Positions 1 through 64,000 of a stretch of 64,000 nt of DNA are shown piece after piece. The DNA is taken from NCBI RefSeq assembly GCF_016405965.1, contig NZ_JAEFCD010000005.1, positions 124,001 through 188,000 on the forward strand. Direction: 5' to 3'. The notes beneath the pieces were generated by a model, which saw only the letters and a program-made list of their open reading frames with translations, was not told where the DNA came from and searched no databases. A program made the position numbers and the translations under genes. This DNA comes from Alteromonas sp. IB21 (GTDB lineage: Bacteria; Pseudomonadota; Gammaproteobacteria; Enterobacterales; Alteromonadaceae). Every line of letters begins with the position of its first letter. The stretch's first letter is position 1.

Positions 1-2
1 TA

Positions 3-1595
3 TGGCTAAAAAGAGACTTGCGCTTGCGCGACCACGAACCGCTTTTCCGAGCGGCAATGGCCAATGAGCGCGTACTGCTGTTGTACTGCTGGGAGCCTTC
101 ACTTTTAAGAGACCCCCACATGAGCGAGCGCCACTGGCGCTTCGTTCAACAAAGTCTCGACGATATAAACCGACAGCTGCCAGAAAATATCACCGTCCTC
201 TCACTGCACGCAGAAGTCGTGGAAGCGCTTGAATATATTTCTCATTTTTTCTTTATTTCTTTGGTTAGGAGTTACCAAGAAATCGGTCTAAAGGTTACGC
301 ATAACCGTGACAAACAAGTATTTAAGTATCTGAATGAAAAAAGAATACCGTTTATTGAGTCATCTTATGGTGCTGTAATACGCGGATTGCCTCACCGTTC
401 AGAATGGCAGTCAAACTGGGAACGTCATTTCTCTGAACCTACGTTTGATTTCGAGATTAATCATGTGAATTGGATAGACTGGCGAGCCAATACGAAAATA
501 GATATCGCAGAGCAAACACTCAGCGAGTTATTGGCATCACATAGTTCTCGGATTGACAGCTCTCATAAAGATGAGCAAGCTCCACGTTATGTCGTGCAAG
601 ATGAACTGCAAATAAATATCGTGGGTATGCAACCAGGTGGTGAACGTCGCGCTTGGCAGGTGCTGAAAGATTTTTTCAATCATCGGGGACAGTTTTACCA
701 CCAACATATTTCACAACCCGAATATGCGAGAAGGGCGTGTACACGATTGAGCCCTTATTTAGCATGGGGCAACATTTCTATTAAGCAGGCCTATCAAAGC
801 GTTCAACTGCAAAAGCAGATAAAAAAATCGCTTTCGGAAGAAGATAAAAAGAGATGGGTTCGCGCCCTTTCTGCCCTAACCTCGAGGCTGCATTGGCATT
901 GCCACTTCATTCAAAAGTTCGAGAGTGAATGCAGCATTGAATGGCGACCAATGAATAGCGCATACGAAACGTTTCCTTATATTGACGGTCCGGAAGCTGA
1001 TCGGCGTTTCCATTATTGGAGCATTGGACAAACGGGTTACCCTCTTGTTGATGCGTGTATGCGTGCGTTAAAACATACGGGATATCTCAATTTCCGAATG
1101 CGCGCTATGGTCACTAGCTTTCTATGTCACCATTTAAATGTTCACTGGCTAAAGGCTGCCCACTATTTGGCGACACAATTTTTAGATTTTGAACCGGGTA
1201 TTCACTATCCGCAAATTCAGATGCAGGCGAGCGTTACCGGCATCCACACCGTTCGGCTATACAATCCTGTTACGCAATCAAAAAAGCTAGACCCTGACGG
1301 CGTGTTTATTAAAAAATGGATACCAGAGCTCTCTGTGCTGCCAGGTGACACCGTGCACGCGCCTTATCTACTTCCACCCCTTGAGGCGGTAATGCTTGAT
1401 TTTGAGCTTGGTAGGGATTACGTTTCTCCCATTATCGATATAACAGAAAATAATCGAGCTACGGCAAAACGGTTATGGGACTATCGAGAACGGGATGACG
1501 TGCTCAAAGAAGCGAAGCGTATTGTTCAGCGACATACTTTGCAGAATAGCCCTAGTCGAACATGGCTGAAAGCTAAGGCAAATAAAAATGCCTAA
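3..1595 (+). CDS. Cryptochrome/photolyase-family FAD-binding protein (5' end outside window)
   Basis: The frame is open to the window edge and reads [14 protein letters not shown] in its first 14 codons, the usual beginning of photolyases. The start codon therefore lies a few codons before the window, and the TTG at 18 is not the start. The C-terminal FAD-binding region is clear: [11 protein letters not shown], a [15 protein letters not shown] segment, then [16 protein letters not shown] and WIPEL. Members repair cyclobutane or 6-4 photoproducts with blue light, or act as photoreceptors. Odd: where class I CPD photolyases have NNGGWQW, this protein reads IHYPQIQM. The asparagine near FAD N5 and the proximal electron-transfer Trp seem to be replaced, so photolyase activity should not be assumed. 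The stop codon overlaps the stop of the convergent next gene by two bases. Confidence 0.9.
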
Positions 1596-1879
1596 CGGTT
1601 ATTTTTTCTAAGCCACTCATTGAGCAACTTTATTTGACCGCACTTGTATGCGGCATACATTAATCGCATGGCATTCGACATGGCTTCGCTGTCTGTCCAT
1701 CCGGTTTTGTCACGAATTTCATCGTAACACGCTTTGGCTTCGGGGCTAACGTAACCTCTAACTAATTTCTTGCCTGCATCTTTCTGTCTTTCTCTAAAAC
1801 GACGCTGTTTGTCGGCGTTTGCTTTTGCTTTATCTGTCGAACTACGCTTGTAGAGCTTTTTTGTTGTTTCTTCTGTCAT
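1592..1879 (-). CDS. Small basic protein, possible ribbon-helix-helix DNA binder
   Basis: Protein of about 95 residues that I do not recognise. The N-terminal third is very rich in Lys, Arg and Gln ([20 protein letters not shown]). It is followed by a short strand-like segment ([11 protein letters not shown]) and two predicted helices ([20 protein letters not shown], then [11 protein letters not shown]). That strand-helix-helix order resembles ribbon-helix-helix regulators, but this is inference from pattern only. The start is uncertain: ATG at 1879 is preferred over an in-frame GTG at 1888, and neither has a strong ribosome binding site. Its TAG stop overlaps the TAA of the convergent photolyase-family gene. 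It is divergent from fabA, about 200 bases away. Confidence 0.6.
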
Positions 1880-2027
1880 AGTTTTCACACGAAATTACGT
1901 TATTGTAGATCTAAAGATAATTGCTGTATAAATATCATGCAATCAGTGCGATATTTGTTCGAGCCTAATAACTACAGCTATAGTAGCACGCGTTTTTCTT
2001 TAGAAAAACGACTGTTCAGAGTTGTTT

Positions 2028-2045
2028 AGCTTACAAGTGTTCGCT
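2028..2045 (+). promoter_or_regulatory. Probable FabR-type operator upstream of fabA
   Basis: The 18-base sequence agcttacaagtgttcgct is an imperfect palindrome with half-sites AGCTTACA and TGTTCGCT (6 of 8 positions symmetric). It closely resembles the AGCGTACA-N2-TGTNCGCT site known for FabR, the TetR-family repressor of unsaturated fatty acid synthesis in enterobacteria and vibrios. It ends 40 bases before the fabA start, where a repressor would block transcription. The match to the consensus is from memory. Confidence 0.6.
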
Positions 2046-2085
2046 AGATTAACAGCATCATTTTAATAACAACATCGAGTTGGGA

Positions 2086-2604
2086 ATGTCAGAGAAGAAA
2101 AATAGTTTTAATAAAGAAGATTTACTAGCGTGCAGCCGTGGTGAAATGTTTGGTCCTGGTAACAGCCAGCTTCCCGCGCCCAATATGCTTATGATGGATC
2201 GCGTCGTATCGATTACCGAAGATGGTGGCGAATATGGTAAGGGCGAAATTATCGCTGAGTTGGATATTACCCCTGACCTATGGTTCTTTGACTGCCACTT
2301 CCCCGGCGATCCGGTAATGCCAGGCTGTTTGGGCTTAGATGCTATGTGGCAATTAGTCGGCTTCTTCTTAGGTTGGAGCGGAGGTCCGGGCAAAGGGCGT
2401 GCATTGGGTGTAGGCGAAGTTAAATTTACAGGTCAGATATTGCCGACCGCTAAAAAAGTAACCTACAAGATTACTATGAAACGCGTTATTAAGCGCAAGC
2501 TGTTCATGGGAATGGCAGACGGTTCGGTAGAAGTCGATGGCCGAGAAATCTACGTCGCCAAGGATTTAAAAGTTGGGCTTTTTCAAGATACGTCCAATTT
2601 CTAA
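2086..2604 (+). CDS. fabA: 3-hydroxydecanoyl-[ACP] dehydratase/isomerase
   Basis: 172 residues, the normal FabA length. The enzyme dehydrates 3-hydroxyacyl-ACP and isomerises trans-2- to cis-3-decenoyl-ACP, the branch point to unsaturated fatty acids, acting as a cytosolic homodimer. The active-site motif [11 protein letters not shown] contains the catalytic His (residue 71), and LDAMWQ contains the Asp (residue 85). The C-terminus [13 protein letters not shown] is almost identical to E. coli FabA. ATG at 2086 was chosen because it gives the family N-terminus; an in-frame TTG lies 6 bases upstream. A FabR-like palindrome precedes the gene and a terminator follows it. The partner fabB is not in the window. 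Confidence 0.98.
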
Positions 2605-2650
2605 GGTTTAAGGCGGCTAACTACCTTAAAGGTGATGCCTGAAACACAAA

Positions 2651-2679
2651 AAAGCCCCAAAATGGGGCTTTCCTTTTTG
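2651..2679. terminator. Bidirectional rho-independent terminator between fabA and rmf
   Basis: A perfect stem AAAGCCCC / GGGGCTTT with a short loop (2651-2671) is followed by a T-rich run on the plus strand. It is preceded by an A run that gives a T run on the minus strand, so it can end both fabA and rmf. Confidence 0.85.
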
Positions 2680-2705
2680 CATAATCAGTTCATAAAAGAG
2701 AAGTG

Positions 2706-2882
2706 TTACTTAACACTTAGACCTAAGTGCCTGTCTTCTACTGCCTCACGCCACCCACCTAACCACTGTGAACGAGCATCGGTTTGTTGAAATGGACATA
2801 TTTCTTTCGAGCGACCGCTAATACCAGCTTGATAGCCTTTTGCATGTGCGCGTGTCAGTTTATCTCTTTTTTGTCTTTTCAT
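2706..2882 (-). CDS. rmf: Ribosome modulation factor RMF
   Basis: 58-codon gene. The product begins MKRQKRDKLTRAHAKGYQAG and contains the family motifs GRSKEICPF and RSQWLGGWREA, matching E. coli RMF (55 aa) over nearly its full length. RMF binds 70S ribosomes in stationary phase and drives dimerisation to inactive 100S particles. An AGAGG ribosome binding site sits 6 bases before the ATG. The gene faces fabA across a shared terminator, an arrangement also known in other gammaproteobacteria. The C-terminus (EDRHLGLSVK) differs from the E. coli tail. The upstream region carries a repeated TTGATAGTGC element. Confidence 0.96.
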   Translation of the reverse strand: MKRQKRDKLTRAHAKGYQAGISGRSKEICPFQQTDARSQWLGGWREAVEDRHLGLSVK

Positions 2883-3123
2883 TGACTAGCCTCTTTTGTT
2901 TGTTGAATGTACAACAAATCATTTTCTCGAGCGCTCTACATCATTTCGGTTGATAGTGCCGGAAAAGTTATTGCGTACACTACTTTGATAGTGCAATTAT
3001 CAAAATGGTTCAAGAAAAATAAAAAATTAAAGGGCTTGACTTTATATAAACAAATGAAGTTTATATGAAATTTATGTTACATTTTTTATGCATAAATATG
3101 TCACTATTTACTATATTTAGGCA
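2883..3123 (-). promoter_or_regulatory. AT-rich rmf upstream region with repeated element
   Basis: The non-coding stretch between rmf and the DUF3466 gene holds the rmf promoter. It carries the 10-base direct repeat TTGATAGTGC at 2950-2959 and 2985-2994, 35 bases apart. The second copy is also the left arm of a perfect inverted repeat, TTTGATA-N7-TATCAAA (2984-3004), about 100 bases before the rmf start. I cannot assign a regulator, and no -10/-35 pair stands out in this very AT-rich DNA. Confidence 0.45.
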
Positions 3124-3150
3124 TAAAAAAAAGCCACAAGATTGTGGCTT
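3124..3150 (-). terminator. Rho-independent terminator of the DUF3466 gene
   Basis: Nine-base stem AAGCCACAA / TTGTGGCTT with a two-base centre (3131-3150). A run of A on the plus strand (3124-3132) becomes the T tract on the minus strand. It lies 35 bases past the stop of the minus-strand gene. Confidence 0.85.
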
Positions 3151-3184
3151 CTTCATATCAGAATAAATGCTGATCCGTTTATTG

Positions 3185-4942
3185 CTATTTTTTTAAACGT
3201 CTGCGAATAAATGCTGCTGTAAACAAGCCAAACATTGCAAACCAGCCTGTAGAAGCACCACTGCGTTCAAAGGGTTGCTCATCTTCTGGTACTTCACACT
3301 CGTCGATAGAGCCATTAGCAATAGGTGATAGCTTAACTGCAACAATGGTGTCAACGTCCACAGTTTCTCCGTCTGAGTTAATTATGTCGTTGCCAGTAAC
3401 GTATTTACTTGTCGCCTTGATACGCGCGTTCGCAATTATCTCGTTGTTATCGTTGATATCAACCGCTTCAAGCAATTCATAATTGTTGTCACAAGACACG
3501 AGATCATTAAGATTAATGAACTCTTCAGTATCAATGTTATACATAAAAGCGGCGGTTTCTCGAAGGGTGTCACTAGTCGCGTCAACATCGGCTTTACCAA
3601 CAACAATATTTTTGTTGTTTATCGCGTTTGCCGTTACACCAGCACTGGAGAAGAAGCCTGCCGGATATTGCTGCTCTTGCGTATCCAGATTGTAAACAAA
3701 TAAGCGAGAGCGCGCGATATCACTCTGAGAGCGAAGTACCGCACCCGTTACCCAATTTTCATCGTTTATTGCAATCGCTTGGCTAAGCAGATTCTCTTCT
3801 CTTGGAAGAAGCTCAATGGTTTCACCGTCTCTAAATACAGTAGCGACACGCTCACTTTCAGATAATCCAGACTGGTTTGGACGAGTAATAGTGACTCTGT
3901 CACCCGTTAGCCCCTCTCCCACGGCAATGCCTTGGCTATTTATGTCATAGGCATAGGTATAGTAGTGGCGCTCATCGTCTTCGTCTGGTTCAAAAAGTAA
4001 AGGATAGGTTTCTGTACTAATCACATCACCATTAACGTCAACTTGCCAAATGGTGGCATTGACTTCAGAAAGTAAAACGAAGCCAGGTAAATAATTCGAT
4101 GAGGTGTTAATGAAATAGTTCGAAATTCGCGGCACAGCAAAATCGCCGTTGTACACGGTAAATAAGCAACGTCCCTCGGACTGATCACCTCTAAGCTCAT
4201 CATCTGTACACGTCGCTATCGCCTCGTCTACGTCTTCGCGAAAGCTCACGGTACTAAACCCAGCTACCTGGAGATTTTCGTTAACCGCGCGGGCTGAAGC
4301 AAAACCGCCAGCAGTGGTGTCAACCGCCGGAAGGACTTTCGTTACGCCTGATGCTTGAACAAACCCCTGTTGTGCCGATTCTGGATAGGTGTAGTTAATG
4401 GTATCGCCATTCTCGTTTTCATATGAGTCTAAAACCACTAACCCAGTAGAATCACCAACGATGAAGTTGCCGTTTAAACTGTCCCGGCCAGTTACTTCAA
4501 CTGACTGCGTATAGTCATCAAACTTTTCAGTTACTTCATCTAGACCTGGTACAAGTGAGATATCCTGCGTGTCAGTGACATAGGTTCTGAAAGACGCGAG
4601 TTTCTGCCCTTGTATACCCGTTGTATTTTGCAAAAGGTAATTAACAATTGTCGTGTAATCTATGTCAGAAAAAATGCCCTGTCGAACATCTTCTTCATTC
4701 TCTAACCTTTCAGCGAACTGGTCAAAAAAGGTGGTGTCTTCCTCAAGTTGCTCAACATCGACAGGCGGGTTGTATTCAAGCTGCACAACAGACAGCATTT
4801 TTCCCGAGTTATCGATGGAACGAGCGAAATTATTTCTAGCGGTATCCTGTAAAGGAAGAGGCGTAACGGAATAGGTCGCGGCCATTGCCGAAACACTTCC
4901 TGTTGCCAACAGAACGGCGGCGGCAAGCTGAGTTCGTTTCAT
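3185..4942 (-). CDS. DUF3466 family exported protein with GlyGly-CTERM-like tail
   Basis: 585 residues. A signal peptide (residues 1-21, ending AMA) precedes an acidic extracytoplasmic body. Repeated motifs such as AINDENWVTGAV, AINNKNIVVGKADV and DINDNNEIIANA recall the repeated strand units of the HAF/DUF3466 family. The C-terminus is GASTGWFAMFGLF followed by a hydrophobic stretch and IRRRLKK, the three-part layout of GlyGly-CTERM sorting signals that rhombosortase processes. Function is unknown; a surface or periplasmic location is inferred. It lies 12 bases after uup, as in related genomes from memory, and has its own terminator. Family assignment is from memory. Confidence 0.8.
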   Translation of the reverse strand: MKRTQLAAAVLLATGSVSAMAATYSVTPLPLQDTARNNFARSIDNSGKMLSVVQLEYNPPVDVEQLEEDTTFFDQFAERLENEEDVRQGIFSDIDYTTIVNYLLQNTTGIQGQKLASFRTYVTDTQDISLVPGLDEVTEKFDDYTQSVEVTGRDSLNGNFIVGDSTGLVVLDSYENENGDTINYTYPESAQQGFVQASGVTKVLPAVDTTAGGFASARAVNENLQVAGFSTVSFREDVDEAIATCTDDELRGDQSEGRCLFTVYNGDFAVPRISNYFINTSSNYLPGFVLLSEVNATIWQVDVNGDVISTETYPLLFEPDEDDERHYYTYAYDINSQGIAVGEGLTGDRVTITRPNQSGLSESERVATVFRDGETIELLPREENLLSQAIAINDENWVTGAVLRSQSDIARSRLFVYNLDTQEQQYPAGFFSSAGVTANAINNKNIVVGKADVDATSDTLRETAAFMYNIDTEEFINLNDLVSCDNNYELLEAVDINDNNEIIANARIKATSKYVTGNDIINSDGETVDVDTIVAVKLSPIANGSIDECEVPEDEQPFERSGASTGWFAMFGLFTAAFIRRRLKK

Positions 4943-4954
4943 TTAAAATCCTAT

Positions 4955-6895
4955 TTACTGCTGATTATCTTCCAGCATACTTTCTAGTTCATCCCAGCGC
5001 GCATATTTCTGGGAAAGTAATTCTTCTTTTTCCGCTAATTCGGCTAATGCCTTGGCGGTGGTGTCGCTGTCTTGTTTGAAAAATTCTGGGTCGTTGACCT
5101 TACTTTGCATAGCTTCAAGCTCTTCCTCTAACATTTCTAGTTCTTTAGGTAGATGCTCGAGCTCACGCTGATCTTTATACGATAGCTTTTTCGTCTTTCG
5201 GGGAGCAGACTTAGCACTAGGACTCCCCGAAGTTGAATTAGTTTCATTCTTTACTTTGGCTTTTTGTTCTTTTTCTAATAGCTGACGTTTTTCGTGTTGG
5301 TCTTTATACCAGTTTTCTACGTCAGTGAAACCCCCAATGAATTCCCTAAGCACACCGTGACCTTCAAAAACCACACTACTATTGGCGACATTATCAACAA
5401 ATTCCCTGTCGTGGCTGACTAGAAGTACCGTTCCTGCATACTCATTGAGCAAGGTTTCCAGCATTTCCAACGTTTCAACATCAAGGTCATTAGTAGGCTC
5501 ATCGAGAACCAAAACGTTACTGGGCTTCAGCATAAGCTTAGCCAACATCAACCGATTTTTTTCACCGCCAGAAAGAGATTTTACCGGCGCGTTTACGCGC
5601 TCTGGTGTAAAAAGGTAGTCCTGTAGGTAGCTGATGACGTGGCGCGGATGGCCATTAACCATGAGGTCTCTTTTTCCATCCCCAACAGCATCGATAACGG
5701 TCTGCTCTAAATCAAGGCCATGGCGATGTTGATCGAAATATGCAACCTCTAAATTCGTGCCTTGTTTACAGTTTCCCGCATCAGGCTGAAGTTCACCCAG
5801 TAGTAACTTGATTAGCGTACTTTTACCGCTACCATTAGGACCGATAAGCGCAAGCTTATCCCCCCTCAGTACATTTAGGTTTAAGCCTTTAACAATAGGC
5901 TTACCTTCAATGCTATAGCTAAGGTCTTTAACCTCAAATACCATTTTGCCTGAGCGTGTACCTTGATGTTGGTTAACAACCGCATTGCCCTGCACTGCAC
6001 GTCTTGCTTTTCGCTCCTCACGCAGTTTTTTGAGCGCACGCACTCGCCCTTCATTACGTGTACGGCGAGCTTTGATACCCTGGCGGATCCACACTTCTTC
6101 CTGCGCTAATTTTTTATCGAACTCAGCGTTCTGGGACGCTTCCACCTCTAGATCTTGCTGTTTTTTCTCTAGATAAGTTTCGTAATTCCCGGGGTAGCTA
6201 GTAACAGATCCCCGGTCAAGGTCAATAATTCTTGTCGCCATGGCGCGTATAAACGCACGGTCGTGGCTCACAAAGACAATCGCGCCTTGATAATTACTCA
6301 AGCTTGATTCAAGCCACCGTATCATTTCAATATCAAGGTGGTTAGTCGGCTCATCTAGAAGCAGTAAGTCTGGTTGACGAACTAGCGCCCGCGCTAGTGC
6401 TGCTTTCCTACGCCATCCACCAGACAACGTTGAAAGCGAAATCTCTGGATCTAGCTTAAGCATCGTTAACGTTTGTTCTATTTGCTGTTCAAACTGCCAT
6501 GCATCGCGCGCCTCAAGTTGTTCTTGTAGACGTTGAAGCTTGTTAAGATTTGCTTCGCTTGGATCTTCTCCCACAATACGGGTTTGGTGGAAATAGTCTT
6601 TGAGGGTTTCTCCTACATCAGATAGTCCTTCTGCAACGTAATCGAAAAGCGTCACATCTGTGGTCTGCGGAGGGTCCTGCTCTAAACGGGCGATGACTGT
6701 ATTATTTTCAATAATTCGCTGACCGTCATCGGCAATGATATCGCCGGCTATTACCTTCATCAGGGTAGACTTTCCACTGCCGTTACGACCAACAAGACAC
6801 ACCCTCTCTTTAGGTTGTACAACAAGTTCTACGCCGTCTAAAAGCGGTGGATTTCCATAAATAACAGTGATGTTTTTTAACTGCAAAATGCTCAC
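4955..6895 (-). CDS. uup: ABC-F ATPase Uup
   Basis: 646 residues, with two ABC ATPase domains in one chain and no membrane segments. Walker A motifs are GRNGSGKST (about residue 37) and GPNGSGKST (about residue 350). Signatures are LSGGWRRK and LSGGEKNR, and Walker B motifs are LLLLDEPTNHLD and VLVLDEPTNDLD. The charged C-terminal 90 residues form the coiled-coil DNA-binding domain typical of Uup. ABC-F proteins act on ribosomes; Uup is also linked to precise excision of transposons and branched DNA. The start is GTG at 6895, whose bases overlap the TGA of the upstream glutaredoxin gene (GTGA), so translation is probably coupled. Confidence 0.95.
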   Translation of the reverse strand: MSILQLKNITVIYGNPPLLDGVELVVQPKERVCLVGRNGSGKSTLMKVIAGDIIADDGQRIIENNTVIARLEQDPPQTTDVTLFDYVAEGLSDVGETLKDYFHQTRIVGEDPSEANLNKLQRLQEQLEARDAWQFEQQIEQTLTMLKLDPEISLSTLSGGWRRKAALARALVRQPDLLLLDEPTNHLDIEMIRWLESSLSNYQGAIVFVSHDRAFIRAMATRIIDLDRGSVTSYPGNYETYLEKKQQDLEVEASQNAEFDKKLAQEEVWIRQGIKARRTRNEGRVRALKKLREERKARRAVQGNAVVNQHQGTRSGKMVFEVKDLSYSIEGKPIVKGLNLNVLRGDKLALIGPNGSGKSTLIKLLLGELQPDAGNCKQGTNLEVAYFDQHRHGLDLEQTVIDAVGDGKRDLMVNGHPRHVISYLQDYLFTPERVNAPVKSLSGGEKNRLMLAKLMLKPSNVLVLDEPTNDLDVETLEMLETLLNEYAGTVLLVSHDREFVDNVANSSVVFEGHGVLREFIGGFTDVENWYKDQHEKRQLLEKEQKAKVKNETNSTSGSPSAKSAPRKTKKLSYKDQRELEHLPKELEMLEEELEAMQSKVNDPEFFKQDSDTTAKALAELAEKEELLSQKYARWDELESMLEDNQQ

Positions 6896-7125
6896 TGAAG
6901 AAACTCCTCTAAATCGGCTGTGGTGAAAGGCCAGCCAATTTCTTGATTATTGTCATCTCGCTTTAGCACCGGAATACGAGCGCCATATAGATGGTAAAGC
7001 TCTGTGCTTTGGCGAATGTTAACCTTTTCTATCGTTAACGATGAGAACATAGATGTGCGCGCTATCTCCACATCGGCTAAATCACACAAACTGCAATGAG
7101 GACCCGTGTAAAAATAAATCTTCAT
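6892..7125 (-). CDS. Glutaredoxin-family (DUF836) thiol protein
   Basis: 77 residues with the N-terminal redox motif YTGPHCSLCD (a CxxC pair near residues 10-13) and a cis-Pro loop candidate ARIPVLKRDD, a minimal thioredoxin fold. The substrate is unknown. ATG at 7125 is chosen because it forms an ATGA overlap with the rlmKL stop. Its own stop overlaps the uup GTG start. The three genes rlmKL, this one and uup therefore form one translationally coupled unit. The same trio occurs in other gammaproteobacteria (from memory). Confidence 0.85.
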   Translation of the reverse strand: MKIYFYTGPHCSLCDLADVEIARTSMFSSLTIEKVNIRQSTELYHLYGARIPVLKRDDNNQEIGWPFTTADLEEFLQ

Positions 7126-9221
7126 GACCCCAGTATCCAGCACTGGTGAATTTTACCTTTACGGGCAAAATCTTCAGGGATAGTTTCATTTGTAATATTT
7201 TCTACAGAAAGGCCAAGTGCATTTATCGCTTGTTCGTCTAACTTAAAGCCGCGCTTATTATTGGAAAAGATGATCGTCCCTTGCGCTTTCAAACACGCCT
7301 TTGCATCGCTAAGCATTTTTACGTGATCGCGCTGCACGTCCCACGTATTCTGCATGCGCTTTGAATTTGAAAATGATGGTGGGTCGATAAAAATTAAGTC
7401 GTATTTACCTTTATGGCTACCGAGCCACGTTGTGCAATCTGCCTGAATAAACGCGTGTGGACCTGTAAGCTTGTTAAGGGCCACGTTTTTCTTTGCCCAC
7501 TCCAGGTAAGTATTCGACATATCTACCGTTGTGACTGATTTAGCGCCGCCCATGGCCGCGAAAACAGATACGCTGCCGGTGTAAGAGAAAAGGTTTAGTA
7601 CGTCCTTACCTTCTGACATCGCTTTGACTTTTTGACGGGTGTTGCGATGATCTAGGAAAAGGCCGGTATCTAAATAATCTGTCAGGTTTACCAGGAAGCG
7701 CGCGCCATTCTCAAACACTTCCATCATTTCGCCAGATTGATTTATTTTTTCGTACTGCTTAGTGCCTTTTTGCTGAGCTCGGACTTTTAATGCAATCTTT
7801 TTGGGCGACACGCCTGTCACCGCGGGCAGATGAAGCAATACTTCTTGGAGGCGCTTTCGGGCTTTGTCTTCCGATACCGTTTTCGGTGGCGCATACTCTT
7901 GTACTACAAGCCATTCATCATATCGATCTACCGCTACATTATAATCCGGCAGATCGGCATCGTAGATACGATAGCAGTTTGTGTTTGCGCTTTTTATCCA
8001 GCCTTTCATACGCTTGAGGTTTTTCTTCAAACGGTTAGCGAATTCGTGATTGCCTGCATCTTCGCTGAACTGTACCGTGTTATCTTCATCTAACACGTAG
8101 TTGGCAAGGCGACATTCTAGCTTACCGTTATTCATGGCGTAGTCTTTAGTTGCACGAAGTTTTAATACGCGAAGTAAGTCGCGGTTACTGCTAAGTAGCG
8201 AAACGTGCCACCCCTTCCATGCTTCTTTAAAACGTTTGCCCCAATCGCTAAATAGCGGAATTAGCGAGGTAAGTTCACCAAGGCGTTCGCCATAAGGAGG
8301 GTTTGATACCACATAGCCGGGAGTTGCTACTGGTGGGGACGACTTTGTTGCATCTTGCTGAGAAAATGAAATATCACTGAACACGCCAGCAAAATCTGCA
8401 TTGGCTTTGGCAATCGCCACCATCTTACGGCTAAAATCACCGGCGTAAATGCCGCCTTCACAGCGTGGTTTTTGAACCGTAATTGCGTTTTCGAGCAAGG
8501 CGTCCCATAGTTTTTCTTCATGGCCTAACCACTTAGTAAAACCCCAATAGGAGCGCTTAATACCCGGTGCGATATTTCGGGCGATATATGCGGCCTCAAT
8601 GGCGATGGTGCCTGAGCCACACATTAAATCAACCAATGGCGCGCTTGTATTTTCGGTCCAACCACTGCGCATTAGCATTGCACTTGCAATGTGTTCTTTT
8701 AGTGGTGCATCACCGGTTTCTTGCCTGTAAGCACGCTGGTGGAGACTGGCTCCCGCCAAATCGATACCTAAGATCACGTTATCGCGATGAAGTCTTGCGT
8801 AAACAGAAATATCAGGCGTTTTGCGTTCTACTGAAGGGCGAGTTAAACCTTGCTCAACAAACGAGTCAACAATCGCATCCTTGACGCGCACTGCGCCAAA
8901 CTGTGTGTTTTTAATCGCAAAATTGGTGCCGATAAACTGTACAGATAAAGTATGACGTGAATCCATCTGCATTTGCCAATCGATGCCCATCGCGGTGTTA
9001 TAAAGGGCGTCGGCATCCCCTGCTTTACCAGACGCGAGCACCCAGATTACGCGGTTTGCTAGTCGCGACCACAAGCAAAGTTTGTAAGCATCTTCTTTTG
9101 ACCCTTCAAACTGTATAGTGCCTGGCCCTTGTTTAATTTGTGCATCAGGGCATAGGTTCAGCACTTCTTGCTTTAATAGTTCGTCAAGACCGCGACTGGT
9201 CGTAACCAGAATAGTATTCAT
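7122..9221 (-). CDS. rlmL: Bifunctional 23S rRNA methyltransferase RlmKL (m2G2445 / m7G2069)
   Basis: 699 residues, matching the fused RlmKL of E. coli (702 aa). An N-terminal THUMP domain (about 45-160) is followed by the RlmL methyltransferase, with SAM motif DLMCGSGTIAIEA near 198 and catalytic NPPYGER at 307-313. The C-terminal RlmK methyltransferase has SAM motif NLFSYTGSVSVFAAMGGA and IFIDPPSFSNSKRM. The enzyme makes m2G2445 and m7G2069 near the peptidyl transferase centre during 50S assembly. It is the first gene of the coupled rlmKL-glutaredoxin-uup unit. Both domains look intact. Confidence 0.97.
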   Translation of the reverse strand: MNTILVTTSRGLDELLKQEVLNLCPDAQIKQGPGTIQFEGSKEDAYKLCLWSRLANRVIWVLASGKAGDADALYNTAMGIDWQMQMDSRHTLSVQFIGTNFAIKNTQFGAVRVKDAIVDSFVEQGLTRPSVERKTPDISVYARLHRDNVILGIDLAGASLHQRAYRQETGDAPLKEHIASAMLMRSGWTENTSAPLVDLMCGSGTIAIEAAYIARNIAPGIKRSYWGFTKWLGHEEKLWDALLENAITVQKPRCEGGIYAGDFSRKMVAIAKANADFAGVFSDISFSQQDATKSSPPVATPGYVVSNPPYGERLGELTSLIPLFSDWGKRFKEAWKGWHVSLLSSNRDLLRVLKLRATKDYAMNNGKLECRLANYVLDEDNTVQFSEDAGNHEFANRLKKNLKRMKGWIKSANTNCYRIYDADLPDYNVAVDRYDEWLVVQEYAPPKTVSEDKARKRLQEVLLHLPAVTGVSPKKIALKVRAQQKGTKQYEKINQSGEMMEVFENGARFLVNLTDYLDTGLFLDHRNTRQKVKAMSEGKDVLNLFSYTGSVSVFAAMGGAKSVTTVDMSNTYLEWAKKNVALNKLTGPHAFIQADCTTWLGSHKGKYDLIFIDPPSFSNSKRMQNTWDVQRDHVKMLSDAKACLKAQGTIIFSNNKRGFKLDEQAINALGLSVENITNETIPEDFARKGKIHQCWILGS

Positions 9222-9238
9222 TCAATTACCTGTTTTTG

Positions 9239-9273
9239 GTGTGCATGCTTTTTTTACAATTGAGCATGCACAC
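9239..9273. repeat. Perfect 10-base inverted repeat between pyrD and rlmKL
   Basis: Arms GTGTGCATGC (9239-9248) and GCATGCACAC (9264-9273) enclose a 15-base loop containing a T run. It lies in the 74-base gap after pyrD and before rlmKL. No T tract follows on the minus strand, so it is not a classic terminator. It may be a mRNA-stabilising or processing hairpin, or a protein site. Confidence 0.6.
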
Positions 9274-9295
9274 GAGAGATTATTTTTCAGATGTA

Positions 9296-10348
9296 TTATA
9301 ACGCGTTTACGATGCGTTTAACGAGATTCGGGCCTTGGTAAATAAAAGCCGAATAGACTTGAACAAGCGATGCACCTGCATTGAGCCTTTCTTGGGCCGT
9401 CGTGGGCGAGTCTATTCCACCTACGCCAATTATCGGAATCGCGCGGTCGAGTGCTTTGTTCAACTTGCGCGTGACTTCAAGGCTCATGTCAGTCATTACC
9501 GAACCACTCAATCCCCCCATTTCATCCGCATGTTTCAGCCCAGCTACGGCATCTCGGGAGAGCGTGGTATTCGTCGCTATTACACCATCCATCTTGCTGT
9601 TCAATAAAGATGCCGCAATGCTGTCGATTTCAACATCACTCAAATCAGGCGCAATTTTAATAAATAGCGGTACGTATTTTCCGTGAGTTTGCGTCAGTGT
9701 CTCCTGCGCTGCTTTCAGGCCTACCAATAATTTATCGAGCGCTTCACCGTATTGAAGGTTTCTGAGCCCTGGCGTATTTGGCGAAGAAATATTTATAGTC
9801 ACATAGCTAGCGTAAGGATATACCTTATTAAGGCACATTAGGTAGTCGTCGAGGGCGTTAGCTTCTTCGGTATCTTTGTTTTTACCAATATTGATGCCAA
9901 TAGGCCCTTTAAACTCTGCCTTTTTCACCTGTTCAACGAGATGATCAACGCCTTTGTTATTAAAGCCCATGCGATTGATAATGGCGTGCTTTTCAGGAAT
10001 TCTAAATAGACGAGGTTTAGGATTTCCAGGTTGAGGGCGTGGCGTAACCGTACCAATTTCAACAAAGCCAAAACCCATACTGGCAAATGCATCTATGCAG
10101 TCGCCATTTTTATCAAGGCCTGCGGCAAGTCCCACGGGATTTTCAAACGTCATTCCAGCAACGGTCACAGGCTTTTTGATTGTAGGAGTGCTGTACATCC
10201 ATTTCAGCGGTGTGTGTTGTGTCTTGTTTAACCAGTTAATGGTGAAATCGTGACTTTTTTCAGGTTCGCACTGAAGTAAGAATTTTTGCACTAAAGATTG
10301 CATGGCTAATTTAAACGCTCGCTTATTAAGGGCCTGCTGCTCGTTCAT
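9296..10348 (-). CDS. pyrD: Dihydroorotate dehydrogenase (quinone), class 2
   Basis: Fourth step of pyrimidine synthesis: oxidises dihydroorotate to orotate with FMN and passes electrons to membrane quinone. Class 2 features are visible: an amphipathic N-terminus ([18 protein letters not shown]) that docks on the membrane, and [14 protein letters not shown], which carries the catalytic serine of this class. The FMN phosphate site is seen as GVGGI near the C-terminus. Length as listed is 350 aa, against 336 in E. coli. The first 15 residues are extra, so ATG at 10303 (335 aa) is a real alternative start. Neither start has a clear ribosome binding site. The gene stands alone, with the GDH terminator upstream. 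Confidence 0.95.
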
Positions 10349-10423
10349 AGTTGTGGTGATAGTGCTCAGGAGTTAGTCCTCGCACTGATGTAAAATTACA
10401 CAACAATGATCACTCGACCAATA

Positions 10424-10447
10424 AAAAGCCCTGATAAACAGGGCTTA
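10424..10447 (-). terminator. Rho-independent terminator of the glutamate dehydrogenase gene
   Basis: Stem AAGCCCTG / CAGGGCTT (10426-10433 and 10439-10446) with a 5-base loop. On the minus strand it is followed by TTTTTATT. It lies about 22 bases after the GDH stop. Confidence 0.85.
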
Positions 10448-10468
10448 AATTATTAAGGTGCGTGTATT

Positions 10469-13400
10469 CTAATGGTTAGACTTCACGCTTAAAAGCATCA
10501 ATTCACGTAAAGCGACAGAAAATTTCGCAAATTCGTGGGTTGTACTGGTCTTAAACTCTGACATCATATGATACCAACGCTTCAACAGTACCTGATTACT
10601 TTCAATCCATTGATCCAGTATTTGATCAGCATCACTTAGATCTTCGCGCGATGCCAGCAGGTTCGCGGCAATTGAACGCTGCTGCCAATCTAGTTCTTCT
10701 CGGTAAGATGCACGTGCAAGTGCTTGCCAATGGTTGCTTACCGCCTGATTGTTAATTTGGTCTAAGAACCAATGCAGCTCTAAACGAGAACCCAATTGAT
10801 AGTAAAGCTTAGCTACCACATCGGTATCGTGCTTGTCTGCTTCTACTATTTGCGCCAGATCGAAGCTTGAGAACATGTTTGAGAAGCTCGCTACCTGATA
10901 AGCGATGTCTTGTGGAACACCTTTATCAATGTATTTTTGAGTAGCTGCTTCTAGCTGCGCATATTCACTTTCAACAAGATAATGCTGTAAGTTTTTCGAC
11001 AAGGTATCAAATGTGCCGCGATAGCTCGCAATGGCGTCTTCAATGCTCTGCGCTTTGTTACCATGACGTATATACCAACGTGCAGCACGGCGCATGATCC
11101 TGCGCGCTTCATCTAACATCTTAAGCTGCAGCTTAGCGGGAATAATGTTATCAAGCTCTTCAATACGTGACCACAGCGTTTTCATATTGAAAATACCGTG
11201 CACAATCGCATACGCGTCTGCTATTTCGCTCACACTTGCGCCTGTTTCTTCCTGCATTCTGAAAACAAAGTTAAGCCCCATATCATTAACCATGTTGTTG
11301 GTTAGCTTAGTAGCTATAATCTCGCTTCGAAGCGGGTGTTGCTGCATGTGCGTAGCAAATCTTTCGCGAAGTATTGATGGGAACGCTTCTACTAGTAACT
11401 TACCGTGATAAGGGTTATCAGTAATTTCAGGAATGTTAAGCGCGTCTTTCAACACCATTTTTCCGTAGGCGATAAGTACGCTCAGCTCAGGACGGGTCAA
11501 CCCTTGATCTGAAGCCACGCGGTCTGAAATCTCATCATCGCTTGGGATAAATTCCAATTCACGATTTAACTGGCCTTCCCGTTCAAGACCGTGAATAAAG
11601 CGCAACTGCTCTTTAAGTTGTTTAACGCCCGCAAGCTCTGTAATAGAGATTGATTGTGTTTGACGATAGCAATCCTCGAGTACAATGCGACTTACATCGT
11701 CGGTCATGTCGTAAAGCAATTTATTACGTTGTTTGAGCGTTAACTCACCGTCATTCACCAGGCTGTTAAGTAATATTTTGATATTTACTTCATTATCCGA
11801 ACAGTCTACACCACCCACGTTATCGATAAAGTCAGTGTTGACCCGGCCACCATTGGACGCATACTCAATACGACCTAATTGCGTTAAACCTAAGTTACCG
11901 CCCTCACCCACAATCTTAGCTTGAACGTCACGACCATTAACTCGCAAGTCATCGTTAGCACGGTCGCCAACATCAGAGTGAGATTCTTTTTTGCTCTTAA
12001 TGTAGGTACCGATTCCGCCGTTCCACAGAAGGTCGACGGGCATTTTCAATATATTGTGAATAAGTTCGTTAGGCGTCATAGTTAGCTGGCGTGTACCCAA
12101 CCATTTTTTCATTTCAGGCGTAAGCTTAATTGACTTTGACGCACGGCTAAATACACCACCGCCTTTTGAAATTAGCTTACTGTCATAGTCTTCCCAGCTA
12201 AGGCTTGGGTTTTCAAACAGACGCTGACGTTCCTTATAGCTCGCCGCTGCATCGGGGCTTGGGTCAAAGAAAATATGCAAATGGTTAAATGCCGCGATTA
12301 GTCGCGTGTGCTCGGAAAGCAACATACCGTTACCGAATACGTCGCCTGCCATGTCACCTACACCTACACATGTAAAATCTGTGGTTTGACAGTCAATACC
12401 GATTTCGCGGAAGTGACGCTTCACTGATTCCCATCCCCCACGGGCAGTTATGCCCATCTTTTTATGGTCGTAACCAATGCTTCCGCCAGATGCAAATGCA
12501 TCCCCTAGCCAGAAACCAAACTCTTCGGCAATGCCATTAGCAATGTCAGAGAACGTCGCGGTGCCTTTATCCGCCGCGACAACCAAGTATGGATCATCAT
12601 CGTCGAGACGAACCACATCGTTAGGCGGTACAATCTCGCCGTTAACGATGTTATCGGTAATATCAAGTAAGCTAGTAATGAAAATACGGTAACAGGCTTG
12701 ACCTTCTGCCTGAATCGCCGCGCGGCCTTCACCTACGGGCAAGTTCTTGCAAACAAAACCACCTTTTGCGCCGACCGGAACAATTACGGTATTTTTAACT
12801 TGCTGCGCCTTAACCAACCCTAACACTTCTGTTCTAAAATCTTCTTGGCGGTCTGACCAACGCAAACCACCACGGGCAACTTTACCGCCTCTTAAATGCA
12901 CACCTTCTACACGCGGGCTGTAAACAAATATTTCGAACTTCGGCAAGGGTAGCGGCATCTCAGGGATAAGTTCTGGCAGCATTTTAAACGAAACGTAAGA
13001 CTTTTCGTTTCCAGCGTCGTCAGGCTGGTAGAAATTAGTACGTAACGTTGCTGACATCATGTCTAAATAACGACGAATAATACGGTCATCATCCAAGTTA
13101 CTAACATTATCCAACTGCGCTTTGATATCTTCTAGCAGCGCTTCTTCCTTCTTCACGTTACGCTTTTTCTTAGGGTTGAAGCGAAGGTCAAAGAAATCAA
13201 CAAGTAAACGGGCGATATTTGGATAGTTCGATAGCGTGTTGGCAATATAATCTCGGCTGAACGAACTGCCTGTCTGACGCATGTATTTTGCATAAGCACG
13301 CAATATCGTGACCTTTCTGCCTGTCATGTTCGCGCCAAGGATCAGGCGGTTAAAAGCGTCATCTTCTAATGTCTTAGTCCACACCTTAGCAAAGGCGTCT

Positions 13401-15307
13401 TGGAACAACGTTTGAGCCTTCTCCATATCGAAATGCTGACCGCTTTTGTGAAGCATGGTGAAGTCCATTACCCAGTTACGCTCACCCTCTGAACACGTTA
13501 TTTTATAAGGACTTTCATCGATTACGCGTAACCCAAAGTTCTCCAACATGGGCAGAACATCAGATAAGTGAATAGGCTCAGCACGATGAAAAAGCTTAAG
13601 CTTGACAACCTGGCTGTCAGCGTCCTCTTCTTGAGGACGATAGAAGAGCATGTCAAGGGTATGATTGTCGTCTAGCATTTCTAATTTGCCGATATCGACA
13701 AGCGCTGCTGACGGCAAGTTGTGCTCCATATAGCTTCGAGAAAACGCGTTATTGTATTTACGCTCTAGCGCTTTGCCTGACGCTTCACCATGAGCTGCAG
13801 AAATTGCTGATGCCAATCTGTCGTTCCACGTTTTGGTCAACTCAATTATATTTTGCTCTATTTCCTTCACATCGAATTCCGCGTTGTTATCGTTGACTCT
13901 GGCAATGTAGTGCGTGCGTGCATACACAGACTCTGAAAAAAATGTCGTAAATTCTACTTCTTCCGTTGCGCCTAGTGATGCCTTTAAAAGCGCTTGGGTC
14001 TCTTTTCTTAACTGCGTGTTATAGCGCTCTCTTGGAACAAATACCATGCATGAGAAAAAGCGCCCGAAGATATCTTTACGAATGAATAAGCGAGAGATAC
14101 CTCTCTCTTGCATCTGGAAGATACCCATGACGATTTGTGCTAACTCTTCAGCAGGGGTCTGAAGTAACTCATCACGAGGATAGGTTTCAATAATGTTTGC
14201 GAACGCTTTGTACGCGTGTGTGCCGGGTTCAAAACCCGATAGTTCACAGATGCGTTTAATCTTCTCACGGAGTATAGGTAACTGCGTCACACTATTGTTA
14301 TAGAAAGAAGCGGAATACAAGCCTAGAAAACGGTGTTCACCCACAACCTGGCCGTCTTCATTGAACACTTTTACCCCAACATAATCCATATAAGCAGGAC
14401 GATGCACCCGGGCACGTGAATTCGTCTTTGTCAAAATTAGCGGGTTACTGCTTAACGCTTCAGCCCTTGCAGATGCTGGTAAGCGAGATAACAAGCGTTC
14501 ACGATCGTTGATTGAATTCTTTAATAAGCCAAGGCTCGTGTCGTTTTGAGGTATCCATCTGTGGTCGCCTTCAATAGCTTTGACGTCATAATAACGATAC
14601 CCCATCATGGTGAAGTTATGATCGCCTAACCACTCTAAATATGCTTTCGTTTGCTTTTTCGCTTCTGGCGATACTGGCCAATTAAACGTGGCGTTATTTT
14701 TAATAACGTCCTGCAAAGTGTTAGTCATTCCCTGCCAGTCTTTTACCGCTAATGACACCTCATCGACGACTGAATGAAGCTCTTTGGTTAACGCATCGAT
14801 ATCCTTTTTCGATGTTTGCGTATCAATCTCTATAAAAATAACGGTTTCTTTTTTTGCACCTTCAATCGATTTACCAGGCTCAACAAATGCCTGTACTTTA
14901 TTCGTGCCGTCTCGTTTGATACCAATTGGGCTGTGAAGGAACAAGTGCGCAGTAATATTCAACCTGTTTAGCAGCATGCGTACTGAGTCGACCAAAAACG
15001 GCATGTCAGACACGATAATCTCGACGATAGTATGGCTTGAGTGCCAGCCGTGCTTTGCTATTTCCGGATTGAATACACGTATATATGGCGCGTTGTTGTC
15101 AAATTTCGCTAACCCATTCCATAAGCTGAGTGTTGCACCATAGAGGTCGCTGTCGTTTCGGTTTTCTAAATCATCGCTAGAAATATTTTTATACAACAGG
15201 CGTCCGAATTGCTGCACAAGAGACTTCTGCTTGGTATCTACTTTCTTGTCGATAAGTGCAAATACGTTGTCTAGCAGTACTGAGTGTCGCTGTGAGGTGA
15301 CTGTCAT
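10469..15307 (-). CDS. gdhB: NAD-specific glutamate dehydrogenase, large (about 180 kDa) class
   Basis: 1612 residues, the expected size for the GDH180 class (PF05088 family). It oxidises glutamate to 2-oxoglutarate plus ammonia with NAD+, a catabolic role. A long N-terminal regulatory part (about 1-700) precedes the catalytic dehydrogenase region. That region holds GGKVARGGLRWSDR and VGAKGGFVCK (about residues 810-850, with the substrate-binding Lys), then CVGVGDMAGDVFGNGM (about 980) and IVGEGGNLGLTQLGR in the nucleotide-binding part. A long helical C-terminal domain follows. The start gives MTVTSQRHSVLLDNVF. A perfect 9-base-arm palindrome lies 26 bases upstream. It fits a cell using amino acids as carbon source, together with bkd, sdaA and pepN here. 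Confidence 0.96.
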   Translation of the reverse strand: MTVTSQRHSVLLDNVFALIDKKVDTKQKSLVQQFGRLLYKNISSDDLENRNDSDLYGATLSLWNGLAKFDNNAPYIRVFNPEIAKHGWHSSHTIVEIIVSDMPFLVDSVRMLLNRLNITAHLFLHSPIGIKRDGTNKVQAFVEPGKSIEGAKKETVIFIEIDTQTSKKDIDALTKELHSVVDEVSLAVKDWQGMTNTLQDVIKNNATFNWPVSPEAKKQTKAYLEWLGDHNFTMMGYRYYDVKAIEGDHRWIPQNDTSLGLLKNSINDRERLLSRLPASARAEALSSNPLILTKTNSRARVHRPAYMDYVGVKVFNEDGQVVGEHRFLGLYSASFYNNSVTQLPILREKIKRICELSGFEPGTHAYKAFANIIETYPRDELLQTPAEELAQIVMGIFQMQERGISRLFIRKDIFGRFFSCMVFVPRERYNTQLRKETQALLKASLGATEEVEFTTFFSESVYARTHYIARVNDNNAEFDVKEIEQNIIELTKTWNDRLASAISAAHGEASGKALERKYNNAFSRSYMEHNLPSAALVDIGKLEMLDDNHTLDMLFYRPQEEDADSQVVKLKLFHRAEPIHLSDVLPMLENFGLRVIDESPYKITCSEGERNWVMDFTMLHKSGQHFDMEKAQTLFQDAFAKVWTKTLEDDAFNRLILGANMTGRKVTILRAYAKYMRQTGSSFSRDYIANTLSNYPNIARLLVDFFDLRFNPKKKRNVKKEEALLEDIKAQLDNVSNLDDDRIIRRYLDMMSATLRTNFYQPDDAGNEKSYVSFKMLPELIPEMPLPLPKFEIFVYSPRVEGVHLRGGKVARGGLRWSDRQEDFRTEVLGLVKAQQVKNTVIVPVGAKGGFVCKNLPVGEGRAAIQAEGQACYRIFITSLLDITDNIVNGEIVPPNDVVRLDDDDPYLVVAADKGTATFSDIANGIAEEFGFWLGDAFASGGSIGYDHKKMGITARGGWESVKRHFREIGIDCQTTDFTCVGVGDMAGDVFGNGMLLSEHTRLIAAFNHLHIFFDPSPDAAASYKERQRLFENPSLSWEDYDSKLISKGGGVFSRASKSIKLTPEMKKWLGTRQLTMTPNELIHNILKMPVDLLWNGGIGTYIKSKKESHSDVGDRANDDLRVNGRDVQAKIVGEGGNLGLTQLGRIEYASNGGRVNTDFIDNVGGVDCSDNEVNIKILLNSLVNDGELTLKQRNKLLYDMTDDVSRIVLEDCYRQTQSISITELAGVKQLKEQLRFIHGLEREGQLNRELEFIPSDDEISDRVASDQGLTRPELSVLIAYGKMVLKDALNIPEITDNPYHGKLLVEAFPSILRERFATHMQQHPLRSEIIATKLTNNMVNDMGLNFVFRMQEETGASVSEIADAYAIVHGIFNMKTLWSRIEELDNIIPAKLQLKMLDEARRIMRRAARWYIRHGNKAQSIEDAIASYRGTFDTLSKNLQHYLVESEYAQLEAATQKYIDKGVPQDIAYQVASFSNMFSSFDLAQIVEADKHDTDVVAKLYYQLGSRLELHWFLDQINNQAVSNHWQALARASYREELDWQQRSIAANLLASREDLSDADQILDQWIESNQVLLKRWYHMMSEFKTSTTHEFAKFSVALRELMLLSVKSNH

Positions 15308-15332
15308 TTGTTAACCTTTTTTGAATGTCGTA

Positions 15333-15352
15333 ATACCAGTTCAAACTGGTAT
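15333..15352. promoter_or_regulatory. Perfect palindrome upstream of gdhB, candidate operator
   Basis: Arms ATACCAGTT and AACTGGTAT are separated by CA and are perfectly symmetric. It sits 26-45 bases before the GDH start, in the 5' untranslated or promoter region. The half-site AACTGG recalls GntR-type operators, but the orientation differs from FadR and I cannot name the regulator. It could also be an RNA hairpin in the leader or a dispersed repeat. Confidence 0.5.
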
Positions 15353-15452
15353 AAGTGCCGAGTACCAAACTATTTTCTCTAATAAATGACGCTAATGAAA
15401 GCCCATTTTTAACCTTATATTAACAGCATAGATAACTATGCAGAAAACACCC

Positions 15453-15480
15453 AAAAAAAAGGGCCAAAAGGCCCTTTTTT
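15453..15480. terminator. Terminator after the RND permease operon
   Basis: Stem GGGCC-AAAA-GGCCC (15461-15474) is flanked by an A8 run on the left and a T6 run on the right. It is followed by T-rich RNA on either strand. It lies 24 bases past the stop of the minus-strand RND gene and ends the DUF1302 operon. Confidence 0.85.
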
Positions 15481-15503
15481 ATGCTTAGCTATGCAAAAAT
15501 ATT

Positions 15504-17822
15504 TTAGGCGCCAGGGTCGTTTTTATTCCACCACAAGAATCTTGCTAGCGCTGGCAGTACAATAATTGCACCAAGCATGTTCACAACGAACATAAATGTT
15601 AGCAATATACCCATGTCCATTTGGAACTTGAGCGAAGAGAACACCCACGTGCTCACGCCAATTGCTAGCGTTATGCCAGTAAACAACACTGCGCTTCCGC
15701 GTTCTTTCAGGGCTGCAAAATAGGCCTCTTGAACGGTCGCGCCTTTTTTCAGCATAAGGCTCTTGGTAGAGAGAATATAAATACCATAGTCAACGCCAAT
15801 ACCCACGCCAAGTGCGATTACCGGTAACGTAGATACGGTGAGACCTATTTGCAGGTACGTCATTAGTGCTTGAGCCAAGACCGAAACCACGTAGAGTGGA
15901 ATAACGACAACCAGCGTAGCGCGAATAGAGCGGAAGCTGATAAGGCACAGCGCAATTACCGCTCCAAATACGTAAAGCATCATTGGGTCTTGCGCTGCGC
16001 TTACTGCTTCATTCGTGGCTGCCATTACGCCTACAGGACCAGACGCCAGACTAAATTTCATATCATCGGTTTGATATTCATCGCGATATGCTTTAACTGC
16101 ATCCACCACGCGAGAGATGGTTTCTGCTTTGTGATCTTCCATAAACAAAATAATGGGCATCACTGAGCAGTCACCGTTCAACAGACCCGATGAGGTAGGT
16201 ACGCGAGAAATAGCTTGTACCAACGTTTGTTGGTTGCGGGGAAGTACTTGCCATTTAACGTTCCCTTCGTTGTAGCCAGCGTTAACAATTTTCGCAACAG
16301 AGGCAAGAGATACGGCTGACTGTACGCCCTGCACGTTCTCCATCTTCCACTGGAAATCATCCATGGCTTTCATCACGCTATGTGACGTACACGCTTCCGG
16401 AGTGGTCTCTACCAGTATGGAAATGTAGTCGACGGTGACTTCGTATTTATCTGTGATAAGGAACGTGTCTTGGTTATAGCGCGACGTTTCATGAAGCGCA
16501 GGTGCGCCGGCATGGAGATCACCTATTTTCATATTTTGGGCCTGGAAATGACCGAAAACAAACAAGACAGCTGTTACAACAAGAATAATGGCAGCAGGTT
16601 TTTTGCGTGAACAGGCCGCAATAAGTTCCCAAAATCGAGAGTTTGCATTTTCCTTACCAGCAAATTTTTCCACATACTTCTGGTCAAGCTTTAAGAAGCT
16701 CATTAGCACAGGAAGTAGTAATAAATTGGTAAGGATAATCACCGCCACACCCATACTTGCGGTGATAGCAAGTTCTCGGATGATACCGATATCGATAACG
16801 AGCAGCGTCATAAAGCCTACTGTATCAGAAAGCAGGGCAATACCACCCGGCACTAACAAGCTTCTAAATGCCGCCATAGACGCACGTTTTGCACCAATCC
16901 CTGTCACCGCCTGTTTTTCTACCGCATTGATCATTTGCACACCGTGACTCACACCAATGGCAAATACGAGGAACGGCACGAGAATTGACATGGGATCCAT
17001 ACCAAAACCGATAGAAGTAAGAAGGCCTAGTTGCCAGACCACTGCAATTATTGAACATACCAATGGTAGCAAGGTCAGCATAACGCTGCGCGAGAAGAAA
17101 TACACCATGATGGCAGTAATGGCGATAGCGATGGCGAAGAACAATAATACATCCTTTGCGCCGTCTGCCACGTCACCTATCATTTTAGCGAAGCCGATAA
17201 TATGAATTGAAGTGTTATCATTTTCATACTGTCCGCGCAGTTGCTCTTCAAGCTCTGCAGCTAGTGCTAGCGTGTCTAGTGGTTCACCCGTCTGCGGGTC
17301 AATATCAAGTAGTTGCGCCGTTACCATTGCACAGCTGTAATCGCTGGAGACTTGTCTGCCAACAATATTGGCTTTTTCTACGTTAGCAGCAACAAGCTCC
17401 AATGCTTCAGGATTTGAAGAATTGAAGTCAGCCGGAATGACCGGGCCGCCGGCGAACCCGCCCTCAACGATTTCTGTAAAACGAGTGGAGGGTGAGAACA
17501 AAGAAATGACCAGCGAACGGTTTACACCGTTGATAAAGAAAAGCTGATCGTGAACATTCTTGAGCGTATCAAAAAAGTTTTGATTGTAAATATTATCGTT
17601 TTTGTCACACACAGAAACTAAAATATTGTTTGCACCACCAAAATCTTGGCGATGCTCAATATACGTTTTCATGTATTCGTGATTTAACGGTATGTTTTTT
17701 TCGAAACCTGCGTCTAAACGCATGTGAGAGGCTTGGTAACCCAGAAAAACCGTCGCAATGGCAAATAAGGCCACCACTATCTTGCGGTTACCAAACACTA
17801 ATTTTTCTAGAAAATGGGTCAT
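15504..17822 (-). CDS. MMPL-type RND family transporter permease
   Basis: 772 residues with the duplicated RND layout: TM1 at about 14-30, a periplasmic loop to about 220, a TM cluster at about 225-385, a further TM at about 408-426, a second loop, and a TM cluster at about 615-765. The length is far below that of AcrB-type drug pumps and matches MMPL/hopanoid-exporter-like permeases for lipids and other hydrophobic cargo. The second half has GVGIGVDYGIYI with the Asp expected for proton relay. The matching place in the first half (FAIGVSHGVQMI) has none. It is last in the operon with DUF1302, DUF1329 and YCF48 genes, 15 bases after the YCF48 gene. No periplasmic adaptor (MFP) or TolC gene is adjacent. 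Cargo unknown. Confidence 0.88.
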   Translation of the reverse strand: MTHFLEKLVFGNRKIVVALFAIATVFLGYQASHMRLDAGFEKNIPLNHEYMKTYIEHRQDFGGANNILVSVCDKNDNIYNQNFFDTLKNVHDQLFFINGVNRSLVISLFSPSTRFTEIVEGGFAGGPVIPADFNSSNPEALELVAANVEKANIVGRQVSSDYSCAMVTAQLLDIDPQTGEPLDTLALAAELEEQLRGQYENDNTSIHIIGFAKMIGDVADGAKDVLLFFAIAIAITAIMVYFFSRSVMLTLLPLVCSIIAVVWQLGLLTSIGFGMDPMSILVPFLVFAIGVSHGVQMINAVEKQAVTGIGAKRASMAAFRSLLVPGGIALLSDTVGFMTLLVIDIGIIRELAITASMGVAVIILTNLLLLPVLMSFLKLDQKYVEKFAGKENANSRFWELIAACSRKKPAAIILVVTAVLFVFGHFQAQNMKIGDLHAGAPALHETSRYNQDTFLITDKYEVTVDYISILVETTPEACTSHSVMKAMDDFQWKMENVQGVQSAVSLASVAKIVNAGYNEGNVKWQVLPRNQQTLVQAISRVPTSSGLLNGDCSVMPIILFMEDHKAETISRVVDAVKAYRDEYQTDDMKFSLASGPVGVMAATNEAVSAAQDPMMLYVFGAVIALCLISFRSIRATLVVVIPLYVVSVLAQALMTYLQIGLTVSTLPVIALGVGIGVDYGIYILSTKSLMLKKGATVQEAYFAALKERGSAVLFTGITLAIGVSTWVFSSLKFQMDMGILLTFMFVVNMLGAIIVLPALARFLWWNKNDPGA

Positions 17823-17837
17823 TGTTATTATACTGCC

Positions 17838-18884
17838 CTATTTTAAATTCAACGTTTTAACGCCATTCGCGGTAACAGCAATTGTTGCGCCGTTAAATTG
17901 CGTTGCGTTTAGAAGCGCTGCTTTATCTTTGATTTGAGATGCAACAATGCCTTCATCTGCGACACAATCGGAAGGGTTAGCATATGGGTCGCGCATACTG
18001 GTCGGTAGAGGACGCGCTGCGGTTATCATCATGCCATTGTTTCCTAGGGCATAAACTGTCGATTCAGATCCAATAAGAATGGAATTAAGCGTACTATTGG
18101 AGCAGGTTTGGACATATTCCCACTCGCCTTGATTGCGATTGACGAAAATATTCCCGCGTAAGCCTACCGCTAACACAGTAGTCTCATCTAACGGTTTAAT
18201 GTCAAAAAATGAACCGGTGTAATCAACATAATAGCGCTCCCACGACTCACCCATGTTAGTGCTCTTTGCTAATAAGCCCGCCTCACCCGCCATATATAAC
18301 GTATTTCCATCAAGGGTGACTCGATTTAAATGTGGTAAAATTGATTCTAATTCCTGCTGGTAAAAGGCCTCGTCTTCCTTTCGAATATCTTCTAGATACT
18401 CTTGGTCCATGGGGTCTAGAAGACTAGCATGCCTTTCAGCATTCCAAGACTTTCCGCCATCTTGCGTACGATAAAACAAGCCATAAGCACCAGTCGCGAT
18501 GCCATGCAACTCATCAAAAAACAAAACATCTAAAAACGGGCGCTGAAGATCGGGTTGATAGTTTTGTATCTCCCACGTTGCGCCTCTATCTGCAGAATGA
18601 AGAATGACAGCGTCGTGACCCACTGCCCAAATGTTCTCGCCCACAACCGTAGCAGCCGTAAGCGTTGATTGCGTTGGCACGACTTTTTGATTAAATGCCT
18701 TGCCATCTTCTGACACTAATACATGACCCCGTTCACCGACAATAACGACAAATGAATCAGCGTTTATGTCCAAAAGAACAGATTGCTCGACCAATGGTGC
18801 CATGAATGCTTCTTCGGCAAGTGCAGTTGTTGAATAACTCACTGCGAAAGTGGCGGCAATGCACGCTGCAATGGTTCTTTTCAT
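17838..18884 (-). CDS. YCF48/BNR-repeat exported beta-propeller protein
   Basis: 348 residues. A signal peptide (1-23, ending ALA) is followed by repeated propeller strands such as ILHSADRGATWEIQNY, LFYRTQDGGKSWNAER and LLAKSTNMGESWERYY. The SxDxGxxW pattern is the BNR/Asp-box signature of the YCF48/HCF136 family. In plants and cyanobacteria that family helps photosystem II assembly; here a periplasmic scaffold or assembly role for the neighbouring envelope proteins is inferred. It lies between DUF1329 and the RND permease, after a 79-base gap with a strong hairpin. The GGGGGA ribosome binding site is 10 bases before the ATG. Confidence 0.85.
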   Translation of the reverse strand: MKRTIAACIAATFAVSYSTTALAEEAFMAPLVEQSVLLDINADSFVVIVGERGHVLVSEDGKAFNQKVVPTQSTLTAATVVGENIWAVGHDAVILHSADRGATWEIQNYQPDLQRPFLDVLFFDELHGIATGAYGLFYRTQDGGKSWNAERHASLLDPMDQEYLEDIRKEDEAFYQQELESILPHLNRVTLDGNTLYMAGEAGLLAKSTNMGESWERYYVDYTGSFFDIKPLDETTVLAVGLRGNIFVNRNQGEWEYVQTCSNSTLNSILIGSESTVYALGNNGMMITAARPLPTSMRDPYANPSDCVADEGIVASQIKDKAALLNATQFNGATIAVTANGVKTLNLK

Positions 18885-18923
18885 AATTAACCATTCCCCC
18901 TATTTATAATTGTCTGTATACAA

Positions 18924-18949
18924 AAACGGTTGGCAATTGCCAACCGTTT
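18924..18949 (-). terminator. 26-base perfect palindrome inside the DUF1302 operon (attenuator or stabilising hairpin)
   Basis: Thirteen-base arms starting AAACGGTTGG meet at a central AATT without spacer. On the minus strand the hairpin is followed by TTGTATAC, giving five consecutive T (GTTTTTG) partly within the stem. It lies just after the DUF1329 stop and before the YCF48 gene. A partial terminator, or a 3'-end-protecting hairpin that lowers expression of the two downstream genes, is likely. Confidence 0.7.
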
Positions 18950-18963
18950 GTTGTGTAAGGCGA

Positions 18964-20331
18964 TTAGCGCATACCTTCTCGTCGTAACGCCTGAGGCGTG
19001 AATTCCACGTCTTTAGGTCGTACGGTGAAGTCGTACATCTCCTCTTCGTTATCAAGGCCAATTGCCAAGTAACGACGAGAGTTCAAATCGTAATACGCAT
19101 CAAGCGTTGACCACTGTGTTGGAACTTCATAGTAGTTCACACCATAAGCTACACCAACACGGTAAAGTTCGCCACGATTATCATACATATCAGCTACTTG
19201 AATTTGCCAGCTGTCTTCATCAATAAAGAAAACGCGTTTTTGATAAATATGACGGAAACCTTCTTTAAGCGTTGCTTCGACAACCCAAACACGGTGCTTC
19301 TCCCAGCGTGTGAGATCTGGATTAACGTGGTTAGGCGTCAGAATGCTTTCGTAAGAGGCATTGTCTGAATGAAGTGCGTAGTTGTTGTAAGCAACGAACA
19401 TTTCTTGTTTGCCAACCAGTTTCCAGTCATAGCGGTTTGGAGAACCGTTGAACATATCGAAATCATCGGTAGTTCTTAAGCCGTCAGCCGCTGTTCCTGG
19501 CGTATCGTATGCAATGTTAGGAGCTAAACGAACACGACGTTGACCCGTGTTATAGGTCCATGCTTTACGCGGCTCTTTAACTTGGTCAACGGTTTCGTGT
19601 ACAAGCAGTGCAGTACCAGCAAGACGCGCAGGCTTAGTTACCTTTTGCTTAAACATAAACAAAATGTTGTCTTCGGTTAGCTTCTCAGGCGTCGCGCTCT
19701 CTTCGGCATACTTGATTAGCAACTGCTCATCAAAACCAATGACGTTGTAATCACCGCCGGTAGTAACTGCAGCCTGACCACCGTTACGTTGTACCGCTTC
19801 GCCACGATAACGAAGAATGTGGTTCCAGATTGCCTCTAATCCATTCTGTGGAACAGGGAACGGAATACCTAGCACAGCACCTTTAATACCATTACCGTCA
19901 TCAAGCAACTCTGCTCTGGTAGCATTTACTTTAGTTGCATCGTAAATGGATTGAGGGTTAGACGCAGAGCGTCGAGTTTGGTACACCGGCATACGGAATG
20001 TGTCTGGGTAAGTTTCAAATAGCTTCTTCTGACCCTCAGACAAGTACTCAGCATACTCTTTATAATTTTGTGCCGTTATTTCAAAAAGCACTTTGTCTTC
20101 TGGGTAAGGATCTTGGTGGTGGTCACCTACTGTGTATCCGGCTGGTACAGACGTAATACCGCCAGTCCATGCGGGAATACTGCCATCGGCATTACCTGCT
20201 TTTTCAGCGCCCAGTGGTGTTAGTTCATTACCAAGCTTATTTGCTTCTGCTTCAGACACTTTTGCTAGTGCATTTGTACCTGATAGAGCAAGTGACAATG
20301 CAGCAGCGACAATTCCTAATTTTCTAATCAT
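18964..20331 (-). CDS. DUF1329 family exported protein (LolA/LolB-like fold inferred)
   Basis: 455 residues. A signal peptide (1-23, ending ALA) precedes the family N-terminus KVSEAEANKLGNELTPLGAE and AWTGGI, then the body with LRYRGEAVQRNGG, GQRRVRLAPN and the C-terminal region WQIQVADMYDNRGELYRV. ATG at 20331 is preferred (AAGAG 8 bases upstream) over a GTG 9 bases earlier. DUF1329 proteins are periplasmic and are thought to share the lipoprotein-carrier-like fold, so a shuttle for a hydrophobic molecule is the working idea. The gene starts 11 bases after the DUF1302 stop, so both are surely co-transcribed. Confidence 0.88.
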   Translation of the reverse strand: MIRKLGIVAAALSLALSGTNALAKVSEAEANKLGNELTPLGAEKAGNADGSIPAWTGGITSVPAGYTVGDHHQDPYPEDKVLFEITAQNYKEYAEYLSEGQKKLFETYPDTFRMPVYQTRRSASNPQSIYDATKVNATRAELLDDGNGIKGAVLGIPFPVPQNGLEAIWNHILRYRGEAVQRNGGQAAVTTGGDYNVIGFDEQLLIKYAEESATPEKLTEDNILFMFKQKVTKPARLAGTALLVHETVDQVKEPRKAWTYNTGQRRVRLAPNIAYDTPGTAADGLRTTDDFDMFNGSPNRYDWKLVGKQEMFVAYNNYALHSDNASYESILTPNHVNPDLTRWEKHRVWVVEATLKEGFRHIYQKRVFFIDEDSWQIQVADMYDNRGELYRVGVAYGVNYYEVPTQWSTLDAYYDLNSRRYLAIGLDNEEEMYDFTVRPKDVEFTPQALRREGMR

Positions 20332-20342
20332 AAATACCACTC

Positions 20343-22403
20343 TTAGATTGCATATTTGATGTTAAATGAAACGAAGTCCCTGTCTGAAAGTGCGTTGGTT
20401 GTACCAATCCCACCCCAGAAGGCGCTGTATGAGGCAGTCGCAGACCATTTGCTTAAATAGTCTAACGTGAAAGATACAGCAGCAGATTTAACATCTTCAG
20501 TGAAAAGGAAAAGTGGATCTGGCGTTGTACCATCCACATCGTGAGAGAACGTTGCACGAACTCGTAAGTTCATACCAGCATAGATTGAGTTGTAATCGGC
20601 GACGGCCAGTAAACGATAACCCCACGCGTCATCAGTGGCAAAGGGGTTAGTTTCAGGACCGTCTGAAAGAGCGTTTAACAACCCTTCACGAGAATTACCA
20701 TTAAGCGGCTCAACCGAAGGCGTTCGTGCAGTACCCGGCGCATTCAAGCGAATTATGTCTGGATCAGGCATATCTACGATGTTTACGTAACCTACTTCGC
20801 CTAAGAAGACAAAGTTGTCCGCACCAAATTTAGGGCCGAACACATGAGAGGCCGTAAACTGCATTTGCCATGTGTCAGAGAACAGAAAGCCTTCAGCAGT
20901 CTCACCTGGGCCCACTGCTCTGCCAATGTTGTTTAGCTGAGAGATACCTTCCAAATCTGGACGTAAACCTGCATTGGCAAGCTGCTCGGGCATACCCATG
21001 TAAAGCAATTCAACATCATCGATTTGAAGCGGTTCATCTACGCGATAAGCGAATTCACCAGCGAGAGCCGTAGTACCTATGTTGGTGTTGAAGCTCATAC
21101 CGTATAGCTTAATATCTTCAGGGAAGAAAAACTCAGATTTTGTGAATGCAGCAAGCTCAGTAATGTTATCGCGAGTAACTTCGTTTGATGCCATAAATGC
21201 TAGGTCTGCGCCTATACCCGCTTGGGTAAAGTCAGACGTAACGCCCGAAATAAGCGGACGTTGACTGTGGTAATTGATGTGGTAAAAGCTGAACTCTGTT
21301 TCGTTAAAATCTTCAGCAAACCACGTCAAACGAAGACCATATTGACCTTGATCGTCGGCATCATTGCGCGCTTCATCGCTAAAACCACGTATAGCCACTT
21401 TGGTCGGGTAAGCCAAGTATGCTTGAGAAAGCGCTGCTGGATCGGCGCCTGCGCGAAGTGCATCACCGAAGCCATTAAGTGCAGACAAAAGGTGATCAAG
21501 GTCTATGTCTGGGTTACCACTAAAGCCAAGCTGGATATTGTTGCGTTGTCCCCCTTCGCCTGCGAAGTCGTTAGTTGCAAAGTAACTGCCCGCAACAGGT
21601 AACCAGCTTTCTTGCCACTCGTATTGATAGTAGCCAGAGACACTTAACGTGTCAGAAAGACCTAGAGACGCGTAGACCATACCAACAGGTAGAAATACTT
21701 CGCGTAATTCAGCACCTGGTGCACGTGCACGTGTAACGTCAACAGGGTTAGTGGTGTTGATACCATGTTGTATAAACGTACTTTCACCCCAACTGATTAC
21801 CTGACGACCAACGCGAAGTGTAAGTGGCTTGTCGCCAATCCACCAGTCACCGTAGAAGAATGCATCGTATAAACGAACGTCGGTACACAGAAGGTCTTCA
21901 GCCTCAGGGTCCTGACATAGGTCGTATTGATTGCCCGTTATTGGATTTGAATAAGGACGGTCGCCATCCATCTGCTCGAAGTCATAAAACCAAAAGCCAC
22001 GGGCGAAGAAGCCGTAGTCACCGAAGTTAATATCTAGCTCGTGTGTGCCTGACACTTGCGTTGCAAAGGCATCACCTGGATCGTGAGCAAGGTTACCGAG
22101 GTCACCATTTGTTGAATGCGCGCCATCAGCTAACCCCCATACATCGCCGCTTGGGTAGAGAGGATTGAAAGCTGCGTGATAACCGCTCCAGTCGAATTGA
22201 GGGTGGTTACTGTTACCAATAAGGTCGTAATCTCTTGCCTCTGTTCGAATGCTTGTAGCTAATGTAAATGTTGAATCTAAAGAAATACTTACATCACCTA
22301 CTTGCCAATTTGCAGCGTGAGCTGGTACTGCAGCAGCACCTAACAGCGAGAGAACTCCCGCTGCTACCGGTGATATCTTAAAAGCGCTAGGCCCGTTTTT
22401 CAT
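20343..22403 (-). CDS. DUF1302 family predicted outer-membrane beta-barrel protein
   Basis: 686 residues with a signal peptide (about 1-30, ending AHA). The mature start ANWQVGDVSISLDSTFTLAT is typical of DUF1302. Alternating strands with aromatic girdles run throughout (GFFARGFWFYDFEQMDGD; LTLRVGRQVISWGESTFIQ), and the chain ends in a strand, FVSFNIKYAI. The family is predicted to form an outer-membrane channel or barrel, and recurs with DUF1329, YCF48 and MMPL-type RND genes. It is the first gene of the operon, with GGGAG 9 bases before the ATG. The final residue is Ile rather than the common Phe. Confidence 0.88.
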   Translation of the reverse strand: MKNGPSAFKISPVAAGVLSLLGAAAVPAHAANWQVGDVSISLDSTFTLATSIRTEARDYDLIGNSNHPQFDWSGYHAAFNPLYPSGDVWGLADGAHSTNGDLGNLAHDPGDAFATQVSGTHELDINFGDYGFFARGFWFYDFEQMDGDRPYSNPITGNQYDLCQDPEAEDLLCTDVRLYDAFFYGDWWIGDKPLTLRVGRQVISWGESTFIQHGINTTNPVDVTRARAPGAELREVFLPVGMVYASLGLSDTLSVSGYYQYEWQESWLPVAGSYFATNDFAGEGGQRNNIQLGFSGNPDIDLDHLLSALNGFGDALRAGADPAALSQAYLAYPTKVAIRGFSDEARNDADDQGQYGLRLTWFAEDFNETEFSFYHINYHSQRPLISGVTSDFTQAGIGADLAFMASNEVTRDNITELAAFTKSEFFFPEDIKLYGMSFNTNIGTTALAGEFAYRVDEPLQIDDVELLYMGMPEQLANAGLRPDLEGISQLNNIGRAVGPGETAEGFLFSDTWQMQFTASHVFGPKFGADNFVFLGEVGYVNIVDMPDPDIIRLNAPGTARTPSVEPLNGNSREGLLNALSDGPETNPFATDDAWGYRLLAVADYNSIYAGMNLRVRATFSHDVDGTTPDPLFLFTEDVKSAAVSFTLDYLSKWSATASYSAFWGGIGTTNALSDRDFVSFNIKYAI

Positions 22404-22736
22404 ATTTTTATACTCCCAAGTCGATGTGACTTAATACGTGACATCATGACCAACCATAACGATTAACAAAATCATTACATCATTTTGCCATAACCGCAAG
22501 AACTAATCCTACCAGTTAACAAAATTTACAACATTAGTCGTATCAAATAGTTATTGCTTTATTGTGAGTATAAAAGGCATTTATAAACTTGCAGATAAAA
22601 TGTACAAATTTTATCGAAAAAGCGCTCTTCTGGACTTCTTCGGTGTTTGGGGCTGAATTTCGGTGCCCTACCGTCGCGTCTAAATGTGCAAAACGCAATG
22701 AGTCCGATAAGAAGTATTTCGTCAAATATGAAGCCT
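22404..22736. other. Intergenic region upstream of the DUF1302 operon
   Basis: 333 bases between the DUF1302 start and the DUF2835 stop, both minus strand. It must contain the promoter of the DUF1302 operon. I see no convincing sigma70 pair, no terminator hairpin and no credible gene; short open frames here have no family features. Confidence 0.5.
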
Positions 22737-22979
22737 CTAAAAGAGCCTCTCAAAGGACTTAATTTTTTTGTTTGCGTCGACGATCATTCTAAACCGACCT
22801 TTAATACCATCAGGCGTGACAAACTGCTTAAGCCGGTTGGTTGGCACTTGAACGCTCAGACCTGACTCACTCACCATGACCACATCAGGCATGGTAGGAA
22901 TATAAAGCACCTCACATTGTTTGTAAGGCGCGTTTATAGAAAAGTAAAAAACCGAGTCCGTCGGGCTATTGCTTGTCAT
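22737..22979 (-). CDS. DUF2835 family small protein
   Basis: 80 residues. The sequence SVFYFSINAPYKQCEVLYI with later VQVPTNRLKQFVTPDGIKGRF is the pattern of DUF2835, a small beta-rich family of unknown function found next to pepN in several gammaproteobacteria (from memory). ATG at 22979 is chosen over an upstream TTG. It overlaps the pepN 3' end by 14 bases, so the two genes are translationally coupled. Confidence 0.75.
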   Translation of the reverse strand: MTSNSPTDSVFYFSINAPYKQCEVLYIPTMPDVVMVSESGLSVQVPTNRLKQFVTPDGIKGRFRMIVDANKKIKSFERLF

Positions 22980-25575
22980 AAGCAAGACTTTTACTTACTT
23001 TCTCAAAAACATCTTTACTTAAGCCTTTATGATTTAACAAACGGCCAAGCTGATGTTTCATATGTTGTTGATGCTCAACAGCAAACCCCTGCCATTGCGT
23101 GAGTGGTGTTACTATCCGGGCTGCAACCTGGGGATTTACAGCATCAAGTTTGAGCAAGTAATCGGTCACAAACTTATATCCGCTGCCATCTAGCGAGTGA
23201 AACTTTTCACTATTGTAGAAAGCGAAACTGCCAATAACCGAGCGAACGCGATTCGGATTACTCATTGCAAACTGCGGGTGCTCACACAACATAGTAATAG
23301 TGGCAAATATATCGTCACGGTTTTGCGTAGCGTGGAGCGCGAACCATTTATCCAATACGAGGGGATCGTGATTCCACGTTTGCTCAAAACGGGCCATTAA
23401 TCTATCGAACGTTGCTGAACTGCAGTGCTGCGCGCTTCTAAGCGCCCCGAGTGTGTCAGTCATGTTATCTGCACTATCAACCTGTGACACCACGATATTT
23501 TCGTGTTGAGGTAATCTAGCTAAGTGCGCGAGCACGACATTTTTGCAGCGGCGTTTATTAATCGCATCCTGCGTGTAGCTGTACGCAGTTTTTTCAATAC
23601 TGTTAAACACATGCAATAACTCTTGCTCTAGTTCGCGAGAAAATTGGTCGCAGAAAGCCTGTCTTGCTTTTGAAAGTGCTTCAACGTTGATATTGATGCG
23701 ACTTTGACACAGGGTTTCAAATGATGGAATAACCAAGCATTCCCCTAATAACTCAAGATTACCCTGTTCTTGTGCTATGGCTTGCTTAATGCCTTGCCAA
23801 ATACTGTCATCGATTGCACACCCCGACGCCTCTTCAATTTGCTTAATGCAGCGATCGTAAAGCGTTTGCATTGCGTCCCAGCGATTAAATGGATCTTTCG
23901 CGTGTTTGAAGATGGTAAGCAGTGAGTCTATATCGAGAGGATTATCGACTTTTGCCGGCGCTGAGAAATTACCCAACACAACAGGCGTTAATTCAGCAGT
24001 GTTAGCACTGACGGTAAACCGCAGAGAAGCTTCTTTTAAAATAACCATGCCATCGTGAATAAGCGACTCGTTGTCGGTATAGGTATTCCCTAGTTTATCG
24101 AGAATTTCGATGTTAACGGGAATATACAGCGGATGCTTTTCGCTCTGATCAGACGTTGCTGGAGTATGCTGTGACAGCGTGAACGTATGTTTATACGTGT
24201 CGTTGCCAGCAGGTTCCGTGCTATGGTCAACGGTAATTGTCGGCGTGCCAGATTGGCTATACCAGCGTGAAAACTGGGTTAAATCCAAATCCGTTGCAGA
24301 TTGCATGGCTGAAATAAAGTCATCACACGTGACTGCCTGACCATCATGCCGTCTAAAATATTCATCCATACCGCGCCTAAAGCCTTCTGGCCCTAGCAAT
24401 GTATGGAACATACGAATAACTTCTGCCCCTTTGTCATAAACCGTCACCGTGTAGAAGTTGTTCATTTCGATGACTTCTTCAGGGCGAATTGGGTGGCTCA
24501 TCGCACTAGCATCTTCGGCAAATTGATGTTCGCGCATAACGCGAACATGTTTTATGCGATTGCTTAAAGTCGAAGTCATGTCAGCGCTAAACTGTTGATC
24601 CCTGAATACCGTCAACCCTTCTTTAAGGCTTAGCTGGAACCAGTCACGACAGGTAACCCGGTTGCCCGTCCAGTTGTGAAAGTACTCGTGGGCGATAACC
24701 GATTCCACATTGAAAAAATCATCGTCGGTTGCGCTTTTTTGATCGGCTAAAACAAACTTGCTGTTAAATACGTTTAAGCCTTTGTTTTCCATAGCCCCCA
24801 TATTGAAGAAGTCGACTGCAACAATCATATAAATATCTAAGTCGTACTCTAGGCCGAAAACATCTTCGTCCCATTTCATCGCCCGTTTAAGCGATTCTAA
24901 TGCGAAGATACCTTGTGACTTTTTACCTTTATCAACATACAGTTCTAGCGCGACTTCCTTACCGCTTGAAGTGGTGTAGCTATCAGTAAGTACATCGAAA
25001 TCGCCGGCGACCAGTGCAAAGAGATAACAGGGTTTAGGATGTGGATCGTGCCATTTAACAAAGTGTGTATTCTCGTCAATATCACCTTTGTCGACAGGGT
25101 TACCATTGGCAAGCAGCATAGGCACTGATTTATCGGCAACTACGGTAACCGTATAAACTGCCAATACATCGGGGCGGTCCATAAAAAAGGTAATTCGACG
25201 GAAGCCTTCAGCTTCACACTGTGTGCAATAAGCACCACCTGATAAGTACAATCCCTCAAGGGCTTTATTATGTTCAGGAGCAATAGTATTAGTAATTTCT
25301 AAAACAAAATTGTCGAGCTCAGTGTTAACTCGTAACCCACAGTCGGTTACTGTATATTCGCTGCTCGATAGAGATTTGCCGTCAATGGCGATAGTATCCA
25401 GCGATAAGTTATCGCCATCAAGAACTAAAGGCTCGTTGTGTGTACCGCTACGAGTAACAGATAACGTACTGGTAACCTTCGTTTGTGTTGGGTGTAGCGT
25501 TATATGTAGGTCAACTGTCGCTATTGAAAAAGCGGGCGGCTGATAATCCGCCCGACGTTTAGCTTGAACTGACAT
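22966..25575 (-). CDS. pepN: Aminopeptidase N (M1 metallopeptidase)
   Basis: 869 residues, close to E. coli PepN (870). A cytosolic zinc aminopeptidase that removes N-terminal residues from peptides. The substrate motif GAMEN is at about 260-264. The zinc site is HEYFH (His296, His300; catalytic Glu297) with the third ligand Glu319 in LKEGLTVFRD, the same spacing as in E. coli. The N-terminal beta domain, thermolysin-like core, Ig-like and helical C-terminal parts are all present. The start has a strong AGGAGG 4 bases before the ATG. It is followed by, and overlaps, the DUF2835 gene. Confidence 0.98.
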   Translation of the reverse strand: MSVQAKRRADYQPPAFSIATVDLHITLHPTQTKVTSTLSVTRSGTHNEPLVLDGDNLSLDTIAIDGKSLSSSEYTVTDCGLRVNTELDNFVLEITNTIAPEHNKALEGLYLSGGAYCTQCEAEGFRRITFFMDRPDVLAVYTVTVVADKSVPMLLANGNPVDKGDIDENTHFVKWHDPHPKPCYLFALVAGDFDVLTDSYTTSSGKEVALELYVDKGKKSQGIFALESLKRAMKWDEDVFGLEYDLDIYMIVAVDFFNMGAMENKGLNVFNSKFVLADQKSATDDDFFNVESVIAHEYFHNWTGNRVTCRDWFQLSLKEGLTVFRDQQFSADMTSTLSNRIKHVRVMREHQFAEDASAMSHPIRPEEVIEMNNFYTVTVYDKGAEVIRMFHTLLGPEGFRRGMDEYFRRHDGQAVTCDDFISAMQSATDLDLTQFSRWYSQSGTPTITVDHSTEPAGNDTYKHTFTLSQHTPATSDQSEKHPLYIPVNIEILDKLGNTYTDNESLIHDGMVILKEASLRFTVSANTAELTPVVLGNFSAPAKVDNPLDIDSLLTIFKHAKDPFNRWDAMQTLYDRCIKQIEEASGCAIDDSIWQGIKQAIAQEQGNLELLGECLVIPSFETLCQSRININVEALSKARQAFCDQFSRELEQELLHVFNSIEKTAYSYTQDAINKRRCKNVVLAHLARLPQHENIVVSQVDSADNMTDTLGALRSAQHCSSATFDRLMARFEQTWNHDPLVLDKWFALHATQNRDDIFATITMLCEHPQFAMSNPNRVRSVIGSFAFYNSEKFHSLDGSGYKFVTDYLLKLDAVNPQVAARIVTPLTQWQGFAVEHQQHMKHQLGRLLNHKGLSKDVFEKVSKSLAYDKQ

Positions 25576-25620
25576 AGATCCTCCTAAAAGAAAGCCTACG
25601 TGGATGTAATTAAGCGTTGT

Positions 25621-27096
25621 TTAAACGGTTTCTTTGCTGTTTACGTCAACCGTAGGTGGTGTAATACGTAAAATCTTAATACCTAAATACGCATAGATAA
25701 TAGCAAGGATCGGATTGATAACGTTGAAAAATGCGTAGAAAACGTAGTCGAATGGATTAACAAGCAACACGCTATGCATGTAAGCACCACATGTATTCCA
25801 CGGAATAAGTGGAGACGTCAACGTACCGCCGTCCTCTAGACTGCGAGATAAATTTAACTGATCTAACCCACGTTTTTTGAATTCTTCTTTATACATCCGC
25901 CCAGGCATTACAATTGAAATATACTGATCGGCAGTGACTAAGTTTGTACCGAAACAGGTAAGAATAGTTCTGCTTACCATATCGCCTGCAGACGTTGCCC
26001 CCGTTAATATGGCAGACACTGCGCGTTTAAGCAGCCCGACACGCTCAAGCACCGCCCCAAAAGACATTGCACAAATGATAAGCCAAATAGTGTTAAGCAT
26101 AGAAGACATGCCGCCGCGAGATAATAAGCTATTTAAATTTTCATCAGGCGTAGAAAAAATAACCCCGTCGAACAGAGCCGTCCATACCACTTTAAGGGCG
26201 CCAATATTTGCAGAGTCTTCGCTGCTTGCCATTGATGTAACAACGTCCCACTGAAATACCACTGCCCAAATACCACCTAGCAAGGCACCAATGAAAACCG
26301 CTGGAAACGCAGGCATCTTTTTAATCGCTAAAGTAAGCAATACTGCCAGAGGGATAAGCAAATGCCAGCCTAAGTCAAACGATTCATTCAGCAAGCGCTG
26401 CATCTGTTCAATTCGCTCTGCTTTAGCTTCACCCACTTCACTAAAGCCAAGCACAGTGAATAAGATAAGTGCAATCACAAAGCTTGGAATGGTGGTCCAT
26501 AGCATGTAACGGATATGTTCGAATAAGTCGGTTCCTGCCACCGCTGGCGCTAAGTTAGTTGTCTCAGATAGTGGCGAAATTTTATCGCCAAAATAAGCAC
26601 CAGACACGACCGCCCCAGCTGTAACAGCCGCCGACATTTCCATACCCGCAGAAACACCCATAAGCGCCACACCTACTGTAGCCGCAGTCGTCCACGAACT
26701 GCCAATACTCATTGCCACTACCGCACAGATTAGACATGCGGCAGCGTAGAAAAACGAGGGGTTAAGGAGTTCTAGACCGAAATAAATGAGAGTTGGAACG
26801 GTTCCCGCCAGCATCCATGTACCAATGAGTGAGCCGACCGCCAACAGTATTAAGCAAGCACCTAAAGACATGGAAATGCCGTCTACGATGCCCTTCTCTA
26901 TTGTTTTCCAACTGTAACCATTTTTCATACCAATGATGGCGGCTAACCCCATGGCTAAAAGTAGCGCAATCTGGTTTGGCCCGTATGAAGAATTATCTGC
27001 AAACAGATATACTGCGCTCCCCATCATTACCACTAACGCAAAAATAGGAAGTATTGCATCGAGAAGTGACGGCGTTTTTATTTCTTTATTCGTCAT
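25621..27096 (-). CDS. nhaC: NhaC-family Na+/H+ antiporter
   Basis: 491 residues, a polytopic inner-membrane protein with about 12 hydrophobic segments. NhaC signature parts are visible: LGACLILLAVGSLIGTWMLA, MSIGSSWTTAATVG, and GAYFGDKISPLSETTNLA (about 170-185), whose charged residues lie in the transport path. The C-terminal region SLEDGGTLTSPLIPWNTCGA is also typical. It exchanges Na+ or organic cations for protons, which suits a marine organism. It stands 44 bases upstream of pepN and 72 bases downstream of an NSS transporter gene. No strong ribosome binding site is visible. Substrates other than Na+ are possible in this family. Confidence 0.9.
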   Translation of the reverse strand: MTNKEIKTPSLLDAILPIFALVVMMGSAVYLFADNSSYGPNQIALLLAMGLAAIIGMKNGYSWKTIEKGIVDGISMSLGACLILLAVGSLIGTWMLAGTVPTLIYFGLELLNPSFFYAAACLICAVVAMSIGSSWTTAATVGVALMGVSAGMEMSAAVTAGAVVSGAYFGDKISPLSETTNLAPAVAGTDLFEHIRYMLWTTIPSFVIALILFTVLGFSEVGEAKAERIEQMQRLLNESFDLGWHLLIPLAVLLTLAIKKMPAFPAVFIGALLGGIWAVVFQWDVVTSMASSEDSANIGALKVVWTALFDGVIFSTPDENLNSLLSRGGMSSMLNTIWLIICAMSFGAVLERVGLLKRAVSAILTGATSAGDMVSRTILTCFGTNLVTADQYISIVMPGRMYKEEFKKRGLDQLNLSRSLEDGGTLTSPLIPWNTCGAYMHSVLLVNPFDYVFYAFFNVINPILAIIYAYLGIKILRITPPTVDVNSKETV

Positions 27097-27168
27097 TGTC
27101 GTTTTTAAAAACCTTGTTATTGTAGTTTTTACGCGTTAAGCGTGCTGTTCGCTATTTGTTAGTGCGCT

Positions 27169-28503
27169 TTAGAATACTGAGCGATAAAACATTAGTGCGA
27201 TGATTACCGGGCACACGAAGCGCACATACCATGGCCATATTTTCCAGAAAACGCTATGTTCCGCAAACTCATCACCTTGTTTTAGTTCTTCGAGTATCGC
27301 ATCTCTACGCCACACCCACCCAGCGAAAATACAAAGCACTAGCCCCAAAAGCGGCTGGCTATACTCAGTGGTTAATGCGATAACGAAACCGAACAAAGTT
27401 TCAAAGTTCAATATGATAATGCAGCTTAACGCGAAGATTATCGAAGTCATAAGCACTACGGCTTTTTTACGTTGGAGCCCTTTGCTTTCAACCATGTACG
27501 CTACAGGTACTTCCAGCATTGATATGGAAGATGTCACAGCAGCTATCGCCATAAGTGCAAAAAATGTAAAAGCGACAAATAACCCAACCGTACCTATGGT
27601 ATCAAATAACGCCGGTAGCACCTTGAATATCAACGTGTCACCTTGTATTAATGCACCCTCTGGCGTAAAAATTTCAACACCGTTGTTTAGTGCAACATAC
27701 ATGGCCGGAATAATTAGCATGCCCGCAATAACAGCAACACCAATATCGACAAGGGCTACAGATGCACCAATGCTTGGTAGGTTTTCATTCTTACTTAGGT
27801 ATGAGCCATAAACTAGCATCGTACCTACACCTAACGACATAGAGAAGAACGCCTGCCCCATTGCATTGATCAAAAGGTCGGGGTCTAACACGCGGGAAAA
27901 ATCAGGTACAAGGTAAGCTGACCAACCTTCTACAGCACCTGGCTGCATACTCACATAAACGATTAACGCAAGGATAAGAATAACCAAAGTGGGCATAAGA
28001 CGTACTGACCACTTTTCAATACCCGACTTAACACCACCAACTACAATAAATGCAGTTAAACCCATGAATAAAAAGCAGAAAATAGCGTTACGCGTAACTG
28101 AGGGCGTAAGGAGCCAGTTACTCACACTGGTCAATCCCACCATACTAACTGCAGCATCGGCAAAATAAACAAGCATCCAACCGCCTACAATCGCGTAGAA
28201 CGCAAGGATGAGTGATACGGTGACGCAGCCCCAAATCCCCGTAAGCCTCCCAACGAAATTGCCCGAGATTTTTCCAAGCGCATCGACCATGTTTGAGCGT
28301 GTACTGCGGCCTATAATAAGCTCTGCCATTAGTACCGGATAGGCAAGAACAAAAGCAAGTAATAAGTAAACAAGAACAAATGCTGCGCCACCGTTGCTTG
28401 CTACCTTTGTTGGAAAACCCCAAATATTGCCAAGACCTACTGCTGAGCCTGCCGCTGCTAGCACGAACCCTATTCGAGAGGAAAATTCGCCTCTGATAGC
28501 CAT
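27169..28503 (-). CDS. Sodium-dependent transporter, NSS (SNF) family
   Basis: 444 residues with about 11 membrane segments. The TM1 signature GSAVGLGNIWGFP (residues 17-29), whose unwound part binds Na+ and substrate, is intact. TM6 is seen as AFFSMSLGVGTMLVYGSYL. Bacterial NSS proteins are Na+ symporters, mostly for amino acids; the substrate cannot be read from the sequence. The 11-12 TM short form matches MhsT/TnaT-like members. AGGGA lies upstream of the ATG. The gene is on the same strand as nhaC, which could restore the Na+ gradient the symporter uses; co-transcription is possible across the 72-base gap. Confidence 0.92.
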   Translation of the reverse strand: MAIRGEFSSRIGFVLAAAGSAVGLGNIWGFPTKVASNGGAAFVLVYLLLAFVLAYPVLMAELIIGRSTRSNMVDALGKISGNFVGRLTGIWGCVTVSLILAFYAIVGGWMLVYFADAAVSMVGLTSVSNWLLTPSVTRNAIFCFLFMGLTAFIVVGGVKSGIEKWSVRLMPTLVILILALIVYVSMQPGAVEGWSAYLVPDFSRVLDPDLLINAMGQAFFSMSLGVGTMLVYGSYLSKNENLPSIGASVALVDIGVAVIAGMLIIPAMYVALNNGVEIFTPEGALIQGDTLIFKVLPALFDTIGTVGLFVAFTFFALMAIAAVTSSISMLEVPVAYMVESKGLQRKKAVVLMTSIIFALSCIIILNFETLFGFVIALTTEYSQPLLGLVLCIFAGWVWRRDAILEELKQGDEFAEHSVFWKIWPWYVRFVCPVIIALMFYRSVF

Positions 28504-28543
28504 GTTATTTCCCTTTATTATTGTTTTAATAATTTATAGACAC

Positions 28544-28577
28544 AAAAAAAGGGCTGGCCCTAGACCAGCCCTTTTTT
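28544..28577. terminator. Bidirectional-looking terminator after prc
   Basis: Stem GGGCTGG / CCAGCCC (28551-28571) with a 7-base loop is flanked by A7 and T6 runs, giving a long composite stem and a T tract on both strands. It lies 9 bases past the prc stop and upstream of the NSS gene start. Confidence 0.88.
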
Positions 28578-28585
28578 CTAATCGC

Positions 28586-30628
28586 TTAATTTCTTGTGAT
28601 AGCGTAACGGCCTGTTTCGATCATATCGAATGTGATGTTCGCTGCTTCATCTAAGAATGGATCCAATTCTTCCATATCTTCAGGTAAGTCGTCCAACGTC
28701 GTCACAGTTTCCATGCCCATACGCTGTAAACGTTCGTTAGCACGAGCAAGGGACTTCTCTTCCGCTTCCTTTTTCTCTGCCTCACGGACAGATTTCACCA
28801 AAGAAATGAAATTCTTGTCTTTGTTCTTCTTATATTCTTCAATATCGTCATTAATGTACGAAAATTCAGGATCTTGAAGAATACGCTTATTATGTTTTGC
28901 AGTTAACACATCTAGGGCTGCAGTACCGTCTGCGAACGTTGTATAGTTCGCACGGTTGATACTATCCCATGGTAATGCATTTTCTGCTTGAGATTCACCC
29001 CATTCTGCTGGCTCTACCGCAGACGGGTAAAGGATGTCAGGAATTACGCCTTTGTGCTGCGTACTTCCGCCATCGATACGATAAAACTTAGCTATAGTGA
29101 ACTGAACACTGCCTAAGGGGTTATCGTAAAGATCGTAAATTTTACCTAAGCCGCGATGCTGTTGAACTGTGCCTTTACCAAAGGTTTGTTCACCTACAAT
29201 CAAAGCTCGGTTATAGTCTTGCATCGCTGCTGCAAAGATTTCTGAAGCAGACGCGCTGTATCTATCAACCAATACTGTAAGGGGGCCATCGTATGCCACT
29301 TCACCGTCAGTATCGCGATTTACGCTAACTTTGCTTTGACCGTAGCGGATTTGCACAACCGGGCCTTTTTCGATGAATAAGCCAGTGAGCAGCGTAGCTT
29401 CTGTTAGAGAACCACCACCGTTACCACGCAAATCCACAATCACGCCTTTTACGTTTTGTGCTTTTAAGCTTTCGATTTCTTTTGCTACATCAGTGCTTAA
29501 ATTATTATAAAAGCTTGGAATAGTAATTACGCCAAGCGGCTCACCGGCATGTGGGCCTGTTTCCGGAACATAGACTTCAGATTTTGCAGCGCGATCCTCA
29601 AGCTTAATTTTATCGCGAGTAAGGCTGACAACGGATGTTGATTTAGACTCTGATGCACCTTTTTCAACTTGAAGGCGAACCGTGCTGCCTTTTGGCCCTT
29701 TTATAAGCTCGACCACTTCGTCTAGACGCCAGCCGATAACATCAACGAATTCTTCATCGTCCTGCGCAACACCCACAATTTTATCTTCAGGCTTGATCGC
29801 GCCAGATTCATCAGCAGGACCGCCAGGCACCACACTTTTAATAACGGTATAATCATCTTCGCTCTGCAGTACTGCACCGATGCCTTCAAACGACAGATTC
29901 ATGTCCATTTGAAAACGCTCTGCATTACGGGGGGATAAATAACTTGTATGCGCTTCAATAGTGCGTGCAAAGGCGTTCATTGCAGTTTGAAACACATCCT
30001 CGCTTTTTGCTTGCTTAGTGCGCTTAATTGCTCGCGTGTAGCGCTTGGTAAGAAGGTCTTTTGTTTCATCCCAGGTTTTATCTGCAAGAATTAGGTTCAA
30101 CGCGTCGTATTTAACGCGCTGGCGCCAAATTTCATCGAGCTCAGCTTTGCTAGCAGGCCATTCGGCGTCTTCTCTGTCGTAGAAGAATTTATCGCCTTCT
30201 TTTTCAAAGTCGAATGGGCCCTTTTCTAGTAGCGATAGTGCAAACTCGTAACGTTCAATACGACGTTTCGCGCTTACGTTATACATATCATACGCGACAG
30301 AAAGATTGCCTTTACTCAGCGCGTCATCGAATAGCGTGCGGTATTGCTCAAAACCTACCACGTCAGATAATAACAATACTTGCTTGTTGTGATCTAATGA
30401 ATCGATAAAGCGCTGGTAAACTCTGGCAGAGAGTACATCATCCAACGATATTTCCTTGTAATGCGCCCTCGTGAAAAGTGCACTAACTCGCTTGGCAGCA
30501 ACACTGTGCTGAGATTCCTGCTGCAATATAGGAAGCTCGTCTACCTCAGGTGTTGATGTAACGGCGCCTGCACCTACCCCAACGGTAAGAAATGCACTGG
30601 CAATGGAAATTCGAAGGATGTCTCTCAT
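28586..30628 (-). CDS. prc: Carboxy-terminal (tail-specific) protease Prc
   Basis: 680 residues, like E. coli Prc/Tsp (682). A signal peptide at about 1-22 places it in the periplasm. Order: N-terminal helical domain, PDZ domain at about 245-325 (LSFEGIGAVL), then the S41 catalytic core with LRGNGGGSLTEA and the Ser-Lys dyad Ser460 (RYSASASEIF) and Lys485 (FGKGTVQQ), 25 residues apart as in E. coli. It degrades proteins with nonpolar C-termini and processes lipoproteins and penicillin-binding proteins. It starts 4 bases after proQ, the same proQ-prc pair as in E. coli. Confidence 0.97.
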   Translation of the reverse strand: MRDILRISIASAFLTVGVGAGAVTSTPEVDELPILQQESQHSVAAKRVSALFTRAHYKEISLDDVLSARVYQRFIDSLDHNKQVLLLSDVVGFEQYRTLFDDALSKGNLSVAYDMYNVSAKRRIERYEFALSLLEKGPFDFEKEGDKFFYDREDAEWPASKAELDEIWRQRVKYDALNLILADKTWDETKDLLTKRYTRAIKRTKQAKSEDVFQTAMNAFARTIEAHTSYLSPRNAERFQMDMNLSFEGIGAVLQSEDDYTVIKSVVPGGPADESGAIKPEDKIVGVAQDDEEFVDVIGWRLDEVVELIKGPKGSTVRLQVEKGASESKSTSVVSLTRDKIKLEDRAAKSEVYVPETGPHAGEPLGVITIPSFYNNLSTDVAKEIESLKAQNVKGVIVDLRGNGGGSLTEATLLTGLFIEKGPVVQIRYGQSKVSVNRDTDGEVAYDGPLTVLVDRYSASASEIFAAAMQDYNRALIVGEQTFGKGTVQQHRGLGKIYDLYDNPLGSVQFTIAKFYRIDGGSTQHKGVIPDILYPSAVEPAEWGESQAENALPWDSINRANYTTFADGTAALDVLTAKHNKRILQDPEFSYINDDIEEYKKNKDKNFISLVKSVREAEKKEAEEKSLARANERLQRMGMETVTTLDDLPEDMEELDPFLDEAANITFDMIETGRYAITRN

Positions 30629-30631
30629 ATT

Positions 30632-31300
30632 TTACGACCTCTTGGAGCGTGCCAAACGTAAAGCGTCTGCGTTTACTTTAACCACCATGCCCGAGTCTAA
30701 TTGAACGTGAACGCCATCTTTAGCAACTTCAGTTATTACTGCTGGCATAGGTGCTTTGCCCAGCTTTACAGTAACTTGCGTACCTTGCTGTAAATCGCTG
30801 TCAGTCAATTTCGCAGGTGGTGTAGTGTTTGGTCTGTTATTTTTCGGTTTAGTTCCGCGCTTGGTATCAGCATGGTCCGAATTCGCAGATTTTTCACCTT
30901 TTGGGCGGTTAAATTGGCGTTTATCTTTACGCTTAGGCTGCTGAGCTAGCTTAGCTTTGCGCTTTTCAGCCGCTTTAGCTTTGCTCTCTTCTAACTGCTG
31001 CTGCGCATGGTCAGCATGTTCCTTTTCAATTGCATCGCCTTCAACGCCGTCTAAATCTACGCGATTAGCACCTTCTTTGATGCTATGAAGATAGCGCCAG
31101 CTGTTAGTGTAATGACGTAGTGTAGAACGAAGAAGTGTTTTGCTTACGCGTTCCTCTTCTTCTAAGCGAGTGGCAAGATCTTGAAAAATACCGATCTTAA
31201 GTGGGCGGGCCTCGCCTTCAATGCTAAAACATTTCGGAAAGGTCTCTGCAAGGAAAGCTATTACTTCCTTACTATTGGTAAACTTCTCTGGTGATTCCAT
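30632..31300 (-). CDS. proQ: RNA chaperone ProQ (FinO domain)
   Basis: 222 residues. The N-terminal FinO/ProQ RNA-binding domain (about 5-115) contains FPKCFSIEGEARPLKIGIF and LRHYTNSWRYLHSIKEGANRVDL. A Lys/Gln/Arg-rich linker (about 120-170, KRKAKLAQQPKRKDKRQF) joins it to a C-terminal Tudor-like domain (GTQVTVKLGKAPMPAVITEV). ProQ binds small RNAs and mRNA 3' ends and affects osmoadaptation. It is followed directly by prc and preceded by the 96-residue acidic protein and msrC on the same strand. A candidate small RNA lies about 3.3 kb away, but no link is shown. Confidence 0.97.
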   Translation of the reverse strand: MESPEKFTNSKEVIAFLAETFPKCFSIEGEARPLKIGIFQDLATRLEEEERVSKTLLRSTLRHYTNSWRYLHSIKEGANRVDLDGVEGDAIEKEHADHAQQQLEESKAKAAEKRKAKLAQQPKRKDKRQFNRPKGEKSANSDHADTKRGTKPKNNRPNTTPPAKLTDSDLQQGTQVTVKLGKAPMPAVITEVAKDGVHVQLDSGMVVKVNADALRLARSKRS

Positions 31301-31316
31301 TAACTTTCTAAATTAT

Positions 31317-31607
31317 TCAGGAGATTTCATCGTTACTTGCATCATCCCAAGTTGCCAGCGTGTGGTCAACCCAATCAAGCAATTCGTCGTCATCTATTTC
31401 TAATAAATGCTTATCTTGTTGCCAAGATTCCCATGCGTAGTGCAAAATTTGCTCTAAACGCTCTGTTTCAATATCTTCTTCAGCGTTGTCATGAATAGCG
31501 TGCAAGATAAAGTTTAAACGCTCAGATGCCTCATCCGGGTCATCATGAAAATCTTCCATATCTTCAAACGTCGATAAAACAACGTGAATATCAACACTGG
31601 ATTTCAT
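31317..31607 (-). CDS. Acidic conserved-looking protein of unknown function in the msrC-proQ operon
   Basis: 96 residues that I do not recognise. It is strongly acidic and helical, with segments DMEDFHDDPDEASERLNFIL and LHYAWESWQQDKHLLEID and the end WDDASNDEIS. There is no signal peptide, membrane segment or cysteine. It starts 2 bases after msrC and ends 16 bases before proQ, so it is almost certainly translated from the same mRNA. Its charge is opposite to that of the very basic ProQ linker, which makes an interaction conceivable, but nothing in the sequence proves it. Confidence 0.7.
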   Translation of the reverse strand: MKSSVDIHVVLSTFEDMEDFHDDPDEASERLNFILHAIHDNAEEDIETERLEQILHYAWESWQQDKHLLEIDDDELLDWVDHTLATWDDASNDEIS

Positions 31608-31609
31608 AA

Positions 31610-32065
31610 TTAACTCTGCGAATCCATAAGAATTTGAGCAATTTCCACAAGCCCTTTTTCGTCTTCTTCAGAAAAACGTTCAAATGCAGGGCTATCGATA
31701 TCTAACACGCCGATAAGCGTATCGCCTTTTACCAGTGGTATGACAATTTCCGAGTTCGACGCAGCATCACACGCAATGTGGCCATCAAATTGATGAACAT
31801 CAGCGATACGCTGAACGGTTCTGGTACTTGCGCTCGTTCCGCATACACCCTTCCCAAGAGGAATTCTGATGCAAGCGGGTTGACCTTGAAACGGCCCTAA
31901 AACCAACTGTTCTTCTTTATGAAGATAGAAGCCAGCCCAATTAACTTCTTCAAGGTTATTGAAAAGAAGCGCACTAATATTGGCCATGTTGGCAATCAGG
32001 TCATGTTCACCAGATACCAAACTCTTCGCTTGGCTAATTAACTGGTTGTACTGTTGTTCTTTCAA
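31610..32065 (-). CDS. msrC: Free methionine-(R)-sulfoxide reductase (GAF domain)
   Basis: 151 residues, a single GAF domain. It reduces free methionine-R-sulfoxide with thioredoxin. The family motifs GKGVCGTSA, DVHQFDGHIACDAASNSEIV and LIGVLDIDSP are present. The cysteines in VCGTSA and HIACDA correspond to two of the conserved cysteines of E. coli fRMsr (YebR). Length fits the family (about 150-165). It is on the same strand as the SIMPL gene (12-base gap) and precedes the acidic protein, proQ and prc. E. coli also keeps msrC near proQ. Confidence 0.95.
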   Translation of the reverse strand: MKEQQYNQLISQAKSLVSGEHDLIANMANISALLFNNLEEVNWAGFYLHKEEQLVLGPFQGQPACIRIPLGKGVCGTSASTRTVQRIADVHQFDGHIACDAASNSEIVIPLVKGDTLIGVLDIDSPAFERFSEEDEKGLVEIAQILMDSQS

Positions 32066-32077
32066 ACGATTTTCCTG

Positions 32078-32779
32078 CTATTGAACAATTTTAAATGAAA
32101 CATTAACGCGAGCTTCAACCCGTTCTTGCCCGGGTAAAGACATAGACATGTCTTTGGCAAACGCTTCAGCGCGCATTACTGGAATCGGCATATTGCCACC
32201 AGATTCTGAGATTGCAACAACTTCACCTACTTCAACCTCTAATTCTTTTGCTAATAAGTGTGCACGTTGCTTTGCGTCTTTGACCGCAGCTATCAATGCT
32301 TTTTGATACGCATCTGCTTCGCCGATAGCAATAAAATTAAATTGTTGGATACGATCAACGCCTCTTTTGAGAACACCATCTAGTACTTTATCGTAAGTTT
32401 CAAGGTTAGTAGATGTCACGTTGATATCACGGGAGAGCGTAAAACCCGATTGCTGACGACCTTGTGGCGTATTGATATATCGCGGTTGCAGACGAACTTG
32501 CATGCTCTGAATATGCTTTTCCTCAATGCCTTGATTGAGCAAGAACTTCACAATAGATCGTAAATCCGCTTCAAGCTGAGTATTTAACTTGCCAACCGTA
32601 TCACCTTCTTCCTCAACAACGAGTGTTACCGAATAGGCGTTTGGTGTGACCTCTATTGCTCCTGCACCTTGTACATTTATTACGGCCTCCTGTGCTGCTT
32701 GCGTTGTTAGCAAAGGGGTGGTTAAAGCAACGATTACTGAAGCCAACATGAGATTTTTAGCAAGCGTGAATAATTTCAT
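32078..32779 (-). CDS. SIMPL (DUF541) domain exported protein
   Basis: 233 residues with a signal peptide (about 1-28, ending TQA). The SIMPL domain follows: INVQGAGAIEVTPNAYSVTL, FLLNQGIEEKHIQSMQVRL and ISESGGNMPIPVMRAEA. Proteins of this family (such as E. coli YggE) are periplasmic and linked to oxidative-stress tolerance, but the biochemical role is unclear. It is first in a likely operon with msrC, which would join two oxidative-stress functions. No cysteine or metal-site motif is visible. Confidence 0.85.
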   Translation of the reverse strand: MKLFTLAKNLMLASVIVALTTPLLTTQAAQEAVINVQGAGAIEVTPNAYSVTLVVEEEGDTVGKLNTQLEADLRSIVKFLLNQGIEEKHIQSMQVRLQPRYINTPQGRQQSGFTLSRDINVTSTNLETYDKVLDGVLKRGVDRIQQFNFIAIGEADAYQKALIAAVKDAKQRAHLLAKELEVEVGEVVAISESGGNMPIPVMRAEAFAKDMSMSLPGQERVEARVNVSFKIVQ

Positions 32780-33101
32780 AACATTTCCTTTTTTAAATAG
32801 CGTTTTTGGGTACGTTGCATAAAGGATAAGTGTTTATAACTGAATAGTTTATGAATAGGTACGATGAATGAATACTAGCACTGAACCAGAACGAGAATAG
32901 ATATGACTTCGTCGAGATGTGGTTTTTTCAAGGCAAGACTAAGATGAACAAAGACCATTGAGTACGTTCACTATGCTTAGTAGTTTAGAGTTAAACGTTC
33001 AGCCGAGTAATCGGCTGAGCGTTAAGCGTTAATCCAGTAAAAATATGGTCGTCGGCTTTTTTTAGCCTTTTTTATAGAAGTCTGTTTTATATTAGCCTGT
33101 T
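32780..33101. other. Intergenic region between the SIMPL and aminotransferase genes
   Basis: 322 bases with no credible gene. It contains a 7-base-arm hairpin, CAGCCGA-GTAA-TCGGCTG (33000-33017). The minus-strand RNA after the aminotransferase has only weak GGCT/AGCC pairing with an A-rich loop near 33053-33075, so I see no strong terminator. The left part holds the SIMPL promoter, not identified. Confidence 0.5.
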
Positions 33102-34223
33102 TTATTTAAGTATCGTGCGCAATGCTGCAAGGCAATGGTCAATATTACGAGGCTTGCACGCATAGCCCATAAGTCCAATTCGCCACACCTTACCAGCGTG
33201 CTCACCTAATCCAGCGCCTATTTCCAAATTGAAATCTTCAAGTAGTTGTTTGCGTGCTGCCGCGTCATCCACTCCGTCTGGTATCTTAACCACATTTAGC
33301 TGTGGTAAACGATAAGCGCTATCAACGGTAAGATCCAGGCCAAGGTCACTTAAACCCAGGGCAAGTTTTTCATGGCCTAACGCGTGGCGCTTCCACGCAT
33401 TTTCCAAGCCCTCTTCTTTTAGTATGAGAAGAGCCTCATACATCGCGTACATGCTGTTAACGGGAGCGGTATGATGATAGGCACGTTTCGCGCCCTGGCC
33501 CCAATAGCCAACGATTAAGTTCATATCTAAAAACCAGCTTTGCACTTTTGTTTTCCGGTTTTGGATGACATGTACCGCTTTGTCACTGAAGGAAACAGGT
33601 GATATACCCGGTACACAGCTCAAGCATTTTTGCGAGCCGGAATAAATAGCGTCAATGCCCCATCCGTCTACGTCTAACTCAATACCTCCAAGGGAGGTAA
33701 CTGCATCAACGATGCTCAAACAATCGTACTTCTGCGCCAATTCACAGAGAACTTTTGCCTCATTACGAACACCGGTTGAAGTCTCTGCATGAACAAACGC
33801 CAGAACCTTGATATCAGGGTTAGCTTTAAGCGCGTCCTCGACTTGGTTCAAGTCAGTTTGTTCTCCCCAGGTATTGTTTACGGTGATGGCTACCCCCCCG
33901 CAACGCTCTACATTTTCAACCATGCGATTACCGAATACCCCATTTATGCAAACGAGTACTTTATCGCCCGGCTCCACTAAATTAACGAAGCAAGCTTCCA
34001 TTCCTGCAGAGCCCGGCGCTGAAATTGGCATAGTTAGGGCATTTTCAGTTTTAAACGCATACTGGAGTAACTGCTTGGTCTGATCCATTAATTCTATGAA
34101 CAACGGGTCTAAATGCCCAAGCGTCGGCCGAGACATAGCATTTAGAATGCGGGGATTTACATCGGATGGTCCTGGTCCCATCAAAGTTCGTTCAGGGGGA
34201 ATAAAAGTAGAAAACGAATGCAT
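33102..34223 (-). CDS. Class V aminotransferase, alanine/serine-glyoxylate type
   Basis: 373 residues of fold-type I PLP enzyme. The N-terminus has LMGPGPSDVNPRIL and the middle HAETSTGVRN (cofactor phosphate region) and VDAVTSLGGIELDVDGWGID. The Schiff-base lysine is in SGSQKCLSCVPGISP (about residue 196). Close relatives use glyoxylate as amino acceptor and alanine or serine as donor (AGXT/SgaA type). Which donor is used cannot be told. The gene is isolated; a TGACGT-AA-ACGTCA palindrome lies 61 bases upstream and may be its operator. Confidence 0.92.
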   Translation of the reverse strand: MHSFSTFIPPERTLMGPGPSDVNPRILNAMSRPTLGHLDPLFIELMDQTKQLLQYAFKTENALTMPISAPGSAGMEACFVNLVEPGDKVLVCINGVFGNRMVENVERCGGVAITVNNTWGEQTDLNQVEDALKANPDIKVLAFVHAETSTGVRNEAKVLCELAQKYDCLSIVDAVTSLGGIELDVDGWGIDAIYSGSQKCLSCVPGISPVSFSDKAVHVIQNRKTKVQSWFLDMNLIVGYWGQGAKRAYHHTAPVNSMYAMYEALLILKEEGLENAWKRHALGHEKLALGLSDLGLDLTVDSAYRLPQLNVVKIPDGVDDAAARKQLLEDFNLEIGAGLGEHAGKVWRIGLMGYACKPRNIDHCLAALRTILK

Positions 34224-34283
34224 AATCCATCCTTATTTAAATGAGAGGGCCTTATTAGAATATTTGTTATCGTCTTTGATAAT

Positions 34284-34297
34284 TGACGTAAACGTCA
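34284..34297. promoter_or_regulatory. Palindrome upstream of the aminotransferase, candidate operator
   Basis: TGACGT-AA-ACGTCA, two perfect 6-base arms, sits 61-74 bases before the start of the minus-strand aminotransferase. A second symmetric element, GATAGGCCCTATC (34401-34413), lies further upstream. No regulator gene is adjacent, so the assignment is tentative. Confidence 0.35.
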
Positions 34298-34577
34298 TAC
34301 TACAAGGTTATAAAAATGGGACAAGCACCTGTTATGAAGATAAATATTGTGAATGACTAGATTTAATCGGAGTTGAATTTAGATATATAAGTTGCTTCGT
34401 GATAGGCCCTATCGTACAAATTAATAAATGAACGAAGCCAACAAGTTTAGTGCTATACACATCGGACCAGATGTTATATCACTGAAATTATTTATAAATT
34501 TAGGTGAATTACGTGCTTTTCTGCCCTGTAAGATAAAATTCACAATGAAATTGTTTATAAAATAAACAAAGCTATTC

Positions 34578-34583
34578 TATAAT
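34578..34583 (+). promoter_or_regulatory. -10 box of a probable small-RNA promoter
   Basis: A consensus TATAAT lies 7 bases before the inferred RNA start near 34590. The -35 is weak: TTTATA at 34554-34559 with an 18-base spacer, or TTGTTT at 34551 with a long spacer. No plus-strand gene follows. Confidence 0.5.
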
Positions 34584-34589
34584 AATGGT

Positions 34590-34691
34590 CTGTTTAGTAG
34601 ATTTTACTTAAACTCTCCCTGTAAAAGTTAGCGCACGGCTCAGCAATGAGCCATTCCCCTAGGCCCGGAACGATTGTTCTGGGCATTTTTT
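34590..34691 (+). ncRNA. Candidate trans-acting small RNA, about 100 nt
   Basis: A consensus -10 box is followed by a short AU-rich stretch and then two hairpins. The first (34637-34652) is a 6-bp stem closed by a GCAA tetraloop of the stable GNRA type. The second (34663-34684) is a 9-bp stem with one G-U pair and a GATT loop, followed at once by ATTTTTTAT, a textbook rho-independent terminator on the plus strand. No protein gene ends here: both neighbours are on the minus strand and no plausible reading frame fits. I do not recognise the family. The single-stranded part around aactctccctg could pair with ribosome binding sites (GGGAG). Ends are inferred. Confidence 0.55.
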
Positions 34692-34726
34692 ATGGGCGAT
34701 GAAAAAACGAGAGCGTCACACCTCCG

Positions 34727-35251
34727 CTACTTTTTAATCACCTCGAGTGACGTTTTATACCTTTTTGCGTTGTCCACATAATGCTTAGCAGAGGCTTCTA
34801 ATTTAGTCTTAACACTTTCGTCCAGCGTTTTAATGACTTTGCCTGGTGCACCAACAACAAGGCTGTAATCTGGAATTTCCATATTTTCTGTAATAAGTGC
34901 ATTAGCTCCGATAATGCAGTACTTACCTATTTTCGCACCATTGAGTACAACTGCGTTTATACCCACTAGCGAATAATCACCAATTTCACAGCCATGCAGC
35001 ATTACTTTGTGCCCTACTGTTACCCCTGTTCCCAAAGTCAAAGGCATACCTGCGTCTGTATGCAGTACGCTACCGTCTTGAATGTTTGTGTTCATCCCTA
35101 CGGTTATTGTGTCCATGTCACCACGTATTACCGCGTTAAACCAAACGCTCGCGCCTTCTTTGAGTTCAGTGTTGCCGATAACATGAGCGCCGGGCGCAAT
35201 AAAAACGCTTTCGTCTATTTGTGGTGATGTCGAATCTAATTTATAGCGCAT
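34727..35251 (-). CDS. Gamma-carbonic-anhydrase-like left-handed beta-helix protein
   Basis: 174 residues. Hexapeptide repeats ([40 protein letters not shown]) form a left-handed beta helix, ending in a C-terminal helix. The three histidines of the gamma-CA zinc site are present: one in SVLHTDAG and two in VGHKVMLHG. Bacterial YrdA/CaiE-like relatives are trimeric; carbonic anhydrase activity is not certain for every member. It lies 10 bases after tesB on the same strand and probably belongs to that transcript. Confidence 0.88.
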
Positions 35252-35261
35252 AACAGTCTCC

Positions 35262-36122
35262 CTATTCGTCTACTTTTCTCATTAATCCTTCTTGCATGGT
35301 TGATGCGACAAGTTCACCAGCTTGGTTGAATATCTGTCCGCGAACCAAGCCCCTTGATCCACCGCTAAAAGGGCTTTCCATTGCATACAACAACCACTCA
35401 TTCATGTTAATTGGGCGATGGAACCACATGGCATGGTCAATAGTGGCAATGCGTAAAGTCTTATCGGTCACTGCCACGCCGTGAGGCTGCAAAGACGTGC
35501 TTAGAAAATGATAATCTGACGCGTAGGCTAGCGCTGCTTGATGCACAGATAGCTGGGCATTCATGGGATCTCTTGCTTTTAACCAAATGTAACGTGTTGG
35601 CTCACGCTTTGTTGAATGATAGGAATTAGCCGCATCAACTGTTCGAATATCTACCGGTTTGTGGTAGCTCAGCGCTTCTTGCATAGGTCGAGCAATCTTA
35701 TTGAAATTCGCTTCGTAAAACTCTATGTCCGACTGCACTTCCTCTGGCGGTGGTACCTTTGGCATTGTTGGGTTTTGATGCTCCATCCCATCTTGAGGAA
35801 CTTGAAAAGAAGCCGTCATATAAAAAATGTTTCTACCGTCTTGAATGGCTTTAACCCGGCGGGCTGAAAAGCTTCGTCCGTCTCGCACTACTTCAACATC
35901 GTAAACCACAGGTTTTTTTGCATCACCAGGCAATAGAAAATAGGTGTGAAATGAATGCGCGACTCTGTCATCAGATACAGTCTCATAGGCAGCAGCCAAC
36001 GCCTGCCCCAATACTTGTCCGCCAAATAAAGCCCGGAAACCTAAGTCCCAGCTTTGTCCTCGATAGATGCCAGCTTCCACCGTTTCTAATTCAAAAAGTG
36101 ATGATAATTTAATCTCAGACAT
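35262..36122 (-). CDS. tesB: Acyl-CoA thioesterase II
   Basis: 286 residues from ATG at 36122, exactly the E. coli TesB length; an upstream in-frame start would add six residues. It is a double hot-dog-fold enzyme hydrolysing medium and long acyl-CoA. Visible motifs are [14 protein letters not shown]-like [30 protein letters not shown] and, in the second hot-dog, [20 protein letters not shown], which carries the catalytic Asp. The start overlaps the 3' end of the protein-kinase-like gene by 8 bases, so translation is probably coupled. Confidence 0.95.
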
Positions 36123-37989
36123 GTTGTGCGTTCTCTTCAATAACTGCTTTGGGGTTTCGCGGGTAATACTTTTCAGGCAACTTGGCTTTGTGCTCGAAAA
36201 ACCGAGTGTCTTTATAGGGTAACTTCATAAACCCGGAAATGCCTAGCCCTTTTATACTTGGGATCTGTTCCACTAGCTTCGCCAGTAAACCTTTAAAGCG
36301 TTCCTCTTGTGTATGATCGAGTAAGGTATAGTAATTGTGAATCTTTAAGTGCTTAGGTAGCGCTTCAAAGATAATGCATCCCGTGTGATGAATTGAATTT
36401 AGCTGAATAATGGTATCAATAATGATTTGCGGTAGTTTTAGTAACTCGTCAGGGTCGTCGCCATCCTCGAAATAAGAATGTGTTCTACTTTGGTCTTTTT
36501 GCGCCGATACTTTGGATAGTTCGTAAGGTATAAACATCCCAAGTTCCGGCATAAACTCTACATCTTCAGACTCACGCTCAATATGAAGCGTGTTCTTCGC
36601 ATTAAACATACAGCACTTGAATACGGCAGGTTTATGAATGGCTCTTGCGAGGTTGATAACATTATTCACGGCCATTTCGAATGCCATCTTCAACGTTTCA
36701 TCGTACAAATTTAAGCTAGAGTCCACATATACTCCCTCGGGTTCCCAGCGCAAAGCCATGCCTCCAACAACTGGATATCGCCCAAGCCTGCTGATAGCCG
36801 AAACAAACGCTTTCTCCGTATCGCCCATACCTTGAAGGTAGTTTTTGTAATAGCGATCAAATTGGGCGTCGTCGATATACCGCAATTCCTCAACGTCTCT
36901 TTCATCTATGGAATTGGAAAGTCGAGCTTGTTGTCGTAAATAAGATTTTCTAGAACTGTATACAACCGTTTCAATATCGACATGATTACGGGTGATCCAT
37001 GTTGGGATTAGGGGCGTGTATTTAGGTGGCGTGTCATGAGTGAATACCATATTTTTCAATACGTGAAGATGATTAAACAGGTAGTCTCCTCCCTGCCTCC
37101 TCTTTAACGGATCTTCACTGAGCATGTACTCCAATATAGTTGCCAACATTTTTGGAAGCCCTAACGAAGAAGGCGTAATTACCTTACTTCCATAGCGACA
37201 AGATTGTCCTGATGCTAATGCATACAGCGTGCTCGCTAAACCTTGTTCGTCGAAACGGGGGCTTGAAAGCGCGCCGTTGAGCTGTTCTTCACCAATAAAA
37301 TAGACATCGCCGAGTCTCGCGTTGGTTTGATGCAGTTCACCTGACATCAAATCCATTACATTATTGCCTACATATTGCCCTGTTATATCCGTCTGCGCGA
37401 AAACCGATGAGCCCCAGTCAATCAAACCTACAGTTTCAGTTGATTCGTCCCACACTAAATTAGATGGCTTGATGTCGCCATGGACAATAGGTTTGACTTC
37501 ACCATTTTCGCTGTATTGACGAAAGCTTGATAGCAACTCTCCTACCTGAACCGCTAGCTTGACAATGATCCGCGGCGATAATGGACCCGTTTTTAGACTC
37601 ACTTTTTCCAAGTCTTCACCAGGGGCACGGCCCATGACTAAAATTGATTGTTTTCGTATTTGCTGGTATTCGATAAAACGTGGCACGAATTCATGATTAA
37701 CGTGAGAAAGCATAAATGCTTCTTCTTCAAGCCTGTCTTGAACGTGCTGAGGTAAGGTTATCCGCGAGAATTTAAATACTCTAGCGTCTCCATTTGGCGC
37801 AGTTCCTGCGAATGCGAAGCCAAACGCACCTTTGCCCAAAAGTTCAATATCACTGTACCCTAACCCTTCAAGCTGAGAAATACAGAGGTTTACCCAGTCT
37901 TTTAACTTTTTCGCATCCGCGTGAGACAGCAGATAGATTGACTGTTCGTCAGGTATGTAAAAGTGCTTAAGACCTTTGAGTTGAGACAT
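36115..37989 (-). CDS. Eukaryotic-like protein kinase with an unrecognised C-terminal domain
   Basis: 624 residues. The kinase domain spans about 45-310. The glycine loop is GKGAFGFAF (52-60), the lysine likely Lys73 in ARVFKFSR, and the helix C glutamate near 89-90. The catalytic loop is VHGDIKPSNLVW (Asp172, Asn177; HGD instead of HRD), and the metal motif is DWG (Asp191) instead of DFG. All catalytic residues are present, so activity is likely. The remaining 300 residues match nothing I know; no membrane segment, PASTA or other sensor repeat is visible. The substrate is unknown. Overlap with tesB suggests a link to acyl-CoA metabolism or just shared transcription. Confidence 0.82.
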   Translation of the reverse strand: MSQLKGLKHFYIPDEQSIYLLSHADAKKLKDWVNLCISQLEGLGYSDIELLGKGAFGFAFAGTAPNGDARVFKFSRITLPQHVQDRLEEEAFMLSHVNHEFVPRFIEYQQIRKQSILVMGRAPGEDLEKVSLKTGPLSPRIIVKLAVQVGELLSSFRQYSENGEVKPIVHGDIKPSNLVWDESTETVGLIDWGSSVFAQTDITGQYVGNNVMDLMSGELHQTNARLGDVYFIGEEQLNGALSSPRFDEQGLASTLYALASGQSCRYGSKVITPSSLGLPKMLATILEYMLSEDPLKRRQGGDYLFNHLHVLKNMVFTHDTPPKYTPLIPTWITRNHVDIETVVYSSRKSYLRQQARLSNSIDERDVEELRYIDDAQFDRYYKNYLQGMGDTEKAFVSAISRLGRYPVVGGMALRWEPEGVYVDSSLNLYDETLKMAFEMAVNNVINLARAIHKPAVFKCCMFNAKNTLHIERESEDVEFMPELGMFIPYELSKVSAQKDQSRTHSYFEDGDDPDELLKLPQIIIDTIIQLNSIHHTGCIIFEALPKHLKIHNYYTLLDHTQEERFKGLLAKLVEQIPSIKGLGISGFMKLPYKDTRFFEHKAKLPEKYYPRNPKAVIEENAQHV

Positions 37990-38072
37990 TATTCTTTATT
38001 CATTCTAATCATCAATTGCGTTCGCTAGCTGAAGGTAGTAGGGAAAAGTAAACCTTTTGCTCTTTAAGCTGT

Positions 38073-38963
38073 TTAACTATCTTCAACAACCCATGTAACA
38101 CGCGCACTAGCGTTAATCCCCTCGTCGACTGAGCCGAGTCTTGAAACAACACAGTCAAGAGCGTTTTCAAGCTGCATATCAAGTTGCCAAGGTGGATTAA
38201 GTACGAAAACCCCAGAACCATACATGCCAGCATCAGGTGAATTTTCTGCCACACGAATTTCGGCTTGGAAACATGGCTTACCCAACTGAGCCAGCTTTTC
38301 GCACATAACTTCGCTTGCGCCGTGCTTTGCACCTGCCCGCTCAGACAGTAAAGGATACCAAACAACAATTTGCGCCTGCTGCCAACGTTTAAAGACCTGC
38401 TGCACACCTTTAATCACATCACTATATTCACTAGCACGTTCGTAGGGAGGGTCAATTAAAATAGCACCTCGGTTGGGCTTTGGTGGCGTCAATGCGCGCA
38501 ATCCCTCATAACCATCGCGCTTGTGCACGTGATTGTTCCTTGCCCCTATTTTCGCAATGCTACGCTCGAGTTTCTCAAACTCGCCAGGATGAAGCTCCAT
38601 GAGATGCAAAACGTCAGATTCACGTTTTGCTTTCACGCTAATAATTGGAGACCCAGGATACGCATCTTTTGCTAAGAATGGTTCACATAACGCTAAGTAA
38701 TTCTCTAAGAGAACAGGTAATGCTGCTTTTGTTCCCTGAACCTTGAAGTCTTCGCTGGTTAAGCGCGAAATACCAGTTTCATATTCTTTATTTTTTGCCG
38801 ACATTGCATCAGTTAAGTCGTAAACACCTGCTCCTGCGTGAGTGTCAAAAAGCGTAAAGGGCTTATCTTTTTTCTTTAATGAATTAATGACGCCTATCCA
38901 GCATAAATGCTTGATAACGTCAGCGTGATTGCCCGCGTGGAAAGCGTGTTGATAACTAAGCAC
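38073..38963 (-). CDS. rlmJ: 23S rRNA (adenine2030-N6)-methyltransferase RlmJ
   Basis: 296 residues (E. coli RlmJ 280). The start MLSYQHAFHAGNHADVIKH is the family N-terminus. The SAM site is LFDTHAGAGVYDL and the N6-adenine methyltransferase motif DPPY is in AILIDPPYERASEY. It methylates A2030 of 23S rRNA before 50S assembly. The gene is separate from the kinase gene by 83 bases and has a terminator 75 bases upstream that ends the bkd operon. The C-terminus is slightly longer than in E. coli. Confidence 0.96.
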   Translation of the reverse strand: MLSYQHAFHAGNHADVIKHLCWIGVINSLKKKDKPFTLFDTHAGAGVYDLTDAMSAKNKEYETGISRLTSEDFKVQGTKAALPVLLENYLALCEPFLAKDAYPGSPIISVKAKRESDVLHLMELHPGEFEKLERSIAKIGARNNHVHKRDGYEGLRALTPPKPNRGAILIDPPYERASEYSDVIKGVQQVFKRWQQAQIVVWYPLLSERAGAKHGASEVMCEKLAQLGKPCFQAEIRVAENSPDAGMYGSGVFVLNPPWQLDMQLENALDCVVSRLGSVDEGINASARVTWVVEDS

Positions 38964-39037
38964 AAAACCTCTGTGAAATTCTTTTTAACATTAACTCTGA
39001 GTATGATAACGCCTACGCGCTATTAGGTACATAAAAC

Positions 39038-39075
39038 AAAAAAGGTCGACACTGAAAAGCATCGACCTTTTGTTT
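39038..39075. terminator. Terminator between bkd operon end and rlmJ
   Basis: Stem AAAGGTCGA / TCGACCTTT (39041-39049 and 39062-39070) with a 12-base loop, flanked by A and T runs. On the minus strand it gives a T6 run and ends the bkd transcript about 105 bases after bkdB. Confidence 0.75.
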
Positions 39076-39177
39076 TAACCTCGCCTCGAGCGAAGCGAAT
39101 TAACTTGAACGATTTTGTGGGCAAAGACGAACACAGGGATGTTTATCTTCACCAACTATTCATCGTTCTTCACTCAG

Positions 39178-40863
39178 TTATTTTAAATGCATCAACATTT
39201 TTTCTGGCTGCATCAAATAGCTCATCCATAAATTATTGAAGCGAACCATGGTTGCGCCGTCGATAATTCGGTGATCACCCGACCAATTAACCGCCATAAT
39301 ATGTTGAGCACTCACGTTGCCGCTGTCATCAAACCGAGGTAGTTTCTGTGTTTTACCCAGTGCAACAATTGCGGCCTCAGGTTTGTTAATAACGGGTGTA
39401 GCGGTGATCCCACCAATGGCGCCGATATTAGAAATGCTAATAGTCCCGCCCTTCAAGTGTTCACCCGATACACGCCCTGCTCTTGCCTGCTCAATAATGT
39501 CTTGCATTTGAACCGCAATATCTAAAAGTGATAAGTCTTGAACACGTTTTATATTTGGCACAAGCAATCCAATCTTAGAATCAACAGCAAAACCTATGTT
39601 ATGGTCAGAATAATAACTTAGCTCGCTAGCATCGTCGTTTAATTGACTGTTTACGACAGGGAATTCATTTAATGCAAGAGACATGGCTTTTACAAAAAAT
39701 GGCATGAAACTTAGCTTGGCACCTTTTGCTTCAAATTCAGGTTTAAGTAAATTCCGAAGCGACATAAGGTTATCCATCACAAGTTCATCACTTACCGTAA
39801 AGTGAGGAATGGTATAGACCGAAGCGGACATTTGCTTAGCCATCGCCGCCTGAATGCCGCGAACCTTTTCTGTTCTAACTTCGCCTTTATTACCTGCACT
39901 AAGTTTTTCGCTTGTGCTTGCGTTTGATACAGGCTTTGTTGAATCTTCAAACGGTGACTCTGTTTTAACCGATTGCTGAATATTCAACACATCGGCTTTC
40001 AAGATGCGCCCCTTTTCACCCGAACCGTTTACCGCCGAGAGATCGATATTATGTTCTCTGGCAATACGTCTTACCGCAGGGCTTGCAAGCACTTTACCTT
40101 CAATAGCAATGGGTGGCTCGAACTCACCGTCACTGAACTTAGACGACGTTAGTTGAGTTGAGTGCTTATTTGAAGCGTTTGACGGCTCTTGTATTTTTGT
40201 TGCGCTCGTTGATTGCGACGCTTCATTTGTATTGCCTTCAGTATCGCCTGCAGGGTTGCTATCGCCCTCAACTTCAAGTGCAAACAACGCGCTATGTACT
40301 TTGGCAATATCACCCTGAGCATAATAAAGACGATGAACCGTTCCTGCGTTTTTAGCGGGGATCTCTACCACAGCTTTGTCAGTCATAACTTCTACAACAG
40401 CTTGGTCTTCTTCAATTACGTCGCCCTCTGCCACATTCCATTTAACAATCTCACATTCAACAATACCTTCACCAATGTCAGGTAAAATAAAGTCTTCTAT
40501 GTGCTTGTCGCTCGAGGCCGTTGAAGGCGCCACCGGAAGCTCATCGTTTTGCATATTTTTAGATGAGATCTCGTCTGTACGCTTATTGGAATCTTCTGCT
40601 TGTGGTTCGTTGTTTCCATCAGCATCATCTGGCGTCATTGAAAATAAAGGCGCATGAACTTTTGCGATGTCACCAACAGCATAATGTAATTTATTGACTA
40701 CGCCCGCGTGCATTGCAGGTATTTGCACTGTTGCTTTGTCTGTCATTACCTCTGCAACAGGCTGATCTTCTTCAATGTGCTCACCTTCAGAGACTAACCA
40801 TTCCAGTAATTCACACTCCACAATACCTTCACCAATGTCCGGTAAGATAAATTCAATCGTCAT
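39178..40863 (-). CDS. bkdB: Dihydrolipoyl acyltransferase (E2) of branched-chain 2-oxoacid dehydrogenase, two lipoyl domains
   Basis: 561 residues. Two lipoyl domains lie at about 3-76 and 124-197, each with the modified lysine in EVMTDKA (Lys43 and Lys163). The peripheral subunit-binding domain is at about 258-294 (VLASPAVRRIAREHNIDL), and the catalytic acyltransferase domain at about 330-561 with NWSGDHRIIDGATM, whose His and Asp are catalytic. Linkers are Ser/Asn/Glu-rich. It transfers branched acyl groups to CoA. GGGAG stands 8 bases before the ATG, 17 bases after the E1beta gene. A second lipoyl domain is unusual for a BCKDH E2, which mostly has one. No E3 gene is present, so lpd from the other complexes is presumably shared. 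Confidence 0.94.
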   Translation of the reverse strand: MTIEFILPDIGEGIVECELLEWLVSEGEHIEEDQPVAEVMTDKATVQIPAMHAGVVNKLHYAVGDIAKVHAPLFSMTPDDADGNNEPQAEDSNKRTDEISSKNMQNDELPVAPSTASSDKHIEDFILPDIGEGIVECEIVKWNVAEGDVIEEDQAVVEVMTDKAVVEIPAKNAGTVHRLYYAQGDIAKVHSALFALEVEGDSNPAGDTEGNTNEASQSTSATKIQEPSNASNKHSTQLTSSKFSDGEFEPPIAIEGKVLASPAVRRIAREHNIDLSAVNGSGEKGRILKADVLNIQQSVKTESPFEDSTKPVSNASTSEKLSAGNKGEVRTEKVRGIQAAMAKQMSASVYTIPHFTVSDELVMDNLMSLRNLLKPEFEAKGAKLSFMPFFVKAMSLALNEFPVVNSQLNDDASELSYYSDHNIGFAVDSKIGLLVPNIKRVQDLSLLDIAVQMQDIIEQARAGRVSGEHLKGGTISISNIGAIGGITATPVINKPEAAIVALGKTQKLPRFDDSGNVSAQHIMAVNWSGDHRIIDGATMVRFNNLWMSYLMQPEKMLMHLK

Positions 40864-40880
40864 ATCATTGTCTCCCGGAA

Positions 40881-41858
40881 CTAGTAATGAAGCGTACGCT
40901 TAATGGCTTCATACGTTTTTGTCTCATCTGGCATGTACTCTTTTTCATGCGCTAGTGGATATGGCGTATCTAGGCCACACACTCTTGCAATTGGCGCTTC
41001 TAAATACAAGAAGCAGCGCTCCTGAATTGTTGCAGCAATTTCACTGGCGAAACCGCCGGTTAAAGGAGCTTCGTGATTTACCAGTAAGCGACCTGTCTTC
41101 ATCACAGACTGCATTACCGTTTCCACGTCCCATGGCAATATGCTGCGTAAATCAAGGATTTCACAAGACACACCATCTTCCAGCGCCATTTCGGCTGCTT
41201 TTTGTAGAATTTCTATCTGTGCTCCCCAGCCAAGCAGGGTGATGTCATTTCCTTCTTGAACAATGTCCGCTTTACCCAGCGGTAGCTCGTAATCCTCTTC
41301 TGGGACGTCAGACACAGAGGCACGATAAAGGCGCTTGGGTTCCATAAACAATACGGGATTCTTGTCGCGAATAGACGCAAGCAACAAACCTTTGGCCTGA
41401 TATGGATCTCGTGGAATTACGATCTTTAAACCAGGGCAATGCGCAAAAAATGCTTCAGGCGATTGACTGTGGTAGTGGCCGCCAGCAATACCGCCACCAT
41501 ATGGCGTACGTATAGTCAGCGTACCTACGTCGAACTGGCCGCCTGAACGATATCGCCATTTAGCGGTTTCATTCACGATCTGGTCGAACGCTGGAAAGAT
41601 ATAATCACCAAACTGGATTTCAGCTACAGGCACCGAACCTTGTGAAGCCAAGCCATTTGCAAAACCGATGATTCCTTGCTCAGTCAGTGGTGTATTAAAA
41701 CAACGGGCTTTACCAAATTTTTCTTGAAGATGACTGGTTGCACGGAACACGCCACCAAAGTGGCCAACATCCTCTCCAAACACCATTACCTTTTCATCTT
41801 CGGTCATGGCTGTGATGAGCGCATTATTAATTGCTTGTAGTAGGTTCATCTTAGCCAT
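40881..41858 (-). CDS. bkdA2: Branched-chain 2-oxoacid dehydrogenase E1 beta subunit
   Basis: 325 residues. Transketolase-like pyrimidine-binding domain: [20 protein letters not shown] (cofactor glutamate region), [19 protein letters not shown] and [22 protein letters not shown]-terminal transketolase domain follows ([37 protein letters not shown]). With E1 alpha it decarboxylates 2-oxo acids from Val, Leu and Ile. Its ATG overlaps the E1 alpha TAA by one base (TAATG), with GGGAG upstream, so the two subunits are translationally coupled. Confidence 0.95.
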
Positions 41859-43045
41859 TACTTTATTCTCCCTGCTGTTTTAGGGTACATCTTAGGATAT
41901 TTCTTGATATGAGCTTTTAGTTCGTTCAGTTGCTCTTTCAAATGCCAAGGTGGTGTGTCATAAACATCTTCCACAATGTCGTCTATTGCACACACATCCG
42001 TTTTCTCACAACTTTTCATAGCGGCGAGCACATCCTGTCTTGCCTTATCCACACGCTTTTGATTTTCAGCTTCGTCGTACCAACCTTTGCTGTCTAACCA
42101 ATTAGCCATTCGAGCTATAGGGTCTTTTGCTCGCCACTTATCTTCTTCTTCTCGTGAGCGATAGCCTGTCGGATCATCTGAAGTGGAATGCGCTGCTAAG
42201 CGGTACGTCATCGCTTCAATAAGTACAGGGCACTTTTCTTCAATGGCAATGCGACGTGCTTCTTTCGTAGCTGCATAGATAGCAAGCACATCGTTACCGT
42301 CTACGCGAATGGTTTTAATGCCATACCCAAGACCGCGCGATGCAATACCGTCTCCGGCAAACTGCTCCTCTGCAGGCGTTGAAATAGCGTAACCATTGTT
42401 TCGGCAGAAAAAGATGACTGGACAATGTAATACAGCAGCCATATTCAGACCGGCGTGAAAATCACCTTCAGACGCAGCTCCTTCACCGAAATAACAAATG
42501 GTTACCACATCTTTCCCTGACATTTTTTGCCCGTAGGCATAGCCAGACGCTTGTGGAATTTGGGTACCGAGCGGTGAGGAAATGGTCATAAAATTGAGAG
42601 GTTTATCACCATAATGTATCGGCATTTGACGCCCTTTATTAGGATCATCCTTATTGCTGAACATTTGGTTCATGAATTGCTCTGTCGAGTAACCGCGAAA
42701 GGCTAAGGCACCTTGCTCACGATACTGAGACATGATCATGTCATCGTCAGAAAGCGCTGCAGCGCTTGCTACCGAGGCCGCTTCTTCACCCGTACTGGCA
42801 AGATAGAAACTAATCCGCCCCTGACGCTGCGCCCCCACCATGCGCTCATCCAATACGCGTATGTAGTGCATGGTGTTAAAAATCTTTAATGCTTCCTCTT
42901 TACTGAGTTCTGGCTCAACAGCTTTTTCAATTAGCTGCCCTGCTGCAGAAAGAATTTGAAGCATAGGGATATCTACTACCCCTTTTGCAATGATTTCGAC
43001 CTTATTTGTTGTTTTTACTTCGGCCAAATGATTTCTGTCTTTCAC
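41858..43045 (-). CDS. bkdA1: Branched-chain 2-oxoacid dehydrogenase E1 alpha subunit
   Basis: 395 residues from a GTG start with AAGGGGA about 8 bases before it. Thiamine diphosphate site: [15 protein letters not shown] through [11 protein letters not shown]. The motif begins GEG rather than the GDG common in bacteria, as in the mitochondrial BCKDH alpha chain. The phosphorylation-loop region [19 protein letters not shown] and the segment [20 protein letters not shown] are also very like the mitochondrial enzyme. It is first in the bkdA1-bkdA2-bkdB operon for degradation of branched-chain amino acids. The promoter must lie in the following 520-base gap. Confidence 0.95.
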
Positions 43046-43567
43046 GTTTTGTTCCCCTTATAGATTAGGGTTGATAGCGACTTTTTTGCATATCTATATG
43101 CTAGATGAAGATTTGCAGGAGCGTCTTTCTTATTAAAATGCATTTTTACAAAGCGATGAAATAGACATACTCAATTAATTGAACTTGAAAGGATGAGCGT
43201 CCTAAAAAGGTAAATCTTATGTAAATTTAATGATAATTGATTAGGATGGTTGTTTCGTGTGAGACGCAAAATTTATATTCGCAATTGATGAGTGTGTTCT
43301 TAATTTATGTAATTTTATTACCTTTTGCTTTGAAAAATTGGTTTATTTGAAAGCCATTTGTCTAGTTAATTTTCACAATCATCACGGGTCGTAAATGTAA
43401 CAAAATGTGTAATTTGTGTATTGCAGAAACATACGTTACAAAACGATGAAAAGTGTGCTAGTAATAAATAGTCACAGCGCAAAGGACGTTTATAAAAAGG
43501 CAATTGACCTTTAATTCGTATCCAAAAAGTCGCTGGACTCCAGGGAACTATTCACACGAGAATAATT
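43046..43567. other. Divergent intergenic region between bkdA1 and the subtilase gene
   Basis: 522 AT-rich bases without a credible gene. It must hold the bkd promoter (minus) and the protease promoter (plus). Half-sites TGTAAC (43396-43401) and GTTACA (43435-43440) are inverted with 33 bases between; other T/A-rich segments show no clear operator. The plus-strand leader from about 43460 ends with CGAGAATAATT before the ATG. Confidence 0.5.
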
Positions 43568-46500
43568 ATGAAAAAAACAATTATCAGTACGGTAGTTGCA
43601 ACCGCGCTAGCAGGTTCTGCTTTTGCTGCATTAGCAACTTCTAATCAACTATCCGGGCATAGCGTTGAACAACGCAATGCGATAGAAGCATCATTCGACA
43701 AAAAAAATATTCTTGCGAATGCTATACAAGTAAACAACGATAGCGTTCGTGTAATTATCCAATTGAACGACGCTCCAATGGCGCAGTTCAGTGCAGTAAA
43801 CCCAAGTGTTAGCAGCATGGCTGCGCATAAAGGTCAGAAGGTAAACTTCGTTTCAAACGCTGCCAAAGAATACAAGTCATTCCTTGAAGCTCAACAGCAA
43901 TCTGTCATCCAGTCGATCAAAGCTTTTGATAAGTCATTTAAAGCTGACCTATCTTATACAGCAGCATTCAACGGTTTTGCGGGTATTGTTTCTAAAAGCG
44001 CGCTTGATAAGCTTTCCAGCCTATCTACAGTGAAAGCGGTATTTCCTGACGTGATTCATCACGCACAAATGGACGCAAGTTTAGACCTTATTGGGGCTAT
44101 CGAAACTTGGGAACAGTTTGGCGGTAAAGAAAACGCTGGTGCTGGCGTAAAAGTGGCTATTATCGACAGCGGTATTCGTCCTGAAAACCCGTTGTTTAGT
44201 GGTGAAAACTTTACGGCTCCTGCCGCTGACACCCTTCCAACTGATGATTACTGTTCAGAAGTTCCTGACTTTTGTAACAACAAGCTAATCGTTGCCCGTG
44301 CAGCCGATATCGTTGAAGGTTTCGCGGTTGTTGAGGAAGAGTATGAAAGCCCGCTAGGCTTTAACGGTCACGGTACTCACGTTGCAGGTACTGCCGTTGG
44401 TAACTTCGGCGTTATGGCTGAGCGCGACGGTGCTGAGGCAGAAATCTCTGGTGTTGCACCAGCGGCCTACCTAATGGCTTATAAAGGCCTGTATGCAACG
44501 CCTGCAAACCCAGCCTCTTCAAGCGGTGCATCGTCTATGTTGCTTTCGATGCTTGAAGCTGCACTAGTCGACGGCGCTGATGTTGTTAACAACTCTTGGG
44601 GTGGCGGCGCTGGCGGTAACCCTAACGGTTCTGTATACGAAGACGTACTTGAAGCTATGCACGATGCTGGCGTAGTGACAGTATTTGCAGCAGGTAACGA
44701 TGGCCCTGGTGATACGACTATCGGCTGCCCTGGTTGCTCTGATGACGTAATTACTGTAGCGGCAACTACAACCGCTCGGTTGTTTGCTAACGAGTTGACG
44801 ATTGAAGGCGACACGTCAATTGGTACCATTCCTGCGCTTTACTCTGTAGGCAACCCTGACATCGTTTTTGATTCGGCTTTAACTGCCCCTGTTGTTTATG
44901 CAGGTGAAGTAGATGCGGCAAACGTTGAAGGTTGTGAAGAGTTTGCTGCCGGTGCGTTTGACGGTGCTATTGCGCTTATTAGCCGTGGTACATGTGGATT
45001 CGTAACAAAGATTGAAAATGCTGAAGCTGCGGGTGCGGTTGCCGTTGTTATTCACAATTCCGATGGTCGTGGCGAAGCTCCTATCTTAATGGGCGGTCTA
45101 AGCCCAGAACAGACAGTTCCTTCATTCATGGTTCCTGCAACACCAGGTCAAGAACTAGCAACGCTAATCTCAGAGTCTGAAGAAGCAGTTAACATTACGA
45201 TCGGCGCTGAAGTAGTTCGCGTAGTCTCTGATAGCCTAGCAGACATTATGGCGGACTTTAGCTCACGTGGTCCGAACGGTGACCCTACGTTCCTTAAGCC
45301 GAACATTGCCGCACCAGGTGTAAGAATTTTCTCTGGTGAATCTCCAGATGCTCCTAATCACGAAGGCGAGAACTTCTCGTTTAAAGGTGGTACGTCAATG
45401 GCGTCTCCACACGTAGCTGGCGCAGCGGCTCTACTTAAACAAATGCACCCAGATTGGACTGCACAACAAATTAAGAGTGCCCTTGTAACTTCTTCTATCC
45501 GTGATGTACTCAAAGAAGACGCTGCTACACAAGCTGACAACTTCGACATGGGTGCTGGTCGTCTAGATCTGCCTCGTGCAACGACAGTTGAGCTTACTTA
45601 TAGCGATATAAGCCTTGTTGACGGTAACTGCTTCTTGAGCTGTGAGATGTCTATCACGGTAACTAACACTAGTGATGATGACGTAACGGTTGACGCAACA
45701 GCTATGTTTAATGACCCAGCTATTTCGGCAACGGTTACGCCTAAAATGGCGACGCTTCCAGCAGGTGCGTCTGCAGAAATCATGGTTGCGGTAGACGTAA
45801 CTACAGCCTCTACTGGTTCGTGGTCTTTTGGCGGCATTAATTGGGCTGACACAGACGATACGACAACAGATTATTTTATTCCTGTTGCTGTATACCCAAT
45901 CAGCAGCGATGAACCGTCACTATTCGATAGTGATGTAAGTAATCAATTCGCAGCTGAAGGTGAGTTAGTTATCACTGAAGCATTTGCTACCAACACCGAT
46001 GTTACTGGTATGATCAGCATTACTGGTGAAGTTGATCACAAGTATGACATCAACCCATCAACTATCTCGGCAGTTAAAAACGGTAACCAAGAGCCAGTAA
46101 GTTACGATGCTGACTCTGGTACATTGTATTGGGAAGGTGCACTTAATACTGCGTCATTCTCAATGAATGCAGACACAAGTATTGGTGACCTTCTTCAAGG
46201 CTTTGGCCTCGCTCGTTATGTGCCTATGGCATCAATCGGTGTTACGCCGTTAGTTTGCTCTGGTTCTTGCGATGATGCATCTATTGAAATCAGCCTTCCA
46301 CGTACTATCACCTATTTGGGTGCCGAGTACACTACCATGCAGATTTCATCGAATGGTTTTGTTTCATTGGGCACAAGCTCAGGTAACATCACAACTCCGT
46401 TTGCTGAAGTATTACCTAACCTAAGTGAGCCTAACAACGTTGTTGCTCCTTACTGGACTGACTTCGACCTTGCAGGCGGTGGCGCCGGCACTGGGAACCT

Positions 46501-47536
46501 TTATGCGGTAAGTCTAAATACTGGTCACTTCGTTGTTGAGTGGGAAAATGCACAGATATGGAATGAAGAAGGCACAAGCTTTAACTTCCAGCTATGGTTT
46601 GAATATGAAACAGGTAACGTAAACTTCGTTTATGGTCCAATGGATACACCTGTTTATGCAACCGTTGTGGGTGCAGAGAATTCATCTGGTAGTGTAGGTA
46701 CTACCTATGCCTCACTGACGTCAGCAGGCCTTCAAGGCACACTTCCTGTAGAAGGTGACGAATTTGTACTAACTGCAAACGCGGGTGATGAGGTAACGAT
46801 TAGCTACGCGGGTACTGTGGTTCCTTCAAGTGAATATATGGACGATATGCTGTCTGTTAACGAAGATGCGTCGGTAACGGCTAACATTCTTGCTAATGAG
46901 ATGGATAGCACAATCATCAATACATTCACGATGGAGTCACTTTCTGGTGATTTCCGTACCTTTACACCAATTACTATCGATAAAGAGCCACTTGATCCGT
47001 CAACGGTTACAGTAACAACTGAAGCAGCTAACGGTTCAGTGACGGTTAATGACGATGGTACGGTAACCTACACGCCAAACGCAGACTTCTTTGGTGAAGA
47101 CTCATTTACCTATACAGTTCAGGTAGAGGGTACCACTACAGATGAAGGCGAAGTGGTAGAAGGCGACATCATTGGCGAAGGTACAGTAACGGTAGCAGTA
47201 GCAGGCGTGCAAGATGCACCTGTACTTTCAATCTCTGCGCCATCGAGTGTTGACGAAGGTGAGTCATTCACTGTAACTGCATCAGCAACTGACGCAGACG
47301 GCGATGACGTTACCATTACTATTGACGGTGTTGAAACTACATCGTTTACTGGTACTGCACCAAGCCACGAACAAGCAAATCGTGTAACGGTACAAGTAAC
47401 AGCAACAGATGGTATCGATACAACCACAGACAGCGTAACTATTATTGTTAATGACAAGTCTGGTGGTTCTATGGGTTGGATTGCATTGCTACTAGCACCT
47501 GCAGTTTACCTACGTAGACGCATGAAACGTTCATAA
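43568..47536 (+). CDS. Secreted subtilase (S8) with PA domain, repeat domains and GlyGly-CTERM tail
   Basis: 1322 residues. Signal peptide at about 1-23; inhibitor I9 propeptide at about 58-165; peptidase S8 domain at about 170-640 with Asp200 (AIIDSG), His268 (NGHGTHVAG), oxyanion Asn377 (AAGNDGPG) and Ser610 (GGTSMASPHVAG). A protease-associated domain is inserted at about 430-545 (ALISRGTCGFVTKIENAEAA). Then come Fn3-like, beta-sandwich and cadherin-like domains (DGTVTYTPNADFFGEDSFTY; DADGDDVTITIDG), calcium-binding in type. The tail SGGSMGWIALLLAP plus RRRMKRS is a GlyGly-CTERM sorting signal for rhombosortase and type II secretion. It is acidic throughout, as usual for marine secreted enzymes. 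Likely degrades extracellular protein, feeding PepN, Bkd, SdaA and GDH. Confidence 0.95.
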   Translation: MKKTIISTVVATALAGSAFAALATSNQLSGHSVEQRNAIEASFDKKNILANAIQVNNDSVRVIIQLNDAPMAQFSAVNPSVSSMAAHKGQKVNFVSNAAKEYKSFLEAQQQSVIQSIKAFDKSFKADLSYTAAFNGFAGIVSKSALDKLSSLSTVKAVFPDVIHHAQMDASLDLIGAIETWEQFGGKENAGAGVKVAIIDSGIRPENPLFSGENFTAPAADTLPTDDYCSEVPDFCNNKLIVARAADIVEGFAVVEEEYESPLGFNGHGTHVAGTAVGNFGVMAERDGAEAEISGVAPAAYLMAYKGLYATPANPASSSGASSMLLSMLEAALVDGADVVNNSWGGGAGGNPNGSVYEDVLEAMHDAGVVTVFAAGNDGPGDTTIGCPGCSDDVITVAATTTARLFANELTIEGDTSIGTIPALYSVGNPDIVFDSALTAPVVYAGEVDAANVEGCEEFAAGAFDGAIALISRGTCGFVTKIENAEAAGAVAVVIHNSDGRGEAPILMGGLSPEQTVPSFMVPATPGQELATLISESEEAVNITIGAEVVRVVSDSLADIMADFSSRGPNGDPTFLKPNIAAPGVRIFSGESPDAPNHEGENFSFKGGTSMASPHVAGAAALLKQMHPDWTAQQIKSALVTSSIRDVLKEDAATQADNFDMGAGRLDLPRATTVELTYSDISLVDGNCFLSCEMSITVTNTSDDDVTVDATAMFNDPAISATVTPKMATLPAGASAEIMVAVDVTTASTGSWSFGGINWADTDDTTTDYFIPVAVYPISSDEPSLFDSDVSNQFAAEGELVITEAFATNTDVTGMISITGEVDHKYDINPSTISAVKNGNQEPVSYDADSGTLYWEGALNTASFSMNADTSIGDLLQGFGLARYVPMASIGVTPLVCSGSCDDASIEISLPRTITYLGAEYTTMQISSNGFVSLGTSSGNITTPFAEVLPNLSEPNNVVAPYWTDFDLAGGGAGTGNLYAVSLNTGHFVVEWENAQIWNEEGTSFNFQLWFEYETGNVNFVYGPMDTPVYATVVGAENSSGSVGTTYASLTSAGLQGTLPVEGDEFVLTANAGDEVTISYAGTVVPSSEYMDDMLSVNEDASVTANILANEMDSTIINTFTMESLSGDFRTFTPITIDKEPLDPSTVTVTTEAANGSVTVNDDGTVTYTPNADFFGEDSFTYTVQVEGTTTDEGEVVEGDIIGEGTVTVAVAGVQDAPVLSISAPSSVDEGESFTVTASATDADGDDVTITIDGVETTSFTGTAPSHEQANRVTVQVTATDGIDTTTDSVTIIVNDKSGGSMGWIALLLAPAVYLRRRMKRS

Positions 47537-47553
47537 CGTTTTATATGATATTG

Positions 47554-47582
47554 AAAGGCCGCTTTGAAAGCGGCCTTTTTTA
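47554..47582 (+). terminator. Rho-independent terminator of the subtilase gene
   Basis: Ten-base stem AAGGCCGCTT / AAGCGGCCTT with a 3-base loop is followed by T6. It lies 18 bases after the stop. Its T tract runs directly into the stop codon of the convergent rmuC gene, which therefore must share it or end further on. Confidence 0.88.
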
Positions 47583-48869
47583 TTCGTCCTGAGAAAGCTG
47601 TTTAACGTGTTGAGATATTCGTTTAGTTGGCTGCACGCCAAGCTCTCTAAATTTCTCGATTTGCCTTACCATATTCCCTCTTCCACTCGTTAACTTGTTC
47701 ATTGCTTGCTCGTAACTTGCATGTGCCGAATCCATCGATTTCCCAACTTTTTCCATGTCAGAAACAAAGCCAACAAATTTGTCGTAGAGTTTGGCCGCCT
47801 GTTCAGCAATAAGCTGCGCATTTTGATTCTGATACTCATACTGCCAAATATTGTTAATCGTTCGAAGTGCAACCAATAGATTTGTGGGGCTCACTAGCAT
47901 GATATTATGGTTAAGCGCCATGGTGACTAACTCAGGCTCTTCTTCTACTGCTATGAGAAATGCAGGCTCTATTGGAATGAAAAGCAGAACATAATCCAAC
48001 GTTTTTAAGCCTTTTAATGTTTGGTAGTCTTTCGCTCCAAGACCTTTTATGTGCCCTTTGATGGAAGCTACATGTTGATTTAAAAATTGCGCCTTCTCAG
48101 ATTCATCATCGCAATTATAATAACGTTCATAGGCGGCCAGACTTACCTTCGAGTCAATTATTACGTCTTTATCATTAGGTAAATGCACCACGACATCCGG
48201 TTGGAACCGCTTTCCTTGTTCGGACGTTGCCGACATTTGCGTTTCAAACTCGTGCCCTTCACGTAAACCCGATTCCTTAAGAATGCGCTCTAAAACCACT
48301 TCGCCCCAGTTTCCTTGCTTCTTGTTATCACCTTTTAATGCGCTGGTAAGTGCTGCCGCTTCTTCGGTTATTTTTTGGTTTAGGGCCTTAAGACCTAATA
48401 TCTCTGTTTTAAGTGATGCCCTCTCTTGCCCCTCACGAATATGTTGTTCTGAGATTTGTCGTTTAAATCCATCTAGTTCATTTTTGAACGGCGCCAACAC
48501 AGCTTCTATATTGTGTTTCGTTTGCTGAGTATATCGTTGCTGTTTTTCTTCAAAAATTCGGTTTGCCAAGTTTTCAAACTGGGTTTGCAGACGCTGCTCA
48601 GACGCGTTCATCGCTGCTAATTTGTCTTCATGTGCCGCATGAAGTGCCTGAATTCTAGCTTGGTGTGCATCGTTTTGCGCTTGGAGCTTCGCATTCGTAA
48701 CCCGCTCATTATTAAGTTCATCTAGCAGCTGCTCGTAATCTAGCGCTTTCTGCGTAAGTTGTGATGAATTAGCGCGACTGCGAACAAATAAGTAAAGGGC
48801 GAAAGCACAAATACTGATAAAAGCGATCAAAAAGGCAAGAGGTTCGTTAGAGATAAGATTGATTAACAT
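47580..48869 (-). CDS. rmuC: DNA recombination protein RmuC
   Basis: 429 residues. An N-terminal membrane anchor (about 11-30, AFLIAFISICAFALYLFV) is followed by a long coiled coil (about 40-180). The RmuC nuclease-like core follows: KGNWGEVVLERILKESGLREG, RFQPDVVVHLPNDKDVIIDSK, YVLLFIPIEPAFLIA and MLVSPTNLLVALRTI. The D-x(n)-DSK arrangement is that of the restriction-endonuclease fold. RmuC limits recombination at short inverted repeats. The stop codon abuts the subtilase terminator, and no neighbours on the same strand are close. Confidence 0.96.
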   Translation of the reverse strand: MLINLISNEPLAFLIAFISICAFALYLFVRSRANSSQLTQKALDYEQLLDELNNERVTNAKLQAQNDAHQARIQALHAAHEDKLAAMNASEQRLQTQFENLANRIFEEKQQRYTQQTKHNIEAVLAPFKNELDGFKRQISEQHIREGQERASLKTEILGLKALNQKITEEAAALTSALKGDNKKQGNWGEVVLERILKESGLREGHEFETQMSATSEQGKRFQPDVVVHLPNDKDVIIDSKVSLAAYERYYNCDDESEKAQFLNQHVASIKGHIKGLGAKDYQTLKGLKTLDYVLLFIPIEPAFLIAVEEEPELVTMALNHNIMLVSPTNLLVALRTINNIWQYEYQNQNAQLIAEQAAKLYDKFVGFVSDMEKVGKSMDSAHASYEQAMNKLTSGRGNMVRQIEKFRELGVQPTKRISQHVKQLSQDE

Positions 48870-49004
48870 AGTGCACGTTCATACTGTTGTTTTGTACAGC
48901 ACTATAAACAAAAACAGGGAAATATACCAATGCACATACAGTATGGGCGAGATGGAAGCGTTAAAACATGGACTAAACCGCAACCCCCATTGAAATTTAG
49001 AACG

Positions 49005-49031
49005 AAAAACGGGCGCTCGCGCACCCGTTTA
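49005..49031 (-). terminator. Terminator of the fumarase gene
   Basis: Stem AAACGGG / CCCGTTT (49007-49013 and 49024-49030) with a GC-rich inner part. On the minus strand it is followed by TTTTTCG. It lies about 86 bases after the fumarase stop. Confidence 0.75.
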
Positions 49032-49116
49032 TTATTCTCGAACAGAAGCTTTAGTCACTGATGGTGATGACTCTTTCAATACACCATTTCGGGACTATAG
49101 ATCCGGACAGAGATCT

Positions 49117-50646
49117 CTATTTAGAAAGAGACGCATCCAGTTCTTCAATTTTCGCTTTCCAAATGGCAGGACCATTTTTATGCGCATTGGCACCCGTGCT
49201 ATCTACCGCTACAGTTACTGGCATATCAACAACATCAAACTCATAAATAGCTTCCATTCCTAAATCTTCAAAGGCCACAACACGTGACTTCTTAATAGCC
49301 TTAGAAACCAGGTATGCTGCACCGCCCACGGCCATTAAATAAACCGCTTTGTGCTTTGCAATTGAATCTACCGTTGCTGGTCCACGCTCAGCTTTACCAA
49401 TCATCCCGATAAGGCCTGTTTTCTCAAGCATCATGTCGGTAAACTTGTCCATACGCGTAGCGGTTGTAGGTCCGGCTGGGCCCACCACTTCATCACCAAC
49501 TGCGTCTACTGGCCCAACGTAATAGATGAAACGATTAGTAAGGTCTACGCCTTCAGGCAGGCCTTCACCATTTTCCATCATCGTTTGAATACGCTTGTGC
49601 GCAGCATCACGACCGGTAAGCATCTTGCCAGATAGCAATACTGTTTCGCCTACTTTCCACTCTTGGATATCTTCTTTGGTTACCTCATCGAGGTTTACAC
49701 GGCGAGTATTTTCGCTGACTTCCCACGTAACCTCTGGCCAATCTTCTAGTTTAGGCGGCGTTAGCTCTGCTGGACCTGAACCATCTAAATAGAAATGAGC
49801 GTGACGTGTAGCTGCACAGTTAGGGATCATCGCAACTGGCTTAGATGCTGCGTGAGTCGGCAATGATTTGATTTTGACGTCTACAACCGTCGTGAGGCCG
49901 CCCAAGCCTTGGGCACCGATACCCAATTTGTTTACGCGCTCAAAAATTTCCAAGCGAAGCTTTTCATCGGTAGTTTCGGGGCCACGTTCTATTAGTTCTT
50001 GAATATCAACAGGGTCCATCAGACTTTCTTTAGCAAGCACTGCCGCTTTTTCTGCAGTACCGCCAATGCCTATGCCCAACATACCAGGCGGACACCAACC
50101 AGCTCCCATTGACGGCAAGGTTTTCACTACCCAATCTGCGATATCATCACTTGGGTTAAGCATCACCATTTTAGATTTGTTTTCTGAACCGCCACCTTTT
50201 GCCGCAATCATTACTTCGATTTTCTCACCGGCTACCATATCGATGTGCACAACTGCAGGTGTGTTGTCTTTTGTATTTTTGCGAGCGCCGGCAGGGTCGG
50301 CAACGATAGAAGCACGTAATGGGTTATCGGGATTTAAGTAAGCACGACGGGTACCTTCATCAACCATTTCTTGAACGGTCATATCAGTTTTATCCCAAGA
50401 GACCCCCATCCCTACTTTAACGAAACACGTCACAATGCCCGTATCTTGGCACAACGGACGCTTGCCCTCTGCCGACATACGAGAATTGATAAGGATCTGT
50501 GCCATAGCATCTTTTGCAGCTTGGCTTTGCTCTTTGTTGTAGGCCTCTTCGACTGCTTTCACATAGTCTAGGGGATGATAATAAGAAATGAACTGAAGGG
50601 CATCTTCAATGCTGTCAATGAAGTCTTGTTGACGGATAACGGTCAT
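49117..50646 (-). CDS. fumA: Class I fumarate hydratase ([4Fe-4S], oxygen-sensitive)
   Basis: 509 residues, the two-domain single-chain class I form. It interconverts fumarate and malate in the TCA cycle. The three cysteines holding the cluster are Cys66 (RPLCQDTGI), Cys185 (GAGWCPPGM) and Cys277 (IPNCAATRH). The C-terminal beta domain has VGPAGPTTATRMDKF and GKAERGP. AGAGG lies 5 bases before the ATG. A single-gene unit, divergent from pabB. Family members may accept mesaconate or tartrate weakly, but full length and cysteine spacing fit fumarase. Confidence 0.95.
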   Translation of the reverse strand: MTVIRQQDFIDSIEDALQFISYYHPLDYVKAVEEAYNKEQSQAAKDAMAQILINSRMSAEGKRPLCQDTGIVTCFVKVGMGVSWDKTDMTVQEMVDEGTRRAYLNPDNPLRASIVADPAGARKNTKDNTPAVVHIDMVAGEKIEVMIAAKGGGSENKSKMVMLNPSDDIADWVVKTLPSMGAGWCPPGMLGIGIGGTAEKAAVLAKESLMDPVDIQELIERGPETTDEKLRLEIFERVNKLGIGAQGLGGLTTVVDVKIKSLPTHAASKPVAMIPNCAATRHAHFYLDGSGPAELTPPKLEDWPEVTWEVSENTRRVNLDEVTKEDIQEWKVGETVLLSGKMLTGRDAAHKRIQTMMENGEGLPEGVDLTNRFIYYVGPVDAVGDEVVGPAGPTTATRMDKFTDMMLEKTGLIGMIGKAERGPATVDSIAKHKAVYLMAVGGAAYLVSKAIKKSRVVAFEDLGMEAIYEFDVVDMPVTVAVDSTGANAHKNGPAIWKAKIEELDASLSK

Positions 50647-50954
50647 GACATCCTCTTTTTATTTGGCTTTCGTGGTCTTAGCTAGCTAAAAAAGCGTATA
50701 CTAGCGCATCTAAAGACAACGCACCATGTAAAACCATGCGCTTAGCGCGAATTCTAGTTATTTTTTAAAACAATGTTTAACACATCGTTATCGTTGCCTC
50801 TGTAAATAATTGCACTAGCTTAAAACATAGAGGCAGATGGCAGTGCTAAAAATATTGCTATAGCGTGGTTTGTTGTTAAGTAAAGGATATCAACCAACGA
50901 TTTATGCAGCGATAGCGAGCACTGCAATCCTAGTTAGAAGTATTGAAATAATTT
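50647..50954. other. Divergent promoter region between fumA and pabB
   Basis: 308 bases without a credible gene. TATACT near 50697 on the plus strand is a possible -10 box, but its -35 is unclear and it lies 250 bases before pabB. The fumarase leader with AGAGGA occupies the left end. No strong hairpin or operator is seen. Confidence 0.45.
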
Positions 50955-52394
50955 ATGTCACACGCAGATTCTATCCACGTAAATGTAACCCGCTATACTA
51001 AAAATGAAATAATAGACCTACTGTCTTTAGACAGAGAGGCTAGCGGCGCCATTTTAAACGCATTGTTTTCACGCATTGCATCGCAACCCTACTCTATTTT
51101 ACTTGATACATCTGGCTCAACGAAAAGTGAAGGCCGCTTTAACATTATGGGGTTTTCACCCTCTGCCATTATCGAAGCAAAAGACGACAATGTGTGGTTA
51201 GTTGACGTGGCTTTGTGTAAGCGTACACGCCTTACTCAGCGACCTTTTGAAGCGGTGGAGCAACATCTCCACGCTCGCGTTAAGTTAGTTGAGGTAAATG
51301 CAAATTGTGAGACTGAACATCTCCCTTTTATAGTGGGTATCGCCGGAATGGCAGGTTATGACACAGGCCGTTTTTACGAAACATTACCTACCATTGCCAA
51401 GGATGACTACATAACACCGGATTTTACCGTTGGTCTTTATACATCTTCGCTAATTGAGGACACGCAAACCGGATATGTATATTTCTGTACCGCAGATAAC
51501 CTTATGCTGCCCAACGTGTTTTTAAACAACGACGCTGGCACTAAGCCTCTTGATTTCAAACTTACTTCCCCCTTTGAATCAAATCTTTCCAAGCACGATT
51601 ATGAGCTATGCTTAGAGAAGATTAATGCTTATTTGAGAGCGGGTGATTGTTATCAAGTAAACATGGCGCAGAGATTTAGTGCGTCATTTGAAGGCAGTAT
51701 GTGGCAGGCTTACTGTCATTTACGCGATCAAAATCAAGCGCCATTTTCAGCGTTTTACAACTTACCACAAGGTTGTATAGCCTCTATTTCTCCAGAGCGT
51801 TTCCTGAAAGTAAGAGACGGTATTGTAGAAACAAAACCGATTAAAGGAACCCGTCCGCGCTTTGAGGATGCAGAGAAAGACGAAGCAAGTGCACAAAGCC
51901 TTCTGTCAGCGGAAAAAGATCGCTCAGAGAATTTGATGATCGTTGATCTTCTTAGAAACGACATCTCTAAACACTGTAAAGCCAATACGGTAAACGTCCC
52001 TGCACTTTTCGCGCTAGAAAGTTACGAGGCGGTTCATCACTTAGTCAGTACTGTGACAGGTGAGTTAAGTGAAAATGCATCGCCCCTTGAACTTTTAGCC
52101 TCTGCGTTTCCTGGCGGTTCTATTACTGGCGCCCCAAAGATACGGGCTATGGAAGTCATTGATGAGCTAGAACCTCATCGACGTAACATTTACTGTGGTA
52201 GTATCTTCTACATGGGGTATCGAGAGGATATGGACTCAAGTATCTGCATTAGAACTGTGCTGGCAGAGAAGAACCAATTACATTGCTGGGCCGGCGGTGG
52301 TATTGTTTTAGATTCAGTTCCAAGTGAAGAATATCAAGAAACCTTGGATAAAGTGTCAAAAATATTGCCCGTACTTGCGTCAATAAATAGGTAA
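50955..52394 (+). CDS. pabB: Aminodeoxychorismate synthase component I
   Basis: 479 residues, in the PabB/TrpE chorismate-binding family. It aminates chorismate to 4-amino-4-deoxychorismate for folate synthesis, together with a PabA glutaminase that is not in the window. The PabB-specific PIKGTRPR motif is present, with the lysine that attacks C2 of chorismate near residue 297. Also seen: GDCYQVNMAQRF, LIVDLLRND-like MIVDLLRNDISKHC, and FPGGSITGAPKIRAMEVIDELE. The start is the first ATG of the frame, without a strong ribosome binding site. Followed after 45 bases by the Nudix gene, a pairing also found in E. coli (pabB-nudL). Confidence 0.95.
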   Translation: MSHADSIHVNVTRYTKNEIIDLLSLDREASGAILNALFSRIASQPYSILLDTSGSTKSEGRFNIMGFSPSAIIEAKDDNVWLVDVALCKRTRLTQRPFEAVEQHLHARVKLVEVNANCETEHLPFIVGIAGMAGYDTGRFYETLPTIAKDDYITPDFTVGLYTSSLIEDTQTGYVYFCTADNLMLPNVFLNNDAGTKPLDFKLTSPFESNLSKHDYELCLEKINAYLRAGDCYQVNMAQRFSASFEGSMWQAYCHLRDQNQAPFSAFYNLPQGCIASISPERFLKVRDGIVETKPIKGTRPRFEDAEKDEASAQSLLSAEKDRSENLMIVDLLRNDISKHCKANTVNVPALFALESYEAVHHLVSTVTGELSENASPLELLASAFPGGSITGAPKIRAMEVIDELEPHRRNIYCGSIFYMGYREDMDSSICIRTVLAEKNQLHCWAGGGIVLDSVPSEEYQETLDKVSKILPVLASINR

Positions 52395-52439
52395 GAGGGT
52401 TTTAATTAAAGTCGATAAGTTGTTGAGTTAAGAACATAT

Positions 52440-53012
52440 ATGACGAGAAATGAATTTCTATCGCAATTTCATCATTTAAGACAAACCTATAGTGAACCAG
52501 ACTTTCCCTTGAGAAAGACCGGGCGTCCAGCGGCTGTCTTAATTCCGTTGATTGATTATGGAGATTCTCTTCAACTTTTACTTACAGAGCGAGCGCACCA
52601 CCTAAGACACCATCCAGGTCAAATCAGTTTCCCTGGTGGGGCCGTCGATGAAACTGACAATTCTTTTTTTGATGCTGCCCTTCGAGAAGCACAAGAAGAA
52701 GTGGGGCTGCCCTCAAATAACGTTGACGTGGTTGGCATGCTTCCAAAATACCGTACCATTAGTGGCTATGAAATAGCTCCCGTAGTCGGATTTGTTAACC
52801 CCGATTTCACCCCGATTATTGACAAAAACGAGGTAGAAAGCGCGTTTGAAGTTCCTCTCTCACACGTGTTAGATAGAAAGAATCATTTAGTTCACACAAC
52901 ACACCGTGATAAAAAAACGTTTCCTATTTATTTTATCCCATGGAAAAACAGAATGATTTGGGGAGCGACAGCAGCGATGTTAAGGAACCTGTCTCATCAT
53001 ATTCATCCTTAA
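52440..53012 (+). CDS. nudL: NudL-type CoA pyrophosphatase (Nudix hydrolase)
   Basis: 190 residues, near E. coli NudL (192). The Nudix box is GAVDETDNSFFDAALREAQ followed by EEVGL. The usual first Glu is Asp, as in NudL from memory, and the REAQEEVG metal-binding core is intact. Upstream LRHHPGQISFPG is the extended CoA-type signature preceding the box. It hydrolyses CoA and related nucleotides to 4'-phosphopantetheine and 3',5'-ADP. It follows pabB on the same strand, as in E. coli, so co-transcription is likely. Confidence 0.92.
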   Translation: MTRNEFLSQFHHLRQTYSEPDFPLRKTGRPAAVLIPLIDYGDSLQLLLTERAHHLRHHPGQISFPGGAVDETDNSFFDAALREAQEEVGLPSNNVDVVGMLPKYRTISGYEIAPVVGFVNPDFTPIIDKNEVESAFEVPLSHVLDRKNHLVHTTHRDKKTFPIYFIPWKNRMIWGATAAMLRNLSHHIHP

Positions 53013-53197
53013 GTCAGCCCCCTGTATGATTATTAGCAACGCTGAGACCTGTTACCGGACGACCTTCATAACCTCGCTATAAATTTTTCTTTACAGTGTA
53101 TTAGCAAAACTAATCATCCTATTAGCTTTTCTGTATTGTGGTTTTCACCTCGTGGATGCATGATCTCACTATTACTTTGTTTTAATCTTAGAAGTTT

Positions 53198-54571
53198 ATG
53201 ATCAGCGTATTTGATATGTTCAGTGTGGGCATTGGCCCTTCAAGCTCACACACGGTAGGTCCAATGAAAGCAGGTGCTGAGTTTGTCACTGAACTCGCCC
53301 AAGATCCTGTAAAGTTTGACGCTGTCGATAGCGTAAAAGTTGAGCTATTTGGTTCACTCGGTCAAACGGGTATTGGCCACGGTACGGGAAAAGCTGTCAT
53401 TTTGGGGTTGCTTGGTGAGCTTCCTGATGAAATCGATGTGGATACCATTGAATCAAAGCTAGAAGAAATAAGAAATAGTGAGCAGCTGTGTTTAAATGGC
53501 GAAAAGCTAGTTCGTTTTCCAAGCAAAAACGCGATTGTCTTTCATCGTCGAAAAACGCTGCCAAAACATGCCAATGCGCTGACGTTTTACGCTTATGCTC
53601 AGGATGAACTGGTAAAGCAACAAACCTATTACAGTATCGGCGGCGGCTTTATCATTAAAGACGAAGACTTCGATGCGACCAAAGCTCACGCAGCAAGCCT
53701 TCAAGCTTCTGTTCCGTTTCCTTTCAAGACCGCTGAAGAACTTCTTTCTTTGTGTAAAACAAACGGGCTAAGCATAAGCTCACTGATGTTACGCAATGAA
53801 TCAACGTTTAGGCCTAAACACGAAGTTAAGCAACAACTGCACAATATCTGGCTTGTGATGAAAGCGTGCATACAGCGTGGTATCGAAAGCGAGGGTATTC
53901 TCCCTGGCGGCCTAAAGGTAGTTCGCCGCGCGCCGGGTCTCTATCGCCGGCTGCAAACTGAGCATACGAACGATCCTATGCAAACAATGGATTGGGTTAA
54001 TCTCTTTGCACTCGCGGTCAACGAAGAAAATGCTGCGGGTGGTCGTGTGGTCACTGCACCTACAAATGGCGCAGCGGGAATCATTCCAGCAGTTCTTCAA
54101 TATGTCGATAAGTTTATTCGTCCTGTCGACGAAGAAGTCGCCAGTCGCTTTCTTTTAACAGCAGGTGCCATTGGCATACTTTACAAAGAAAATGCGTCAA
54201 TATCCGGGGCTGAAGTAGGCTGTCAGGGTGAAGTGGGTGTAGCGTGCTCCATGGCGGCAGGTGCGCTTGCTGAAATTATGGGCGGTACTGCTGCTTCTGT
54301 CGAAAACGCAGCAGAAATTGGTATGGAACATAATCTAGGACTTACCTGTGACCCCGTGGGTGGCCTTGTACAGGTACCATGTATAGAACGAAATGCGATG
54401 GGCGCTATTAAAGCAATAAATGCATCTCGCCTTGCGCTGCGTGGAACAGGCGAACATAAGGTATCGCTGGATAAGGTGATTAAAACCATGCGTGATACAG
54501 GAAACGATATGAAGACGAAGTATAAAGAAACTGCCAGAGGTGGTCTAGCTGTCAATATCATCGAGTGTTAA
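53198..54571 (+). CDS. sdaA: L-serine ammonia-lyase, [4Fe-4S]-dependent
   Basis: 457 residues, the single-chain SdaA form. It converts L-serine to pyruvate and ammonia. The N-terminal beta domain starts [20 protein letters not shown], the family signature that includes the SSSHT substrate loop. The catalytic alpha domain has [15 protein letters not shown], and cysteines around residues 340-395 ([32 protein letters not shown]) bind the iron-sulfur cluster. It ends with the usual C-terminal cysteine (NIIEC). The ATG is preceded closely by AGAAG. Shares a terminator with cysB, which faces it. Confidence 0.97.
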
Positions 54572-54587
54572 GGCAAATTTGAAGGTA

Positions 54588-54611
54588 AAAATGGGGCTTT
54601 TCGCCCCATTT
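54588..54611. terminator. Terminator between convergent sdaA and cysB
   Basis: Stem AAATGGGGC / GCCCCATTT (54589-54597 and 54603-54611) with a 5-base loop. On the minus strand a T run follows (ATTTTTACC), so it ends cysB well. On the plus strand the T run is weak. Confidence 0.75.
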
Positions 54612-54647
54612 ACGTGTTTGCTGAACGATATTCAAACAGGCAATGTT

Positions 54648-55634
<987 letters not shown>

Positions 55635-55811
55635 TCAATGGGGAAGACTGATATTGTACTATCACCGTTATAACCAAAACGACTCATTTTTACTAGTTGC
55701 TATTACAAAAATGGCATTATAAAGTTGCATTTTGTTCATTTTCTTACGATTTTAAGTAGTATTTCTTTGCCCTAACCTAAATTGTTCTACATTATGGGTA
55801 GAGAGAAAGTA

Positions 55812-56537
55812 ATGCACGGCATTGATTGGGTTATGACGAGTAGTAAGCAAGTTACCTCCACAATAGACTTTTCTTCTGTGCTTGCCGCAGCAGTACACGA
55901 TATGAAAAATTCCCTGTTCCTACTTATACAGTCTATCGAGTCGTTAAGCGAGACGCTGTCAGCAGAAAACGTGAAGGCACAGGAACAGGCAGCACGCGTT
56001 CATTACGAAGCATCAAGGTTGAATACTAACCTTGTTCAAATTCTTTCTCTCTATCGAGCAGAACTAGAAAGTTTGCCTATTACAGTAGATGAAAGCTTTA
56101 TCAAAGATTTAGTGGAAGATGTTGTTGGTTCTAATACGCTTTATGTAAAACAAAAGAAAATAGTGATTACCACATCTATTGACGAAGACCTAAGTTGGTA
56201 TCTAGATGGTGAACTTATCTACTTACTGTTGAATGATGTCATTATCAATGCGATGAGATACGGGACATCAAAGATTCACGTCTCAGCGAGAGTAGATACA
56301 AATGCAAACTTAGTCATTATGATTGAAGACGATGGTCATGGATATCCGCAATCTATGCTCGATAAAAGTCACGAAGACTTGGCTGGTTTTGAGTTAAGCC
56401 AAGGGCGTACTGGGCTGGGTTTATTCTTCGCAAAATTGATAGCCCGCGCGCATTCACAAGACAATAAAGAAGGTACTATTGCACTCTCTAATGGCGGCTC
56501 ACTCGGTGGAAGTGTATTTGAAGTAAAAATACCGTAG
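55812..56537 (+). CDS. Orphan sensor histidine kinase (cytoplasmic, short)
   Basis: About 241 residues. The H box AAAVHDMKNSLFLL carries the phospho-acceptor His29. The ATPase domain shows the N box NDVIINAMRYG, G1 IEDDGHGYP and G2 GRTGLGLFFAKLIARAH. No membrane segment or sensor domain is present, so the input must come from a partner. Start chosen at ATG 55812, with GAGAG 6 bases before it; ATG 55794 and ATG 55833 are alternatives. No response regulator is within the window; the next gene codes for a membrane-anchored helical protein. Confidence 0.85.
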   Translation: MHGIDWVMTSSKQVTSTIDFSSVLAAAVHDMKNSLFLLIQSIESLSETLSAENVKAQEQAARVHYEASRLNTNLVQILSLYRAELESLPITVDESFIKDLVEDVVGSNTLYVKQKKIVITTSIDEDLSWYLDGELIYLLLNDVIINAMRYGTSKIHVSARVDTNANLVIMIEDDGHGYPQSMLDKSHEDLAGFELSQGRTGLGLFFAKLIARAHSQDNKEGTIALSNGGSLGGSVFEVKIP

Positions 56538-56632
56538 TATTGTGCGATAAACGCAAGTAATTCATAAAGTAATGCCTGTAATTAAGATTAAAATGGCGTT
56601 ATGGAAAATAAAACATAGACGGAAACACACGC

Positions 56633-57391
56633 ATGTACGTGATAATTATCATTTCAATTGTTGTTTTGCTCATCGCGGCGATCTTTATCAATGCAATGCA
56701 GCAGCATCGTCAAAAGCAAGAAGCTGAGCGCAGAACGGAATTAGCCAAACAGCGTGTCATTGTCGATGAAACAGAAAAAGTCATTACGTCAAGTATAAAC
56801 ATGCCGGTGTCCTCAAGAATAATGGGCATTTTGCATAACCGCATGCTCAACGCGCTAAGAGTTATGAATGAATTAGCGAGTACGACGGATTTAAAACAAA
56901 GAATTGTAAGTAGCGAACAAGCGATGACTGCCGCGCTTTCTGATACCAGCGGCTCTATGAATGACTTTACTCTGCCGGATAACGATAAAATGATAATCCA
57001 GTATATCCAGTCGGTGAAAAAGCTTCGTATTATGCTTCGCTCTGAACACAGTAAAGGACAGATTGATTCAAAAGTGTTTGCGGATGAAGATAAGCAGCTT
57101 GAGCGATTGCAGGTAAAAGTAAATGTTGAAACATTGATTAAGCGCGGTCGCGCAGCACTTCAAACCAATATGCTCGGGTCCGCAAGGCAATATTTCGAAA
57201 AAGCAAAAGCGGCACTTGAAAGCCAGAACCCGCAAGATGACTACTCAACATCTAAGCTTGCAGCATTAAATGAATGGCTAAACGAAATTCAAAATAATCT
57301 GAAAAGCGTTAACGAAAAAGACCGAGTTAGAAAACAAGAAGAAGAAAGAGACGAGTTAGACGAATTATTTGCGCCCAAGAAGAAATGGTAG
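56633..57391 (+). CDS. Membrane-anchored helical protein of unknown function
   Basis: 252 residues. A single N-terminal membrane segment (about 2-22, IIIISIVVLLIAAIFINAM) precedes an all-helical, highly charged body. A TPR-like stretch follows (VETLIKRGRAALQTNMLGSA and RQYFEKAKAALESQNPQ), then a coiled coil and the tail DELFAPKKKW. The body should be cytoplasmic because charged residues follow the segment. I do not know its function; similar proteins follow histidine kinase genes in related genomes (from memory, uncertain). The gene begins 95 bases after the kinase, so it may share its transcript. Confidence 0.75.
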   Translation: MYVIIIISIVVLLIAAIFINAMQQHRQKQEAERRTELAKQRVIVDETEKVITSSINMPVSSRIMGILHNRMLNALRVMNELASTTDLKQRIVSSEQAMTAALSDTSGSMNDFTLPDNDKMIIQYIQSVKKLRIMLRSEHSKGQIDSKVFADEDKQLERLQVKVNVETLIKRGRAALQTNMLGSARQYFEKAKAALESQNPQDDYSTSKLAALNEWLNEIQNNLKSVNEKDRVRKQEEERDELDELFAPKKKW

Positions 57392-57438
57392 TATTTGTTG
57401 GTTAATAGTTTAAGCACTGCCAGTGCGGGTTTAGCCAT

Positions 57439-58323
57439 CTAGGCATAGTGTGCAATTGCAAGGTTCCACAATGACTGAGCAGGTATCGAGAGACTCTTCC
57501 TTGCATTCTTTATTAGGCCAATATTTTTTATCAATGGCTCGTCAGATACTTCTTTTAATACTAGCCCTAATCCTTCCATTTGCCTTTCACATATGGAAGG
57601 CATTATCGAAATACCTAGTCCATTTTGTATCAGCTTGCCAATTGTTGATAACTGCCCCGTCTCGGCAACAATATTAAGCTCTCCGTGCATCGCTAATTGT
57701 GTTTGTGTCCAATGCCGTACTGCAGAGCCTCTATTCATCATTACTAGGGGCAACGCAAGGCAGTCTAACCATTTGACCTTCTCGGGGAGCAAAGACGCCT
57801 GCATTTCATTGGCCACCACAACAAATTGATCATCAAAAAGACTTTCGAAGATTAGCCCGTCCTTCCGCTCTGGCTCAAACGAGAATCCAATTTCAGAGCG
57901 TCCTGTCGTTACCTCATGAATCACCTGTTCCATCACTACATCAACGATGCGCAAATTCACATTAGGAGCTCGCTGGTGAAATTGAAACAATATTTCAGGT
58001 AGATGAGCCTCTGCAAATGATGGCATAGCGCAAATTGTGAGGTGCCCTTTCGCCATAGCGAATAAATTTTGAATATCAGAAAAAGTATTATCCCAATCGT
58101 GAAGAAGTCGAACCGCATTTGGGAAAAGAACTTCGCCTTCTGGAGTGAGACTTACATTGCGAGTATTTCGCTGAAACAGTTTGCCACCGAGTTGTTCTTC
58201 CATTTTTTTTATTGCAGATGACAAGGCTGGCTGTGTTAGATGGAGACTGACAGCAGCTTCGGCGAAAGTAGACGATTTGGCTACTTCTACAAACGCTTTT
58301 ATTTGGCGATAAGACACATCCAT
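57439..58323 (-). CDS. LysR-type transcriptional regulator, probable regulator of scoAB
   Basis: 294 residues. The N-terminal helix-turn-helix is MDVSYRQIKAFVEVAKSSTF then LHLTQPALSSAIKKMEEQLG. The C-terminal effector domain has IQNGLGISIMPSICERQ. It is divergently transcribed from the CoA-transferase genes scoAB with a 122-base gap containing a strong inverted repeat next to its own start. This is the usual layout of a LysR regulator that activates the neighbour operon and represses itself. The inducer is unknown, perhaps a short-chain keto or acyl-CoA metabolite. Confidence 0.9.
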   Translation of the reverse strand: MDVSYRQIKAFVEVAKSSTFAEAAVSLHLTQPALSSAIKKMEEQLGGKLFQRNTRNVSLTPEGEVLFPNAVRLLHDWDNTFSDIQNLFAMAKGHLTICAMPSFAEAHLPEILFQFHQRAPNVNLRIVDVVMEQVIHEVTTGRSEIGFSFEPERKDGLIFESLFDDQFVVVANEMQASLLPEKVKWLDCLALPLVMMNRGSAVRHWTQTQLAMHGELNIVAETGQLSTIGKLIQNGLGISIMPSICERQMEGLGLVLKEVSDEPLIKNIGLIKNARKSLSIPAQSLWNLAIAHYA

Positions 58324-58340
58324 AACGAGAAAACTAACCC

Positions 58341-58371
58341 TTCAATTGATAAAATATATTTATTAATTGAA
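58341..58371. promoter_or_regulatory. Inverted repeat between the LysR gene and scoA, probable LysR operator
   Basis: Arms TTCAATTGATAAA (58341-58353) and TTTATTAATTGAA (58359-58371) match at 12 of 13 positions around a 5-base centre ATATA. It lies 18 bases from the LysR start and 75 bases before scoA, the place of a LysR recognition site. The T-N11-A rule fits within it. Confidence 0.7.
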
Positions 58372-58445
58372 AGATTAATTCGATTTTACAAATGTAGCAA
58401 CAGTGCTGATACTTATTTTTAACAAAAAAATAGCGGAGAAAGAAT

Positions 58446-59153
58446 ATGGCAGGATTCAACAAAGTTGTGTCGTCTTACGATGATGCGATGTCCGGCTTAG
58501 AAAACGGCATGACAGTGATTGCCGGTGGCTTTGGCCTTTGCGGCATACCAGAAGGCTTAATCGGCCAAATCAAAAAAATGGGCACTACAGGGTTAACGGT
58601 TGTATCAAACAATTGTGGCGTAGACGGCTTTGGCTTAGGCCTTCTCCTTGAAGACAAACAGATTGCCAAAATGGTGTCATCTTACGTTGGCGAAAACGCA
58701 CTATTCGAAAAACAGTTACTCGATGGAGAGCTAGAAGTAGAACTAACGCCTCAAGGGACACTCGCAGAGAAGATGCGTGCCGGTGGTGCAGGCATCCCTG
58801 CATTTTATACAGCAACGGGTTATGGCACCCCTGTGGGTGAAGGGAAGGAAGTAAAAGAGTTCAATGGTCGCCCCTATATTCTTGAACATGCTATCACAGG
58901 CGATTTTGCTATTGTCAAAGCATGGAAAGCGGATACCTTCGGCAACTGCGTTTATCGTCATACGGCACAAAACTTCAACCCAATGGCGGCAACGGCAGGC
59001 AAAATAACTGTAGTAGAAGCAGAAGAGATTGTAGAGCCTGGCGAACTAAATCCTAGCGAAATTCACACCCCAGGCATTTATGTAAATCGCGTCATTAAAG
59101 GGACGTTCGAAAAGCGTATTGAGCGCCGTGTAGTCAGTAAGGAGACAGTGTAA
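58446..59153 (+). CDS. scoA: 3-oxoacid CoA-transferase subunit A
   Basis: 235 residues. The subunit A start has [20 protein letters not shown], the glycine-rich CoA-binding segment, then [17 protein letters not shown] and [17 protein letters not shown]. With subunit B it transfers CoA between succinyl-CoA and acetoacetate or another 3-oxo acid, in ketone-body or branched-chain degradation. GGAGA stands 8 bases before the ATG. The stop overlaps the start of scoB (TAATG). The operon is likely controlled by the divergent LysR regulator. Confidence 0.93.
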
Positions 59154-59806
59154 TGCTTAGCAGAGAACAAATTGCAATGCGCGTGGCCCAAGAGTTTAAA
59201 GATGGAGATTACGTTAACTTGGGTATAGGCATCCCTACCCTAGCTGCTAGCTATGTGCCTGATGATATTAGCGTAATGCTTCAGTCTGAAAACGGTCTTC
59301 TAGGTATGGGGCGCTATCCTACGGAAAGTGAATTAGACGCTGACATGATTAACGCCGGCAAAGAGACCGTTACCGCTATAACTGGCGCGTCTATATTCAG
59401 CAGTGCTGAAAGCTTTGCCATGATCCGCGGTGGCCACGTAGATTTCACTGTACTTGGCGCTTTTGAGGTTGACGTATCGGGCAATATTGCGTCTTGGATG
59501 ATCCCTGGTAAATTGGTGAAAGGCATGGGCGGAGCAATGGACCTAGTAGCCGGTGCAAAAAATATAATCGTTACCATGACGCATACAGACAAGCACGGTA
59601 ACCCAAAACTTCTTAGCGAATGTACACTTCCGTTAACCGGTGTGAACTGTATTACGCGCATTATTACGGACTTAGCAGTACTTAGTGTTGAGAACGGCGC
59701 TTTCGTTCTTCAAGAGCGAGCGCCCGGCGTAAGCGTTGAAGAAATTAAAGAGAAAACGGGTGGAAAGCTTGTTGTTCCAGAAAACGTGCCTGAAATGAAG
59801 TTTTAG
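59153..59806 (+). CDS. scoB: 3-oxoacid CoA-transferase subunit B
   Basis: 217 residues. The catalytic glutamate that forms the enzyme-CoA thioester is Glu46 in VMLQSENGLLGMG. Other family blocks are VNLGIGIPTLAASYV, RGGHVDFTVLGAFEVD and MGGAMDLVAGAKN. Works as a heterotetramer with ScoA. Start overlaps the scoA stop by one base, so the subunits are made in equal amounts. SCOT (succinyl-CoA:3-oxoacid) activity is the likely one, but butyrate-acetoacetate (AtoDA) specificity cannot be excluded from sequence. Confidence 0.93.
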   Translation: MLSREQIAMRVAQEFKDGDYVNLGIGIPTLAASYVPDDISVMLQSENGLLGMGRYPTESELDADMINAGKETVTAITGASIFSSAESFAMIRGGHVDFTVLGAFEVDVSGNIASWMIPGKLVKGMGGAMDLVAGAKNIIVTMTHTDKHGNPKLLSECTLPLTGVNCITRIITDLAVLSVENGAFVLQERAPGVSVEEIKEKTGGKLVVPENVPEMKF

Positions 59807-60176
59807 CGATAACGCTGCGTTTGTATGCGTGAGCTAAGCGCGTGATTATCGCGCATTATTAGACAATGTGAACGGTGTTATGCTTCATAGTAACGCGTAA
59901 TTAAACAACCCATGGGGCATGTCACCTGTTGTCATCATGCAATATCTAATTTGATATGGCGGCTACGTCGCCATTCTATTTATTCTTTTAAAACGTCATC
60001 CATTAGCCTGCGCCTTTGTAGAGTTTTTAACTCAGATGCTAAGGCATAAATAAACCTTCAATAAAGAATATTCATAACCGCTGACACCTTCTGCTGAGCC
60101 AATTAATAAGCCTTTCATTAACCAGGGCATTAGGGGATAATACGCACGTTCATCATTTAATTAAGGCCGTATCTTC
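59807..60176. other. Intergenic region between scoB and the DEAD-box helicase
   Basis: 370 bases with no credible gene. A 6-base stem ATGGCG / CGCCAT (59956-59974) followed by TCTATTTATTCTTTT may be the scoAB terminator, though 150 bases after the stop. The rest should contain the helicase promoter and leader; DEAD-box mRNAs often have long leaders, but I see no named element. Confidence 0.45.
59956..59989 (+). terminator. Possible terminator of scoAB
   Basis: Stem ATGGCG / CGCCAT around a 7-base loop, then a T-rich run (TCTATTTATTCTTTT). The stem is short and the distance from scoB is 150 bases, so this is a moderate candidate only. Confidence 0.45.
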
Positions 60177-61502
60177 TTGCTAGTTTCTGATTTACCTGTA
60201 AACCACAAAATTATTTCAAAGCTCGAAACAAAAAATATTTCGACGCTAACCGAAATTCAAGAGCGCACCATGCTTCCCGCAATTCAGGGTAAGGATATTA
60301 TTGCGTCCTCTAAAACCGGGTCAGGTAAAACCTTCGCCTTTTTGGTACCTGCAATAAACAGGTTGATGTCTCAAAAAGCATTAAGTAAGCAAGATCCACG
60401 TGCGTTAATACTAGCGCCAACCCGAGAGCTCGCTAAACAGGTATTCATTGAAGCTAAATCAATGTGTACCGGCTTAAATTTAACCTGCTCGCTTATTGTG
60501 GGCGGTGAAAATTATAACGATCAGGTAAAAGCCTTACGCCGCAATCCGCATATTATCGTTGGCACGGCAGGTCGTGTTGCTGACCACCTCTTAGATAAAA
60601 GCATGTATTTAAATGGCTTAGAATTGCTGATATTCGACGAAGCAGACCGAATGCTTGATTTAGGTTTTTCAGCGCAGCTAAAAATGATTAATGACTACGC
60701 TGACCATAGAAAACGCCAGACAATGCTATTTTCTGCCACGCTTGACAATATTGAGCTTAAGCACATGACGACCCAGTTAACCAAAGGAGCGGTACGTGTA
60801 GCGGTGGGAGACTCGACGGCAGAGCATGGTGATATTGTTCAGCAATGTTTTTTTGCTGATAACGTTGAGAATAAAGATCAAATTTTACAGTTTGAATTAA
60901 GCAAGCGTTCATACAATCAAGCCATTGTTTTTACCGCAACCCGCGAAGATACCGACAGAATTGCTAACCAATTAAATGAACAGAAGTTAGAAGCTATTGC
61001 CCTTCGTGGTGACATGCCGCAAAACCAGCGTGCCGCTGTAATGAGTGCGTTTGCCCGCGGACAACACAGCATTTTAGTTACTACAGACCTGGCCTCTCGC
61101 GGTTTAGACCTTTCGAAAGTAGGTTTGGTTGTTAACTTTGACCTACCTAAAAATGCAGACGAATATATCCACAGAATTGGGCGTACAGGCCGTGCAGGAC
61201 AAAAAGGTGAAGCCTTTTCATTAATCGGTCCTAGAGATTGGAATAGCTTTGAAGGGCTTAAAACCCATCTTCAATACGCACTTGAGTGTTCGGCCCACGA
61301 TGAATTTTCAGCAAGTTTTAAAGGTTTCACTCCAAAGAAAAAAGTCTCGAAAAAACCAGGTATATCAAACGGCAAAAAGCGTATGGCGAAGCCAGTTAAA
61401 AGTGGCGTTAAAAAGCGTGTTGATACCATGTCGGGGGAAGACATTGGCATGGTTCCTGTTAAACGTAAGCCAAGAAGTATCCAGTCGGATGACGACGAGT
61501 AG
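60177..61502 (+). CDS. DEAD-box ATP-dependent RNA helicase
   Basis: 441 residues. Q motif region (TLTEIQERTML), motif I SSKTGSGKT, Ia PTRELAKQV, Ib GTAGRV, motif II DEAD (LLIFDEADRML), motif III SAT, motif V TTDLASRGLDLS and motif VI HRIGRTGRAG are all intact. The C-terminal tail (from about 385) is rich in Lys and Arg (PKKKVSKKPG, GKKRMAKPVKSGVKKR), likely binding RNA. It unwinds short RNA duplexes, perhaps in ribosome assembly or mRNA decay; the exact subfamily is not clear. The start is TTG at 60177: no ATG is available and a stop lies 15 bases upstream; AAGG is 10 bases before it. Confidence 0.92.
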   Translation: MLVSDLPVNHKIISKLETKNISTLTEIQERTMLPAIQGKDIIASSKTGSGKTFAFLVPAINRLMSQKALSKQDPRALILAPTRELAKQVFIEAKSMCTGLNLTCSLIVGGENYNDQVKALRRNPHIIVGTAGRVADHLLDKSMYLNGLELLIFDEADRMLDLGFSAQLKMINDYADHRKRQTMLFSATLDNIELKHMTTQLTKGAVRVAVGDSTAEHGDIVQQCFFADNVENKDQILQFELSKRSYNQAIVFTATREDTDRIANQLNEQKLEAIALRGDMPQNQRAAVMSAFARGQHSILVTTDLASRGLDLSKVGLVVNFDLPKNADEYIHRIGRTGRAGQKGEAFSLIGPRDWNSFEGLKTHLQYALECSAHDEFSASFKGFTPKKKVSKKPGISNGKKRMAKPVKSGVKKRVDTMSGEDIGMVPVKRKPRSIQSDDDE

Positions 61503-61534
61503 AGGTTGCAAAAAAAGGCTTATACGCTCGTAAC

Positions 61535-61563
61535 CGCTAAGCATGGTTCTTCTATGCTTAGCG
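61535..61563. repeat. Strong hairpin after the DEAD-box gene
   Basis: Perfect 10-base arms CGCTAAGCAT and ATGCTTAGCG with a 9-base loop, 32 bases past the helicase stop. No T tract follows directly, so it may be a 3' stabilising or rho-dependent end structure rather than a classic terminator. Confidence 0.55.
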
Positions 61564-61738
61564 ATAGCCCGTATATCATTAAGTTTTACAGAACATTTTT
61601 TTACATTCTTTTTCTGTAATCCGTCTCCAGTAAATGCTGTACTACGCGTTCACGATAATTATCTTAGTAAACTACACCACTAAAATAAGCCAGTGACTTT
61701 TAAGGCATTGATGCCTTATATAAACGGATTTTAAAAGC

Positions 61739-62272
61739 ATGAAATTTCTTAAAGTTATGTCGTTATTGTTGGTAGCTATATTCCTTGCTTCCGCGCTCTT
61801 TTATGAAAAGATAATCGCGAGCGTGTTATTACCTCAATATATAGATTGGGCGCAGGAAACGGATGAGAAAGGGGTTGAAATTGGTACACCGTTAAATAAA
61901 AAGGAACGGTCATTAGCGGAAAAAATCGGCATCAAACACCCTGAAAAAGTCAGAGTTGTTTATGTTGACGATGTCCCCTATCCTTACGACAATTTTGCCC
62001 TTGAAGTATTCGGCGAGGCGGTTGGACTTATTGGTGAAGGCATCACAAACAATGCACAAGTTTTCGGTTATTCCATTTACGCTCGTAAAGACTTCGAATT
62101 GACCAGGCCAAAATTAGCTCATGAACTAGTGCATGTACTACAAGTTGAAAGAGCGAGCTTAGATAGAGTGGTTACCCAACATTTCTTTGACATGGCGGAG
62201 TATGGTTACGATAAAGCGCCATTAGAAGTGGAAGCGGCAGAAGCTAATAAGACATACGGTGCTGATTGGTAA
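61739..62272 (+). CDS. Membrane-anchored HExxH (minigluzincin-like) protein
   Basis: 177 residues; I do not know the exact family. An N-terminal hydrophobic segment (about 5-25) anchors or exports it. The body is extracytoplasmic by inference. The zinc motif HELVH (about residues 135-139) lies in LAHELVHVLQVERAS, and a downstream Glu in APLEVEAAEANKTYG could be the third ligand, as in the small gluzincin-type peptidases (DUF4157-like). Substrate unknown. The gene stands alone between the helicase and the accessory region. A promoter-containing gap of 236 bases precedes it. Confidence 0.72.
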   Translation: MKFLKVMSLLLVAIFLASALFYEKIIASVLLPQYIDWAQETDEKGVEIGTPLNKKERSLAEKIGIKHPEKVRVVYVDDVPYPYDNFALEVFGEAVGLIGEGITNNAQVFGYSIYARKDFELTRPKLAHELVHVLQVERASLDRVVTQHFFDMAEYGYDKAPLEVEAAEANKTYGADW

Positions 62273-62346
62273 CATAAGCGCGGTGATTCAAAGATAGTGT
62301 GCCTGATCAAACTTGCTTTAATTGAAAGACTACTGATATAAAGCTG

Positions 62347-62445
62347 TTAGTCTGCAATAGACAAGGAGCAGACGGTCAATCCCTGTTCTCTGTGATTGAT
62401 TTGGACACGCATCGCATCGGCAAAACGCTCCGGTGCAGCCGCTAG
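62347..62445 (-). pseudogene. In-frame coding-looking tail after the stop of the next gene
   Basis: Directly after the TAG at 62446-62448, the same frame stays open for 32 codons to a TAA at 62347. The translation begins LAAAPERFADAMRVQI and ends VCSLSIAD, which reads like a normal protein C-terminus. Two explanations fit: a TGG-to-TAG nonsense change truncated the gene (joining as DIPKA-W-LAAAPER), or the TAG is read through. A third is chance. This is inference from codon sense only. Confidence 0.45.
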
Positions 62446-63312
62446 CTAGGCTTTGGGGATATCACGGAAAGTCTCTTCCCCTTCAAAGCTTTCATCCACT
62501 CTGACACGAACCACTTGCCTTACTTGCATATCAATACCTTTAAAAGAGGTAATAATAGTTTTATCTGTATATATTTCGAAAGCGGGATTAGAACGAAAGT
62601 ATAGCAAAATCGAATTATCCCCATCCTCAACATCAAGGTAAGGTATACCTCTAAGCTTTTCCCAAAATGATGACTCGACATAGCAACGATCTACTGAGAA
62701 ACCACCCCTACTACCAAGTGAATCAATGGAATACGCCTTAGCGAAGGCCGTGTTCATTTGAAATTGTGATGGGTTATGTAAAAAATTTTTGTTAAGAAGA
62801 GCCCTTCCAAAATTACTAATGTTATGTTCATCGTGCTGCAGCACGGAGTTACCTGTAAATATTTCTGGCGAATATTGAACCCTTTCCCCTCCAGCAAGAA
62901 CAGTTCGAAAACCATAACCATGCTTCCGCGTATAATCAACGAGATGCGCATGTAAGAAGAAAATATCGCGAAGGTAAAATATGATCTGCACTGCATCAGC
63001 AAGGTCCGTACGATTTAGGTCTATCGTCCTAGCTATACCATCATTTATCACCAGAACCGTTTCGTATGGAATTGGCTCCACCCCAATCAGGTAAGGGTGT
63101 CCAGCCCTCTGATAGATAGCGCTCAGCAGGTTTAATAACCCGCCTTTTTGTAGATTGATTAAATCCCAGTGTCCAAGCTCCAAAGCAGAACCGAAACCGC
63201 AGACATCCATCCAACCAGAAATACAAGGTATTGGCTCAAGCTCTCCTTTCTCAGCTTTCCGCGCCCAAATCAAGGACTCTTGGTATTCTTTTTTATCTAG
63301 AGGCGAAACCAA
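62446..63312 (-). CDS. Unrecognised accessory protein with cyclase-like motif pattern
   Basis: 288 residues; no family recognised with certainty. The pattern GWMDVCGFGSALE (Asp36), LVINDGIARTID (Asp91) and RTVLAGGERVQYSPEIFTG resembles the order of class III nucleotidyl-cyclase domains: first metal Asp, second Asp in a DG turn, then a glycine-rich strand. This is a weak, pattern-level suggestion. No signal peptide or membrane segment. The start is TTG at 63312, supported by AGGAG 5 bases before it and a stop shortly upstream; no ATG is near. The frame seems to continue past its TAG stop. It is followed upstream by an Mrr-like endonuclease gene on the same strand, so a defence role is conceivable but unproven. 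Confidence 0.6.
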   Translation of the reverse strand: MVSPLDKKEYQESLIWARKAEKGELEPIPCISGWMDVCGFGSALELGHWDLINLQKGGLLNLLSAIYQRAGHPYLIGVEPIPYETVLVINDGIARTIDLNRTDLADAVQIIFYLRDIFFLHAHLVDYTRKHGYGFRTVLAGGERVQYSPEIFTGNSVLQHDEHNISNFGRALLNKNFLHNPSQFQMNTAFAKAYSIDSLGSRGGFSVDRCYVESSFWEKLRGIPYLDVEDGDNSILLYFRSNPAFEIYTDKTIITSFKGIDMQVRQVVRVRVDESFEGEETFRDIPKA

Positions 63313-63359
63313 AAATACTCCTACTCACTAGTTATTGAACCTTAAGCCTCAAGCACCGA

Positions 63360-63374
63360 CACAACATTGTTGTG
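63360..63374. repeat. Palindrome between the endonuclease and cyclase-like genes
   Basis: CACAACA-T-TGTTGTG, perfect 7-base arms around one base, in the 86-base gap between the two accessory genes. It may be a regulator site or a hairpin; no further evidence. Confidence 0.4.
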
Positions 63375-63398
63375 CCCGCGGGCTTTGACTCGTTGGCA

Positions 63399-64000
63399 TT
63401 ATCGATTACGGGCCGTGGCAATAGCTTTAGCCATCATCTCTACAGTGGACATTTCGTTATCATTTTTAAACCGAATATCTGGATTAAAGTCTCCATTTTC
63501 GATCATTCTTGCTTCAGCACGATAAATCTTCTCATCCATATGGTTAAGATTAACATTTAGCCAATTGGACAGTTGTTGGAAATTATGAGCTATAAGATCA
63601 CCTTGCTTTTCTTGCAGGTAGGTTTCTAGATTAATTGGATACCTTTTGTTCTCTGCTTCAATCAAAGCTTCATGCGCAGTTTTAAGTAATAACTGACCTG
63701 AATACCTAATTGGGAACTCCCAAAGCTCTTCTCTCAAATCGTAATCCTTCCTTGTTTTCTTACTGTGTGACCAATATTTAATCTCCAGAATCTCTAATCG
63801 TTTTTTAAATGTCTTCATGATGTCTGCTTCAACCAGTTCTTTTGTATCAAGCTTTAGCTCAGTAAAGGTTTTCAATTTTACATTTGTTTTTTCAGCAGCC
63901 TCATAAGCGCCTTTCTGGAATCCGGCCTCAGAAATGATAAAGGCTTTATCTGCGCCAATATCATCAGCAATAGTTCTTAAGCCAAGAACCTGAAGCTTAT
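63399..64000 (-). CDS. Mrr-like restriction endonuclease, C-terminal part (5' end outside window)
   Basis: The frame is open to the right edge of the window, giving at least 200 codons; a TTG inside it at 63875 is not the start. The first part reads LGLRTIADDIGADKAFIIS, then EAGFQKGAYEAAEKTNVKL. This is the pattern of the later strands of the Mrr_cat/PD-(D/E)XK restriction endonuclease domain (AFIIS, GFQ-GA-EAA, N-I-L). The active-site D and E-x-K would lie further upstream, beyond the window. The C-terminal 150 residues are charged, helical and unfamiliar. Mrr-like enzymes cut modified or foreign DNA. It suggests that a restriction or defence locus continues to the right. Confidence 0.75.
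   Translation of the reverse strand, partial: KLQVLGLRTIADDIGADKAFIISEAGFQKGAYEAAEKTNVKLKTFTELKLDTKELVEADIMKTFKKRLEILEIKYWSHSKKTRKDYDLREELWEFPIRYSGQLLLKTAHEALIEAENKRYPINLETYLQEKQGDLIAHNFQQLSNWLNVNLNHMDEKIYRAEARMIENGDFNPDIRFKNDNEMSTVEMMAKAIATARNR

What the first reader, a model, noticed from the sequence alone, without database searches (positions are those of the whole stretch)
34578..34691. Free-standing small RNA candidate with GNRA hairpin and strong terminator
In a 503-base gap with no plus-strand gene, a consensus -10 is followed by a 6-bp stem with a GCAA tetraloop and then a 9-bp terminator stem with a T6 tail. Terminator orientation is plus, opposite to both neighbouring genes, so it cannot be the end of either. 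The unpaired segment contains ctctccctg, complementary to GGGAG-type ribosome binding sites as found in front of DUF1302 and bkdB in this window.
Basis: partly seen in the sequence, partly recalled or inferred. Interest (0 to 1): 0.62.

Follow-up and report, generated by a model that had tools for sequence, protein, structure and literature searches.

The report
SdsR stress small RNA in Alteromonas

Summary
The anatomy described is present at the stated place and the feature is real, but it is not an unknown RNA. It is SdsR (RyeB), Rfam RF00111, at 34601-34692 (+), 53.9 bits against a cut-off of 38. It is single copy in its genome, present in 24 of 24 genus members searched and in 147 of 295 genomes sampled from the order. 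Named near-identical loci point to Alteromonas. The -10 is of the sigma-S type; rpoS and hfq are present. The ctctccctg element is conserved in the genus (TCTCCC in 20 of 27 leaders); enteric-type SdsR carries CUCCC in its central hairpin instead. Its use as an anti-ribosome-binding-site seed is not shown: bkdB is the best of 346 start regions, but only 14 of 24 orthologues beat shuffled leaders, and DUF1302 is weak. A new member of a known family, of modest interest.

The parts
34553..34559 (+). GTTTATA, conserved upstream element overlapping the -35 position (TTTATA, 18 nt before TATAAT)
   Evidence: columns conserved in 90% or more of the 24 genus rows; promoter scan
34577..34583 (+). extended -10 CTATAAT, sigma-S type (C before TATAAT; motif recalled, not from a call)
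   Evidence: best site scores 12 or more of 13 in 77 of 89 homologues (26 of 27 in the genus) against 18.7% of shuffles
34590..34626 (+). SdsR 5' leader from the inferred start site (about 34590), lineage-specific
   Evidence: start inferred 7 nt after the -10; leaders differ between genera and families
34613..34621 (+). CTCTCCCTG, C/U-rich element of the leader
   Evidence: TCTCCC in 20 of 27 genus leaders against 0.18 expected from shuffles; unpaired probability 0.83
34601..34692 (+). extent of the Rfam RF00111 SdsR_RyeB match (model positions 1-100 of 100)
   Evidence: 53.9 bits, gathering score 38, E 4.4e-7 for the window
34627..34636 (+). GTTAGCGCAC, single-stranded SdsR core
   Evidence: invariant in the 24 genus rows; TAGCGCA invariant or 90% or more in 89 rows
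34637..34652 (+). central hairpin GGCTCA-GCAA-TGAGCC
   Evidence: 6 pairs, 98.5% of cells paired in 89 rows; GNRA loop in 26 of 27 genus rows
34653..34661 (+). ATTCCCCTA, conserved single-stranded linker, candidate seed
   Evidence: alignment A5; unpaired probability 0.83
34663..34691 (+). intrinsic terminator, 9-bp stem, GATT loop, T6 (Hfq-type 3' tail by analogy)
   Evidence: 7 of 9 pairs with two-sided changes
33102..34223 (-). class V aminotransferase, conserved upstream neighbour (diverging)
   Evidence: Pfam PF00266; found in 26 of 27 genus loci, the other being a contig end
34727..35251 (-). hexapeptide-repeat, gamma-carbonic-anhydrase-like protein, convergent neighbour whose mRNA 3' end may run antisense over sdsR
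   Evidence: PF00132; best NCBIfam model gamma carbonic anhydrase, 172.9 bits, below its cut-off of 250; no minus-strand terminator found before sdsR in 25 of 26 genus loci
   Evidence: best leader duplex of 346 start regions, -17.1 kcal/mol; orthologues

Best explanation
It is the Alteromonas orthologue of SdsR (RyeB), a trans-acting small RNA of about 102 nt. Shown by sequence: family membership, conserved structure, a conserved sigma-S-type -10, an intrinsic terminator, conserved gene neighbours, and the presence of rpoS and hfq. Inferred from SdsR of enterics: RpoS drives it in stationary phase or stress, Hfq binds its U-tail, and it regulates mRNAs by base pairing. In Alteromonas the pairing regions most likely are the exposed leader element CUCUCCCUG, which could cover G-rich ribosome-binding sites (the E1-beta gene called bkdB the best candidate found), and the conserved linkers GUUAGCGCAC and AUUCCCCUA. 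The target assignment is the weakest step.
For: Rfam RF00111 53.9 bits against a cut-off of 38. The same search rings in E. coli and in no other of 14 control genomes. One copy in the own genome; 24 of 24 genus genomes counting the own, 30 of 40 in all; 147 of 295 of the order, 136 over the cut-off. 97.7% of cells pair, against 83.7% after shuffling and at most 45.4% when slid; 193 cells have two-sided changes, against 46.8 shuffled and at most 48 slid. Sigma-S-type -10 in 77 of 89. Of 40 genomes, 30 of 30 with an SdsR match have rpoS over the cut-off, while 3 of the 10 without SdsR lack it. Hfq in 25 of 25 genomes searched. Enteric SdsR is RpoS-dependent and Hfq-bound (PMC10954441, passages; PMC4911921, passages).
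Against: No transcript evidence was available. SdsR and RyeB do not occur in the main text of the Alteromonas macleodii Te101 primary transcriptome (term search; supplements not readable here). blastn of the 92 bases against E. coli genomes finds nothing even at E 10, so the tie to enteric SdsR rests on the covariance model and on intermediates. The number of pairs with two-sided changes is not telling by itself: 9, but the -3 slide also gives 9. Two known enteric targets show no significant pairing here: yeaG 0 of 13 genus genomes with leader or linker, tolC 0 of 7 with leader, core or linker. Flanking genes differ from those reported for enterics (PMC5913331 and PMC6610125, passages).
Confidence: 0.94

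Rival explanations
1. It is SdsR by descent, but with a re-targeted front end. The C/U-rich element sits in the leader instead of the central hairpin and is the main seed, aimed at ribosome-binding sites, so the Alteromonas regulon differs from the enteric one.
For: CUCCC is in the central hairpin of 15 of 18 enteric-type (f18) rows and 0 of 27 genus rows; in the leader of 21 of 27 genus rows and 0 of 18 enteric-type rows; in both in 0 of 89. TCTCCC in 20 of 27 leaders against 0.18 expected. bkdB start region best of 346 in the own genome and better than shuffled leaders at p 0.05 or less in 14 of 24 orthologues. No significant yeaG or tolC pairing.
Against: 10 of 24 bkdB orthologues are not significant, and p values are not corrected for the 346 regions searched. 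The G-rich site lies in the end of the upstream E1-alpha coding frame and is itself a ribosome-binding site, so it is conserved for other reasons. No enrichment of start regions as a class beyond controls. 5 of 27 genus rows lack CTCC and TCCC in the leader. Outside the genus CUCCC is in only 5 of 44 non-enteric leaders. Rows are related, so shuffles overstate significance.
Confidence: 0.35
2. The locus includes an antisense partner like RyeA/SraC. Here the 3' end of the convergent gamma-carbonic-anhydrase-like or thioesterase mRNA, rather than a separate small RNA, runs over sdsR and quenches it.
For: A convergent gene stop lies about 12-152 bp past the sdsR terminator in the 26 of 27 genus loci that hold one, and 25 of these 26 have no minus-strand intrinsic terminator by my scan before sdsR. 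In E. coli RyeA covers all of sdsR and each lowers the other (PMC6610125, passages).
Against: RF00101 SraC_RyeA scores 32.7 on the minus strand, below its cut-off of 37, and mostly mirrors SdsR. Lacking an intrinsic terminator is ordinary here: only 42 of 112 convergent gene ends in the sampled own genome have one, against 16 of 234 windows inside genes. No conserved minus-strand promoter was sought; other kinds of termination were not tested.
Confidence: 0.25
3. It is only the end of some unannotated plus-strand transcript, or a chance hairpin and terminator with no RNA gene.
For: Promoter-like and terminator-like sites taken alone are at chance level.
Against: Family match, presence in 24 of 24 genus genomes, covariation and a conserved -10. 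No plus-strand ORF of 40 aa or more overlaps 34590-34692.
Confidence: 0.02

Closest known systems
SdsR / RyeB (Rfam RF00111) of Escherichia coli and Salmonella
   Same: Same covariance model over its whole length, same core UUAGCGCACGG, same two stems, same linker AUU(C/U)CCCU, sigma-S-type -10 at a median of 47 (enteric-type) and 51 (genus) nt before the core. E. coli genomes hold one f18 sequence (L033) at 98% identity.
   Different: Leader differs from the enteric leader; central loop is GNRA instead of the C/U-rich enteric loop; CUCCC element in the leader; flanked by an aminotransferase and convergent gamma-CA-like or thioesterase genes instead of yebY and pphA (the enteric neighbours from PMC5913331 and PMC6610125, passages).
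SraC / RyeA (RF00101), the antisense partner in enterics
   Same: The minus strand scores as its mirror (32.7 bits).
   Different: Below the cut-off of 37; no dedicated promoter identified; any antisense RNA would be the 3' end of a neighbouring mRNA.
Aln1a-c small RNAs of Alteromonas macleodii (CsrB/C analogues)
   Same: Intergenic small RNAs of the same genus; their authors tie them to rpoS through CsrA (PMC5864184, passages).
   Different: Those are CsrA sponges rich in A(N)GGA motifs, from another locus. SdsR is a base-pairing RNA by family.

Membership tests
SdsR_RyeB (RF00111) | covariance-model score over the curated cut-off | tested here: met
   53.9 bits against 38, model positions 1-100 of 100
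SdsR_RyeB (RF00111) | central hairpin and Rho-independent terminator conserved with compensatory changes | tested here: met
   97.7% of cells paired, 193 cells with two-sided changes, 89 rows
SdsR_RyeB (RF00111) | transcription dependent on RpoS | tested here: inconclusive
   sigma-S-type -10 conserved and rpoS present in each of the 30 SdsR-bearing genomes of 40; dependence itself is an experiment
SdsR_RyeB (RF00111) | binds Hfq | not testable with these tools
   hfq present in 25 of 25 genomes; U-rich 3' tail present
SdsR_RyeB (RF00111) | regulates targets such as yeaG and tolC by pairing | tested here: inconclusive
   no significant predicted pairing: yeaG 0 of 13, tolC 0 of 7; duplex energies only, mRNA accessibility not modelled
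SdsR_RyeB (RF00111) | enteric-type 5' leader | tested here: not met
   leader differs; the model tolerates it, and three f9 members have almost no leader
SraC_RyeA (RF00101) | score over the curated cut-off on the antisense strand | tested here: not met
   32.7 against 37

The most novel reading that the evidence does not exclude
Alteromonas SdsR is a re-wired stress regulator. The convergent gene's mRNA tail replaces RyeA as the antisense quencher.
Probability: 0.15. Interest if true: 0.55.

Novelty: new member of a known kind. Interest (0 to 1): 0.3.

Why it matters
[quoted passage not shown] Finding it in each Alteromonas-group genome searched (24 of 24) and in about half of the sampled order, with a constant core but variable leaders, separates the shared part (core, linker, terminator, sigma-S-type promoter) from the part that changes between lineages.

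Tried and rejected
Leader hairpin (UUUUAC...GUAAAA or UUGCA...UGCAA around the C/U element): 73.3% of cells pair against 40.6-62.6% when slid (shuffled mean 70.9%), and one column pair switches G-C/A-U, but only 2 of 7 pairs have two-sided changes and RNAalifold predicts no pair. Left open, not claimed.

General anti-ribosome-binding-site action: leader mean -6.97 kcal/mol over 346 start regions, against -6.39 in internal windows and -6.33 (sd 0.47) for shuffled segments; the core and the linker show no excess over shuffles either. In one search the means were spoiled by one failed duplex, so one search replaces them. DUF1302 as target: weak (-9.0 kcal/mol). Ycf48-like gene at 17838-18884: the linker pairs at -16.2 kcal/mol, but only in 10 of 24 genomes (an eleventh at -13.7), so not a genus-wide target. 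gamma-CA-like start region: strong pairing in some genus loci only. yeaG: its start region ranks among the 12 best leader partners of the own genome (-13.5 kcal/mol), but no genome of 13 beats shuffled start regions at p 0.05. tolC: no signal.

Second RF00111 matches: G017:C153 (34.3 bits, under the cut-off) lacks the SdsR core and looks like a chance terminator; G023:C123 is a contig-end copy of the same sequence.

Rows left out of the 89-row alignment: L027, L029, L030, L090, L091, L098 and L099, fetched but not recognised by my core pattern; L061 (contig-end copy); and the matches that were not fetched. The -10 was chosen as the best site in 95 bases, so some positions far upstream may be wrong. 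Mobile origin: no exact match to the core pattern in viral contigs, no blastn match of this locus in the plasmid collection.

Full report
What is there. Scanned as mere patterns, promoter and terminator are at chance level, so the question had to be settled by homology.

What it is. Against the 4227 Rfam families the window has one match over a curated cut-off: RF00111 SdsR_RyeB, 34601-34692 plus strand, 53.9 bits against 38, the whole model matched. The own genome has one copy. Among 40 genomes 30 match, including all 24 of the genus counting the own. In a sample of 295 genomes of the order 147 match, 136 over the cut-off. In the 14 control genomes the family rings only in E. coli. Plain blastn of the 92 bases against E. 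coli genomes finds nothing, so it is the covariance model and the intermediate relatives that carry the tie.

Structure. 97.7% of cells pair, against 83.7% in shuffles and at most 45.4% with slid partners; 193 cells have two-sided changes, against 46.8 in shuffles and 11 to 48 when slid. The bare number of pairs with such a change does not discriminate (9, and 9 for the -3 slide). The GNRA loop holds in 26 of 27 genus rows but is not a family trait: 0 of 18 enteric-type rows and 10 of the other 44 have it.

Promoter and regulation. The best -10 of sigma-S type (CTAyaCT, consensus recalled) scores 12 or more of 13 in 77 of 89 rows, against 18.7% of shuffled upstream regions. In the genus a GTTTATA element over the -35 position is conserved in 90% or more of rows. 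rpoS over its cut-off is found in 37 of 40 genomes. The three without it (G025, G029, G030) have no SdsR match, and all 30 with SdsR have rpoS; seven genomes have rpoS but no SdsR match. hfq is in 25 of 25. That SdsR needs RpoS and binds Hfq is known from enterics (PMC10954441 and PMC4911921, passages read); here it is inferred.

The leader. Between the -10 and the core the sequence is lineage-specific. In the genus it carries TCTCCC in 20 of 27 rows, against 0.18 expected from shuffles, though the rows are related. Enteric-type rows have CUCCC in the central hairpin in 15 of 18 and in the leader in 0; the genus has it in the leader in 21 of 27 and in the hairpin in 0; among the other 44 rows 5 have it in the leader and none in the hairpin; no row of 89 has both. 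I read this as a possible move of a pairing element, and mark it as inference. A leader hairpin around the element is only weakly supported.

Targets. In 464 kb of the own genome 347 genes were listed mechanically and 346 start regions used. Tested with each genome's own leader, 14 of 24 orthologues beat shuffled leaders at p 0.05 or less and 10 do not. Start regions as a class are not enriched beyond controls. The known enteric target yeaG is among the 12 best leader partners in the own genome, but in 0 of 13 genus genomes does leader or linker beat shuffled start regions at p 0.05. tolC shows nothing significant in any of 7 genomes. Target assignment therefore stays open.

Neighbourhood. The class V aminotransferase lies upstream in 26 of 27 genus loci, and gamma-CA-like and/or thioesterase genes lie convergent downstream in 26 of 27; each exception is a contig end. 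In the 26 loci with a convergent gene its stop is about 12-152 bp beyond the sdsR terminator, and 25 show no minus-strand intrinsic terminator before sdsR by my scan, so that mRNA may run antisense over sdsR as RyeA does in E. coli (PMC6610125, passages). This is suggestive only, because just 42 of 112 convergent gene ends in the sampled genome have such a terminator, and the RyeA model stays below its cut-off.

Literature. Papers holding both Alteromonas and SdsR: 1, a general review on infectious disease (listing only). Alteromonadales and RyeB: 0. The Te101 transcriptome paper reports 127 chromosomal small RNAs without naming SdsR or RyeB in its main text (passages). The library holds open-licence papers only, and three main SdsR papers asked for were not held, so I do not claim that SdsR in Alteromonas is unpublished.

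Verdict. Ordinary as to kind, with a genus-specific leader worth an experiment.

Noticed in passing
window 34553-34559: GTTTATA upstream of the sdsR -10 is conserved in 90% or more of genus rows, more than a weak -35 would seem to need; it could be an activator site.
   Followed up: partly
window 34613-34627 and 34686-34699: The leader CUCCCUGUAAAAG can pair with the U-run plus the bases just past the terminator (UUUUUUAUGGG...), as predicted folds of several genus members show; a read-through transcript could fold the leader onto the U-tract.
   Followed up: no
window 17838-18884, start region: The ribosome-binding region AGGGGGAAUGG of a Ycf48-like gene matches the SdsR linker CAUUCCCCU almost perfectly, but only in 10 of 24 genus genomes.
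   Followed up: partly
L081-L083 (family f9): In these three genomes a sigma-S-type CTACACT lies only 17 nt before the SdsR core, so the RNA would have almost no leader.
   Followed up: no
L060:1558-1665 (G017:C153): Sub-threshold RF00111 match (34.3 bits) that holds a strong terminator hairpin but not the SdsR core.
   Followed up: yes
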